Below, in pieces: positions 1 to 56,208 of a DNA stretch of 56,208 bases. The DNA is taken from assembly GCA_031270465.1 (NCBI GenBank), contig JAISXP010000090.1, positions 1 through 56,208 of the forward strand, in the 5' to 3' direction. Within the stretch, counting starts at the first letter, position 1, and the number at the start of each line of letters is the position of its first letter. The translations under genes and the position numbers were made by a program. Origin of the DNA: Tannerella sp. GTDB taxonomy: Bacteria; Bacteroidota; Bacteroidia; Bacteroidales; Tannerellaceae. Under the pieces are notes generated by a model, which saw nothing but the letters and a program-made list of their open reading frames with translations, was not told where the DNA came from and made no database searches.

Positions 1-1084
1 GGATCTCCTCCGCCCGAACTGACTGCAATGACTTCATCGCGGCTGCCATGTAGCCCATCGCGTAAGCCATGCCGGCGTGCCAGGGCGCATCGCAAATCAT
101 TTGGGGCGTGTGATCGGGAATAAGCGCCCCGTTGAAATGGTTTCCTTTCAATATTTTCAAAACCTTTATCATGTCAATGTCGCCTTCATCTACAAATACC
201 TCCCTGTAATGCGGCGCTTTTCCGACAATGTTTCTGAAATGGATGTAGGCGATTTTGCCCTGTTTACTGTATTCGTCCACCGCATCATATACATCGCCTT
301 CCGTCATCTCGGCTACCGAACCGAGGCAGAATTCCAATTTGTTCGCCGGACTGGGTTTCGCGTCAATCAGCCTTTGGTACATATACGGCTGATACACCAG
401 CCTGGGCGTATCCCGCACATACGGCACAGGCGGATCATCGGGATGCGCAGCCAAAGTCACGCCTGCTTTTTCTGCCACAGGTATGATTTCATCTATAAAA
501 TATTGAAACCTGTGCCACAGTTCTTCATGATTTATCCGGGCTATTTCCCCTTTCGGGGCGTCTTTGTCATACACCATATTCCATACCATGCCGTTGGGCA
601 CAGGCGTCATATCCACGCTGTCCATACCTACCGAAACAGCCTGCCCTCTGGCAAATTCCCCTTCTATGCGGGACGATACCCCTGCCAGGGAAAAATTATA
701 TCCGAATATCGGAATGTCCGCCTCACCCACATTTTTGATTAGTTGTTTGATATTGCCCATTTGTTCTTTTTTGCGGGGACCGTCAAGCAAAATATCATAC
801 CACATGGATGGATCGAAGTTCTCTATGGCCTCCAGCTCCAGTCCATGGGAACGAATTTCAGCTTTCAGGCGTTTCAAGTATTCGGCGCTCCATATATCTC
901 CTTCACCGGCGTCGCCCCATCCGATAGCGTCGCCGATGGGTTGGTTGGGATTATTTTTGCTGTTTCTTTCCGTTCCGAAATAATCAACGAGGTGTATAAC
1001 CAAATGGGTGGCTCCGCACTGCCGGGCAAACTTGTAGTGCGCCGCATTGAGCATGTGCTTATATAATCCAAAACCTAATTTCAT
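1..1084 (-). CDS. uxuA: Mannonate dehydratase UxuA, C-terminus truncated by the window edge (not in the ORF track because it has no stop inside the window)
   Basis: Own reverse-strand translation from ATG at 1084: MKLGFGLYKHMLNAAHYKFARQCGATHLVIHLVDYFGTERKNSKNNPNQPIGDAIGWGD...; reads open to position 1. Internal blocks such as GVTLAAHPDDPP and FNGALIPDHTPQM are typical of UxuA. The + strand ORFs at 77-1066 are its antisense shadows. Confidence 0.88.
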   Translation of the reverse strand, partial: MKLGFGLYKHMLNAAHYKFARQCGATHLVIHLVDYFGTERNSKNNPNQPIGDAIGWGDAGEGDIWSAEYLKRLKAEIRSHGLELEAIENFDPSMWYDILLDGPRKKEQMGNIKQLIKNVGEADIPIFGYNFSLAGVSSRIEGEFARGQAVSVGMDSVDMTPVPNGMVWNMVYDKDAPKGEIARINHEELWHRFQYFIDEIIPVAEKAGVTLAAHPDDPPVPYVRDTPRLVYQPYMYQRLIDAKPSPANKLEFCLGSVAEMTEGDVYDAVDEYSKQGKIAYIHFRNIVGKAPHYREVFVDEGDIDMIKVLKILKGNHFNGALIPDHTPQMICDAPWHAGMAYAMGYMAAAMKSLQSVRAEEI

Positions 1085-1098
1085 ATATGCAATTTTCG

Positions 1099-2271
1099 TT
1101 ATTTACCGTCAATTTCTATCGAATAATCAGATAGTATTTTATACCCGTCTGAGGTTATCAATATATTATTTTCTATTCTCACCCCTGCATGATGTTCAGG
1201 GATATATATGCCGGGTTCTACCGTAAGCACCATTCCCTGGGACAGGGTAAGATTGCTGTCCGGGCTGAATCCTTGCCCCGGATCATGATACCTGAATCCG
1301 ACATGATGCCCTAAAGCATGAGTAAAATAAGCGCCATACCCTTTTTGGGAAATAAATGCACGCACTTTGCTGTCAACCATCTTTGCTTCTACGCCGGGTT
1401 TAATCAAATCCAGCGCCAGCAAATGCGCTTCTTTCACCACATCATAAATCTTTTGCTGAAGCGCCGAAACATGTGCTACACGGCCTGTACGTGTGATGTC
1501 GCACCAATATCCGTTTACACATACCGCCATTTCTATCATTACCAAATCACCATTAACTAATTTCTTTCCCGAGCTTCTGGCATACCTGCCTCCATACGAT
1601 GAATTTATGCCCGACATGATATAAGCCCATGCTTTTGCATACTTTATAGCCTCTTTGCCTGTTTGGGAGTGAACGGCTGTTTCCACAGCGCAGGCCACTT
1701 CCGCTTCCGTCTTTCCCTGAATCAGGTTATCGTAGAATGTTTGTATGCCAATCTGCCCTATCTTATTGGCCAACGTGATATGCGCTATTTCCGAAGTTGT
1801 CTTATACAGAAACAGCCTCAATATATCATCGGTGATAGCTGCATAGCCTCCTTTGGCAAGGCGCTTCAACTTTGTGGTAAAATTCAACGGCATTGGAATC
1901 CACTCGGCGGATATCACAGGCAACGAAGACCGGCACGACGCTTCGACAAAAGAAATGGATTTGTCGTCTATGCCTGATTCCACTAAATCGGCTTCAATAG
2001 ATTTATAAAGAATTTCCCAGGGATCGGGACATTCTATGTTGCCCCAGGGGAACGTCTTATAACGAAAGCCGGATGGTAACAAATCGGTTGGTTCCAGCTC
2101 GGGAATATAAATAACGGGATCGCCTGTCGCCGGATACAGGCAAACGGATGCACCCCAAAGCGGCAGGTATCCTGTAGCCATGACCAACTCTTCAGGTCGC
2201 CAGAGTAAAACTGCCCCGACACCCCGTTCTGCAAGCATGTTGCGTATTATTTTATCTCTTGCTTTGTCCAT
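1099..2271 (-). CDS. M24 family metallopeptidase / creatinase-like (Xaa-Pro aminopeptidase-type) hydrolase
   Basis: Pita-bread fold motifs NGYWCDITRTG, HALGHHVGFRYHDPG, LTVEPGIYIPEHHAGVRIENNILIT; start chosen at MDKARDK (2271) because the longer ORF overlaps the SDR gene. Confidence 0.85.
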   Translation of the reverse strand: MDKARDKIIRNMLAERGVGAVLLWRPEELVMATGYLPLWGASVCLYPATGDPVIYIPELEPTDLLPSGFRYKTFPWGNIECPDPWEILYKSIEADLVESGIDDKSISFVEASCRSSLPVISAEWIPMPLNFTTKLKRLAKGGYAAITDDILRLFLYKTTSEIAHITLANKIGQIGIQTFYDNLIQGKTEAEVACAVETAVHSQTGKEAIKYAKAWAYIMSGINSSYGGRYARSSGKKLVNGDLVMIEMAVCVNGYWCDITRTGRVAHVSALQQKIYDVVKEAHLLALDLIKPGVEAKMVDSKVRAFISQKGYGAYFTHALGHHVGFRYHDPGQGFSPDSNLTLSQGMVLTVEPGIYIPEHHAGVRIENNILITSDGYKILSDYSIEIDGK

Positions 2272-2275
2272 GATG

Positions 2276-3079
2276 TTATGATTTTTCTTTTCTCTTGGGT
2301 CTCGGATCATATTGTATCGTAGATAAGGAATACCCTCCATCAATATAAATGTTCGTGCCTGTAATGTAAGATGCCAGGTCGGAACAGAGAAAGGCCACGA
2401 CAGGCGCCACATCAGCTACACATCCAATCCTTCCTTGCGGTATCCAATGATTAAATTTATCAACACCGAAAGCGGCTATTTCTTCTTTGTTCATTTCCGT
2501 TTCAATAGCTCCGGGTGATACGGTTACTACACGTATATTGTCTTCGGCCAATTCCACAGCCATACATTTTGACAGCATTTGCAAACCGGCTTTGGATGTG
2601 CAATAATGAGTTAGCCCTTTGCGGGGAATCGTATCATGGATTGAAGATATATTGATGATCACACCGCCGTTGTTGCGTTGCATCCGCCTGCCTGCCTGTT
2701 GTGAGCAAAGGAATGCGCCTTTCAGGTTTGTTCCCATAATTTTGTCCCATTCACATTCTTCCAAATCCAGCACATGCGATGTATTTTCCACCCCCGCGTT
2801 ATTAATCAAAATATCTACCTTGCCCAAGTGGGCGTCTGCATAAGCAAAAAGTTCATTTACTTTTTCGGACTTGGATATGTCCGCCTGTACAGCGTATGCC
2901 TCTACTTCATATAGCGACTTCAACTCCTGTACCAATGCTTCTGCTTTCGCTTTGCTCGAACGGTAATTGATGAGCACACCGGCTCCACATGCGGCCAGTT
3001 CTTTGCATATTTGGGCACCTATACCTTGTGCGCCTCCTGTTACTACAGCTTTTTTTCCTTTCAAATCTATGCCAGTCAT
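2276..3079 (-). CDS. SDR family oxidoreductase (gluconate 5-dehydrogenase/KduD-like)
   Basis: GGAQGIGAQ Rossmann motif, NNAGVEN, YCTSKAG (YxxxK), SPGAIETEM. Confidence 0.9.
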   Translation of the reverse strand: MTGIDLKGKKAVVTGGAQGIGAQICKELAACGAGVLINYRSSKAKAEALVQELKSLYEVEAYAVQADISKSEKVNELFAYADAHLGKVDILINNAGVENTSHVLDLEECEWDKIMGTNLKGAFLCSQQAGRRMQRNNGGVIINISSIHDTIPRKGLTHYCTSKAGLQMLSKCMAVELAEDNIRVVTVSPGAIETEMNKEEIAAFGVDKFNHWIPQGRIGCVADVAPVVAFLCSDLASYITGTNIYIDGGYSLSTIQYDPRPKRKEKS

Positions 3080-3097
3080 ATTTTTTATTTTTAAATG

Positions 3098-3787
3098 TTA
3101 CATGATACCAAATTTCTCAAATGCCTCTACCGTACTCATGCCGTTTTCCAGCGCTTTTTTTACCAGCTTCTCGCCCCGCGCTTTCTCTATGGCCCGGGCA
3201 AATACTTCCTCTGTGGCCTGCTGGGGAACGATAACCACTCCGTCACGGTCGCCATATACAATATCTCCGGGATGAACACGTATCCCTCCAAATTCGATGC
3301 TTGATCCGTAATCAATCACTTTACCCCGTGGCCCTTGATCTTGCGCATAGCTTCCCATCGAAAAAACAGGAAAATTCATGTTCAGAATTTCGTTCGTGTC
3401 CCTTGAATATCCATTCACTACGGCGCCTGCTGCTTTTAATTTTTGCGCCCTGGTGCTCATTAGCCCGCCCCAAAGCGCATAATTGGGCGATGCGCCCGAA
3501 CATATATACACCTCATTCTCTTTCAGGCTGTCCAAGGCTTCGAACATGATCCCGAAAGGTTTTTTCATGAGTGGATTATTGCTGTCCGCCACTTCTTCAA
3601 ATACGTCGGCTTCCAGCACAGGCATCGCTCTACCGATCACTACAAAGCCCGTGTTTAGCGGTTTAATAGAAGGGGGGAGGAACTGATGCCGGAAGCCTGC
3701 CTTATCCAATACATCCCCCACCAGCGCGACAAATAATTCTTTCTTTGCCATGCTGAATAATTCTTCATCATTTTTCCAAATAGCCAT
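3098..3787 (-). CDS. RraA-like / HMG aldolase-like family protein
   Basis: ALVGDVLDKAG, WGGLMSTRAQKLKAAGAVVNGYSRDTNEI (G...RD motif), HPGDIVYGDRDGVVIVP. Confidence 0.85.
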   Translation of the reverse strand: MAIWKNDEELFSMAKKELFVALVGDVLDKAGFRHQFLPPSIKPLNTGFVVIGRAMPVLEADVFEEVADSNNPLMKKPFGIMFEALDSLKENEVYICSGASPNYALWGGLMSTRAQKLKAAGAVVNGYSRDTNEILNMNFPVFSMGSYAQDQGPRGKVIDYGSSIEFGGIRVHPGDIVYGDRDGVVIVPQQATEEVFARAIEKARGEKLVKKALENGMSTVEAFEKFGIM

Positions 3788-3799
3788 CTCTCTTTATTA

Positions 3800-4216
3800 T
3801 TATTGTGTTATTAGCTCTTTTATCCGGTGCGCTAACTCTCTTTGTTGCGCTTCATGAAGAGGCAGATAGGAAACGTCATTTTTGTGCGTATTGTCATTTT
3901 CTACAATGATAAGGCCGGCTTCTTCGTCCATGGCGATATTATGCCAACAGCCTTTGGGCACATTGTAAATTTGTCCCTGTTCCATTTTCACTAATTCATA
4001 AGCCAAAGGTTCAGCGCCGGGTTTCCCTGCTATAAGGATAGCCGTCCCCTTTAGCAGGATAAAGACCTCGTCGGTTTTGTTATGCACTTCTAATTTGTCT
4101 ATCTCGTTCATCCCATGCCCGGATAGATAGTTAAGTATGGCGACCTGCCAGCCTTCACGAATCAGTACAGGATTATATCCGACGCCATTATACATATATT
4201 TTTTAATACTATTCAT
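3800..4216 (-). CDS. Small cupin-domain protein
   Basis: KTDEVFILLKGTAILIAG ... MEQGQIYNVPKGCWHNI cupin motifs. Confidence 0.75.
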   Translation of the reverse strand: MNSIKKYMYNGVGYNPVLIREGWQVAILNYLSGHGMNEIDKLEVHNKTDEVFILLKGTAILIAGKPGAEPLAYELVKMEQGQIYNVPKGCWHNIAMDEEAGLIIVENDNTHKNDVSYLPLHEAQQRELAHRIKELITQ

Positions 4217-4223
4217 AGTTATT

Positions 4224-5375
4224 TTAATGTTTTATTCGGATGGAACAATAAAGAATATAGACAAGTGCACAAAGCGGTATAACTAAACTGACTTGCTGTG
4301 TTGATACATCTGCCAGAATACCCATTAGCGGAGGTATCAACGCGCCGCCTGAAACGCCCATAATCATGAACGAGGATATTTCGTCTGTGTATTCCGGCCG
4401 GTATTGTATGGCATTGGAGAAAGCAATGGCAAATACATTGGCGCAACTCAGCCCTATGACAAACAAGCTGCACAGCAACACCGTTGTGGAGGATGCCAAA
4501 AGAAAAGTAATGAGACTCAGGATACCGATGCTCACGGAAATAATAAAAAATTTGCGCACAGATACTTTGGCAAGTAATATGGCTCCGCCGAATGTCCCTA
4601 TTGTCCTGGCTATATAGTAGAGCGTGCAGGCGTAGCCTCCTGTTTGAAGAGAAAGGGCATGATGCGCTTCCAAATATTTTGGCACGGTGGTGATCAAGCC
4701 GATTTCGAAACCAACAATCAACACAATGACTGAAAATAGCATCAATATATGTTTGTCTTTTATTAACCGCAGCACAGCGCGTCCCCAGTTATCGGAAACC
4801 GCGATTTTCTCTTCGTGAATAGGCACTGCTATTAGCCAAACAAATGATAATGCCGTAACACCTGCGTAAATAGGGAAAATGGCGCTCCACCCGCCCAGGC
4901 TTGCCGCTGCAAATCCCACAATGACCGGCCCCAGAGCCGACGATATGGCTTTTATGAATTGTCCCAAGGTGAGCATGCTTGCTAATCTCTCCGGGTGACA
5001 GACGTTTGTTACCAACGGATTGAGTGATACTTGCAGGATAGTGTTGCCTATGCCCAATAAAGCAAATGCCATGAGCACGGCAGGGAACGAATAATCAAGT
5101 AAAGGAATTAACATCCCGGTTATTGTGAGCACGGCGCTGACAAGCACCGTGTTTTTTCGTCCTATCCGTTTCATCATAACGCCTACAGGCAATGAACATA
5201 TTGCAAACCAAAGGAAGACAAGCATGGGTAACAGGTTTGCCATACTGTCATTGAGCGTAAAATCTTTCTTGACATAGCTAACGGATATACCTACAACGTC
5301 CACAAATCCCATGATAAAGAAACTGAAAAGAACAGGTAACAGTTTCAGTATTGAATGTGCTGATTTATTTTCCAT
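4224..5375 (-). CDS. MFS sugar transporter (FucP/NanT-type)
   Basis: 12-TM hydrophobic pattern, LPVGVMMKRIGRKNTVLVS loop, GNTILQVSLNPLVTNV typical of sugar MFS permeases. Confidence 0.88.
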   Translation of the reverse strand: MENKSAHSILKLLPVLFSFFIMGFVDVVGISVSYVKKDFTLNDSMANLLPMLVFLWFAICSLPVGVMMKRIGRKNTVLVSAVLTITGMLIPLLDYSFPAVLMAFALLGIGNTILQVSLNPLVTNVCHPERLASMLTLGQFIKAISSALGPVIVGFAAASLGGWSAIFPIYAGVTALSFVWLIAVPIHEEKIAVSDNWGRAVLRLIKDKHILMLFSVIVLIVGFEIGLITTVPKYLEAHHALSLQTGGYACTLYYIARTIGTFGGAILLAKVSVRKFFIISVSIGILSLITFLLASSTTVLLCSLFVIGLSCANVFAIAFSNAIQYRPEYTDEISSFMIMGVSGGALIPPLMGILADVSTQQVSLVIPLCALVYILYCSIRIKH

Positions 5376-5401
5376 AATTTACTTCGATGTTCTATACTTC
5401 T

Positions 5402-8083
5402 TCATTCGTAAATCAGTTTATACGTTTCAATTGCATATTTATCCAACACCATTTGCGTCACAGTTTCCATCTCTTCTTCAATCAGGTTGGTTTTTACAAT
5501 CCGTTTCGGCTTTTTGTAAAATACCGGATGAAGTTCCTGCTGATGTGGAGATAAATTATACAGGCGGACAATCAGGTTGTCGTCATCTTCGCATTTTTTG
5601 ATGGCAGACACGACTACATTTTCATTGCCGATGTCAAAAAAGCTGCCGGATACAGGTAAATTTGCTGTCGCGTATGTATTGGGCGCAAAAACAGCCTGTA
5701 AAATTGCGTTGGAACCGGTTCCAAATCGGAAAGTTTGCGTCTGTTCTACCGGATGCGAACTCAACGAGAAGTGAAAGAAATGATCTCCGTATTGCAGGTA
5801 TTCGTTTCCTTCCCAATGACAGCTTTTTCGGGACGCAAGCAACACCGGCTGAATAACGGGATTCGAGCTGGAATTGCCGACAGGGTCAATATAGTCGACT
5901 ACAGCCACCGAAGAGCTGAGCGTGACACCGAAGTGTTCCCCGGAAACATTGATCCAGTTGGATATGCTGCGCGGATGTTGCTCACTGTTAGGCACATTGT
6001 ATCTTTCCCCTGCCGCCCCCGGCATTTCGTCCTCGCCGATGCGCACCACACCGTACGGAACTTCGTAGCTTACTTTTCCCCCACCGGCACGGACGGGAAG
6101 CATCATGCGGTATTCCCTGTAAAGAATACCTTCCCAGTTAAGAATCGCAATATCAAAATCGATTTTCTTGACCTGGTGGTAAACTGTAACCGTTTGTTCC
6201 ACGACCGCATGGCGTATCGGGCTGCGATATGAAAATGAAGTGTACACATCGCCGTTTTCCTTTATGTTCCATCGGGGAAAATGGCTGGATACTTTATCGA
6301 ATCCTTCCATAGAGGGCTGCTGAATGGCGTCAAATCCTCCGGCGCCATTGCCTTCCGATTTCATGGTAACGACCTCCCCACCCAGAAAATTTTCGGTATC
6401 AAGCAACGCTATTCCCAACTCCCTGTCCTCTATTTGCCGGATACCTCCGCTCGCAAAAGTCAATTTATAAAATGCATTTTCAAATGTATCGCCCTGCAAC
6501 CCGGCAGATGTTGTTTTTGGGGTTTTGTCGGGATTCAGATAAAAAGTAGTGTAGCCCAGTGGAGGCGCATCTTTCGCTACAAAACAAAGCGTAGCGGAGG
6601 CAATGCTTCCGTCGTCATGAAAAACCGTATTCGATAGCTGACCGGGCAATGTATTTCCCCGGCAGTCTGTTACTGTTAGATTCGCGGCATAACCTTTTTT
6701 CAGTTGCAAAGGTATTTTCACAGGGTCGTTCCTCTGCCACGACAACGTATTGAATACGACCACCGGAATGCCGGCAGCATGGTTCACGCGTATTTGTGAT
6801 GCCAGTGCATGGAGTTCCGCATTCAAAACGGCGCCGGCTTCACCCAGTGCATACTCGTATTTTCGGAGGAAAGAGTTGTCCGTAATGTCTCCGTTTTTAC
6901 CTCCCCATCCATGGTCGGGATAAATTTTCGACATCCATGCCTCGGACAGTCTTTTCCAGGGATAATGCATGAAACTGCCCTCGACCAGTGCATTAAACGA
7001 AGCTATTTTTTCGGCGGCAGGCAGGAGAATATCGCCTTTACGACTTGCCGTGATTGCCTGTTCGTGCGAAGGACCGTGAATGTAGAGCCATACATCGGGA
7101 CGTTCTCCTTTGATTGAAGGAAGACCGGACGTGGATTTGTCCAGTGCGCTAAAAAAATCGTCGGCCGTAGCATGCACGAACTTTGGAAGACCGACTTTTA
7201 TTTTTTTTCCGTTTGCATTTTGTATATGCGTGATACTGTTCCATTTTTCCGTAAAGGGACGGCAGTTTGCCACCGGCTTCTGGTCCCATATAAACTCATA
7301 ATTGAGCATTGCAGGCATTACGGCTTTTGCTCCGGGAATATTGTTGTATTTTGAATACCAGTCGACGGACTCTTTGCCGAGTTCCTTTATGGCAGATGAA
7401 TCTTCCATTTTCAATACATCATAGAAATAAATATAGTGCCCCGGAGAATACGTGCGAACTTTCGAGCCGTCGGGAGCTTCCCAGTAGAAAAGACCCCGTT
7501 TGTGACGACTGATGACCAGATTGTCCACTCCGGCTTTTTTCATGATTTGAGGCATTTGCAACGTGCGTCCCGGGACGTCCACATTAAAATAGGACTGTGT
7601 TTTGTATCCGTCAAATGTATTTTTCAGCCATCGGTTTCCCAGGTAAAACTGACGGGACAAAGATTCTCCGGAATACATATCCTCATACGGTTGAACGTAA
7701 GTCGCACCGATGCAAATACGTCCTTCTTTCAAGTACTTGTCCAGAATTTCCTTTTTATCCGGGTGCCGGTGAAGATATTCCATCACGATGGAAGTCTGTT
7801 CAATATCCATCCTGAAGCCGGGTTCTTTTTCCAGTCGTTCAATAAAGGGTGTCAACCATAAGGTATCGCGATTAATCGTACAGGCTTCGATGTGGTCCAG
7901 CCATCCCAAATCCTGATGGGTGGTAGTGAACAAAAATATGTTCCCGTTTTTCAGTTGCGAGTCCGATATTTTCTTCAATAACTCATACGAATCATTGTCA
8001 CAGGTATATATCCCGTTTTTCAATTGTGCATGACTTGTGAAAAACAGAAGCGAAAAACCGATAGATAAAAAAAACGTCTTCAT
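5402..8083 (-). CDS. Secreted glycoside hydrolase family 38 (alpha-mannosidase-like)
   Basis: Signal peptide MKTFFLSIGFSLLFFTSHA; N-terminal TTTHQDLGWLDH and SYFNVDVPGRTLQMPQIMKKAGVDNLVISRHKRGLFYW; C-terminal beta-domain; 893 aa. Confidence 0.85.
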   Translation of the reverse strand: MKTFFLSIGFSLLFFTSHAQLKNGIYTCDNDSYELLKKISDSQLKNGNIFLFTTTHQDLGWLDHIEACTINRDTLWLTPFIERLEKEPGFRMDIEQTSIVMEYLHRHPDKKEILDKYLKEGRICIGATYVQPYEDMYSGESLSRQFYLGNRWLKNTFDGYKTQSYFNVDVPGRTLQMPQIMKKAGVDNLVISRHKRGLFYWEAPDGSKVRTYSPGHYIYFYDVLKMEDSSAIKELGKESVDWYSKYNNIPGAKAVMPAMLNYEFIWDQKPVANCRPFTEKWNSITHIQNANGKKIKVGLPKFVHATADDFFSALDKSTSGLPSIKGERPDVWLYIHGPSHEQAITASRKGDILLPAAEKIASFNALVEGSFMHYPWKRLSEAWMSKIYPDHGWGGKNGDITDNSFLRKYEYALGEAGAVLNAELHALASQIRVNHAAGIPVVVFNTLSWQRNDPVKIPLQLKKGYAANLTVTDCRGNTLPGQLSNTVFHDDGSIASATLCFVAKDAPPLGYTTFYLNPDKTPKTTSAGLQGDTFENAFYKLTFASGGIRQIEDRELGIALLDTENFLGGEVVTMKSEGNGAGGFDAIQQPSMEGFDKVSSHFPRWNIKENGDVYTSFSYRSPIRHAVVEQTVTVYHQVKKIDFDIAILNWEGILYREYRMMLPVRAGGGKVSYEVPYGVVRIGEDEMPGAAGERYNVPNSEQHPRSISNWINVSGEHFGVTLSSSVAVVDYIDPVGNSSSNPVIQPVLLASRKSCHWEGNEYLQYGDHFFHFSLSSHPVEQTQTFRFGTGSNAILQAVFAPNTYATANLPVSGSFFDIGNENVVVSAIKKCEDDDNLIVRLYNLSPHQQELHPVFYKKPKRIVKTNLIEEEMETVTQMVLDKYAIETYKLIYE

Positions 8084-8114
8084 TTAAATATAATTATAAG
8101 TTTGGTTTTATGTA

Positions 8115-8144
8115 AACCGGAGGTATCCGCGGATACCTCCGGTT
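8115..8144. repeat. 30-bp perfect palindrome in the susD-GH38 intergenic gap
   Basis: AACCGGAGGTATCCGCGGATACCTCCGGTT is identical to its reverse complement over 30 nt. Confidence 0.97.
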
Positions 8145-8161
8145 CAAGGTTCATCCTGTCA

Positions 8162-9685
8162 CTAATACCCCGAATTTTGTATCAATTGGGGATTTGTCTG
8201 CATTTCGCGCAACGGAATCGGGAAAAGCAACTGCTTCTCCGTCAACCTGAATGCACCGTCTCCGTAAGGGAAAGTATAACCGGTAAAATCCGTAAATCTT
8301 TTGGTTTTCAGATCAAATACTTTCCTTGTCCTTACCATGTCGAACCAGGTTTGGTTTTCGAAACACAATTCCCAGTAACGTTCTTTCCATACGGCCTCCC
8401 TGAAATCGTTCTGGGAAGCGAAGTCCGCCGATGCGGAAACTTTCAGTCCGGCCCTTGCACGCACCCTGTTATAGCAGTCCAGCGCCAGCGCATTTGGCGA
8501 ACCGTCCGCTTCATTTTGGGCTTCGGCGTAAAGAAGCAGCATGTCGGCATAACGCAGATTGGGATAGTTCTGGGCACCCTTCAAGTCAATCATCGCATCA
8601 TCGTCAAAGAACTTGTAGACATGTGCGGGAAAGTAAACCGTCACGTCCGGATCCTCCCAATTGGGATAATTGGTAAAGAAAAATCCTTTTTCCTGTATGC
8701 GCAAGTCTTGCGGATCAAATGTTCGGATAAACGACGAATCGGGATAGAAACATCCGTATTCGTTTGAATATCCGCTGATTCTCGAATAGCGCGGCAGAAG
8801 CCACGCATGAATCTGATGTTCGGCTATTCCTACGGCAAACTGGGTTTGAAAGATGTGTTCCGTCTGATTTCCTTTTTTTCGGTCGCGGAGATCGTCGATG
8901 GAAGGAAACAGGCTGTACCAGTTGCTGTTGATTACCTCAGCCGCCTTTTCCGCCGCTCTGGCATACATTTCCTTTTTCTGCAGCGGATAGCCTGCCATGG
9001 TCAGATAGACTTTGGCCAGCAGCGACTTGACAGCCCCTTTGGTTACCTTTCCCGATGTGGAAGTATTGGGCAGGGCGGTTTTTTCCGCTTCGAGCAAATC
9101 GGATACGATTTGGTCGTACACCGCTGCTGCCGGATCGCGGGGCACATTGACCGTTTCCGCCGATTCAGTCGGCTCAGTGCGCAGCGGAATGTCGCCATAC
9201 ATCTGAACCAGCATAAAATAGTACCAGGCGCGCAAAAAATAAACTTCGCCCATGTAATGCGACTGCGTGTCGCTGCTCACGTCCGGTATGCCGGGAAGTT
9301 TGGACAATGCGATGTTGCAGTTTTCAATCCCCTGGTAATAGGACTGCCACCAGTCCTGGGCATACAAATTGTTTGAACTGGCATTCGTTTCGCGAAATTC
9401 AGCGTTGTAAGACGCCTGGCCAATAGACGTCAGACACATTCCCGTTGCAAATTCGAGCATGAAGAAAGGGCTTTCGCCATAAGTGGCAACAAGCCTGTAC
9501 GGATTCCTCAACAAAGCGTAGCAGGCGGAAACGGCCTGCTGTGCATGTTCCGGTTTCGTATAAAAAGTTTCGCTGCTGAAAAATGTTTTGGGTTTGACAT
9601 CCAGATAATCTTCGCAGCCGGACAAAATCATCAATGTGATGATACCTATCGAAACAACTATTCTATTTTTCATAATTGAAATCAT
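8162..9685 (-). CDS. RagB/SusD family nutrient-uptake outer membrane lipoprotein
   Basis: Lipobox ILSGCEDYLDVKPKTFFS; NLRYADMLLLYAEAQNEA; C-terminal FPIPLREMQTNPQLIQNSGY. Confidence 0.95.
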   Translation of the reverse strand: MISIMKNRIVVSIGIITLMILSGCEDYLDVKPKTFFSSETFYTKPEHAQQAVSACYALLRNPYRLVATYGESPFFMLEFATGMCLTSIGQASYNAEFRETNASSNNLYAQDWWQSYYQGIENCNIALSKLPGIPDVSSDTQSHYMGEVYFLRAWYYFMLVQMYGDIPLRTEPTESAETVNVPRDPAAAVYDQIVSDLLEAEKTALPNTSTSGKVTKGAVKSLLAKVYLTMAGYPLQKKEMYARAAEKAAEVINSNWYSLFPSIDDLRDRKKGNQTEHIFQTQFAVGIAEHQIHAWLLPRYSRISGYSNEYGCFYPDSSFIRTFDPQDLRIQEKGFFFTNYPNWEDPDVTVYFPAHVYKFFDDDAMIDLKGAQNYPNLRYADMLLLYAEAQNEADGSPNALALDCYNRVRARAGLKVSASADFASQNDFREAVWKERYWELCFENQTWFDMVRTRKVFDLKTKRFTDFTGYTFPYGDGAFRLTEKQLLFPIPLREMQTNPQLIQNSGY

Positions 9686-9702
9686 TATTTGTTACTGAAT
9701 TG

Positions 9703-12700
9703 TTAAAAGACAATATTTGCACCTATATTGAATGTCCTGGGTTTGGGATAGTTGAAAAATTCAACACCCTGAGCGAATGTATCGCCGTACGTAGTGGTTT
9801 CCGGATCATAACCTCCGTATTGGGTGATCAGGAAAAAGTTCTGCGCGTTTACATACAGCCTCAGTTTTTCCAGCGTAAGTTTTTTCAGCCAGCTTCCACT
9901 GAAGGTATATCCCAACACAAGGTTGCTGCCGCGGATAAAGGAACCGTCTTCGATGTAATGGTCGTTCAGCTTCAGTTCGGAACCGTCCTGCGACTCCACC
10001 CTTACGCCGGCAATCATGGTGTTTTGATTGTCCGGCCGCCAGGCATCCAAAACAGTCGTAAATGAATTGGAAAGCGTCTGGCGGTCTTCCGCCGTGGAAT
10101 AGTCCAGCCGCATGATGTCATTCCCCTGACGGAAAGCGATGTCGAATGCCAAATCAAAGTTTTTATACCGCAGGGAAGAATTCAGGTTTCCGTCTAATTT
10201 GGGCAATCCGTTTCCGATAATTCTCCGGTCGTTCGAATCGATTTTACTGTCATTATTCAAATCTGCCCATTTCAAATCGCCCGGTTTCTTTCCGTATCTT
10301 GCGGCTTCGGCTTCTTCCGCCGTACCCCAGGTTCCCAGCCTGACATATCCTACATACGAATTGACGGCTTCGCCCACCCGGAGGATATTGGTTGCATCCA
10401 GGAAGTAAGGCCCCATGTAGATATCTTCGTCGTTTTCACCCAGTTTCAGGATTTTATTCCGGTTGGACGAAAGTACCAGATTTACATCCCATGTCAAATC
10501 CCTTGTTTGCACAATTCCGGCATTGACTGTTAGTTCAATGCCCTTGTTTTCCAGGTTGCCGATGTTTTTCATGGCGCTCGTATAGCCCGACGTGGCGGCC
10601 AGGGGTGCATTCAGCAACAGGTCAACCGTTTTTTTGTAGTACCAGTCAAGCGAAACATTCAGGCGGTTGTGGATGATTCCCACATCGACTCCCACGTCGA
10701 ACTGTCCCGTCTTTTCCCATCTCAGGTCTGCATTGGGAATACGCCCCAATCCGATTCCGTTGTAACGAGTTCCATCAAAAACAGCCGTATAAGAACTTGT
10801 GGAAGACAGCGCCTGGAAGTTGGGAATCGCATCGTTGCCGGTAAAGCCGTAGCTTGTCCTCAGTTTCAAATTGGAAATAAAAGACTGCGATTTCATAAAC
10901 TCCTCTTCAGACATGCGCCAGGCCAGCGCGCCCGAAGGGAAAAAGGCATACTTGTGATTCACACCGAAGCGGGAAGAGCCGTCGACACGTGCCGTTACGG
11001 TAGCAAGGTAACGATTGTTATACACATAGTTGACGCGCCCGAAATACGAATTCATCCGCCACTCGTCCCAATCGGAACTGCTCGGACGCGGATTGCTCCC
11101 TGCGCCCAAATTGTTCCACTGAAAGAAGTCATCGGCAAAGCTATACGATGCAGCCGAAACGCTTTCGTAATTATTCTGATTCCAGCTGGCTCCGGCCATC
11201 GCGTTGAGACTGTGCACCTCGTCAAATATCCGGTTATAGGTCAAATAATTTTCGTTTTGGAGATAAATATTGCGATTCGCCTGAATATCTGCTCTTCCCT
11301 GCTGATCTTTAGACCTGAGCCTTACATCTCTTCCGGAGTAGTGATTGTATTTATACCAGCTAATTTGACTGGATAAGGAAGATTTCAATTCCAGGCCTTT
11401 AGCCAAAGTCAAAGTGATATTAAAATCACCCAGTCCTTTTGTCTCTGTAGTTTCAATAGTCAGAGATTTCAGAAGCTTTACGGGGCTTTCGGCGCCTTCC
11501 GTTCCCAGATGTTGCGCATTGGATCCGTAGGTTCCGTCCGCATTATACAGCGGGATGATGGGAAGCGCTTCGATCAACATGCGGGTTGCATTCAATCCTC
11601 CGACCGTACCTTCCTGCACGTTGTTTTTTAACGAATGAAGGATGGCCAGGCTCATGTCTACTTTAAACCATTTGTTTACGGTGATGGAATTGGTCAGCTT
11701 TGCCGTGTACTTCTTGTAATAGCTCTCCAGCATGATGCCGTCGTTATCATCATATCCCAGCGACAGCGAAGAAGCCAGCTTGTCCGTTCCACCGGAAACA
11801 GAAAGGGCGTGATTCGTAGCCAAAGCGGTTTGCAGTGCTTCGTCCTGCCAGTCGGTGTCGTATTTGGGCGTTCCGTCGGGATTGAACAGATCCGGTTCCA
11901 ACTGCCCGTAGTCGGGCATGGCACGCCCTTCCTTCCATGCCCATGCCTGCCGCTCCATTTCCATGTACTGTGCGGAATTGAGCAATTTAATTTTTCGCTC
12001 GGGAGGCAGATAGCCGATGCCGACACTCCCGTTGTAAATCACCCTCGCCGCACCCGATTTTCCTCTTTTCGTGGTTACCAGTATGACGCCATTTGCTCCG
12101 CGCGCACCATAAATGGCAGTAGACGATGCATCTTTCAACACGTCCACCGATTCGATGTCGGCCGTATTCAACATACTGAAGTCGGCGCCGATTACGCCGT
12201 CCACTACAAACAGCGGATTGTTGGTTGCATTGATGGAGTTGTAGCCTCGAATATTTACCTTGAAAGAGCCGCCCGGAATACCCGTATTGTTGTTAACCGT
12301 GAAACCGGCCACTTTCCCCTGTAACGCACCCAACGGATTGGTTGACGTTTTCTCAAGAATTTTTTCCGAAGACACATTGGCCACCGAACCCGTCAAGTCC
12401 GACTTTCGTATGGAGCCATACCCAATCACTACAATTTCCTCCAACACCTGCGTATCTTCTAATAGCCTAATTACAAGGGAATTGCCCCCCCCCCAGTTGC
12501 GGTTAACACGCTGATTTCCTGCGTGATATAACCGATATACGACACTTGCAGCGTCGCGTTCTCCCTGACGGACAGCGAGAATTTCCCGTCCACGTCCGTC
12601 ACCGTACCATTGGTGGTGCCTCTTTCCACCACATTCACACCGATGACCGGTTCGTCATTGACGTCGATCACCGTACCGCTTATCCGTCGCTGCGCAAGCA

Positions 12701-12803
12701 CAGTCAACGAACAGCAACAAAGAATACACAGCATAAACAGCCGCTTCTGCCATGTATTCCGCTTTCTGAAAAACTTTAATTTCATCATGGTTACTTTAAA
12801 CAT
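9703..12803 (-). pseudogene. SusC/RagA TonB-dependent receptor interrupted by a single frameshift in a G10 tract (candidate phase-variable gene; off as sequenced)
   Basis: ORF 12471-12803 (signal peptide plus CarboxypepD_reg-like domain, ends ...ISVLTATGGGAIPL*) and ORF 9703-12447 (plug plus barrel, LEEIVVIGYGSIRKSDLTGSVANV...). The reverse-strand tract ACT-G10-CAATTCCCTTGTAATTAGGCTATTAGAAGATACGCAGGTGTTGGAGGAA reads TGGG(G)NSLVIRLLEDTQVLEE in the other frame, joining both halves with 8 or 11 Gs. Confidence 0.9.
12485..12494. repeat. C10/G10 homopolymer inside susC
   Basis: attg-cccccccccc-agttgc, counted directly at 12485-12494. Confidence 0.95.
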
Positions 12804-12840
12804 TTAAATTAATACATCTTGTAAAAACATTCTCAATCTA

Positions 12841-12854
12841 TTTAATCGGTTAAA
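12841..12854. promoter_or_regulatory. Candidate LacI-family operator, distal copy in susC upstream region
   Basis: TTTAATCGGTTAAA, near-perfect dyad with central CG. Confidence 0.5.
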
Positions 12855-12904
12855 TTATTTTTTCTGTTTCCTCTGGCATCAACCTGAATTTCATCTGCAA
12901 TAAA

Positions 12905-12917
12905 TTTACCGGTTAAG
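12905..12917. promoter_or_regulatory. Candidate LacI-family operator, second copy in susC upstream region
   Basis: TTTACCGGTTAAG; the core matches the palindrome upstream of the lacI-type gene. Confidence 0.55.
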
Positions 12918-12937
12918 TTTTCTTTTTAAAAAACACA

Positions 12938-13942
12938 TCAGCCAAAATTCATAACTGCAGGCAACACCATTTTGGCTTTCACAGTCTCACTGCCGGCGCT
13001 TTCCAGTTCATTCACCAGAATACGCACCGCCTGCTGTCCGATTTCACGTACCGGCTGTTCGGCAATATGCATCTTCGGCGCCAGGATTTCGAAACTCGGC
13101 ATGGTATGCAGACAGGCCAGTCCGATTTTCTCCGTAATATCAATCTCATGCCGGTAGAAATACCTCAATGCTTCCATCGCCAGATAATGAGTTGCAAAAT
13201 AAAACCCGTCTACTTCGGGAATCTCCCTGAATATATTCTCCAGCACACGGATAATATCTGTCTCGTATTCACTCCGTTTCACTTCTCCGTACAGTGCCGG
13301 TATCACCGGTAAACCGGCTTCCGACAACGCCCGCCTGTATCCGTCGCGCCGCAGGTTCATCACTAAAAGATGCGTATCCGAGGTAATTATTGCAATCTTT
13401 TTTCGGCCTTCCCCGACAAGACGGTCTACAAGCCTGCGGCTGCTTTCTTTATTGTCGAGAATGACATAATTGGTATCCAGTTCGGGAAAATACCGGTCTA
13501 TCAGCACAAACGGATACTTTTCTTCAATCATGATGTCCAATTCTTCCCTGGAATGTTTCGTCGGAGCAATAATCAACCCGTCCACCCGCTTTGACTTCAA
13601 CATCCGTATGAGTTTACTTTCGCGTTCGGAATCGGCCTCCGAACTGCAAAAAGTCAGCGAATAGTTGTATTTCTCAGCCTCCACCTCGACTTCCCGGGCG
13701 ATGTGCGCATAAAATTCGTCGTTGATAGATGGTATGACCAGTCCCAGCGTATAGCTGCTCCCGTTGGTCAGACTTCTGGCGAGCAGGTTCGGCTGATAAT
13801 TGACCTTCTTTGCATACGCCAGAATCTTCTCCTGCGTGGACAAACTGATTTTCCGTCTGTCGCCCTGACCTGCCAGTACCCACGAAACTGTAGTCTTGGA
13901 CACGTTCAACGCATTCGCTATATCCTTCATTGACAAATTCAT
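12938..13942 (-). CDS. LacI family transcriptional regulator
   Basis: N-terminal HTH MKDIANALNVSKTTVSWVLAGQGDRRKISLSTQEKI; periplasmic-binding-like domain. Confidence 0.93.
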   Translation of the reverse strand: MNLSMKDIANALNVSKTTVSWVLAGQGDRRKISLSTQEKILAYAKKVNYQPNLLARSLTNGSSYTLGLVIPSINDEFYAHIAREVEVEAEKYNYSLTFCSSEADSERESKLIRMLKSKRVDGLIIAPTKHSREELDIMIEEKYPFVLIDRYFPELDTNYVILDNKESSRRLVDRLVGEGRKKIAIITSDTHLLVMNLRRDGYRRALSEAGLPVIPALYGEVKRSEYETDIIRVLENIFREIPEVDGFYFATHYLAMEALRYFYRHEIDITEKIGLACLHTMPSFEILAPKMHIAEQPVREIGQQAVRILVNELESAGSETVKAKMVLPAVMNFG

Positions 13943-13971
13943 TTACACATTAATTTTAATTCTCACATCAC

Positions 13972-13985
13972 CTTTACCGGTAAAG
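13972..13985. promoter_or_regulatory. Candidate autoregulatory LacI-family operator
   Basis: CTTTACCGGTAAAG, perfect 14-bp palindrome 30 nt upstream of the regulator start codon. Confidence 0.6.
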
Positions 13986-14843
13986 TGCGCCACAAAGATA
14001 TATATATTTTTTATCATACAAGCAAGATAACAAAGTTTAACTTTATTTATCAATTGAGCCTGTTGCAGTACATGTCCGCAGGGAACAATTATACCCCGCG
14101 CGGGGTTAATCTGTTCATTGATACATGCCGGGCATTCCTTTTCCGGTCTCTGTCCGGATACGTTAGCCTTCGTACAACTGCTCTCCGTCCGGATCATGTC
14201 GGGGACGGTAATTACGCTTCCTCATCGACAGGATACAGTCGGACAACCCTTCGGGCGCTTTTTCTTTTTTATAAAGATTCGGATTGCAGGGGGAGGCATA
14301 GATTCGTTTTTTCGCCGTCGGCGGTTTAGGAAAATGCAGACGAACCGCCCCTTCCCGCTTCGGATACGTACTGCCATAAAAACTGATGGGAGCCCGACAT
14401 CACGTCGTTCTCCCACCATTCAACAATGCTTTCTATAAGGGACAACCCTGGGAGGGTCATCTATACAGGGCAACCGGTCATTAACCCTGTATGCTTTGTA
14501 CAATTAAAAAATGTAACCCTTCATCATATCATATTACCTTACTAATTTCTCTGCAATATTACGATGTTTTTTCGAAGTAGAAAACATTATTATTTCAAAA
14601 TATTTAAAATAAAAGTTATATCATGGGAAATGCGGTGATTAACAAAGCAAGTTGCTTTCTGATTTTATATGACTCTGCGGTGAATGACTTGGCGATAGTT
14701 ACTTTTATAAATATTTTCTGGCAAAAAACGGCATTTGTTTATTGAAAAAATCAGATTCTATCAAAAAAATAGTTTAGTCGAAAAAAACGTAATGCGAAAA
14801 AAAACGGCTGAAAGCGAAAAATCGCGCAAAAAGAGGGTATTTT

Positions 14844-16682
14844 TCATTCTTCGGATGGCCAGTTTCCATTTTCCTTGATGAGACATACTAATTGCTCGAC
14901 GGCTTCGGCCTCGGGTATGTTTTTTCGTATACATTCCTTCCCTTTGTAGAGGCTGATGCGTCCGTGTCCTGCGCCGACGTAGCCGTAATCGGCATCCGCC
15001 ATTTCGCCAGGGCCGTTGACAATACACCCCATAATGGCTATTTTCAACCCTTTCAGGTGTGAAGTGGCGGCTTTTACGCGAGCGATGGTCATCTTCAGGT
15101 CATAAAGCGTACGGCCACAACCCGGACATGAGATGTATTCGGTTTTACTGATACGTGCACGCGTCGCCTGCAGGATGGCAAACATGTAACGTTCTGTTAC
15201 TGTGGCATCCAAAGTGTCGGCACACAAGAAAATACCGTTGCCGGTGCCGTCTGTCAGCGCTGCGCCGAAGTCAGCGGCGGCTTTCAACTGGAGGTTTTCG
15301 GGATCGGTCTCGCGGTAATTCAGGCGGAGGATGACGGGCACATTGCAACCTGCTTCCTTCAGACGGAGTATCAATGCGCGTATTTCGGCGACGGGGTTGA
15401 GATGCCGGCTGTTGAAGACCATGACCGTCGCTTTGTCTCGCCTGAGCAGATCGAGCATGGCTGCATCAATATCTCTGTATTCCAGCTCGATAAATTTCGT
15501 GGCGGCCTGACATGCTTCTATTTTCGCTGCATCTTTCGCGTAGAAATACGGAAATGTATCCGGCCGGCTGTCAAAGCAATCCGCGTCGACAAGCAGCGGG
15601 GCGACCGGGCGAACAGTCGTCTCCGGCTTATTTCGCCCTGTATAAATAAAGTCCGGCGGTGTGCCGGCGGTCGAAACAGCGATTTCGTCGGGATGACGGC
15701 GAGATACGACCACCGGATGGTTTCGTTCTCCAATCCCCTGAACGGCGCGCGTCTCGCGGTGATAGTCCGCATCGGACGCGTACGTGTCGGGCGCATTGAC
15801 CGGCTCATGATTTTCGCGCGTCAGGATGTAGTCGACCAGTTTTCGGGCGACGGGTATTTCAGCTTCGGGCGGTTCGCTCAACGACACGCGGATGGTGTCG
15901 CCAATGCCGTCTGCAAGCAGTGCCCCGATGCCGACGGCGCTTTTTATACGTCCGTCTTCGCTGTCGCCCGCTTCGGTTACGCCCAGATGCAGAGGATAAT
16001 GCATGTCTTCCGCATCCATCGTCCGCACCAGCAGACGTACGGTTCGTATCATCACTGCCGTATTCGACGCCTTGACGGAGATTACCACATCGTCGAAATG
16101 CATCTCCCTGCAAATGTGCAGAAATTCCATGCACGAAGCAACCATGCCTTCGGGCGTATCGCCGTAACGGCTCATGATGCGGTCTGACAGCGAGCCGTGG
16201 TTTACGCCAATGCGGATGGCCGTTCCGTGCTTGCGGCATAGCTGCAGGAAAGGAACAAAACGTTCGCGTATTTTTTCAATTTCATTTGCGTATTCCGCGT
16301 CGGTACAGTCTATTTGACGGAACGATTTGGCTTTGTCTACGTAATTGCCCGGATTGATGCGGACTTTTTCGACGTTTGCGGCAGCCGTATCGGCGGCTTT
16401 GGGGTTGAAATGAATATCTGCCACTAAGGGCGTATCGTAACCTTTGCTGCGCAGCGCTTCCCGGACGGCGCCCAGATTGCGGGCTTCGCGTTCGCCCTGC
16501 GCCGTGAAGCGGACGTAGTCGGCTCCGGCTTCAATGATGCGGATGGCCTGTGCTACTGCCGCTTCCGTATTCATAGTCGAGACGTCGGCCATCGACTGGA
16601 TACGGATGGGATTCCGTCCGCCCAAAGGTGTGCCGCCGATATGTACTTCTGTCGACCGGCGGCGTTGATAACGGATATTCAA
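14844..16682 (-). CDS. ispG: 4-hydroxy-3-methylbut-2-enyl diphosphate synthase, long three-domain form
   Basis: GGRNPIRIQSMADVSTMNTEA; C-terminal YISCPGCGRTLYDL and IMGCIVNGPGEMADADYGYVG Fe-S motifs; 612 aa. Confidence 0.95.
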   Translation of the reverse strand: MNIRYQRRRSTEVHIGGTPLGGRNPIRIQSMADVSTMNTEAAVAQAIRIIEAGADYVRFTAQGEREARNLGAVREALRSKGYDTPLVADIHFNPKAADTAAANVEKVRINPGNYVDKAKSFRQIDCTDAEYANEIEKIRERFVPFLQLCRKHGTAIRIGVNHGSLSDRIMSRYGDTPEGMVASCMEFLHICREMHFDDVVISVKASNTAVMIRTVRLLVRTMDAEDMHYPLHLGVTEAGDSEDGRIKSAVGIGALLADGIGDTIRVSLSEPPEAEIPVARKLVDYILTRENHEPVNAPDTYASDADYHRETRAVQGIGERNHPVVVSRRHPDEIAVSTAGTPPDFIYTGRNKPETTVRPVAPLLVDADCFDSRPDTFPYFYAKDAAKIEACQAATKFIELEYRDIDAAMLDLLRRDKATVMVFNSRHLNPVAEIRALILRLKEAGCNVPVILRLNYRETDPENLQLKAAADFGAALTDGTGNGIFLCADTLDATVTERYMFAILQATRARISKTEYISCPGCGRTLYDLKMTIARVKAATSHLKGLKIAIMGCIVNGPGEMADADYGYVGAGHGRISLYKGKECIRKNIPEAEAVEQLVCLIKENGNWPSEE

Positions 16683-17185
16683 TTGGTTTTATATTTGAAT
16701 GTCACTTTCGCCAGTTCTTCGTTGGCGTTGATTATCTTTTTCTTCAGGTCTTCCTTGCAGATGCGCAAACGTTCCTGCAGCGTTTCGTCGCCGAGCGCTA
16801 ATATTTGTGCGGAGAGAATGGCGGCGTTCAGGGCGGCGTTGATGCCGACGGTAGCCACGGGTACGCCCGGAGGCATCTGTACGATGGCAAGCAGGGCATC
16901 CATGCCGTCGAGCGTCGAGTTGACAGGTACGCCGATGACGGGCAGCGTCGTCATGGAAGCAATCACTCCGCAAAGATGCGCCGCCATTCCAGCCGCGGCA
17001 ATAATCACCTTGATACCCCGGTCTTTGGCCCCTTTGGCAAACCGTTCAACCTCTTCGGGCGTGCGGTGTGCCGAGAGCGCGTTCATTTCGAACGGAATTT
17101 TCATCTCGTCCAGAAAACGGGCTGCTTTTTCCATCACGGGAAGGTCTGACATGCTTCCCATGATGATGCTGACGATGGGTGTCAT
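16679..17185 (-). CDS. purE: N5-carboxyaminoimidazole ribonucleotide mutase
   Basis: VSIIMGSMSDLPVMEKAARFLDEMKIPFEMNALSAHRTPE ... AAAGMAAHLCGVIAS. Confidence 0.96.
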   Translation of the reverse strand: MTPIVSIIMGSMSDLPVMEKAARFLDEMKIPFEMNALSAHRTPEEVERFAKGAKDRGIKVIIAAAGMAAHLCGVIASMTTLPVIGVPVNSTLDGMDALLAIVQMPPGVPVATVGINAALNAAILSAQILALGDETLQERLRICKEDLKKKIINANEELAKVTFKYKTN

Positions 17186-17191
17186 GGGTTT

Positions 17192-17569
17192 TTACCCGAT
17201 GGTTTGTTGATAATCGGCGGCCGGGAGCAGCGTATCCAGTTCGGACAGGTCGGAAGGTTTTACCTTGATAATCCATCCTGCCTGATAAGGGTCTTCGTTG
17301 ATGAGTTCCGGTTTACTTTCAAGTTCGGCATTGATGGCCAGCACTTCGCCCGAAACGGGCATGAACAGGTCGGACACTGTTTTTACTGCTTCAATCGTCC
17401 CGAACACATCTTCTCTGGCAAGCGTTTCGCCTTCGGTGGGGATGTCGACGAAAACGATTTCACCCAGTTCGCTCTGTGCATAATCAGTAATGCCGACGTA
17501 TGCCGTTTCGCCTTCTACGCGTATCCATTCGTGGTCGCGAGTGTACCTTAAATTTGTTGGAAAGTTCAT
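17192..17569 (-). CDS. gcvH: Glycine cleavage system H protein
   Basis: [36 protein letters not shown] ... [12 protein letters not shown] lipoyl-lysine motif. Confidence 0.97.
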
Positions 17570-17623
17570 TTTATCAAGTTATTATAATGTTTTATTCAGT
17601 TTATACTTAAATCGGGTGCAAAG

Positions 17624-19078
17624 TTATAATACTTTTCTGAGCCGTGCAACCGGAATGCCCATTTGTTCGCGATATTTGGCTACTGTGCGCCGTGCAATGA
17701 TGTATCCTTTTTCTTTCAACATGGCCGAAAGGACATCGTCGGTGAGGGGAGAGTGTTTGTCTTCCAAATCGATAAATTCTTTCATTATTTGTTTCACTTC
17801 GCGTGTGGAGATTTCTTCGCCACTTTCGTTTTGCGTCGATTCGGAGAAGAAGAATTTCAGGGGAAAGATGCCGAAGTTTGTTTGGACGTACTTGCTGTTG
17901 CTCACGCGCGAGATGGTGGAGATGTCGTATCCGGTATGCTTTGCCACGTCTTTGAGAATCATCGGGTGCAGGCGCGATTCGTCGCCGGTGAGGAAGAAAT
18001 CTTTTTGGAGCATGATAATGGCCTGCATGGTGCGCTGCAATGTTTCCTGCCGTTGCTTGACGGAATCGATAAACCACCTGGCGGATTCGAGTTTCTGTTT
18101 GACGAACTGTATGGCTTCGCGCATCTCGGCGGTGCGATTGGCTTTGTTTTTCGCATAATCGCTGACCATGTTCAGGTATTCGCGGCTGATGTGCATGTCG
18201 GGGATGCCGCGCTGGTTCATGATGAGCGTCAGGTCGTCGTTGTTGGTTTCCACGATGAAGTCGGGCATTATCTGCACGGTCGTGTCGGAAATGTTTGCCA
18301 TACTGTTGCCCGGTTTGGGGTTCAGTGCCGTGATTTCGTGAAGAATTTGTCTCATTTCATTTTCGTCGATGTTCAGACCTCTCCTGATTTTGTCAAAATG
18401 CTTCTTTGCGAATGCGTCGAAATGATCCTTCACTACGGTGATGGCCAGTTGGGTGCAGGACGTTTGCCGTTTTTTCTCCAGTTGCAGCAGCAAACATTCC
18501 TGCAGGTTGCGTGCACCTGTGCCTGCGGGGTCGAAGTCCTGAATGACGGTGAGTACGGACTGTACGTCGGCATCGGATACCTCTTCTCCGGCCTTGAAAA
18601 TCAAGTCGTCCGTGATAGATGTCAAGCTGCGTCGCAGGTAGCCGTTGTCGTCGATGTTTCCGACGATATATTCGCCGATTTTCTTCTCGCGTTCCGACAG
18701 ATTGCGCAGTCCGAGCTGTTCGAGCAAATAATCCTGCAGGGAAATCCCGCCCGAAAAGGGAATGTCTTCGCGACGGTCTTCCCGTTCGTGCATCTCGGCC
18801 AGTTTGTAGTAGGGAATATCGTCTTCCGTCATGTAGTCGCCAAGCGACAAATCCACTTCACTGTCTTCCACATAGCTGTTTTCGTCATCGCCCGGATCGT
18901 CTGCCTCGCTGCGTTCCGAAAGAAAATCGCTTCCTTCCTCCAGCACGGGATTTTCTTCCAGTTCCTGTTTGACGCGGTCTTCCATCTCGATGGCAGGAAG
19001 TTCAAGTAAACGAACGAATTGTATCTGCTGAGGCGAGAGCCGCAACTGTATTTTCTGCTGTAATTTTTGTTTAAACAT
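17624..19078 (-). CDS. rpoN: RNA polymerase sigma-54 factor
   Basis: N-terminal QKIQLRLSPQQIQFVRLLELP; HPMILKDVAKHTGYDISTISRVSNSKYVQTNFGIFPLKFFFSE; RpoN box ARRTVAKYREQMGIP. Confidence 0.97.
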   Translation of the reverse strand: MFKQKLQQKIQLRLSPQQIQFVRLLELPAIEMEDRVKQELEENPVLEEGSDFLSERSEADDPGDDENSYVEDSEVDLSLGDYMTEDDIPYYKLAEMHEREDRREDIPFSGGISLQDYLLEQLGLRNLSEREKKIGEYIVGNIDDNGYLRRSLTSITDDLIFKAGEEVSDADVQSVLTVIQDFDPAGTGARNLQECLLLQLEKKRQTSCTQLAITVVKDHFDAFAKKHFDKIRRGLNIDENEMRQILHEITALNPKPGNSMANISDTTVQIMPDFIVETNNDDLTLIMNQRGIPDMHISREYLNMVSDYAKNKANRTAEMREAIQFVKQKLESARWFIDSVKQRQETLQRTMQAIIMLQKDFFLTGDESRLHPMILKDVAKHTGYDISTISRVSNSKYVQTNFGIFPLKFFFSESTQNESGEEISTREVKQIMKEFIDLEDKHSPLTDDVLSAMLKEKGYIIARRTVAKYREQMGIPVARLRKVL

Positions 19079-19185
19079 CTATCATTACGCTTTATCTCGT
19101 TTTGCAAAGGTATGAAAAATTTCCGGTTCACCGGTAATGCGCCCCGTTCGAACACGGGAGATGTTTTTTATTTGTGGATGAAACC

Positions 19186-20490
19186 CTAAAAGAACACAAA
19201 ACTGTCGATTTCGAACAGATCTTTTTCTTTGTTGCCTTCGAATCTTATCCACAAAGTTTCGACGCCGCTTTTTGGTTTGATTTCGCACGACAGTTCGGTC
19301 CAGTCGCAGTTTTCCGGAACGGTTATACTGCCGAAAGTGCTTGTCCAGGGTTTGTCGCCGGCGAGAACAATTTTACCGCCGGATTTCGACCGTACCCTCA
19401 CTTTGAAACCTTGTAGTCCATTGCCGTAATCAAGATATTTCCATGCAGCGCGGTCGTTGTGGCGAATGGCGGACAGGATTTCGTTATCCGGATGTTTTTC
19501 GTCGCGAACGATTCGGACATTGCCCCACAGGAGACAAGCCCGGGCAGCATCGATCTGTTTACGCGCGTCGAAGGGATTACCTGCGCCCTGCGAAGTCATC
19601 GGAACTTCGGGGATACTTCCGTCGGGCAGGAACTCTATGGGTTCGACACAGGCTTTGCGCATGGATTGAGACCCGTGCGTCGAACGGTGGTAAAACACAT
19701 ACCAGCGGTTGCGGAACTCTGCGACAGAACCGTGATTGTTCCAACTTTCAGGGTCGCAACCGGCATTGTCGATTATCACGCCTCCATATTTGAACGGACC
19801 CAGCGGATGCGTGGCAGTCGAATAGCCGATACATGTTGCTCTGTCCTGCCGTCCGATGTGCGTGTAAACAAAATAATAGACGCCTGCGCGTTTGAATACA
19901 AAACCGCCTTCGTGGAAAAAGTGCGTCTGTTCGGTCACCAGATCGTCGATGACGGTAGCGGAATCAACAGTTTTCATATCGGGATTCAGCCGTGCGCCTT
20001 TTGCCGAAAACTGTCCCCAGTAATAATAAGCCTGTCCGTCGTCGTCCACAAAAACGGTTGGGTCGATACCGTGGACGCCTTCGATTTTCTGTCCGTTAAC
20101 GAACCGTCCTTCCGGCTGTCCGGCTGTCGCCACGCCCTCGCTTCCGTCGGACATGCAGTAATACAGATAATACATTCCGTTGTGATACATCATGTCGGGA
20201 GCATACAGCATACGGTCGGAATACGGCACAGCGTCGCCCTCGCCCGCCGAAGCAAACGAATTGGGATGCAATGTCCAGTTCAGCAAATCGCCGGACGAAA
20301 GCACGTGATGACGTGTCGAGCAGTACTCGCCCGCGACCATGTCTAACGAACCGTAGATATATATTTTTCCATTTGCGTCCACCCGTGCTGTCGGGTCGGC
20401 GATATAAACACCCGGAGGAGAAACAGGATTTTGAGAAAACACCATATTGCCTGTCAGCAATATACATAAAAGAATTTTTAATTTGAACAT
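19186..20490 (-). CDS. Glycoside hydrolase family 43-like protein
   Basis: Signal peptide; GVYIADPTARVDANGKIYIYGSLD, APDMMYHNGMYYLYY, IDPTVFVDDDGQAYYYWG, EGGFVFKRAGVYYFVYT. Confidence 0.88.
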   Translation of the reverse strand: MFKLKILLCILLTGNMVFSQNPVSPPGVYIADPTARVDANGKIYIYGSLDMVAGEYCSTRHHVLSSGDLLNWTLHPNSFASAGEGDAVPYSDRMLYAPDMMYHNGMYYLYYCMSDGSEGVATAGQPEGRFVNGQKIEGVHGIDPTVFVDDDGQAYYYWGQFSAKGARLNPDMKTVDSATVIDDLVTEQTHFFHEGGFVFKRAGVYYFVYTHIGRQDRATCIGYSTATHPLGPFKYGGVIIDNAGCDPESWNNHGSVAEFRNRWYVFYHRSTHGSQSMRKACVEPIEFLPDGSIPEVPMTSQGAGNPFDARKQIDAARACLLWGNVRIVRDEKHPDNEILSAIRHNDRAAWKYLDYGNGLQGFKVRVRSKSGGKIVLAGDKPWTSTFGSITVPENCDWTELSCEIKPKSGVETLWIRFEGNKEKDLFEIDSFVFF

Positions 20491-20524
20491 ACGCAAATCT
20501 GTTTTTTTATTAATAAATCGGATA

Positions 20525-20532
20525 CAAAGATA
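20525..20532 (-). promoter_or_regulatory. Bacteroides-type -7 box (TATCTTTG) for the GH43 gene
   Basis: Reverse complement of CAAAGATA; matches TAnnTTTG, ~35 nt upstream of the start. Confidence 0.6.
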
Positions 20533-20542
20533 ATGCTTTTAT

Positions 20543-20592
20543 TAAACATGTTCATTGACACACGAAACACTCCTGCCGAAAACTCTTGAATC
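20543..20592. promoter_or_regulatory. Conserved upstream element, copy 1 (GH43 gene)
   Basis: TAAACATGTTCATTGAC-N15-GCCGAAAACTCTTGAATC; second copy at 51281-51329. Confidence 0.6.
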
Positions 20593-20889
20593 TTTGAACT
20601 GCTAATCTTATGCACGAAACCAGGCCTCGCACAGTTCTATATCCCTCCGTGTAAGAAAATAATTACACAGAGTGCCACAGAGAAGGCACGAAAAACCACG
20701 GAGCATCCGGTTCCCGTCTTCCGCAATCGGATTCAGGAATGTTCCGTCAGGAGGCATTGGGTAGCGCGACAATTTGAACTGAATATCGACACAGTCGAAT
20801 ACGCCCTGTCATCCTCCCCGCAAATTTCAAAATCAAATTGAATTTGCAGGGAAGAAAACGGGAAAAGCTTCAAATTCAAAGTTGCGTTT

Positions 20890-21396
20890 TTAAAATTTGA
20901 CTGTCCGGTCTCCTTCCCCAAAAGACGAAAATGTGGCCGTGACATTTTTGAGATACAGCACATTCGTATTGTCGTCGTCGACCGAATACATCGACTTTAA
21001 TTCGGGATACTGGTCGAGCAGATACTGCTTGGCTTCCCGTCTGTTGTCTTCCGCAACGGTCGCTTCGATGCGAAGCCATTGACCCGCCGCCAAATCCAGC
21101 GCACAGATCTCAACTTTCGGGTTAGCTTTCATTTGTTTGGAGACTCTTTTTTTCTTTCCGGTCTGGATGTAAAGTTTGTTTTCAAAGATAGCTGCCGTAC
21201 CGAAAGGACGAACTCTCGGCTGGTCGCCATCGGCCGTAGCAAGAAAATAAACTCCGCACTTCTTCAGAAAATCACATACTTCCTGTATTTCCTTCGAAGG
21301 TTGTTCCGACTCGTTGTTGATAAGATTCGACGCCGACGCATCCGTCAGACCGAAGACGGGCAGAAATACGAACAATAAACCAATTAATCTTTTCAT
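20890..21396 (-). CDS. Pyridoxamine 5'-phosphate oxidase-like flavin-binding protein with an N-terminal signal peptide
   Basis: MKRLIGLLFVFLPVFGLTDASA; FLATADGDQPRVRPFGTAAIFENKLYIQTGKKKRVSKQMKANPKVEI. Confidence 0.8.
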   Translation of the reverse strand: MKRLIGLLFVFLPVFGLTDASASNLINNESEQPSKEIQEVCDFLKKCGVYFLATADGDQPRVRPFGTAAIFENKLYIQTGKKKRVSKQMKANPKVEICALDLAAGQWLRIEATVAEDNRREAKQYLLDQYPELKSMYSVDDDNTNVLYLKNVTATFSSFGEGDRTVKF

Positions 21397-21560
21397 TTGT
21401 ATACTTTTTAGATGAAATCTGTTAATGCTGCAAAAATACAGTTTATTTTGTCATAACCGTCCAAATCTGCGACAAAAAATGTTTTGCACATATCGCAAAA
21501 AACGCATATATTTGCTTCCGATAATAACAATGACTGTTTGGTCGGACAAAAAACTGTTGT

Positions 21561-23324
21561 ATGGAAAAATTAATTATTTATCAGGTTTTTCCGCGCATAT
21601 TCGGGAACCGGGAAAAAGCGCGGCATAAGAACGGAAGCATTGCCGAAAACGGTGCAGGAAAATTCTCGTCCTTCACGCCGGAAGTGTTATCCGAAATCAG
21701 AAAAAACGGGTTCACGCACATCTGGTATACAGGCATCATCGAGCATGCCATGCAAACCGACTACTCTGCATACGGAATAGCAAAAGATCACAATGCCGTG
21801 GTAAAAGGAAAGGCCGGCTCACCATACGCCATCAAGGATTATTACGATGCAGATCCCGATCTTGCCGACTGTGTGCCCGAACGGATGAAGGAGTTTGAAG
21901 CGCTCATCCGACGGACGCACGAAGCCGGAATGAAAGTGATCATCGACTTCGTTCCCAATCACGTAGCGCGTCAATATCATTCGGACGCAAAGCCTGTGAC
22001 CGTTCAGGATCTGGGCGAACAGGACAATGTCTTCAAAAATTTTGACCCGAACAACAACTTCTATTACCTTCCCGGCACGCTCGTGCTGCATTTCGGCGCC
22101 GAGCAGGAAGACTTCGAATACAGCGAATTTCCCGCCAGAGCGACGGGAAACGATTGCTTCAGTCCCTTCCCCGGACGTAACGACTGGTACGAAACCGTCA
22201 AACTGAATTACGGTATCGACTACATGCACGGACGAAAATGCCATTTCGATCCTCCTCCTTCCACATGGTTCAAAATGCTGGATATTCTGCTTTTCTGGGC
22301 TGAAAAAGGCGTCGACGGTTTCCGCTGCGACATGGCGGAAATGGTGCCCGTCGAATTTTGGAACTGGGCGATTCAACGGGTAAAGACGGAACGGGATGTC
22401 TGCTTTATCGCGGAGGTTTACAATCCGGCTCTCTACAGGGAATATATTCGCGAGGGGCATTTCGATTATCTGTATGACAAGGTCGGACTTTACGATACGT
22501 TGCGCGACGTGATTTGCGGCAGGAAGTGGGCTGATAAAATCACACAATGCTGGCAGGCAGTGGAAGATATTCGTCCGCACATGCTCGCTTTCCTCGAAAA
22601 CCATGACGAACAGCGCATCGCGTCATCCTTCTTCGCCGGATATGCGCAGGCCGGATTTCCCGGCATGTTCGTTGCCGCTACGCTGGGCGTCAATCCCGTG
22701 ATGGTATATTCCGGACAGGAACTGGGCGAGTCTGGAATGGATGACGAAGGATTCAGCGGATGCGACGGACGTACGACGATTTTCGACTACTGGAGTCTCG
22801 AATGTCTGCAAAACTGGCTGAACGGCGGCCGCTTGGACGGCAGTCTGCTTTCCGGGGAGCAAAAGTCGCTCTACCGGTCATACACCCAACTGCTGCGCCT
22901 TGCAGGAAGTGAACCGGCTATACGCCAGGGGGCGTTTTTCGACCTGATGTATGCCAATGTGCACAATCCGTTTTTCAACAGGCAATACATCTACGCCTTC
23001 CTGCGGAAGTATCGCGCCGACGTCGTGCTTGCCGTCGCAAACTTCGAACGCACGGCCGCGACCGTTCGCATACACATCCCGCCCGAAGCATTTACTGCAC
23101 TCGGTTTCACGGACAACAGCGCAGCCGTACTGACAGACCTGTTTGCGGGCAAACAAACCGTCGGCACACTTACGGCCGCCTGTCCGTTCGAAATATCTGT
23201 CCCGCCACATTCGGGCAGACTGCTTCGCTTCAGATACGACGGTATCGAATGTGACTGCTCCGAACCGGAAATCGTCAGGGCACGGCACGATGAGCGGCCT
23301 TATTTGTCGAGCAATTTTATGTAG
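21561..23324 (+). CDS. GH13 alpha-amylase family protein
   Basis: AGMKVIIDFVPNHVAR, GVDGFRCDMAEMVP, CFIAEVYN, AFLENHDEQR: GH13 conserved regions I-IV. Confidence 0.92.
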   Translation: MEKLIIYQVFPRIFGNREKARHKNGSIAENGAGKFSSFTPEVLSEIRKNGFTHIWYTGIIEHAMQTDYSAYGIAKDHNAVVKGKAGSPYAIKDYYDADPDLADCVPERMKEFEALIRRTHEAGMKVIIDFVPNHVARQYHSDAKPVTVQDLGEQDNVFKNFDPNNNFYYLPGTLVLHFGAEQEDFEYSEFPARATGNDCFSPFPGRNDWYETVKLNYGIDYMHGRKCHFDPPPSTWFKMLDILLFWAEKGVDGFRCDMAEMVPVEFWNWAIQRVKTERDVCFIAEVYNPALYREYIREGHFDYLYDKVGLYDTLRDVICGRKWADKITQCWQAVEDIRPHMLAFLENHDEQRIASSFFAGYAQAGFPGMFVAATLGVNPVMVYSGQELGESGMDDEGFSGCDGRTTIFDYWSLECLQNWLNGGRLDGSLLSGEQKSLYRSYTQLLRLAGSEPAIRQGAFFDLMYANVHNPFFNRQYIYAFLRKYRADVVLAVANFERTAATVRIHIPPEAFTALGFTDNSAAVLTDLFAGKQTVGTLTAACPFEISVPPHSGRLLRFRYDGIECDCSEPEIVRARHDERPYLSSNFM

Positions 23325-23407
23325 CAAGGCAATGCCTATACATAGATTAATAACTTTCGCGGTAAAAAGTTTTTGATACAATTGAGATAAAATTTCGATA
23401 AGTTTTG

Positions 23408-23415
23408 TACTTTTG
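23408..23415 (+). promoter_or_regulatory. Bacteroides-type -7 box (TACTTTTG) for prs
   Basis: Matches TAnnTTTG, 22 nt before the ATG. Confidence 0.55.
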
Positions 23416-23437
23416 CCGCGTTTTAAAATATATCCGA

Positions 23438-24382
23438 ATGAGTGCACATACTCCTTTTTTAGTTTTTGCGGGAACAAACTCCCGCTATCTGGCGGAGAAA
23501 ATCTGTATTTCTCTGCAATGTCCGTTGGGCCAGATGAATATACAGCGGTTTGCCGATGGAGAGTTTTCCGTTTCATATGAAGAATCGATACGGGGGAGAG
23601 ACGTCTTCCTTGTGCAGTCCACTTTCCCCAATTCCGACAATCTGATGGAGTTGCTGCTAATGATTGACGCCGCAAAAAGGGCTTCGGCACATTCCATCAT
23701 CGCCGTCATTCCCTACTTTGGCTGGGCGCGTCAAGACAGGAAAGACAAGCCGCGCGTGGCCATCGGGGCAAAACTGATTGCCGACCTGCTGGGCGTGGCG
23801 GGAATTAATCGCCTGATTACAATGGATCTGCATGCAGACCAGATACAGGGATTCTTTGATGTGCCGGTCGACCATTTATACGCCTCGACCGTCTTTCTCG
23901 AGTTTATCCGCTCAGTCTTTAAGATGAGCAACCTCGTGATAGCAACACCGGACGTCGGCGGGACGAAACGTGCCAGCAGCTATGCCAAGCATCTTGATCT
24001 GCCGATGGTGATATGCCACAAGACGCGCCCGCAGGCCAACGAAATAGCCGACATGCGAATTATCGGAGACGTAAAGAAGAAAGACGTACTGCTTGTGGAC
24101 GACATCGTCGATACGGCCGGCACCATCACCAAAGCCGCTGACCTGATGCTGCAAAACGGCGCCAACTCGGTCAGGGCGATGGCAAGCCATGCCGTCATGT
24201 CCGACCCCGCTACTCTGCTTGTAGACCAGTCGGGACTTTCGGAAATTATCTTCACGGACTCCATCCCGTATACGAAGAAAAGCGAGAAAGTGACAATCCT
24301 CTCCATTGCCGACATGTTCGCCGAAGCCATCCGCCGCGTATGCCGCAATGAATCCATCAGTTCGCTTTATACGATAAAATAA
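23438..24382 (+). CDS. prs: Ribose-phosphate pyrophosphokinase
   Basis: FADGEFSVSYEESIRGRDVFLVQSTFPNSDNLMELLLMIDAAKRASA; DVLLVDDIVDTAGTITKAADLM PRPP motif. Start moved to MSAHTPF. Confidence 0.97.
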   Translation: MSAHTPFLVFAGTNSRYLAEKICISLQCPLGQMNIQRFADGEFSVSYEESIRGRDVFLVQSTFPNSDNLMELLLMIDAAKRASAHSIIAVIPYFGWARQDRKDKPRVAIGAKLIADLLGVAGINRLITMDLHADQIQGFFDVPVDHLYASTVFLEFIRSVFKMSNLVIATPDVGGTKRASSYAKHLDLPMVICHKTRPQANEIADMRIIGDVKKKDVLLVDDIVDTAGTITKAADLMLQNGANSVRAMASHAVMSDPATLLVDQSGLSEIIFTDSIPYTKKSEKVTILSIADMFAEAIRRVCRNESISSLYTIK

Positions 24383-24402
24383 TAGTAAAAAGAAACATTA
24401 TC

Positions 24403-25899
24403 ATGGCATTAAAATTTATTACTGCAGAAGAAGCTGCATCCTGGGTACATCACAACGACAATGTGGGTTTCAGTGGATTTACACCTTCAGGATGTCCGAA
24501 AGACATCCCTTCAGCTATTGCGAAAAGGGCCGAGGAAGAGCATGCAAAAGGGAATCCGTTTCAGATAGGAATGTTTACCGGCGCGTCGACGGGCGACAGT
24601 CTGGATGGCGCGCTGTCGCGTGCAAAGGCGGTGAAGTTCCGCACGCCTTACCAGTCCAATAAAGACATGCGCGCGGCGCTGAATGCAAGGGAAGCAGCGT
24701 ATTTCGACCTTCACCTGTCGGAACTGGCGCAAAATCTGCGCTACGGCTTCTTCGGGAAGGTGAATGTGGCTGTCATCGAAGCAGCCGACGTGTCGGAAGA
24801 CGGCGAAATCGTGCTGACCGATGCGGTGGGAATCTCTCCGACGATCTGTCGCCTGGCAGACATCATCCTCGTGGAACTGAATCATTATCATCCGAAAGAA
24901 ATCAGAGGGATGCACGACATTTATGAACCGGCAGACCCTCCGCTGCGCCGTGAGATACCTGTCTACACGCCGTCAGACCGCATCGGTTCGCCTGTTGTGA
25001 AAGTTGATCCGGCAAAAATCAAGGGCGTCGTGGAGACAAACAATCCGACGGAAAGCGGCAAGTTTGCCATGCTGGACGAGGTCACGCTGGCCATCGGCCG
25101 AAACGTGGCCTGCTTCCTGGTGGGCGAGATGAAGGCGGGACGCATCCCTCCCCAGTTCCTCCCGCTGCAGAGTGGCGTGGGCAACGTGGCAAACGCCGTG
25201 CTGGGCGCAATGGGTGCAAACAGGGAAGTGCCGGCGTTCAACGTCTATACCGAAGTCATACAGGACGCTGTCATCACGCTGATGCGGGAAGGACGCATCC
25301 GGTTCGCAAGCGGCTGCTCGCTGAGCGTAAGCGAAAACGTGCTGGCAGAGATATATTCCGACCTCGCCTTTTTCAAGGACAAACTTCTTCTTCGCCCCCA
25401 GGAGATTTCGAACAATCCGGAAGTGGCGCGTCGCATGGGGCTGATAGCCATCAATACGGCGCTCGAAGTAGATATCTTCGGCAATATCAACTCGACGCAC
25501 GTGTCCGGTACGCGAATGATGAACGGGCTGGGCGGTTCGGGCGACTTTACACGCGCGGCATATTTGTCCATCTTCACGACGCCTTCGACGGCAAAGGATG
25601 GAAAGATCAGCGCCTTTGTGCCGATGGTGTCGCATCTTGACCACAGCGAACATTCGGTAAAAATCATTGTCAGCGAATATGGCGTGGCCGACATGCGCGG
25701 GAAATCGCCCGTGCAGCGCGCGTGCGAAATCATCGACAAGTGCGTGCATCCCGATTATCGTCCTCTGCTGAACGACTACCTGAACATGGGTATAAAAGGC
25801 CATACGCCGCAAAACCTGAAAGCCTGCTTTGCCTTCCACCGTGAACTGGCAGGGAGTGGGGACATGCACAATGTGGACTGGAGTGTTTACAATCGCTGA
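24403..25899 (+). CDS. Acetyl-CoA hydrolase/transferase family (succinate:acetate CoA-transferase-like)
   Basis: VGFSGFTPSGCPKDIPSAIAKRA; VYTEVIQDAVITLMREGRIRFASGCSLS; GGSGDFTRAAYLSIF. Confidence 0.93.
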   Translation: MALKFITAEEAASWVHHNDNVGFSGFTPSGCPKDIPSAIAKRAEEEHAKGNPFQIGMFTGASTGDSLDGALSRAKAVKFRTPYQSNKDMRAALNAREAAYFDLHLSELAQNLRYGFFGKVNVAVIEAADVSEDGEIVLTDAVGISPTICRLADIILVELNHYHPKEIRGMHDIYEPADPPLRREIPVYTPSDRIGSPVVKVDPAKIKGVVETNNPTESGKFAMLDEVTLAIGRNVACFLVGEMKAGRIPPQFLPLQSGVGNVANAVLGAMGANREVPAFNVYTEVIQDAVITLMREGRIRFASGCSLSVSENVLAEIYSDLAFFKDKLLLRPQEISNNPEVARRMGLIAINTALEVDIFGNINSTHVSGTRMMNGLGGSGDFTRAAYLSIFTTPSTAKDGKISAFVPMVSHLDHSEHSVKIIVSEYGVADMRGKSPVQRACEIIDKCVHPDYRPLLNDYLNMGIKGHTPQNLKACFAFHRELAGSGDMHNVDWSVYNR

Positions 25900-25984
25900 G
25901 ATTTGTCGCGTGAAGGGAGATGGGCGGAAGTCGCCGCATCAGGCCGGCCGCCGCCTCTGTCGCAGTCCGAAACATCGTACAGTC

Positions 25985-26824
25985 ATGAAGTCGTCATTGT
26001 TTTTCGTTCTGACGCTGGCCGGCAGTCTTTGCCTGCAAGCTGTTTTCGCTCAGGAAATCAAGATTCATTCGCACAACGACTATAACCGGCGTACGCCTTT
26101 TTATCAGGCGTATGCCCAACAGGTGGCGTCGATCGAGGCGGACATCTTCGCGACGAAGAAAGCGGACGAACTGCTGGTGGCGCACGACAGGAAAGACCTG
26201 CCGGAGGCGCCAACGCTGGACGAAGCATATATCCGTCCGCTGGTACGCCTCTACCGGCAAAACGGCGGCAGGGCATGGAAACAGTCCGACCGGACGCTCG
26301 TGCTGCTGGTCGATCTGAAAACGCCGGTCAGCCCGACGCTGGACAGGCTTGTGACCAAACTGCAGGCCAGCCCCGACGTATTTGATCCACAGGTCAATCC
26401 CTTCGCCGTGCGGGTTGTCATCTCGGGGAATGTGCCCGATGCCGAGGCATTTGCCTCCTGGCCGCCGTTTATCTTTTTCGACGGATCGCGAACGGATTAT
26501 ACGCCCCGGCAGTTAGAGAGAATATACATGATCAGCCTCAACCTGCGCAATTACACGAAATGGGACGGGGAGGGGAGCATGAGTGAAAAGGAACGCAACG
26601 ACGTAGTCCGCATGATAGAGGCAGTGCACGCACTGGGCAAACCGATTCGCTTCTGGGGGACGCCCGACAGCCCGACGGCGTGGCGCACGTTTCACTCCCT
26701 CGGCGTAGACTATATCAATACCGATCGACCGGAAGCCTGCGCCGCGTTCTTTCGCGACAGCCTTGCCAGTCCGGGCGCTGCCGCATCCAAATTAGACTGC
26801 GTGCAGCATGAATTTGTGCATTGA
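25985..26824 (+). CDS. Secreted PI-PLC/GDPD-superfamily-like protein
   Basis: Signal peptide MKSSLFFVLTLAGSLCLQAVFAQ; IKIHSHNDYNRRTPFYQAYAQQVASIEADIF; DYINTDRPE. Family inferred from fold-like motifs. Confidence 0.65.
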   Translation: MKSSLFFVLTLAGSLCLQAVFAQEIKIHSHNDYNRRTPFYQAYAQQVASIEADIFATKKADELLVAHDRKDLPEAPTLDEAYIRPLVRLYRQNGGRAWKQSDRTLVLLVDLKTPVSPTLDRLVTKLQASPDVFDPQVNPFAVRVVISGNVPDAEAFASWPPFIFFDGSRTDYTPRQLERIYMISLNLRNYTKWDGEGSMSEKERNDVVRMIEAVHALGKPIRFWGTPDSPTAWRTFHSLGVDYINTDRPEACAAFFRDSLASPGAAASKLDCVQHEFVH

Positions 26825-26937
26825 GTGAGCCGTATAAGCCCGTCAGAAACCTGTAATCATCTTCCAAAACCGGCATTCCGACGAAGTTTGCACACACAAA
26901 AAAAAGTATCTTTGCGGAAATAAACGACGAAACGAAG

Positions 26938-27480
26938 ATGAATCCACTGGCGTTAATAAGCAAATATTACGAGCCTGATTCGACAGTCAGGCGGATACTG
27001 GTTCAGCACAGCCGCGACGTGGCGGACAGGGCGCTGTCGATTGCCCGTGCACATCCGGCAATGCAACTCGACCTCGCATTTCTGGAAGAAGCCGCCATGC
27101 TGCACGACATCGGCATTTTCCTCTGCCATGCGCCCGATATTGACTGCCACGGCCGGTTTCCGTATATCTGTCACGGCTATCTGGGAGCGGAACTGATGCG
27201 CAGAGAAGGTTTTCCGCGTCATGCGCTGGTCTGCGAGCGGCATACCGGCACGGGGCTTTCGCTGGAAATGATTGACAAACGGCTTTTCCCCGTTCCCTTT
27301 CGCGACATGCAGCCGCAGTCGGTAGAAGAGCAGCTGATTTGCTTTGCCGACAAGTTTTTCAGCAAAACGAAACCGGGCAAAGAGAAGTCCGTGGACAAAG
27401 TCAGGCAGAGCCTGCACAAGTACGGAAACCGGGACGTCCGCCGCTTCGACGAGTGGTGTAAACGCTTTTTAGAGGAATAA
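26938..27480 (+). CDS. HD-domain phosphohydrolase
   Basis: VRRILVQHSRDVADRALSIA ... EEAAMLHDIGIFLC (HD motif) ... CERHTGTGLS. Confidence 0.88.
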   Translation: MNPLALISKYYEPDSTVRRILVQHSRDVADRALSIARAHPAMQLDLAFLEEAAMLHDIGIFLCHAPDIDCHGRFPYICHGYLGAELMRREGFPRHALVCERHTGTGLSLEMIDKRLFPVPFRDMQPQSVEEQLICFADKFFSKTKPGKEKSVDKVRQSLHKYGNRDVRRFDEWCKRFLEE

Positions 27481-27538
27481 ATCGCGGCGGCTTCATTAAT
27501 TTGTTTTATTTTTGCGGCGTGTAATTCAAACTGAAAGC

Positions 27539-30277
27539 ATGTTTTCGAGACAAAAAGTCATGTCGGCAGCCGTCCTGCTTCTTTCCCTGTGGGGACTGAT
27601 CCGCGTGCAGGCGCAGGATGCAAATCCGCCGGCAAGCAGCGGACTGTTTCCGGCCGTATCACAGATGCCGGCTGATACGCTGCGACATGCCGTGCCGGAC
27701 ACGACGGCCGTCGCCGATACCGTCCCGATAAGGAAAAGCTCGCTCGAAGCGCCGGTCGAATACAAGGCCAAGGACTCGATTGTGCTCACGGCCGACAACA
27801 AGGCGTATCTCTTCGGCGACGGCGACGTGAAATACCAGCAGATTCAACTGCAGTCCGAGCTGATACGGGTGAGCATGGACAGCAGCGCCGTCTTTGCCAC
27901 ATACGGAACGGATTCTACGGGCATTGAATTTGGCTTTCCGCTGTTCATCAACGGCGAGCAGCAGTTCGAATCCCGGACGATGCGCTACAATTTCAAGACG
28001 CGCAAAGCCTACGCCAGATCGGGACTCACGCAGCAGGGCGAAGGCTTCCTGATGGCGAGCGAGACGAAAAAGATGCCCGACAATTCCATGAACATGCACG
28101 ACGGCATGTACACGACTTGCGACGAGCACGATCACCCGCATTTCTACATCAAACTCTCGAAATTCAAGGTGCGCCCGGGGAAAAACATCGTTTCCGGCCC
28201 CGTTTATTTAGTCATCGAAGACGTACCGCTGCCCGTCGGACTGCCCTTTGCCTTTTTCCCCTTCTCCAGCACCTACTCATCGGGCATCATCATGCCCACC
28301 TACGGCGACGAGATGCAGCAGGGATTCTTCCTGCGCGACGGAGGATATTATTTCGCACTGAGCGACTATGTCGATCTTGCACTCACGGGCGAAATCTACA
28401 CCAAAGGCTCGTGGGGCATAAACGCCCGTTCGTCGTACCGCAAGCGCTACAAGTTTTCGGGCAACTTCGCCTTTTCGTACCAGGAGACCGTATGGGGCGA
28501 AAAAGGCTTCGACGACTATCAGAAATCCAAAGCCTTCAAGATTAACCTGACGCATACGCAGGATCCCAAAGCCAATCCGTACCGCACCATCTCGGCAAGC
28601 GTCAACCTCTCGACCAACCAGTACGACCGCAACCAGATCAAGGAACAGTACTCGCAGGCATCCACGGAAAACAACAAAGGCTCGAGCATCAGCATCAGCC
28701 AGCGCTTCCCGAACAGCCCGTTCAGCATGTCGGCCACCATGAACGTCAATACGCGCTCGCGAGATTCGTCCGTCTACGTTTCGCTTCCCAACCTGACCCT
28801 GACGCTGAGCCGCATCTTCCCCTTCAAACGCAAAAACGCCGTCGGACAGGAACGATGGTACGAAAAAATCTCCGCAAGCTACAACGGCAGCCTGCAAAAC
28901 AGCATCACCGCCAAGGAAAAAGACCTGTTCAAGCAAAACCTTGTCCGCGACTGGAAAAACGCGATGGATCACAACATCCCCGTCAGCGCCACCTACACCG
29001 CCTTCGGATACCTGAACATCTCGCCCTCGTTCAGATACCACGAACGCTGGTACACGAACAAAGTCGTCCAGGAATACGACACGGCTCAGAGCCGCCTCGC
29101 GTCCGTCGACACGACGTATGGCTTTTACCGCGTCTACGACTACGGCGCATCCATTTCCGCCTCGACCACCATGTACGGCATGTTCAAACCCTGGCGCATT
29201 TTCGGTGACAGAGTACGGATGATTCGCCACCGCATGGAACCGTCCGTCTCGCTCAACTACGCGCCCGACTTCGGCGACCCGCGATACGGATTCTGGAAAA
29301 GTTACGAATACGTCGACCGCAACGGACAGACGGTGACAGGCACCTACTCGCCCTTCAACGGACAGCTCTACGGCGTCCCCGGACAAGGCGAACAGGGAAG
29401 CGTATCCTTCGGCCTCGACAACAACATCGAAGCCAAGATACGCTCGAGCCGCGACTCGACCGGCGAACGGAAAGTCTCCATAATCGACAATCTCTCGCTC
29501 GGCATCAGCTACAACATGGCCGCCCAGTCTTTCAAGTGGAGCGACTCGCGCGCCTCCATCCGCATGAAACTGTCCAAAAGCTACACGCTCAACCTCGCCG
29601 GCACCTTCGATACCTATCTCTACGACGAGAAGGGAACCCGCATCGACAAGCCCCGCTGGACGCAGCGCGGAAAAGGCTTCGGGCGGCTCAGAGGCACAAG
29701 CACAAGCTTCTCCTACACGTTCAACAACGACACGTTCAAAAAATGGTTCGGAGGAAAAGATTCGCAACCGGACACGCAGCGCACAGGCACTCCGGACGGG
29801 ACAGGCGACGAAAACACAACTGGGCCACCCGAAGAACCCGCCGCAGCAGGTACACGACTGCGCGAACAGCGACGCAACACGTCGGGCGAATACGACGAAG
29901 ACGGATACTACCTCGCCACTGTCCCGTGGAGCTTCTCGTTCAACTACAACCTCAGCATGGGCTACGGCGAATTCAATCCCGAAATACGGGAATACCGCTA
30001 CCGCTTCACGCACGCACTCAGCTTCAACGGCAACATCCAGCCGACGAAGAAATGGAGCCTCAACTTCAACGCAACGTACGACTTCGACCAGAAAAAAATA
30101 TCTTACATGACCTGCAACGTCACGCGCGACCTGCACTGCTTCCGCATGTCCGCAAGCATCATCCCCGTCGGATACCGCAAATCGTACATGTTCTCCATCG
30201 CCGTCAACTCGTCCCTCCTCAAAGACTTGAAATACCAGCAGAGCAGCAGCCTGCGCGCCGGACAAACCTGGTATTGA
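27539..30277 (+). CDS. LptD-like LPS-assembly outer membrane protein
   Basis: OstA-like KDSIVLTADNKAYLFGDGDVKYQQIQLQSELIRVSMDSS; TTCDEHDHPHFYIKLSKFKVRPGKNIVSGPVYLVIEDVPLPVGLPFAFFPF; long beta-rich C-terminus. Confidence 0.85.
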   Translation: MFSRQKVMSAAVLLLSLWGLIRVQAQDANPPASSGLFPAVSQMPADTLRHAVPDTTAVADTVPIRKSSLEAPVEYKAKDSIVLTADNKAYLFGDGDVKYQQIQLQSELIRVSMDSSAVFATYGTDSTGIEFGFPLFINGEQQFESRTMRYNFKTRKAYARSGLTQQGEGFLMASETKKMPDNSMNMHDGMYTTCDEHDHPHFYIKLSKFKVRPGKNIVSGPVYLVIEDVPLPVGLPFAFFPFSSTYSSGIIMPTYGDEMQQGFFLRDGGYYFALSDYVDLALTGEIYTKGSWGINARSSYRKRYKFSGNFAFSYQETVWGEKGFDDYQKSKAFKINLTHTQDPKANPYRTISASVNLSTNQYDRNQIKEQYSQASTENNKGSSISISQRFPNSPFSMSATMNVNTRSRDSSVYVSLPNLTLTLSRIFPFKRKNAVGQERWYEKISASYNGSLQNSITAKEKDLFKQNLVRDWKNAMDHNIPVSATYTAFGYLNISPSFRYHERWYTNKVVQEYDTAQSRLASVDTTYGFYRVYDYGASISASTTMYGMFKPWRIFGDRVRMIRHRMEPSVSLNYAPDFGDPRYGFWKSYEYVDRNGQTVTGTYSPFNGQLYGVPGQGEQGSVSFGLDNNIEAKIRSSRDSTGERKVSIIDNLSLGISYNMAAQSFKWSDSRASIRMKLSKSYTLNLAGTFDTYLYDEKGTRIDKPRWTQRGKGFGRLRGTSTSFSYTFNNDTFKKWFGGKDSQPDTQRTGTPDGTGDENTTGPPEEPAAAGTRLREQRRNTSGEYDEDGYYLATVPWSFSFNYNLSMGYGEFNPEIREYRYRFTHALSFNGNIQPTKKWSLNFNATYDFDQKKISYMTCNVTRDLHCFRMSASIIPVGYRKSYMFSIAVNSSLLKDLKYQQSSSLRAGQTWY

Positions 30278-30334
30278 ATATACCTTCGCCTGCCGAAAAA
30301 TAAAGGAAGTTTTTCAGGATTCCGGTCTTTGTAC

Positions 30335-31768
30335 TCAGCGTGGGGGCGCCTGCGCAACCTGTTCCACATAGACTTGCGCATTTTCAAAGCGTGTGATGAG
30401 TACGGCCGTTCCGCGCTCGATGAATCCGGATTCAGATATGCCGTCGTACAGCCGTCCGTCGACAAGTACCTTTCCCGACGGCCGCAACACCGTGTCCGCG
30501 ACGCCTTCCTTTCCGACCAGATCCGCCAGCACGGGCGTGGCGACGGCATCTTTGAGGTCGGCCGATAGCGCCATACGGCTCAGGACGCCCTTTTTACCAA
30601 TCCTGTCCGACATCCAGAGCATGGCCAGCGAACCGAATACAATGCCGGAGAGGACGATCATCGTGGCGCGACCCGTATCGACCGAATGCACGCCGGAGAA
30701 GTCGAAACGGATATTGTCGAGCAGGCACAGGAAAAACCCCGCAATCATCGCGACAATACCGCATACGCCCGTCACACCGAATCCCGGAATCACGAATATC
30801 TCAATCGCTATCAGCATCAGCCCGAACACGAAAAGCAGTATCTCCCAGTTCTCGGCCAGCCCCTCGATGTAGAGCGGCGAAAAGTACAGGGCAGCAGCGA
30901 CAATGGAAGCCGCCAGCGGAAAACCGATGCCCGGCGACTGAAGCTCGAAGTAAATGCCGCCGATAATAAGCAAAATAAGTATGGACTGCACTACGGGATT
31001 CATCAGGAAGCCCTTCAAATCGTCTAACCACGAAGGCGTAAAACTCGTCAGCCGGTACGGTTCGTATCCCATCAGGCGGGTGACAACCTCGTCGACCGAA
31101 TCGGCAATTCCGTCGCAAAATCCCCATTTGACCGCTTCGTCGGCGGTGAGCGTCAGCGTTCTGCCCGAATCCACAAGATGCGGGATGACGCTGCCCCGGT
31201 CTACCATAGCTTCCGCGATCTGCGGGTCGCGCCGCCAGCGATACGTCGTGTCCTGCCCGCTGACGATGGTATCTTGCCCGTGCGCCTCGGCAGTCGAACG
31301 CATCAGCGAACGCATGTACGACTGATACTTGTCGGGCAGCGCCTGGCCGGTCTCGTCGACAACGGTCGCCGCGCCGATATTGGCGCCTCTGCGCATGTAA
31401 ATCCTTTTGCAGGCCAGCGATATGAGCGCTCCCGCCGAAGCGGCATTGTTATCGATGAACACATATACGGGGATCGGGCTGTACAGGATGGCCGTACGCA
31501 TCGAATCGGCCGCATCCAGCAGCCCGCCATACGTGTTCAAATGTATCAGCACAGCGTCCGCACCCATCGTCTGCGCTTCGCTCAAACCCTTGCGGAGATA
31601 AATCTGCGAAGTCCTGTTTATCTCCTGCCTGATGTCTATCTTGTAGATGGAAGCAGGGCTATCCATTTGTTCGGCAGATGCTTTCACTGATATCCATCCG
31701 ATAATCGGCATCAATGCAAGTGCCGCGATTCGTTTCATATACACCACTTTTTTCATACACAATTCCAT
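30335..31768 (-). CDS. NfeD family membrane protein with ClpP-class serine protease domain
   Basis: DAVLIHLNTYGGLLDAADSMRTAILYSPIPVYVFIDNNAASAGALISLACKRIYMRRGANIGAATVV; C-terminal TM cluster and NfeD OB-fold. Confidence 0.9.
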   Translation of the reverse strand: MELCMKKVVYMKRIAALALMPIIGWISVKASAEQMDSPASIYKIDIRQEINRTSQIYLRKGLSEAQTMGADAVLIHLNTYGGLLDAADSMRTAILYSPIPVYVFIDNNAASAGALISLACKRIYMRRGANIGAATVVDETGQALPDKYQSYMRSLMRSTAEAHGQDTIVSGQDTTYRWRRDPQIAEAMVDRGSVIPHLVDSGRTLTLTADEAVKWGFCDGIADSVDEVVTRLMGYEPYRLTSFTPSWLDDLKGFLMNPVVQSILILLIIGGIYFELQSPGIGFPLAASIVAAALYFSPLYIEGLAENWEILLFVFGLMLIAIEIFVIPGFGVTGVCGIVAMIAGFFLCLLDNIRFDFSGVHSVDTGRATMIVLSGIVFGSLAMLWMSDRIGKKGVLSRMALSADLKDAVATPVLADLVGKEGVADTVLRPSGKVLVDGRLYDGISESGFIERGTAVLITRFENAQVYVEQVAQAPPR

Positions 31769-31897
31769 AATTAAAATACAAAGCGCGGCAATTTACAAAA
31801 AATGTCGCTTCCACGAGCGAAAGCAGTCGAAAAAAATTTATTTCCCCAATCTTGAATCCTGAATTTCGAATTTCGAATCCTTTCCCCTTTGCCAAAA

Positions 31898-31968
31898 TGT
31901 CAGTCCTTCCGTCAGATTTTTTTTCATCGTCGCGAAATAATGTCAGTCCTGTTTCCGCAGAATTTTTT
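31898..31968. repeat. Two imperfect direct repeats upstream of groES
   Basis: TGTCAGTCCTTCCGTCAGATTTTTTT (31898) and TGTCAGTCCTGTTTCCGCAGAATTTTTTT (31941). Confidence 0.8.
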
Positions 31969-31984
31969 TGGCACGAAATTCGCA
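31969..31984 (+). promoter_or_regulatory. Candidate sigma-54 (-24/-12) promoter for groESL
   Basis: TGGCACGAAATTCGCA versus consensus TGGCACG-N4-TTGCW: one mismatch, correct GG-to-GC spacing. Confidence 0.6.
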
Positions 31985-32072
31985 GTATACTGGTGTGTAA
32001 ATTTCAAAATCGAATATAAAAACATTAACAGCTTAACAACATTAGTAGTAACATTATTAAATTGATAGAAAG

Positions 32073-32342
32073 ATGAAGATTAAACCGTTAGCAGACAGAG
32101 TGCTGGTAAAACCGGCCACTGCAGAAGAGAAGACATCAGGCGGAATTATTATTCCGGATTCGGCTAAGGAAAAGCCGCTGAAAGGAGAAGTTGTTGCCAC
32201 AGGTAACGGAACCAAAGACGAAGAAATGGTCGTGAAAAGTGGCGACAAAGTGCTTTACGGCAAATATGCCGGTACCGAAATCGAGTGGGAAGACGAAACG
32301 TATCTAATCATGCGCCAGTCCGACATTTTAGCGATTATTTAA
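32073..32342 (+). CDS. groES: Co-chaperonin GroES
   Basis: [44 protein letters not shown]. Confidence 0.98.
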
Positions 32343-32366
32343 ATGTATTAATTCCAAACAAATTAA

Positions 32367-34019
<1,653 letters not shown>

Positions 34020-34058
34020 TCATTTTTCGTAACAATCAATTATTTACATTTCCCAAAA

Positions 34059-34089
34059 AGAGCAGTCTTGCGACTGCTCTTTTTTTTTG
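34059..34089 (+). terminator. Intrinsic terminator after groEL
   Basis: AGAGCAGTC-ttgc-GACTGCTCT followed by an uninterrupted T run. Confidence 0.9.
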
Positions 34090-34170
34090 TGCAAAAATTC
34101 AAGGATTCAATAGTGCGGAAAGATGTTTCGTAAAAGCAGGATTTTTCGTTTCTTTGCAGGAAATCTGAAA

Positions 34171-34929
34171 ATGAATATGGCAGAAGAACAGCAAATGGTG
34201 CTTCGCACCGAAGATTTGGTCAAGAAATACCGGGCAAGAACCGTAGTCAATCAGGTCTCTCTCCACGTAAGACAGGGAGAGATTGTCGGTTTGCTCGGGC
34301 CGAACGGAGCGGGTAAAACAACAACTTTCTACATGACCGTAGGATTAGTGAGACCTAACGAAGGGAAAATTTTCCTTAACGACACGGACATCACCACTTT
34401 TCCGGTCTACCAGCGAGCGCGCATCGGCATCGGCTATCTGGCGCAGGAAGCGTCGATCTTCAGAAAGATGACGGTCGAAGACAATCTTCGCGCCGTCCTT
34501 GAGATGACCGGCGAACCGGAAACCCGTCAAAAAGAGAAACTCGAAAGCCTGATAACGGAGTTCGGCCTGCAGAAAGTGCGCAGGAATCTTGGCGACCGTC
34601 TCTCGGGCGGCGAGCGGCGGCGCGCCGAAATCGCGCGGTGCCTGGCCATCAGCCCCAAATTCATCATGCTCGACGAACCGTTTGCCGGCGTCGATCCCAT
34701 TGCCGTTCAGGATATTCAAACGATTGTCGCCCAGCTGAAACACAAAAATATCGGCATACTGATTACCGACCATAACGTGCACGAAACGTTGAGCATCACA
34801 GACCGTGCATATCTGCTTTTCGAAGGGAAAGTCCTGTTTCAGGGAACGGCCGAAGAACTTGCAGCCAACGAAATTGTCCGCGAAAAATATCTCGGACGCA
34901 ATTTTGAACTGCGGAAAAAGATACTTTGA
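34171..34929 (+). CDS. lptB: LPS export ABC transporter ATP-binding protein
   Basis: [37 protein letters not shown] ... [33 protein letters not shown]. Confidence 0.95.
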
Positions 34930-35011
34930 CAATTCATGACGCTAAACAGCCGGAACGACCCGCGCATCGACGAAATCGCAAATTGAAATTATTAATTTAT
35001 ACCATTTTACT

Positions 35012-36841
35012 ATGTACAAAACAACATTTATATTATTATTACTGCTTGTATTCAGTGGAGTTGTGACGGCGCAGACCGTTTCGGTTGCCGATTTCGGGTT
35101 GAAGCCCGACACGCATGAAAATGCAGTTCCATACGTCAGAGAAGCGCTGGAACATTGCAGGAAAAACGGCGTTTCGACGTTGACGTTTCCCAAAGGTCGA
35201 TACGATTTCTGGCCTCACCACTGCATCGAACGCGACTATTTCGAATCGAACACATCCGACATCAATCCGAAACGCCTGGCTATCCTTGTCGAACATTTCG
35301 ACGGGTTGACCATCGACGGTAACGGCTCGGATTTCGTGTTTCACGACCGGATGCAACCTTTCACAGTCGATAGCAGCAACAATATTGCTATCAAAAACCT
35401 CACTATTGACTGGGACATCCCCCTCACGGCGCAGGCAACCGTCATCCAAACGACCGGCGGATACATCGACTTGCAAATCAACGCTTACGAATCGCCGTAC
35501 ATCATCGAAAACGACCGGTTGGTCTTTGTCGGCGAAGGCTGGAAAAGCGCGTGGGGCGGGACAATGGAGTTCGACCGTGACAAACGTATTGTCGTTCCGC
35601 AAACCGGCGACCCGGGCTGTATCCGTGCCGACGGCGGACTTCGCGCCGAAGAACTGTCGAAAGGCACAGTGCGTATTCATGGAAAATACAAACGCGCTCC
35701 CGCCGCCGGCAACCTGCTGGTATTGCGTCACAGCGAACGCGACCATGCCGGGATATTCATCGTGGACAGCCGGAACGTCGCCCTCGAAAATATCGACGTC
35801 TATCATTGTGCCGGTCTCGGCATCCTCGCCCAGTACTCCGAAAATCTTTCGTTTACTAACGTCAACAACATCCCCAACGAAAAGAAAGGACGTATCCTTG
35901 CCGGTCACGACGACGGTTTCCAGATTTCGAACTGCAGGGGCGACGTGACGGTGAACAACTGCACTTTCCACGCCCTCATGGACGACCCCATCAACGTGCA
36001 CGGGACTTCGGTGCGCATCATCGAACGCGTGGACGACTACACGCTGCGTTGCCGTTTCATGCACCATCAAAGCAGCGGAATGACCTGGGCGCGGGCAGGC
36101 GAATCGGTCGGGTTTATCGACAATCGCAACATGCAGACCGTCGCAACCGGTACGGTGAAATCGTACCGCCGTGAGACAAAAGACGATTTCGAAGTGGTGT
36201 TTACTCAGCCCGTTCCCAAACAGATGACGGCTGAATATGCGCTCGAAAATCTTACGTGGACGTGTAACTTTTCGGTCACCGATTCGCATTTCAAGAGTTG
36301 CCGGGCGAGGGGATTGCTGGTTTCGACGCCCGGAAAGGTTGTGATATCCGATAATGTGTTCGAATCGAGCGGGTCGGCGATACTCATTGCCGGCGACGCA
36401 AACGGATGGTTCGAATCGGGCGCCGTAAAGGACGTGACGATTACCCGTAACACCTTCAAGTCGCCCTGCATGACTTCGATGTATCAATTTTGCGAAGGTG
36501 TAATCAGCATCTATCCGATCATCCCGCAGAAAGACGCCGCAAAGCCCTTTCACCGCAACATCGTCATCACCGGCAACAGTTTCGAACTCTACGATTATCC
36601 CATTCTGTATGCGCTTTCGGTGGACGGCGTCGAATTTTCGGGTAACCGGCTTGTCCGCAGCAACGATTTCGAACCGTTTCATCACCGCAAACACGGATTG
36701 ACTTTCGAATATTGCAAACGTATTACCGTCAAGGATAACACCGTCGAGGGCGAAGTTCTCGGCAATACAATCAAATTAGTGGAAACGCCGGCAAAAGAAT
36801 GTAAAACAGACAGAAAATCGTTTTTTAAAATCGTTCGGTAA
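35012..36841 (+). CDS. GH110-like (alpha-1,3-galactosidase) right-handed beta-helix protein
   Basis: Signal peptide; FPKGRYDFWPHHCIERDYFESNTSDINPKRLAILVEHFDGLTIDGNGSDFVFHDRMQPFTVD; GHDDGFQISNCRGDVTVNNCTFHALMDDPINVHGT. Confidence 0.8.
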   Translation: MYKTTFILLLLLVFSGVVTAQTVSVADFGLKPDTHENAVPYVREALEHCRKNGVSTLTFPKGRYDFWPHHCIERDYFESNTSDINPKRLAILVEHFDGLTIDGNGSDFVFHDRMQPFTVDSSNNIAIKNLTIDWDIPLTAQATVIQTTGGYIDLQINAYESPYIIENDRLVFVGEGWKSAWGGTMEFDRDKRIVVPQTGDPGCIRADGGLRAEELSKGTVRIHGKYKRAPAAGNLLVLRHSERDHAGIFIVDSRNVALENIDVYHCAGLGILAQYSENLSFTNVNNIPNEKKGRILAGHDDGFQISNCRGDVTVNNCTFHALMDDPINVHGTSVRIIERVDDYTLRCRFMHHQSSGMTWARAGESVGFIDNRNMQTVATGTVKSYRRETKDDFEVVFTQPVPKQMTAEYALENLTWTCNFSVTDSHFKSCRARGLLVSTPGKVVISDNVFESSGSAILIAGDANGWFESGAVKDVTITRNTFKSPCMTSMYQFCEGVISIYPIIPQKDAAKPFHRNIVITGNSFELYDYPILYALSVDGVEFSGNRLVRSNDFEPFHHRKHGLTFEYCKRITVKDNTVEGEVLGNTIKLVETPAKECKTDRKSFFKIVR

Positions 36842-36887
36842 CTGTTCGTGTGAGCAGATTTTTTTAGGACTGTCTCAAAAACTCCCG

Positions 36888-37586
36888 TCACTGCGGCACC
36901 ACTGCAAGCGAAAACATGCTGATACGTATGTCCGGTATCGCCGCCGTAAGCGCATCGATGCAGGCGATGGATGTTGCGCCGGTGGTGATGACGTCGTCAA
37001 TCAGCAGGATATGCTTGCCTGCGCAGGTATGGGCGTCTTTTACGCCAAATACATTCTCGGTATTCAAATGTCTGTCGTAAAGTGATTTGCGGGTTTGAGA
37101 CGTGGTGTAGACCTTGCGATGGAGCACATCGTTGCGGACAGGAAGTCGATAGACGGCCGCCATGCCGTGCGCAATCCAGTAAGACTGGTTGTAACCTCTC
37201 TGCCGTTCTTTTTTTGGATGAAGCGGGACGGGAATCAGGAAGTCGATATCTCGAAACAGTCCGTCGGTGTTCATTCCCAGAGAAGCGATTCTCCCCAGAT
37301 ATTTGGCTAAACTACTGTTGTCATGATACTTGAATTTATGAATCAGTCTCTGGGCGACGCCATCCTTTTCATATAACAGGAATGCCGCTACTTCCCGAAT
37401 CTGCGGAATACCTGCATACAGTTTCAGCATGGGATTTTCGGGGAGTCTGTGATAACGGGCGTAAGGCAGATCGCACAGGCAGTGCAGGCATATATGTTGT
37501 TCGGTGTCTATCAGTTGCCTCCTGCAAATCAAACACAGGGAAGGATAGAGCAACTTCAGTAAATCATTCAACTTCGTCCGTATCAT
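36888..37586 (-). CDS. ComF family phosphoribosyltransferase-like protein
   Basis: Zinc-ribbon-like LCLICRRQLIDTEQHICLHCLCDLP; KHILLIDDVITTGATSIACIDAL. Confidence 0.93.
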   Translation of the reverse strand: MIRTKLNDLLKLLYPSLCLICRRQLIDTEQHICLHCLCDLPYARYHRLPENPMLKLYAGIPQIREVAAFLLYEKDGVAQRLIHKFKYHDNSSLAKYLGRIASLGMNTDGLFRDIDFLIPVPLHPKKERQRGYNQSYWIAHGMAAVYRLPVRNDVLHRKVYTTSQTRKSLYDRHLNTENVFGVKDAHTCAGKHILLIDDVITTGATSIACIDALTAAIPDIRISMFSLAVVPQ

Positions 37587-38055
37587 AATCGTTTTTAAAT
37601 AAAGGTTTAATGCACTGAATGACTAATTGACTCTCGAAACCCCTCCCCACAGCGAAGCGATAAAGTCTGCAGAATACGTCCCGTTCCGAATCGCCTTTGA
37701 GAGAGCGTTTTCTGTTTTTCATCAAATCGAACAGTGAGGAGAGATACGCCTCTTCGTCAATTTCGTCGAGAGCGGCGGAAATCAATTCGTCGGGGATTTT
37801 TTTTCGCTGCAATTCATAACGGATACGTATACGTCCCCAGCGATTGAACCTGAACTTATCGTTCACAAAACTGCGACAGAAACGGGCTTCGTCGATAAAA
37901 CCCTCTTTCAGCAGGCGTTCGATGATGCGTTTTTCCATTTCCTTCGTGGCGCCCGCTGCGACGAATTTTTTGCTCACATCGCTGATGCAACGTTCACAGA
38001 TCGAACAGTACGATGCCATCGAATGTAACAGTTTTATTTCGTCTATCTGTTTCAT
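37564..38055 (-). CDS. recX: RecX family regulatory protein
   Basis: GFIDEARFCRSFVNDKFRFNRWGRIRIRYELQRKKIPDELISAALDEID. Confidence 0.88.
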   Translation of the reverse strand: MKQIDEIKLLHSMASYCSICERCISDVSKKFVAAGATKEMEKRIIERLLKEGFIDEARFCRSFVNDKFRFNRWGRIRIRYELQRKKIPDELISAALDEIDEEAYLSSLFDLMKNRKRSLKGDSERDVFCRLYRFAVGRGFESQLVIQCIKPLFKNDYDTDEVE

Positions 38056-38990
38056 TTTCTCGCTTTTGTTATTCGTTCCTTACCGGACAGGTCGCGAATG
38101 GATTCGACGTCGCGATATCCTTTTTCGCACAACATCTTGACGACGGCGTCACCGCAGGCCTCATTGATTTCAAAGAAAAGCCATCCGCCCGGCGTCAATT
38201 TTTCTATTCCGGCCGACGCTATCCACCGGTAAAACAGCAGCGGATCGTCGTCCGGCACAAACAGAGCCTCATGCGGCTCAAAGTTCAGCACATTGGCACA
38301 CATTCCGCTCTTTTCACATTCGCGCACATATGGCGGGTTACTGACAATCACATCGAGCGGCGGAAGCGACGACGGCATTTCCCGCAGGATATCCGTCTGC
38401 ACAAAATGGATGGCAACGTCGTGACGATGCGCATTGCGTCCTGCCGTCTCCAGTGCATTGCCGGAGATGTCGATCGCATGAACCTCCGCGCCTTTCAGGT
38501 GACGCGCCAGCGCAATGGCGATGCAGCCGCTGCCCGTCCCGACGTCCAGAATCTTCAATCCTTTACCCGTTGCGCTTTGCGTGGAATGGCTGTGTAGACT
38601 GGCACGCGGTTCGCTCCTGTCAAGATAGCCCGAATCGTCCGAGTTTGAATTTTCATCCTGTGTGCAGCTTAACGTGCGAATGATGAACTCGACGAGTTCT
38701 TCCGTTTCGGGACGCGGAATCAGGACGGACGGATTCACCTCGAGCGCGAGACCGTAAAATTCGGTTTCGCCTAAAACATACTGAAAAGGTTCCGCCTTTT
38801 CGAGACGCTGCACGATTGTACGGATGCGTTCCCTTTCCGTTCGCGAGAAATGTTTATCTTTGCACAGCAATTGTTGATGAAGCGGCGTCAGGCACGCATG
38901 TTCTACAATCCGGCGGACAAGGCTGTTGATTTCTTCCGCAGGATACAGATCTCCGAGTGCTTTGCGTATGTATGTAACCGTTTCGTTCAT
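38052..38990 (-). CDS. prmC: Peptide chain release factor N5-glutamine methyltransferase
   Basis: PSVLIPRPETEELVEFII; ILDVGTGSGCIAIALA; DVIVSNPPYVRECEK. Confidence 0.96.
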   Translation of the reverse strand: MNETVTYIRKALGDLYPAEEINSLVRRIVEHACLTPLHQQLLCKDKHFSRTERERIRTIVQRLEKAEPFQYVLGETEFYGLALEVNPSVLIPRPETEELVEFIIRTLSCTQDENSNSDDSGYLDRSEPRASLHSHSTQSATGKGLKILDVGTGSGCIAIALARHLKGAEVHAIDISGNALETAGRNAHRHDVAIHFVQTDILREMPSSLPPLDVIVSNPPYVRECEKSGMCANVLNFEPHEALFVPDDDPLLFYRWIASAGIEKLTPGGWLFFEINEACGDAVVKMLCEKGYRDVESIRDLSGKERITKARK

Positions 38991-39028
38991 AATGTCATTT
39001 ACAAAGATACGAAAAAAAGTCGGAACAG

Positions 39029-40111
39029 ATGCAAGTCGAAGAAAAATATATGGTGCGATGCATGGAATTGGCAGAATACGGACGGTTGTCCGTAGCGCCC
39101 AATCCGATGGTCGGCGCTGTCATTGTTCACCGCGGGCGTATCATCGGCGAAGGTTATCACCGACGATACGGCGAGGCGCACGCCGAAGTGAACGCCATCG
39201 CATCCGTACGCGACGTCTCTTTGCTACACGAGGCCACTTTGTACGTCAACCTCGAACCCTGTTCGCATTTCGGAAAAACGCCTCCATGCACGCAGTTGAT
39301 TATCCGAAAGCATATTCCGCGCGTGGTAGTGGGCTGCCTTGACCCTTTTCCCGAAGTTTCGGGACGGGGCGTGAAGATGTTGCGCGATGCAGGCATCGAC
39401 GTCGTAACGAATGTGATGAAACATGAAGCCCTGGCGTTGAATCGCGTGTTTATAACCGCCCATTCCCAAAAACGCCCTTACATTATATTAAAGTGGGCCG
39501 AAAGTGTGGACGGATATCTCGACCGCATCCGGACGAGCGCCGCACAAGCACCAGTGCAGTTGTCGACCGCCATCACGCGCCGCTTCGTGCATAAATTGCG
39601 CTCGGAAGTATCTGCCATTCTGGTCGGGACGAACACGGTCAGGCTCGACAATCCTTCGCTGACGGTGCGTCACTGGGTTGGAGCTTCGCCTGTGCGCGTT
39701 TTTATCGACCGTCGTCTGTCGGTGCCCACGTCGTACCATGTGCTGGACGGAAGTGTCCCGACACTGGTTTTCACGGAAAAAAAACAGGCGGGTGGTGGCA
39801 AAACGGAATATATTCGAATAGATTTCGAGGACGAAGTGATTCCGCAAATCCTGCGCAGCCTTCATGAACGCCGGCTGTATTCACTGCTGGTCGAAGGCGG
39901 AGCGTGTCTCCACCGGAGTTTCCTGAATGCGGGGTTGTGGGACGAACTGCAAGTCGAAACAGCTCCCGTTCTTCTCGGAAACGGCGTGAAATCTGCTGAT
40001 ATACATATTGATGAAACATGCGAAATGAAAAGGCGCTTCTGCGTATGTTCGTCAAGTCACAATAAACTTAAGGAAACTATAATAACTGTATATTCGCGCA
40101 GGCATTTATGA
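39029..40111 (+). CDS. ribD: Bifunctional riboflavin deaminase/reductase RibD
   Basis: SVAPNPMVGAVIVHRGRIIGEGYHRRYGEAHAEVNAI; NLEPCSHFGKTPPCTQLII; SLLVEGGACLHRSFL. Confidence 0.96.
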   Translation: MQVEEKYMVRCMELAEYGRLSVAPNPMVGAVIVHRGRIIGEGYHRRYGEAHAEVNAIASVRDVSLLHEATLYVNLEPCSHFGKTPPCTQLIIRKHIPRVVVGCLDPFPEVSGRGVKMLRDAGIDVVTNVMKHEALALNRVFITAHSQKRPYIILKWAESVDGYLDRIRTSAAQAPVQLSTAITRRFVHKLRSEVSAILVGTNTVRLDNPSLTVRHWVGASPVRVFIDRRLSVPTSYHVLDGSVPTLVFTEKKQAGGGKTEYIRIDFEDEVIPQILRSLHERRLYSLLVEGGACLHRSFLNAGLWDELQVETAPVLLGNGVKSADIHIDETCEMKRRFCVCSSSHNKLKETIITVYSRRHL

Positions 40112-40219
40112 AGAAGAATACTTGCGGAATCTAAAATTTTATAAATAATGATGCCTTTTGCGGTGTATCGTGAAAATTGTTCCTACTTTTGTACACTTGT
40201 AATAAAACAAACAGTGTGA

Positions 40220-41587
40220 ATGAAAAAGAATAAAATACCTTTATGGTTGTTCGGAGGTTTGCTCTTCCTCCTGTCGTCATGCCTTGGAAATGATGGAGCC
40301 GAACTGGAAGAGTGGAACTTGTCCAATTGCCAGATATCCACTTTTTCCCTGTCGTGCGACTCCATCTCAGGGCTATCGGATGTGAAGTTCACCATCGATC
40401 AGATAAACGGGCTGATATTCAACAAAGATTCGTTGCCTTACGGTACGAACATCAATTTCAAGGTGATATGCACACTTACATACGCCCTCGGATCTATAAC
40501 TTCCGTAGAAGTTCATCAGAAGGCGATCGATAAGAAAGAATACTGGAACGGAAGCGATTCCCTGGATTTCACCGGCGAAGTGGTTTTTTACATCATTTCG
40601 TACAACGGAAAGGAAGCCAAGAGCTATACGGCCAAGCTCAACGTCCATCAACAGAATCCCGATCTCTTGGAATGGTCGAAAGATGCCATTTCCCTGCCTG
40701 TGAATGGAGCGTCGGACAGAAAGGTCATCCTGTACGCCGACAGTTACCGGATGTACACGAAGACGGCAAACGGCTATGAACTGTATCAATCGCCCGTGCC
40801 GGACGCAAACAACTGGACAAAGGCTCCGTTGACGGGGCTTCCGGACAAAACGACGTACACGCTTTTGCAGATAACCAAATACGAAGGCAACTTATACTTG
40901 CCCTCGACGGACGGCGCGTTATATCGTTCTGCCAACGGACAGGACTGGACAAGAGTGGAAGATGCGCCCGAAATTGCAGCCCTGCCGGGAGTAGTCGTCG
41001 AGGGGACGGAATTGAGACGCCCATCGGCGTTGGCGGCCATTATCAGGGATGGCGGCGCGTGGCTGTTTGCGACAATGGATGTGTCCGGACAATGGATGAA
41101 AGGAACGGAGATACCTGACGGATTTCCCGTGACAGGATTTGCCTCAAATTCATACAAACAAATGTATTACAGTCATCTGACTGTCGTGGCGGGCAAAGAT
41201 CGTCACGGTGCATTGAGTAACAAAAGCTGGGATACGATGGATGGCCTCGCATGGATTTGCCTGACAGGCAGTGAAAAAAACTATTTCACCCAAAGAGAAG
41301 GCCCCATGCTGGCGGATTATGACGACAAACTCTACCTGACAGGCGGTATCGACGCTTCGAATCAGGGCTTGAAAGATATATACACATCGGCGGACAAAGG
41401 CGTGACATGGGCTTTGGCCGATTCGCTGACCTTCCTGCCCGAAACATATCAGGGCAGAGGTTTCGCCTCCATGCTGGTGGATAAAGATAATTTTGTGCTT
41501 CTTTTCGGCGGAAAAGAACGTAATGAAGCAAACATGTCGGACGAATTGTGGCGCGGCCGCATCAATCGTCTGGGGTATAAAGACTGA
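40220..41587 (+). CDS. Bacteroidota lipoprotein, DUF6242-like
   Basis: Lipobox LFLLSSCLGNDG; beta-propeller-like repeats (YRSANGQDWTRV, IYTSADKGVTWALADSL). Confidence 0.7.
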   Translation: MKKNKIPLWLFGGLLFLLSSCLGNDGAELEEWNLSNCQISTFSLSCDSISGLSDVKFTIDQINGLIFNKDSLPYGTNINFKVICTLTYALGSITSVEVHQKAIDKKEYWNGSDSLDFTGEVVFYIISYNGKEAKSYTAKLNVHQQNPDLLEWSKDAISLPVNGASDRKVILYADSYRMYTKTANGYELYQSPVPDANNWTKAPLTGLPDKTTYTLLQITKYEGNLYLPSTDGALYRSANGQDWTRVEDAPEIAALPGVVVEGTELRRPSALAAIIRDGGAWLFATMDVSGQWMKGTEIPDGFPVTGFASNSYKQMYYSHLTVVAGKDRHGALSNKSWDTMDGLAWICLTGSEKNYFTQREGPMLADYDDKLYLTGGIDASNQGLKDIYTSADKGVTWALADSLTFLPETYQGRGFASMLVDKDNFVLLFGGKERNEANMSDELWRGRINRLGYKD

Positions 41588-41655
41588 ACAGCGAATATAA
41601 TTTTGCGCGTTTTTTCGCGTTAGAAGAAAAGGTGTGACACTAAATAAAGAACAGT

Positions 41656-42354
41656 ATGTCTTCGGCTTTTTTTCTGAGATGGCTCGCAATTTGCTTTCTG
41701 AGCATGTCTTTTTCCCTTGTTTACGGGCAGGAATACCTGTACGAAGCAGGCGGAATGGCTGGCGGTGCGTTTTATATGGGAGACGCAAATAAAACCGCCC
41801 TGTTCAAGGGGATGAATCCCTCGACGGGTGTCGTTTTCCGATATAATGCCAATTTCAGGATAGCCCTCAAGGGCAGTCTGGCGTGGGCTACGGTGTCAGG
41901 CGCTACGGAAGGTTCGGGCAATGTGTTTCCGAACGGAGCTCAATCTTCGTTCAGCCGCAGTCTGTTTGAATTGGGCGGGCAGTTTGAATACAACTTTTTC
42001 CCGTACAGCGACAAATTTGCTTACCTGAACACCAAGCGGCTGTCGCCTTATTTGCTTGTCGGGCTTGGCGCCACCGTGGCACCCGGCGGCGAAACTTTCG
42101 CCGGGCTGAACCTTCCGCTGGGCGCGGGTGTAAAGTATAAACTGAAAAATCGCCTGAACATCGGATGCGAATTTTCGGTACGCAAGTTGTTTGGCGACGG
42201 TTTGGATGTGACGAATAGAAGTAACAGACTACTGGACAATCCTTACGGAATCAGTAGCAGTATAATGAAAAATAAAGACTGGTACTCGTTACTGCTGATT
42301 TCGGTGACGTGGGATTTCGGTCCTCGCAACCGGCAGTGTAACAGCGCCGAATGA
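41656..42354 (+). CDS. Outer-membrane beta-barrel protein, DUF6089-like
   Basis: Signal peptide; EAGGMAGGAFYMGDANKTALFKGMNPSTGVVFRYNANFRIALKGSLAW; immediately upstream of uppS-bamA. Confidence 0.8.
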   Translation: MSSAFFLRWLAICFLSMSFSLVYGQEYLYEAGGMAGGAFYMGDANKTALFKGMNPSTGVVFRYNANFRIALKGSLAWATVSGATEGSGNVFPNGAQSSFSRSLFELGGQFEYNFFPYSDKFAYLNTKRLSPYLLVGLGATVAPGGETFAGLNLPLGAGVKYKLKNRLNIGCEFSVRKLFGDGLDVTNRSNRLLDNPYGISSSIMKNKDWYSLLLISVTWDFGPRNRQCNSAE

Positions 42355-42373
42355 ATATTGTTTTAGACAATTT

Positions 42374-43114
42374 ATGTCATTGGTAGAAAAAATAGACAGA
42401 CAGCGGTTGCCTCAACACGTGGCAATCATCATGGATGGGAACGGACGCTGGGCTAAAATGCGTGGCTACAGTCGCAATACGGGTCACAGCGAAGGCGTTA
42501 TATCCGTACGCAAAGTAGTTGAGGCGGCAACGGCTATCGGATTGAAGTATCTCACCGTCTACACGTTTTCGATGGAAAACTGGAGCCGGCCTGATACGGA
42601 AGTGCAGGCGTTGATGAGCCTGTTGATTTCTGCCGTCCACCGCGAGACGCCCGACCTGATGAAAAACAATATCCGTTTGCGCGTCATCGGTAACTTGTCA
42701 CGCCTGCAAGATTCGGTGCAACAGACCTTGACGGAATGTGTCCGCCAGACGTCCGCAAATACGGGCACTACGCTGGTGCTGGCATTGAGCTATTCCGCGC
42801 GGTGGGAACTGGTGCACGCTGCCGGACAACTTGCTGCTGACGTGGCGGAAAAGAAAATCGCTCTGAATGACATCACGGAAGAGAGTTTTTCGCAATACCT
42901 GTCCACGTACGGATTGCCCGATCCCGACCTGCTGATACGCACCGGCGGGGAAAAACGCATCAGTAATTTCCTGTTGTGGCAACTCTCGTATGCCGAACTT
43001 TATTTTACGGATACATTCTGGCCCGATTTCAGGGAAAACGAATTATATGAAGCGATCTTGTGTTACCAGCAGCGCGAACGCCGTTTCGGTAAGACGAGTG
43101 AACAGTTAAATTGA
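42374..43114 (+). CDS. uppS: Isoprenyl transferase (undecaprenyl diphosphate synthase)
   Basis: QHVAIIMDGNGRWAKMRGYSRNTGHSEG; PDLLIRTGGEKRISNFLLWQLSYAELYFTDTFWPDF. Confidence 0.97.
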   Translation: MSLVEKIDRQRLPQHVAIIMDGNGRWAKMRGYSRNTGHSEGVISVRKVVEAATAIGLKYLTVYTFSMENWSRPDTEVQALMSLLISAVHRETPDLMKNNIRLRVIGNLSRLQDSVQQTLTECVRQTSANTGTTLVLALSYSARWELVHAAGQLAADVAEKKIALNDITEESFSQYLSTYGLPDPDLLIRTGGEKRISNFLLWQLSYAELYFTDTFWPDFRENELYEAILCYQQRERRFGKTSEQLN

Positions 43115-43125
43115 TAGACAATAAT

Positions 43126-45843
43126 ATGATGTATAAAAAAATACGCTTGTTGATTGCATTGATGGGGACTACCGTCTGGTATGGATATGCACAGGTAAAC
43201 GACTCGATTCCAAGGCAAAACGCCATACCCCCCGAAGAAGTGCCCGAAATTTCTTATTCTCTGTCTCCCAAACGCTACATTATTGACAGCATCTGGGTGA
43301 CGGGCGTAAAAAACTATGAAGACTACGTGTTGATCGGATTCTCGGGGCTTGCCGTCGGCGATGAATTTACCTTCCCAATGGGCGATGAGGTCACGGAAGC
43401 CGTCAAGCGCTTCTGGCGGCAGGGACTGTTTTCCGACGTCAAAATCAGGGCGGCGCGCATTTTCGACAACAATAAAATATGGATCGAAATACAGTTGAGA
43501 CAACGCCCCCGCATTTCGGAAATACGCTATAACGGCGTGAAAAAAAGCGAACGCGAAGACCTTGAGGCAAAACTCGGACTTCGGAAAGGGCATACCATTA
43601 CTCCAAATGTGGAAGACCGTGCCAAAACATTGATAAAAAAACATTTCGACGCCAAAGGCTTTAAAAATGTCGACGTCGAAATTGTCCAGAAAGACGACAT
43701 CGCCCACGAAGGAGAAATCATCGTCGACATCAACATCGATAAAAACCAGAAAACCAAAATACAGGAAATCACCCTCGAAGGCAATACGCAGGTATCCGAT
43801 TTCGTACTGAAAAAGGCGATGAAAAAAACGAACGAAAAGTTCAGCCTTTCCAAAAGACTTAAAACAAGTGTTCTGGAAATTTTCAGTACAAAGAAGTTCA
43901 CCAGCGAAGAATACGAAAACGACAAGAAAAACCTGATAGACAAATACAACGAATTTGGCTACCGTGATGCCGTCATCGTCACGGACTCGGTATACAATAT
44001 CAACGACAAGTACGTGAATATCCATCTGAAAATAGACGAAGGACAGAAATATTACATCAAGAACATCCTGTTTGTCGGGAATACCAAATATCCGTCCGAA
44101 CAGTTGGAAACCCTGCTGAACATGAAGTCGGGCGAAATCTACAACCAGAAAAAACTGATGGAACGACTGGTTTCGGACGAAGACGCCGTCTCGAACGTAT
44201 ATTATAACAACGGGTACCTGTTTTTCGGCGCCGACCCTGTCGAAGTAGATGTGCAAAACGATTCCATCGCGCTTGAAATCCGCATACAGGAAGGGCCGCA
44301 GGCTACGATCAACAGAATCATTATCAACGGAAACGACCGCCTGTACGAAGACATCGTCCGCCGCGAACTGCGCACCAAACCCGGACAGCTGTTCAGTCGC
44401 GAAGACCTCATGCGGTCGGCGCGCGAACTGGCGCAGATGGGACATTTCGACCCCGAAAACATGAATCCCGAACCCATTCCCGATATCGAAAACGGAACGG
44501 TAGATATCCGCTACAATCTCGTTTCCAAGGCAAACGATCAGGTTGAACTCTCGGCAGGATGGGGGCCGACAGGCATCATCGGCAAGATAAACCTGAAATT
44601 TGCGAATTTCTCCATGGGTAACCTTTTCAATCTGGGCGGATCGTACCGGGGCATCCTGCCGCAGGGCGAAGGACAAACCTTCACCATCAGCGGACAGACG
44701 AGCGGTAAATATTACCAGTCGTACAGCATCTCGTTCCTCGACCCGTGGTTTGGCGGCAAGCGGCCCAATACCTTATCCACAAGCATCTATTACGCCAAAA
44801 TGACCGGTGTCAACAGCAATTTCTATAGCAGGCAGATGACCAGCTATTACAATGCGATGGCAAGCAATTATTACAGCGGAATGGGCAGTTACGGTGGTTA
44901 CGGTGGATATGGCGGATACGACGGCAGTTCGCTGTACGAAAACGCTTACGACCCAAGCAAACATATGGTAATGATAGGCGCTTCGGTCGGTTACGGCAAA
45001 CGCCTCGACTGGCCGGACGATTATTTCTATTTCATGGCGACACTGAACTATCAACTGTACAAAATGAAAAACTGGTACGAATACTTTATCGTCAGCGACG
45101 GCGCCTGCAATAAAATCAGCCTTGACCTGTCGCTGCAGCGCAGTTCGATAGACAATCCGCTGTATACACGCTATGGCTCGCAGTTTACGGCGTCGCTGTC
45201 GGTTACGCCGCCATACTCGCTGCTCGACGGCAAAGATTACGCCGCCATCACCGACGCGGGCAAAAAACACAAGTGGATTGAATACCATAAATGGAAATTT
45301 CAGGGCAAAGTGTTCTTCCCGCTTGCTCCGCTGCCGGTTAACAACGGGCCGAAACGTACGCCCGTGCTGATGTCGCGCGTGGAATACGGTTTCCTCGGGT
45401 ATTACAACAAAAACAAGATTTCCCCGTTTGAAGCCTTCCAGATGGGAGGCGACCTGATGACCGGGTACTCAAGCTATTACGCATCCGACATGGTTGGCTT
45501 GCGCGGATACGAAAACCTCTCGCTGGCAGGCGAAGGCGGTAACTCGATGGTTCCCTACGGATACGCCTATTCGCGTCTGTCGATGGAACTGCGCTATCCG
45601 TTTATCCTCGAACCGACTTCGACGATATACGGACTGGCCTTTGCCGAAGCGGGAAATGCCTGGGGCACTGTTCGCGACTTCCATCCCTTCGACCTGAAAC
45701 GCTCGGCCGGCGTGGGCGTACGCATCTTCCTCCCGATGATTGGATTGATGGGAATCGACTGGGCTTACGGATTCGACACTCCCTTTGGCAGACCTGAAAA
45801 GGGCGGAAGTCATTTCCACTTTATTCTGGGACAGGAATTTTAA
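43126..45843 (+). CDS. bamA: Outer membrane protein assembly factor BamA
   Basis: POTRA-type repeats and C-terminal barrel (SAGVGVRIFLPMIGLMGIDWAYGFDTPF...FHFILGQEF). Track start 43111 uses TTG; ATG at 43126 preferred. Confidence 0.95.
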   Translation: MMYKKIRLLIALMGTTVWYGYAQVNDSIPRQNAIPPEEVPEISYSLSPKRYIIDSIWVTGVKNYEDYVLIGFSGLAVGDEFTFPMGDEVTEAVKRFWRQGLFSDVKIRAARIFDNNKIWIEIQLRQRPRISEIRYNGVKKSEREDLEAKLGLRKGHTITPNVEDRAKTLIKKHFDAKGFKNVDVEIVQKDDIAHEGEIIVDINIDKNQKTKIQEITLEGNTQVSDFVLKKAMKKTNEKFSLSKRLKTSVLEIFSTKKFTSEEYENDKKNLIDKYNEFGYRDAVIVTDSVYNINDKYVNIHLKIDEGQKYYIKNILFVGNTKYPSEQLETLLNMKSGEIYNQKKLMERLVSDEDAVSNVYYNNGYLFFGADPVEVDVQNDSIALEIRIQEGPQATINRIIINGNDRLYEDIVRRELRTKPGQLFSREDLMRSARELAQMGHFDPENMNPEPIPDIENGTVDIRYNLVSKANDQVELSAGWGPTGIIGKINLKFANFSMGNLFNLGGSYRGILPQGEGQTFTISGQTSGKYYQSYSISFLDPWFGGKRPNTLSTSIYYAKMTGVNSNFYSRQMTSYYNAMASNYYSGMGSYGGYGGYGGYDGSSLYENAYDPSKHMVMIGASVGYGKRLDWPDDYFYFMATLNYQLYKMKNWYEYFIVSDGACNKISLDLSLQRSSIDNPLYTRYGSQFTASLSVTPPYSLLDGKDYAAITDAGKKHKWIEYHKWKFQGKVFFPLAPLPVNNGPKRTPVLMSRVEYGFLGYYNKNKISPFEAFQMGGDLMTGYSSYYASDMVGLRGYENLSLAGEGGNSMVPYGYAYSRLSMELRYPFILEPTSTIYGLAFAEAGNAWGTVRDFHPFDLKRSAGVGVRIFLPMIGLMGIDWAYGFDTPFGRPEKGGSHFHFILGQEF
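44890..44925 (+). repeat. 9-bp coding minisatellite (TAYGGYGGN) in bamA
   Basis: tacggtggttacggtggatatggcggatacgac encodes YGGYGGYGGYD. Confidence 0.85.
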
Positions 45844-45924
45844 TGTTAATCTAACATAAATCTTTGGAAACAGACGAAAATCTCTTGTATTTTTGCAGTG
45901 TAAAAGTATAACGATAAAATTTAT

Positions 45925-46449
45925 ATGACTATGAAACGGAAAAATATTTTATTGATTGGAATGATGTTGAGTATATCCATTTCGTCGATGGCGCAGAAGT
46001 TTGCACTTATTGACACGGAATATATCCTGAAAAACATCCCGGCATACGAGATGACCAACGAGCAACTGTCTCAAATGTCGAAGAAATGGCAAGGCGAAAT
46101 AGAAGCCCTCCAGCAGGAAGCGCAGAATATGTACAAAAGCTATCAGAGCGAGCGGGTGTTCCTTTCGGCGGAAATGATAACCAAACGCGAAGAAGAAATC
46201 GTAAAAAAAGAACAGGAAGCGCAGGAACTGAAACGGCAGTACTTCGGAGCTGAAGGCGAACTGTATCAGAAACGTACCAGCCTGGTGAAACCCATTCAGG
46301 ACGAAATCTACGAGGCGGCGAAAGACATCGCCGAAGAAAAAGGCTATCAGGTGATTCTTGACCGCGCATCTGCAATGAGTATCATTTATGCTTCTCCCAG
46401 AATCGATATCAGCAATGAAGTGCTGATAAAATTGGGATATTCGAAATAA
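45925..46449 (+). CDS. OmpH/Skp family periplasmic chaperone (copy 1)
   Basis: Signal peptide; QKFALIDTEYILKNIPAYEMTNEQL ... coiled-coil; GYQVILDRASAMSIIYASPRIDISNEVL. Confidence 0.92.
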   Translation: MTMKRKNILLIGMMLSISISSMAQKFALIDTEYILKNIPAYEMTNEQLSQMSKKWQGEIEALQQEAQNMYKSYQSERVFLSAEMITKREEEIVKKEQEAQELKRQYFGAEGELYQKRTSLVKPIQDEIYEAAKDIAEEKGYQVILDRASAMSIIYASPRIDISNEVLIKLGYSK

Positions 46450-46507
46450 TATGTGTACATTTGCGCGCTGATTCGAAATATTAATTAAAACAATAAATGA
46501 TAGACAG

Positions 46508-47005
46508 ATGAAAAAAATTGTAGTTTTAAGTTTGATGCTTCTTCCGCTGACGCTTTTTGCTCAGGAAGTTAAAATCGCGATTGTGAATACGAACGAGATC
46601 ATCGCTCTGATGCCGGAAGTGGCCGACATGCGGCAGCAACTGGCGGAACTGAATGCTCAGTACGAAAAAGAATTAAAGGTAATGGAGGATGAATATACGA
46701 AAAAATATTCCGAATACATTGCACAGCAGGATTCGCTGACCGAAAATATCAAACTGAGAAGGCAGCAGGATATCCAGAATTTGCAAGATCGTTTTCAGAA
46801 TTATATTCCCATAGCCCAGCAGGAAATGGAAAAGAAACAGGAAGAACTTTTTGCTCCTATTCAGGAAAAACTCGAGAAGGCCATCAAAGCCGTCGGCGAC
46901 GAAAAGGGATTCACATACATCATTAATCCGCAGGTATTGCTCTACAAGAGCAACAATGCCATCGACGCCACCGTGTTTGTGAAAGAAAAACTGGGCATAA
47001 AATAA
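46508..47005 (+). CDS. OmpH/Skp family periplasmic chaperone (copy 2)
   Basis: Signal peptide; VKIAIVNTNEIIALMPEVADMRQQLAELNAQYEKELKVM; GFTYIINPQVLLYKSNNAIDAT. Confidence 0.92.
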   Translation: MKKIVVLSLMLLPLTLFAQEVKIAIVNTNEIIALMPEVADMRQQLAELNAQYEKELKVMEDEYTKKYSEYIAQQDSLTENIKLRRQQDIQNLQDRFQNYIPIAQQEMEKKQEELFAPIQEKLEKAIKAVGDEKGFTYIINPQVLLYKSNNAIDATVFVKEKLGIK

Positions 47006-47056
47006 AGTGAACCGGAGACGGCTTCTCTTTCCACAAGGCCGGCCGTGAGCAAATAT

Positions 47057-47103
47057 GGAAATGTGAGGATGCGGAGATTCGTATCCTCACATTTCCGTTT
47101 TTC
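47057..47103 (+). terminator. Strong hairpin/terminator between the second ompH and murI
   Basis: GGAAATGTGAGGAT...ATCCTCACATTTCC 14-bp perfect stem (extendable by 3 pairs including a G-T), then GTTTTT. Confidence 0.85.
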
Positions 47104-47134
47104 CCAATTCACACATTGACACATTTCCCTATTA

Positions 47135-47956
47135 ATGAACTCTCCCATCGGTATATTCGACTCCGGATACGGCGGTCTGACCATCTTCGAGAAGATACGC
47201 GAACAGTTGCCCGAATACGATTATCTCTATCTGGGAGATAACGCGCGCGCACCTTACGGCTCCCGGTCTTTCGAAACCGTTTACAGATTTACGCGCGAAG
47301 CCGTTTCCTGCCTGTTCAGCAGGGGATGCCCTCTGGTGATTCTGGCATGCAATACGGCTTCGGCCAAAGCTTTGCGAAACATACAGCAACGCGACCTGCC
47401 GAAAATCGACCCTTCGCGGCGCGTCCTGGGCGTCATACGTCCGACGGTCGAAATCGTCGACGGGTTGAGCCGCACCAAACACATCGGCGTGCTGGGCACG
47501 GCGGGAACCGTAGCATCCCAGTCGTATACGCTCGAGATAGCCAAACTGTTTCCACACATCACCGTCTGCAGCGAAGCCTGTCCGATGTGGGTGCCGTTAG
47601 TCGAAAACAGGGAATACACCTCGCCCGGCGCCGATTATTTTGTGGAAAAACACATCAGCCGCCTGCTTGAACAGGATGCGCTGATAGACGTCGTCATCCT
47701 GGGATGCACACACTATCCGCTGCTGATGGACAAGATACGCCGTTTTCTGCCCGGGGGCGTCACCGTCTTCCCGCAGGGCGCGCAAGTGGCGGCGAGCCTG
47801 AAAGACTATCTGCGTCGCCATCCCGGAATGAACGGCCGGCTGACAAAGAACGGCTGCTGTCGTTTCCTGACAACAGAAGCCGTCCCCGTCTTTGCCAGCG
47901 CCGCCTCCATCTTCCTGAACAGGACTGTCGAGGTGGAACAGGTTGTAATCGACTGA
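47135..47956 (+). CDS. murI: Glutamate racemase
   Basis: SPIGIFDSGYGGLTIFEKIREQLPEYDYLYLGDNARAPYG; LVILACNTASAKAL; DVVILGCTHYPLL. Confidence 0.97.
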   Translation: MNSPIGIFDSGYGGLTIFEKIREQLPEYDYLYLGDNARAPYGSRSFETVYRFTREAVSCLFSRGCPLVILACNTASAKALRNIQQRDLPKIDPSRRVLGVIRPTVEIVDGLSRTKHIGVLGTAGTVASQSYTLEIAKLFPHITVCSEACPMWVPLVENREYTSPGADYFVEKHISRLLEQDALIDVVILGCTHYPLLMDKIRRFLPGGVTVFPQGAQVAASLKDYLRRHPGMNGRLTKNGCCRFLTTEAVPVFASAASIFLNRTVEVEQVVID

Positions 47957-48073
47957 TAACAGTTGTTTTTTACCCGTCCAAATCTTGAACGGACACATTC
48001 TTTGAACGGTTCATTCAATGCACAAAATCATGCCGCGCGCAGTATAAATGACTCTTCCGGAAACTGCTGAAAG

Positions 48074-51000
48074 TCATTCCGCTTTTTTCAATGCGAAATC
48101 ACTCATCAACCCATAGTCGAGTTGTTGATAGTCGTTGCCGGAAGGATATGCGTTCACATTACGGAAATGCCCGGGACTTACTAACCCCGGCGCCGGACGG
48201 TTGTGGAACGGCCCCAGCAGGTTTTTGTTACTCCCGACGACCTTGACCGTTACCGTGTTTTCGCCCTGTGTGAGCAGGCCGGACACATCGACGGAATACG
48301 GCTCGAAGGCAAGGATACCGGCCGTTTTTCCGTTGACCGACACTTCGGCCACCGTCCCTTGCCAGTTGTCCGCCTGCACGAGGTAGAGTCCCGTCGGGTC
48401 GGCGAGGTCATAGCGTTTCGTGTACGCCACTGCGCCCGGATAGAAAGGCCAGCCCTGCGCCTTCCAGCTTCCGGCAGCGAATGTTTCTGCCGGCGGATCG
48501 ATATTCCAGCCTTTGGCCGCCGGCGTCACACGGAAATTCCCCCGTATGTACACCGGTTCGATTTCGGCAAGGATTTTCATCGGCGACAGCTTGAGCGCAA
48601 GAACGTTTTCTCCCTGTTTTACATGCGTTCCGATGGGACAGACGCCTGCTTCGCGATCCAGCCACCATGTGCCGGGCGCAACAAGATGACCGTTGATGCT
48701 GATTTCGTAGAGGCCGGGACGTTCGACTACGGCCGTTATCGTCGAAAAGTCAAAAGTGGCAGCGATCGTAAATTTGTACACGGCAGTGAAACCGCCGGCC
48801 GTAAACGTGTCGCGGCTGACGATGCTGTTTTTGTACTGTACGGATGTGTTCCACGGATTGCCGTCGCCGAATCCGTGATGCTTGAACACCTTGTCTGCCG
48901 CATTGAATACGTGCAGGTCGCCGAAACGTTCCCTGCCGAGCGTCAGGTCGCAAAAGTCAATCGTCAGCACGTTGTCCGCTTCCGGGCAAACGGAGAGCGG
49001 CGCGGCGGATGCAATATCCGTGTAGCGTTTCGCCGGTTCGGGGAGGCTGTATCCGCTTTGTTCTCTGTCGGATACGTAGAGCAGCAGGCTGCCTGCCGGC
49101 GGCAGGTCGTAATTCAGTTCGAGGCGGTTGTCGGCGACGGTTTCGGGGTAGTCCGTGATTTGTCCGGTCAGCGTGTGCAGTTCAATCGCGTCTTTTCCCT
49201 TCAGCCGTACCGTCCCGCGGGCGGCTTCCGTCAGGCTTGAATTGGCAAGGAACAGTATCTGCCCGTCTTTCATCGTCCGGCGGTGATGATACAGGTCGTT
49301 GCCTGCCGTCCGGGCGAAACTGATTTCCGGAGAAAGGTAAGGCGTCAAATCGGGCGATGTGGAGGAGAACGTGAGCAGCGTCACATTTTCCGGATCGGAG
49401 AAGAACGCGCGGATATCTTCATTCAATGCGCCGTCCACGTACGACGGCTGTGCATACGCCAGAATCGCGCCGCCGTTTGCGGCAAACTCCCGCAGCAGGG
49501 CAAACGTCGGTGCATCAAGATTCTCGGTCATCGGCGGAATTACGACCTTCGAATACGCCCGCCGTCCTACCACAAACTTGTCTTTCCGCACTTCACCCCG
49601 GTCTTTGATGATGTTTTCCGAGCCGAGGTCGTATTCCACCTGCGCTTTTTCAAGGGCGGTGACGAACAGCTGGAAGTTTTTACCGGTTTCCATGTACGCC
49701 GGGTTGCTGTAACGGTAGGCATAATACAGCCAGATGGAAGTGGTCGGTTCCAGAATCAGAATGCCGTTCACCTGTTCGCCTGCCGAAAGCGCCATTGAAA
49801 GACGGGCATAGTGCATGTTCAGTTGCCTGTAGTAGGGCCACCAGGGCGAATGTGCGGAAAACGTGGGAGGATAATCGTACTTCCGCGCGCCGGCAATGCT
49901 CATGTGCGCCAGATGCTGGTTCATGAAGTTGACACCCAGTGCATATTCCCAGTCGCCCAGTCGTTTTAAGTCGCGGAACGTTTCTTCCCATCCGCCTCCT
50001 CCGTAGGTCTCGCTCAGCGTGCGGCGGTAGCCCATCTGATTGGCCACACTGCTCAGTTCCTTGACGGCGCGGATGTTACCGAACTGCGCCTGCGGCGACA
50101 CGTCGTTATACTGGTTGAAAAGCATGTCGATGGCCGGTTGCTGGTGCCACGCATACATGGCCATGTTGTCGCCGCCGTCGGCCATGTCAGGCCAGCCGTG
50201 TTCCCAATAGTGGCCGGTAAACTTCAGGCTATTCGCTTCGCAGTATTCGTAGCAGGGTTTCGCCCAGCGGTCGATGAAGAGCTGCAGCAGCGTCTGCGTG
50301 TAGTTGTGACGCACACGTTTCCAGTCGCCCGTTTCCTCGAACAGCGAGGGCAGGTTTTCCTTCAGACTGTAACCCCATTTCGCTTCGAACACGTCGAACA
50401 GGTCGGGCGTCCAGCGGATGCCGCCGGGCGGGTTGATGTTCGGTTCGTCGGTAAACCAGCCGGGTACCGTCTTGCCAAATTCGTCGCCTATCGTGCGTTT
50501 GTAGCCGTCCATCGTGATTTCGATAAATTTCTCCGTCACGCCCGGATACAGCAGATCGACGTATGAAAAGCCTCCGTACCAGGGCGATTTCCGATCGTAT
50601 CCTTTTCGCACCAGATAATATTCGCCCCGCTTGCCGCACTCCGCATCCAACCCGGATTGGAGTTGCCGGAAGGCATCGCCGTCTTTCCGGAAGCACAGAA
50701 ACACGTCCGGCACAGTGTCGGGAAAGACTTCGCGCTTTTCGACCAGCAGGCTTTTGCCCTGGTTGTAGCTTTCAGGCATCTGCGCCGGCACATGCCCTCC
50801 GGCAAAACCGCTCGGATAGGAATTTTCGTCGTATATCCAGACGAACATGTCCATCCGTTTTCCCGTTTCCACCGTGTAGCGGCACAGTTCATACCACTCG
50901 TCCGAAATGTATTCGGTAATCAGCCCCGGCCGCGGATGGATAAACACGCCGCCAAAGCCATGTGCCTTGAAGTCATTCATGGCCGAGTCGATCAGTTCGT

Positions 51001-51184
51001 GTGTCACGCGCGTATTCCACACCCACAGCGGGGCGCTGCCGTACTCGCTCGGCGGCTCGGCAAACCGGCCGGCAAGCTCTTTCAGGGAGGCGACACCTTC
51101 GTCGCCCGCTTTTTTCTCAGTGTCTACCCGGCACGAAACGTAGCCGAGCAATACAGTCATCAGTAAAATCATTAATCTTTTCAT
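48074..51184 (-). CDS. Large secreted glycoside hydrolase, GH106-like (alpha-L-rhamnosidase type)
   Basis: Lipoprotein-like signal; PSEYGSAPLWVWNTRVTHELIDSAMNDFKAHGFGGVFIHPRPGLITEYISDEWYELCRYTVE; C-terminal beta-sandwich. Confidence 0.75.
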   Translation of the reverse strand: MKRLMILLMTVLLGYVSCRVDTEKKAGDEGVASLKELAGRFAEPPSEYGSAPLWVWNTRVTHELIDSAMNDFKAHGFGGVFIHPRPGLITEYISDEWYELCRYTVETGKRMDMFVWIYDENSYPSGFAGGHVPAQMPESYNQGKSLLVEKREVFPDTVPDVFLCFRKDGDAFRQLQSGLDAECGKRGEYYLVRKGYDRKSPWYGGFSYVDLLYPGVTEKFIEITMDGYKRTIGDEFGKTVPGWFTDEPNINPPGGIRWTPDLFDVFEAKWGYSLKENLPSLFEETGDWKRVRHNYTQTLLQLFIDRWAKPCYEYCEANSLKFTGHYWEHGWPDMADGGDNMAMYAWHQQPAIDMLFNQYNDVSPQAQFGNIRAVKELSSVANQMGYRRTLSETYGGGGWEETFRDLKRLGDWEYALGVNFMNQHLAHMSIAGARKYDYPPTFSAHSPWWPYYRQLNMHYARLSMALSAGEQVNGILILEPTTSIWLYYAYRYSNPAYMETGKNFQLFVTALEKAQVEYDLGSENIIKDRGEVRKDKFVVGRRAYSKVVIPPMTENLDAPTFALLREFAANGGAILAYAQPSYVDGALNEDIRAFFSDPENVTLLTFSSTSPDLTPYLSPEISFARTAGNDLYHHRRTMKDGQILFLANSSLTEAARGTVRLKGKDAIELHTLTGQITDYPETVADNRLELNYDLPPAGSLLLYVSDREQSGYSLPEPAKRYTDIASAAPLSVCPEADNVLTIDFCDLTLGRERFGDLHVFNAADKVFKHHGFGDGNPWNTSVQYKNSIVSRDTFTAGGFTAVYKFTIAATFDFSTITAVVERPGLYEISINGHLVAPGTWWLDREAGVCPIGTHVKQGENVLALKLSPMKILAEIEPVYIRGNFRVTPAAKGWNIDPPAETFAAGSWKAQGWPFYPGAVAYTKRYDLADPTGLYLVQADNWQGTVAEVSVNGKTAGILAFEPYSVDVSGLLTQGENTVTVKVVGSNKNLLGPFHNRPAPGLVSPGHFRNVNAYPSGNDYQQLDYGLMSDFALKKAE

Positions 51185-51228
51185 GGACAATTCTGTTTTT
51201 TTATGGATTCATTTTTTTTAAAACAGTG

Positions 51229-51236
51229 CAAATATA
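51229..51236 (-). promoter_or_regulatory. Bacteroides-type -7 box (TATATTTG) for the GH106-like gene
   Basis: Reverse complement of CAAATATA; matches TAnnTTTG. Confidence 0.6.
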
Positions 51237-51280
51237 CGCTTTTTTTGCTGTTGCGGATACTGCTTATCCTGCATTCAGTA

Positions 51281-51329
51281 TAAACATGTTCATTGACCGC
51301 GAGATATTTTCGCCGGAAACTCCTGAATC
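51281..51329. promoter_or_regulatory. Conserved upstream element, copy 2 (GH106-like gene)
   Basis: TAAACATGTTCATTGAC-N14-GCCGGAAACTCCTGAATC; first block 17/17 and second block 16/18 identical to copy 1. Confidence 0.6.
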
Positions 51330-51461
51330 GTCTTCGCTTGATGACGTTGGGTTCGACCTTGTCCGAACGGAGAAAATATGAAAAAAAATTCATCTGTTAA
51401 CCGGGAATTATTACTTTTGCGACATGAAAGAAAGAAACAAGTAATCCCATAAATTAGTTTT

Positions 51462-53876
51462 ATGAAATCAAAAGTATTATCATTCGCAATCATCTGCCTG
51501 AGTTTGACTCAGGGAAGCCTGTTGCCTGCTCAGGAAACACTTGCCGGATACACGCAGGCGCGCAGGTTTGCACCGTCCAATGCAGAACAACTGCTGTTTT
51601 CCTACACGTTGAGACCCAACTATTTTAATCGCGGAAGCAAATTCTGGTACGAATACAAGACAAGCGATGGGAGGGCGTGGTATGTGGTCGACCCCGAGCA
51701 GGGGAAAAAACAGCCGCTGTTTGACCTCGACGAAATTGCCGCGCAAATCACCGAGACGGTGAACGACCCTTTCACGGCACAGCAGTTGCCTGTCAGGAAC
51801 CTGAAACTCGACGACGACGATCGCACGTTTACCTTTGAGATACCTTCGTCGGTGAACAGGACGTTTTACTTCTCGTACGATTATCTTTCGCGCAAGCTGA
51901 CGGAACGCCCCAAAGACAATTCACCCCGCGAACGGTGGGGAAACGTATCGCCGGACAGTCAGTATGTCGTATATGCCAAAGACCTCAATCTCTGGTGTAT
52001 GATGTATGCCGACTACGAGAAACTGCTGAAAAATCCCAAAAACGGTGACAGCATTGCGGAGACGGCGCTCACGACCGACGGGGAAGAAGATTTTGCCTTC
52101 GGGATGCCGCGCAACCGCATGAATACGGATTCGACATTGCTGGATCACAAACGTAAACCGGTGCAGGGCAGCTGGTCGCCCGACGGACGCTATTTTGTTG
52201 CCACGCTGACCGACCAGCGTGCCGTGAAAGACTTGTGGGTAATCAATTCGGTTGCCAAACCGCGTCCCACGCTGGAAACCTACAAGTATCAGCTTCCCGG
52301 CGAAGCAGGTGCGCCCGTCAGTCATCTGTATCTTTTCGACCTCGAAAACAGGAGCAGGAAAGAAATCGCCGTGTCGGCGTTCAAAGACCAGACGCTCTCG
52401 GTCGCCTCAAAGCCCCGGGAAAATTTTACCGCACCGCAGATATGGCTGGGCAGCGCCGACAGGTTCTTCATCTCGCGCGTCAGCCGGGATATGAAACGGG
52501 TAGATATATGTTCGTATACGCTGGGCGACGACTCCGTCAGACCCCTCATCAGGGAACGCATGAATACCTACATCGAAACCCGTCCGCTCGCCATGCCTGA
52601 CAATGCGCGGGAACTGATTCACTGGAGCGAACGCGACGGATGGGCGCATCTCTACCTCTACGACACGGAAGGCAACCTCAAAAACAGGATTACGAAAGGC
52701 CCCTGGCATGTCGACCGGATAAAGCACGTGGACAGCAAAAACCGTGTCGTCTACTTTCTTGCCAACGGAAAAGAGGCGGGCGACACAACGCCCTACTACG
52801 AGCATCTTTACCGCGTGAACTTCGACGGAACGGCTCTGAAACTCGTCACGCCCGGCGACTATCATCATCTGGTATATATGGACAGGGACGGCCGCTACGT
52901 GGTCGACAACTACTCCCGAATCAACACCATTCCCGCCACGGCGCTGTACGATAACACGGGGAAACGGCTGATGACGCTGGAAGAAAGCGATTTCTCGCAA
53001 CTGCTGCAAGCGGGCTACACGTTTCCCGAGCCGTTCAAGGTGAAGGCCGCGGATGGCGTCACCGATTTGTACGGCATCATCTACAGACCCTTCGACTTCG
53101 ATTCCACGAAGACGTATCCCGTCATCGACTATGTCTATCCGGGTCCCCAGCAGGAAGGGACGTACATCCGCTATATACAGATGAATCCGCGCACCGACCG
53201 CCTCGCACAGGCCGGATTCATCGTCATCTCCGTCGGGCACCGGGGCGGGCATCCGAGCCGTTCCAAATGGTATCACAACTACGGATACGGAAACTTGCGC
53301 GACTATCCGCTGGCCGACCACAAAGCCGCCATCGAACAGCTTTGCGACCGGTACAAATATATGGATATAAACAGGATAGGCATTCACGGACATTCGGGCG
53401 GAGGATTTATGTCTACCGCCGCCATGCTGCTTTATCCCGACTTTTTCAAGGTCGCGGTCTCGTGTGCAGGCAACCACGACAACAATATATATAATCGCGG
53501 ATGGAGTGAAAAGCATCACGGTGTGAAAGAAATTTCGGACGAAGACGGAAATGTCCGCTTCGATATCCACGTGCCCGCCAATCAGGAGCTTGCAGCCAGA
53601 TTGAAAGGACATCTCCTGCTTATCCATAGCGAGATAGACAACAATGTACATCCTGCAAACACGATCGTCGTGGCAAACGAACTCATCAAGGCAGGCAAAC
53701 GCTTCGACATGCTTGTCATTCCCGGTCAGCGGCATCATTTCGAGGACTATAACGAGTATTTTTACTGGCGGATGGTAGATTATTTTTCCGAACACCTGCT
53801 CGGTCAACGTGAAACGGGCGTCGACATCAAGGATATTAAGCTCGGCAACTGGTTTCAGGGGTATCAGGATAATTGA
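51462..53876 (+). CDS. S9 family prolyl oligopeptidase / dipeptidyl-peptidase IV-like
   Basis: Signal peptide; VDYVYPGPQQEGTYIRYI; NRIGIHGHSGGGFMSTAAMLLYPDFFKVAVSCAG (GxSxG-type); HSEIDNNVHPANTIV; PGQRHHFEDY. Confidence 0.92.
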   Translation: MKSKVLSFAIICLSLTQGSLLPAQETLAGYTQARRFAPSNAEQLLFSYTLRPNYFNRGSKFWYEYKTSDGRAWYVVDPEQGKKQPLFDLDEIAAQITETVNDPFTAQQLPVRNLKLDDDDRTFTFEIPSSVNRTFYFSYDYLSRKLTERPKDNSPRERWGNVSPDSQYVVYAKDLNLWCMMYADYEKLLKNPKNGDSIAETALTTDGEEDFAFGMPRNRMNTDSTLLDHKRKPVQGSWSPDGRYFVATLTDQRAVKDLWVINSVAKPRPTLETYKYQLPGEAGAPVSHLYLFDLENRSRKEIAVSAFKDQTLSVASKPRENFTAPQIWLGSADRFFISRVSRDMKRVDICSYTLGDDSVRPLIRERMNTYIETRPLAMPDNARELIHWSERDGWAHLYLYDTEGNLKNRITKGPWHVDRIKHVDSKNRVVYFLANGKEAGDTTPYYEHLYRVNFDGTALKLVTPGDYHHLVYMDRDGRYVVDNYSRINTIPATALYDNTGKRLMTLEESDFSQLLQAGYTFPEPFKVKAADGVTDLYGIIYRPFDFDSTKTYPVIDYVYPGPQQEGTYIRYIQMNPRTDRLAQAGFIVISVGHRGGHPSRSKWYHNYGYGNLRDYPLADHKAAIEQLCDRYKYMDINRIGIHGHSGGGFMSTAAMLLYPDFFKVAVSCAGNHDNNIYNRGWSEKHHGVKEISDEDGNVRFDIHVPANQELAARLKGHLLLIHSEIDNNVHPANTIVVANELIKAGKRFDMLVIPGQRHHFEDYNEYFYWRMVDYFSEHLLGQRETGVDIKDIKLGNWFQGYQDN

Positions 53877-54027
53877 AAAACGTGATTTGCGGCGAATGCA
53901 TGATGAAAAGCCGCATTTTAGTCTGTATATATGTTAAAACGGATAGGAAAAGCAGGCTTAAAGGTTAAATAATCCTGCATTAGCATTTTTTATGGCTGAA
54001 AATTATGTTGTATAACATAAAACGTCG

Positions 54028-54035
54028 TACATTTG
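54028..54035 (+). promoter_or_regulatory. Bacteroides-type -7 box (TACATTTG) of a short leader
   Basis: TTG at 54008-54010, 17 nt, TACATTTG. Confidence 0.5.
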
Positions 54036-54083
54036 CACTGTGTTTTTCATGGTATTAGATTTAAGGTTAACAATGAAGATTGT

Positions 54084-54113
54084 AGGTTGTCGTGAGACAA
54101 CCTCTTCTTTTTT
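54084..54113 (+). terminator. GNRA-capped hairpin plus T-rich tract (attenuator/terminator-like)
   Basis: AGGTTGTC-GTGA-GACAACCT followed by CTTCTTTTTT. Confidence 0.65.
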
Positions 54114-54330
54114 ATAGACCAGCCTTGTTTTTTCGTATGTAAGAAAAGCATTTCCTGTCCAAAACGCCTTTGGCATTTTTTCTATCCTTTCATTACACCC
54201 CCCCCACATACAGGCAGAATCTGCCATGATAAATCGAACGGGGCGGAATCCTGTCCGAACAAATGATGAAGGTCATTTGTCGTCGCATTAGTTAAAAAAA
54301 CCTGCAAATACAAAAAAGCGCAGGAAAAAC

Positions 54331-54362
54331 TTTGTATATGTAAAATAAGAAATGTATTTTTG
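54331..54362 (+). promoter_or_regulatory. Strong match to Bacteroides -33/-7 promoter
   Basis: TTTG (54331-54334), 20 nt, TATTTTTG (54355-54362). Confidence 0.65.
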
Positions 54363-54474
54363 CAGCCGTGATATAAGATATAACGTAAAAAAAATAGAAA
54401 ATGAATAAACGCTCTGTTTTTCATGTAAATAAATGCAATTCAGCCCTCCTTATGGCGGACTGTGGCACGATATT

Positions 54475-54518
<44 letters not shown>

Positions 54519-54728
54519 TCGCGTGTAATGTAGTACATACACGTGCGCAATATACTGAAAATAAGTTCTCCAAACAACAAAGCCCAATACCGTTTTCCGC
54601 AGGAATAACTCCGGAAAAACCCGATCATACATGCACGAATACTGTCCACGCGAAGAAGGGAATCTCTCTTCGCGGAGGCCGGCCATTCAGTTATTCAAAA
54701 TATTACCATCACAGTTAAATCAAAATCT

Positions 54729-55466
54729 ATGAGTACAATCAAAGCAATTGCTCATCTGAATGAGCTTACAAAAGACGTGACGGACGACTACTATCTGCGT
54801 CCGGACATCCTCGGCACGCTCCGTGACGACGACATCATCCTGCGTCTGAAAAAAAAGGAAATCGCAACGGAGAACGTAAACGGGAAAGCCTTCGTGCAGA
54901 CGTTTCATCGCGAATGTGCGGAAGCTGTAAACGAAGGACACAACGTGGTGACCGGCCTGTTTCACTCCACGCTTGGGTTCAACGGTCCGGTGAGGGCTAA
55001 AGACCTTGGCCACAATGTACCGGCCGGTCAGGTCAACGCCCGCATGAACTTTACGCAGGGCGAATATGCCCGCGAGGCGCTGAACGACCTCACGATCAGC
55101 GTAGCCGAACAGCCTGCGCCGACCGGCCCCGTAATTCAGGCTGTAACCAATCCGACAGTTGGCCTGGCCGACACGCTCGACACCGGCGCCATGGCGCTGG
55201 TACAGGGCATGAGACTGGCCGTCAGGGGAGAAAAGACGAACGAAATCGGTGTCTATTTCACTTCGGTCGACGGGACAGCCTCCGTACGTATTCCCGCCGG
55301 CCAACTGTCGCCCAACACGCCGACCCGGCTCCAGTTCGTGCTTCCGGCCGATGTCAAGCCCGGCGAATGGCGGGTGAAGGTCGCCACGCAGGCGCTCGCG
55401 AAAGCCCGGACATTTACCAAAGACGTACGCGAATATGAATATCCGAACATCATCACGGTCGTCTGA
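54729..55466 (+). CDS. HU/IHF-like DNA-binding-domain protein, DUF4469-type
   Basis: YYLRPDILGTLRDDDIILRLKKKEIATENVNGKAFVQTFHRECAEAVNEGHNVVTGLFHSTLGFNGPV resembles Bacteroidota HU-like plus Ig-like two-domain proteins; family name from memory. Confidence 0.7.
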   Translation: MSTIKAIAHLNELTKDVTDDYYLRPDILGTLRDDDIILRLKKKEIATENVNGKAFVQTFHRECAEAVNEGHNVVTGLFHSTLGFNGPVRAKDLGHNVPAGQVNARMNFTQGEYAREALNDLTISVAEQPAPTGPVIQAVTNPTVGLADTLDTGAMALVQGMRLAVRGEKTNEIGVYFTSVDGTASVRIPAGQLSPNTPTRLQFVLPADVKPGEWRVKVATQALAKARTFTKDVREYEYPNIITVV

Positions 55467-55671
55467 CATGTATTTACGCTACGCGAACCGGCCGGCAAGT
55501 ATGCCGACTTGCAAATCGGCAGTGCACCGAGCAGTAAGTCGGCGGTATGCCGGGCGATAAGTCGGCATGTATGGAAACATCCGGTTCGTTAACCGGGAAG
55601 CAAATATCAGATGTATCATTTTAAAACAGAATGCCTATGGGAGATGGAAGAATTTGAAATCAGCTCAAGAA

Positions 55672-55706
55672 CGGCCGGAAAATAACCGGTACCTGTTTTC
55701 CGGCCG
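55672..55706. repeat. 11-bp perfect inverted repeat upstream of the second susC
   Basis: CGGCCGGAAAA-taaccggtacctg-TTTTCCGGCCG. Confidence 0.92.
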
Positions 55707-55754
55707 GACAGACTTTAAAAGTACCATTTACAGCAAATTAAATTATTTAATAAC

Positions 55755-56208
55755 ATGACAAAAAAAATGATTAACGGCATGAAAAATGCCAAACTGAAAA
55801 AACTTGTAAATATGATGATGCTGTCCGCTTTTCTCCTGATGACGGGGATAGGGACGGCAAGCGCCCGTGGCGGTGATTCGCAGGAATCGCCCGAACCGGC
55901 GCAGAGTAAGACCCGAATCACCGGAACGGTCATTGACCGGACGGGTGAACCGGTGATTGGCGCCAATGTGGTGGAAAAGGGCGTCACTATCAACGGAACC
56001 ATCACCGACGTGGACGGCAAGTTCACACTGGAGGTTCGTGCAAATGCCATCCTGCAAATATCCTTTATCGGATACGTTACGCAGGAAGCCAGTGTGAGCG
56101 GACAAAGCGAGTTGAATATCACGCTTGCGGAAGACAATCTGGCGCTGGAAGAAATTGTGGTCGTGGGCTACGGCACCCAGAAGAAAGTCACGCTGACCGG
56201 TGCGGTCG
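55755..56208 (+). CDS. SusC/RagA family TonB-dependent receptor, N-terminal part (truncated by the window edge)
   Basis: Own translation: MTKKMINGMKNAKLKKLVNMMMLSAFLLMTGIGTASARGG...RITGTVIDRTGEPVIGANVVEKGVTINGTITDVDGKFTLEVRANAILQISFIGYVTQEASVSGQSELNITLAEDNLALEEIVVVGYGTQKKVTLTGAV. Confidence 0.93.
   Translation, partial: MTKKMINGMKNAKLKKLVNMMMLSAFLLMTGIGTASARGGDSQESPEPAQSKTRITGTVIDRTGEPVIGANVVEKGVTINGTITDVDGKFTLEVRANAILQISFIGYVTQEASVSGQSELNITLAEDNLALEEIVVVGYGTQKKVTLTGAV

Follow-up and report, generated by a model that had tools for sequence, protein, structure and literature searches.

A run of ten G residues splits the reading frame of a SusC-type receptor gene in the window (the whole 56,208-nucleotide stretch analysed here, on contig C51), and tracts of differing length recur at the same codon position in SusC genes throughout the genus. 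As the original prediction proposed, we consider it likely from comparison of these sequences that the G tract of this SusC family acts as a contingency locus, turning receptors ON and OFF by slipped-strand phase variation. Four lines of evidence support this reading: the recurrence of the tract at one position in many SusC paralogs and species; the variation in its length and frame among orthologs with near-identical barrels; the existence of 34 OFF genes that are otherwise intact, and under purifying selection where tested; and an excess of in-frame states in short tracts alongside random frames in long ones.

The split susC gene and its locus

The window lies on one of the 183 contigs of a 3.03 Mb draft genome (90.7 % complete) of an uncultured bacterium, from a group that we take to be termite gut dwellers. 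Its minus strand carries an apparent polysaccharide-utilization operon headed by the split susC and continuing with susD, which encodes the partner lipoprotein (8162–9685), a GH38 family glycosidase (5402–8083) and an MFS transporter (4224–5375). An RraA-like aldolase (3098–3787), a short-chain dehydrogenase (2276–3079) and an M24 metallopeptidase family protein (1099–2412), also on the minus strand, possibly belong to the same operon. Upstream of susC and on the same strand lies a LacI-type regulator (12938–13942), a candidate controller of the locus.

Exactly ten C residues occupy positions 12485–12494 of the plus strand, which read as G10 in the minus-strand gene and, as had been predicted, split its frame. 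Translation of the upstream reading begins at 12788 (MMKLKFF...QEISVLTATGGGAIPL) and stops at 12473–12471, the product ending in TGGGAIPL; as assembled, this 5' half (12471–12788) specifies 105 aa, which cover the signal peptide and the greater part of the CarboxypepD regulatory domain. The 3' half (9703–12483) lies in another frame and encodes the last strand of the regulatory domain, the TonB-box region, the plug and the beta barrel; it is open for 918 codons between the tract and its stop at 9703, and either eight or eleven Gs would join the two halves in frame, again as foreseen. Pfam searches matched CarbopepD_reg_2 upstream of the tract, over model positions 1–65 of 88 only, and the TonB plug downstream of it, from residue 15. 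TIGR04056 (SusC) was found above cut-off and matched the two halves in two frames, with 805 bits for the downstream half. Together with the adjacent susD, the regulatory domain, plug, barrel and TIGR04056 match identify the gene as a SusC/RagA TonB-dependent receptor. The tract alone accounts for the change of frame and has the form of a contingency locus, namely a homopolymer within the reading frame whose length toggles that frame.

By base composition, the occurrence of a G9 run somewhere is unremarkable, and the window holds four overlapping G8 matches against 1.3 expected; it is the position of the tract that is remarkable. Elsewhere in the window we observed a perfect (GA)19.5 microsatellite (54478–54516), a possible second slippage site, 212 bases ahead of an HU-like DNA-binding/DUF4469 gene at 54729, which itself precedes another SusC start at 55914. 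The same intergenic region contains a C8 run (G8 on the minus strand) at 54198–54205.

Position of the tract in the receptor

The tract had been placed at the junction of the regulatory domain and the plug. We find it instead approximately 10–15 residues ahead of that junction, within the loop that leads into the final beta strand of the regulatory domain. When an in-frame paralog (L129) was modelled with AlphaFold (mean pLDDT 72), the tract fell in a low-confidence loop, residues 201–206, that joins the last two strands of this domain. As the tract sits in such a loop, the model agrees with the expectation that length changes would be tolerated, at least where these come in threes. Four of six in-frame paralogs scanned possess an STN signalling domain, which the SusC of the window does not.

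Tracts in SusC paralogs of the same genome

Paralogs were located by DNA search with the start of the gene, and G tracts were counted by pattern search. Approximately 24 distinct runs of at least nine Gs were found in the genome, six of which lie within SusC paralogs and coincide in codon position; a seventh tract at this position (G7, on contig C91) was recovered with a coding-context pattern. Five of these seven paralogs, whose tracts range from G7 to G10, are in frame, all with G9, whilst the window gene (G10) and that on C91 (G7) are out of frame. Amongst the ~45 SusC genes of the genome, a TIGR04056 search independently revealed both of the latter to be split at the tract. Most other SusC paralogs have a short, ordinary loop at this position (e.g. 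QEIPVANQT), and one on contig C180 carries an interrupted G run and is in frame.

A number of further features were observed in SusC genes of this genome. One, on C112 (L204), is split near base 8430 by a frameshift in the plug with no homopolymer present, and is either a pseudogene or an assembly error. Two others contain an in-frame G9 (C103:18192–18200 and C128:9236–9244; L026 and L028), which in one of the pair lies inside the signal peptide and in the other further into the protein.

Tract length and frame across the genus

A pattern built on the SusC context returned 44 matches in the genus, whereas its reversed control returned none; 16 of 41 genomes matched the strict pattern and 20 of 41 a looser version, again with no match for the reversed pattern. 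Since the tracts recur at one position and the reversed pattern never matched, chance was rejected as their source. From 73 tracts fetched, three (L146, L187 and L195) were dropped, as a contig end or odd sequence just upstream made their frame unassignable, leaving 70 usable tracts of 6–15 Gs in 20 of the 41 genomes. Thirty-six of these are in frame, and the remainder are distributed over the two wrong frames (19 and 15). Tracts of up to nine Gs are in frame in 27 of 39 cases (p = 5e-6 for the enrichment) and those of at least ten Gs, which draft assemblies may miscount by one, in 9 of 31 (Fisher p = 0.0016 for the difference), although these statistics treat loci as independent when many are related by descent, and thus overstate their independence. 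That short tracts are mostly in frame and long ones random is supported by these counts and matches the prediction for slippage.

The variation is also seen between orthologs, so that for intact genes ON and OFF alleles of differing tract length exist in different species, as in a contingency locus. Orthologs of the C97 gene in six species carry 9 (in frame), 11 (out), 15 (out), 13 (out), 8 (in) and 7 (out) Gs; the barrels of five of these (those with 7, 9, 11, 13 and 15 Gs) are 87–95 % identical, with the sixth at ~70 %. Other ortholog groups show the same mixture of lengths and frames between species. The tract is, furthermore, specific to its position, because elsewhere in tract-bearing SusC genes GGG makes up only 10 % of glycine codons and runs of six or more Gs are rare, with six occurrences in 160 kb of these genes outside the tract.

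It might be argued that all true lengths are in frame and that the frameshifts were created by homopolymer miscounts. Long G runs are indeed error-prone, the genomes are drafts and several are metagenome assemblies; moreover, the G9 counts of two genomes (G002 and G015) are suspiciously high and some contigs end near the tract. The G9 counts in question were checked, did not represent many clean G11 tracts, and were not used. Such error leaves unexplained both the tracts of 6–15 Gs at one position in dozens of genes and the 12 of 39 short tracts that are out of frame at lengths of only 7–9 Gs, and we found no frameshifts in 160 kb of downstream SusC sequence from the same assemblies. As such, we regard sequencing or assembly error as very unlikely to be the cause. 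Contig ends within ~100 bases of a tract were noted at the end of C59 in the genome of the window, the ends of G007:C203 and G054:C288, and the starts of G002:C128 and G010:C135; this would be expected if mixtures of length or similarity between paralogs had broken the assembly.

A second possibility is that the polymerase or ribosome slips on the tract during expression, such that some full receptor results at any DNA length and the tract sets the level of receptor rather than its presence or absence. G runs can promote transcriptional or translational slippage, and the window gene shares its wrong frame with its closest ortholog, a frame that a −1 ribosomal shift would repair in either. Programmed frameshifting, however, entails a consistent offset and, usually, a downstream stimulatory structure. 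Here frames 0, 1 and 2 all occur, with both wrong frames well represented and ortholog groups mixing them all, and the 60 bases after the tract are weakly structured, below the average, with no stimulatory structure evident. Recoding of this kind is therefore unlikely in our estimation.

Intact downstream halves of out-of-frame genes

If the frameshift had killed the receptor, as the broken frames assembled for the window gene and its closest ortholog might suggest, decay should now be under way, and lesions elsewhere in the gene had been named beforehand as evidence against a switch. None were present: in the 34 out-of-frame genes we counted 27,142 open codons after the tract and no other lesion. 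Twenty-five of the 34 reach their natural stop at 886 residues or more, and the rest remain open to the end of the available stretch. This intactness was not pre-selected, because the search pattern ends at the TonB-box region. Barrels of the out-of-frame orthologs tested are under purifying selection (dN/dS 0.03–0.09). Between the window gene and its ortholog, neither of which is in frame, dN/dS is 0.074, which, alongside the 918 open codons, speaks against a pseudogene in this instance; for the family, the absence of lesions in all 34 OFF genes contradicts that reading, and we consider decay to be exceedingly improbable. In a second pair of orthologs, again both out of frame (L190 and L210), 575 base differences have accumulated at a dN/dS of 0.028, with no stop observed versus ~24 expected without selection. 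Out-of-frame SusC genes thus appear, from their sequences, to serve a function for at least part of the time.

The same data bear on the suggestion that the tract is a mutational by-product, in which a G-prone loop slips without any selection for switching and the result is tolerated since the cell can often dispense with these receptors. Length change is tolerated in the loop, and the frames of tracts of ten or more Gs are close to random, both of which are compatible with this idea. Against it, in-frame states are enriched in short tracts, strong selection maintains the downstream halves of OFF genes, and a synonymous interruption of the run would be easy, given how seldom glycine is encoded by GGG elsewhere in these genes. 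We thus judge a pure by-product to be quite unlikely, and retain slipped-strand ON/OFF switching as the best explanation.

Distribution beyond the genus

Among 393 genomes from 206 genera of Bacteroidales, no other genus was found to carry the tract, apart from one unrelated match (G060), and a scan of 297 genomes of the phylum returned none besides that of the window itself. Closer to home, in the same family, a clear example is present in one genome (G465) from a sister genus and a less distinct one in another (G439). Among the nearest named relatives, the SusC ortholog of Tannerella sp. Cc175_bin44 is 92–93 % identical to that of the window over the 286 residues available, whilst that of Tannerellaceae bacterium BH.11_4 is further removed (72 %) and has no tract; therefore, the tract was either gained in the lineage of the window or lost in BH.11_4. 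The tract-less BH.11_4 gene (L039) contains an in-frame TAG in the same loop, near base 3955.

Sequence flanking the tracts, and intergenic tracts

Just 3' of the tract, rare AT-rich codons are far commoner across the 70 loci than elsewhere in the same genes. At three positions there, CTA, ATA and TTA account for 14 of 63, 22 of 29 and 28 of 41 codons for their amino acids, respectively, compared with 2 %, 18 % and 7 % elsewhere, and the 60 bases 3' of the tract have both a higher AT content and less structure than the remainder of these genes. This codon bias hints at a constraint acting on the DNA itself or at exchange of segments between paralogs.

Additionally, we found intergenic G8–G10 tracts on contigs C130, C64, C132, C49, C149 and C2 (L030, L121, L031, L018, L032 and L010, respectively), located 178–421 bases upstream of SusC genes or of a regulator gene that resembles a hybrid sensor. 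Several of the intergenic G9 tracts are preceded by TGTTAAY, and the paralogous loci on C130 and C64 have nine and eight Gs in the same context. A widespread repeat was rejected as their source, since TGTTAAYGGGGG occurs only six times in the genome and is therefore not a common element. These tracts may represent a second, transcriptional kind of switch. A broader scheme, to which we give only tentative credence, would be a genus-wide combinatorial switchboard of poly-G tracts, combining coding tracts at a shared position with a transcriptional layer of tracts upstream of SusC and sensor-regulator genes, and in which a module made up of the coding tract and its AT-rich flank has moved between receptors whose barrels are otherwise unrelated.

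A model for switching

In the mechanism that we propose, polymerase slippage at replication, the simplest cause of the length changes, would add or remove Gs and thereby join the two halves of susC in one frame or separate them. When they are joined, the cell would make a full receptor whose glycine-rich loop varies in length. Out of frame, as assembled for the window gene, translation would end just past the tract and yield nothing more than a secreted piece of the N-terminal domain; as the downstream half has no signal peptide of its own, its sequence predicts that no receptor should reach the outer membrane. The transporter would thus be absent in the OFF state, and SusD and the products of the genes beyond it may drop through polarity, an effect that is plausible because susD starts 17 bases after susC ends. 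As no fewer than seven SusC genes in this genome, and dozens in the genus as a whole, share the position of the proposed switch, the combination of receptors that are ON or OFF could differ from lineage to lineage. From this arrangement we infer that slippage takes place within a clone, that the receptor is lost when OFF, that polarity follows, and that there is a benefit in the form of diet switching or phage escape. Most of the genus possesses MutS1, which would damp slippage, so that tract lengths would need to change in the face of mismatch repair; loss of that repair was rejected as a cause for the same reason.

Comparison with known systems

Phase variation of surface proteins in the Bacteroidales is known chiefly through DNA inversion. 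For Bacteroides fragilis, invertase-driven variation of SusC/SusD is on record by way of its citation in a 2025 review of phase variation (Nakayama-Imaohji 2009, cited in PMC11868660), a review that mentions Bacteroides in connection with inversion. Our searches of the open-access literature turned up no account of homopolymer or poly-G switching in Bacteroidetes or in SusC. A homopolymer switch in SusC would provide a second, recombinase-free route to varied nutrient uptake, and possibly to varied phage receptors, to which software that searches for inversions is blind and whose genes are liable to be annotated as pseudogenes.

The B. fragilis system, as cited there, resembles the one predicted here from sequence in that SusC/SusD surface proteins of Bacteroidales vary in expression; it differs in acting through recombinase-driven inversion of DNA, whereas the frame change described here is explained by a coding homopolymer. 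In Campylobacter and Helicobacter (PMC8355987, PMC2823697), as proposed here, many contingency genes per genome are switched by G or C tracts, in coding and intergenic DNA; the present case differs in that a single protein family has its tract at one homologous position and in that MutS1 is present. A further parallel lies in the haemoglobin receptor genes hmbR and hpuA of Neisseria, for which poly-G phase variation is established (PMC3786947), and where outer-membrane uptake genes are likewise toggled ON and OFF by a G tract within the reading frame. Those are iron receptors of another phylum, with one tract in each of two unrelated genes, unlike the family of SusC paralogs considered here, which share one homologous tract position and in which the receptor is paired with SusD. 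Thus, with switching of SusC by inversion and poly-G switching in Neisseria both already known, a homopolymer switch in SusC would constitute a new variant.
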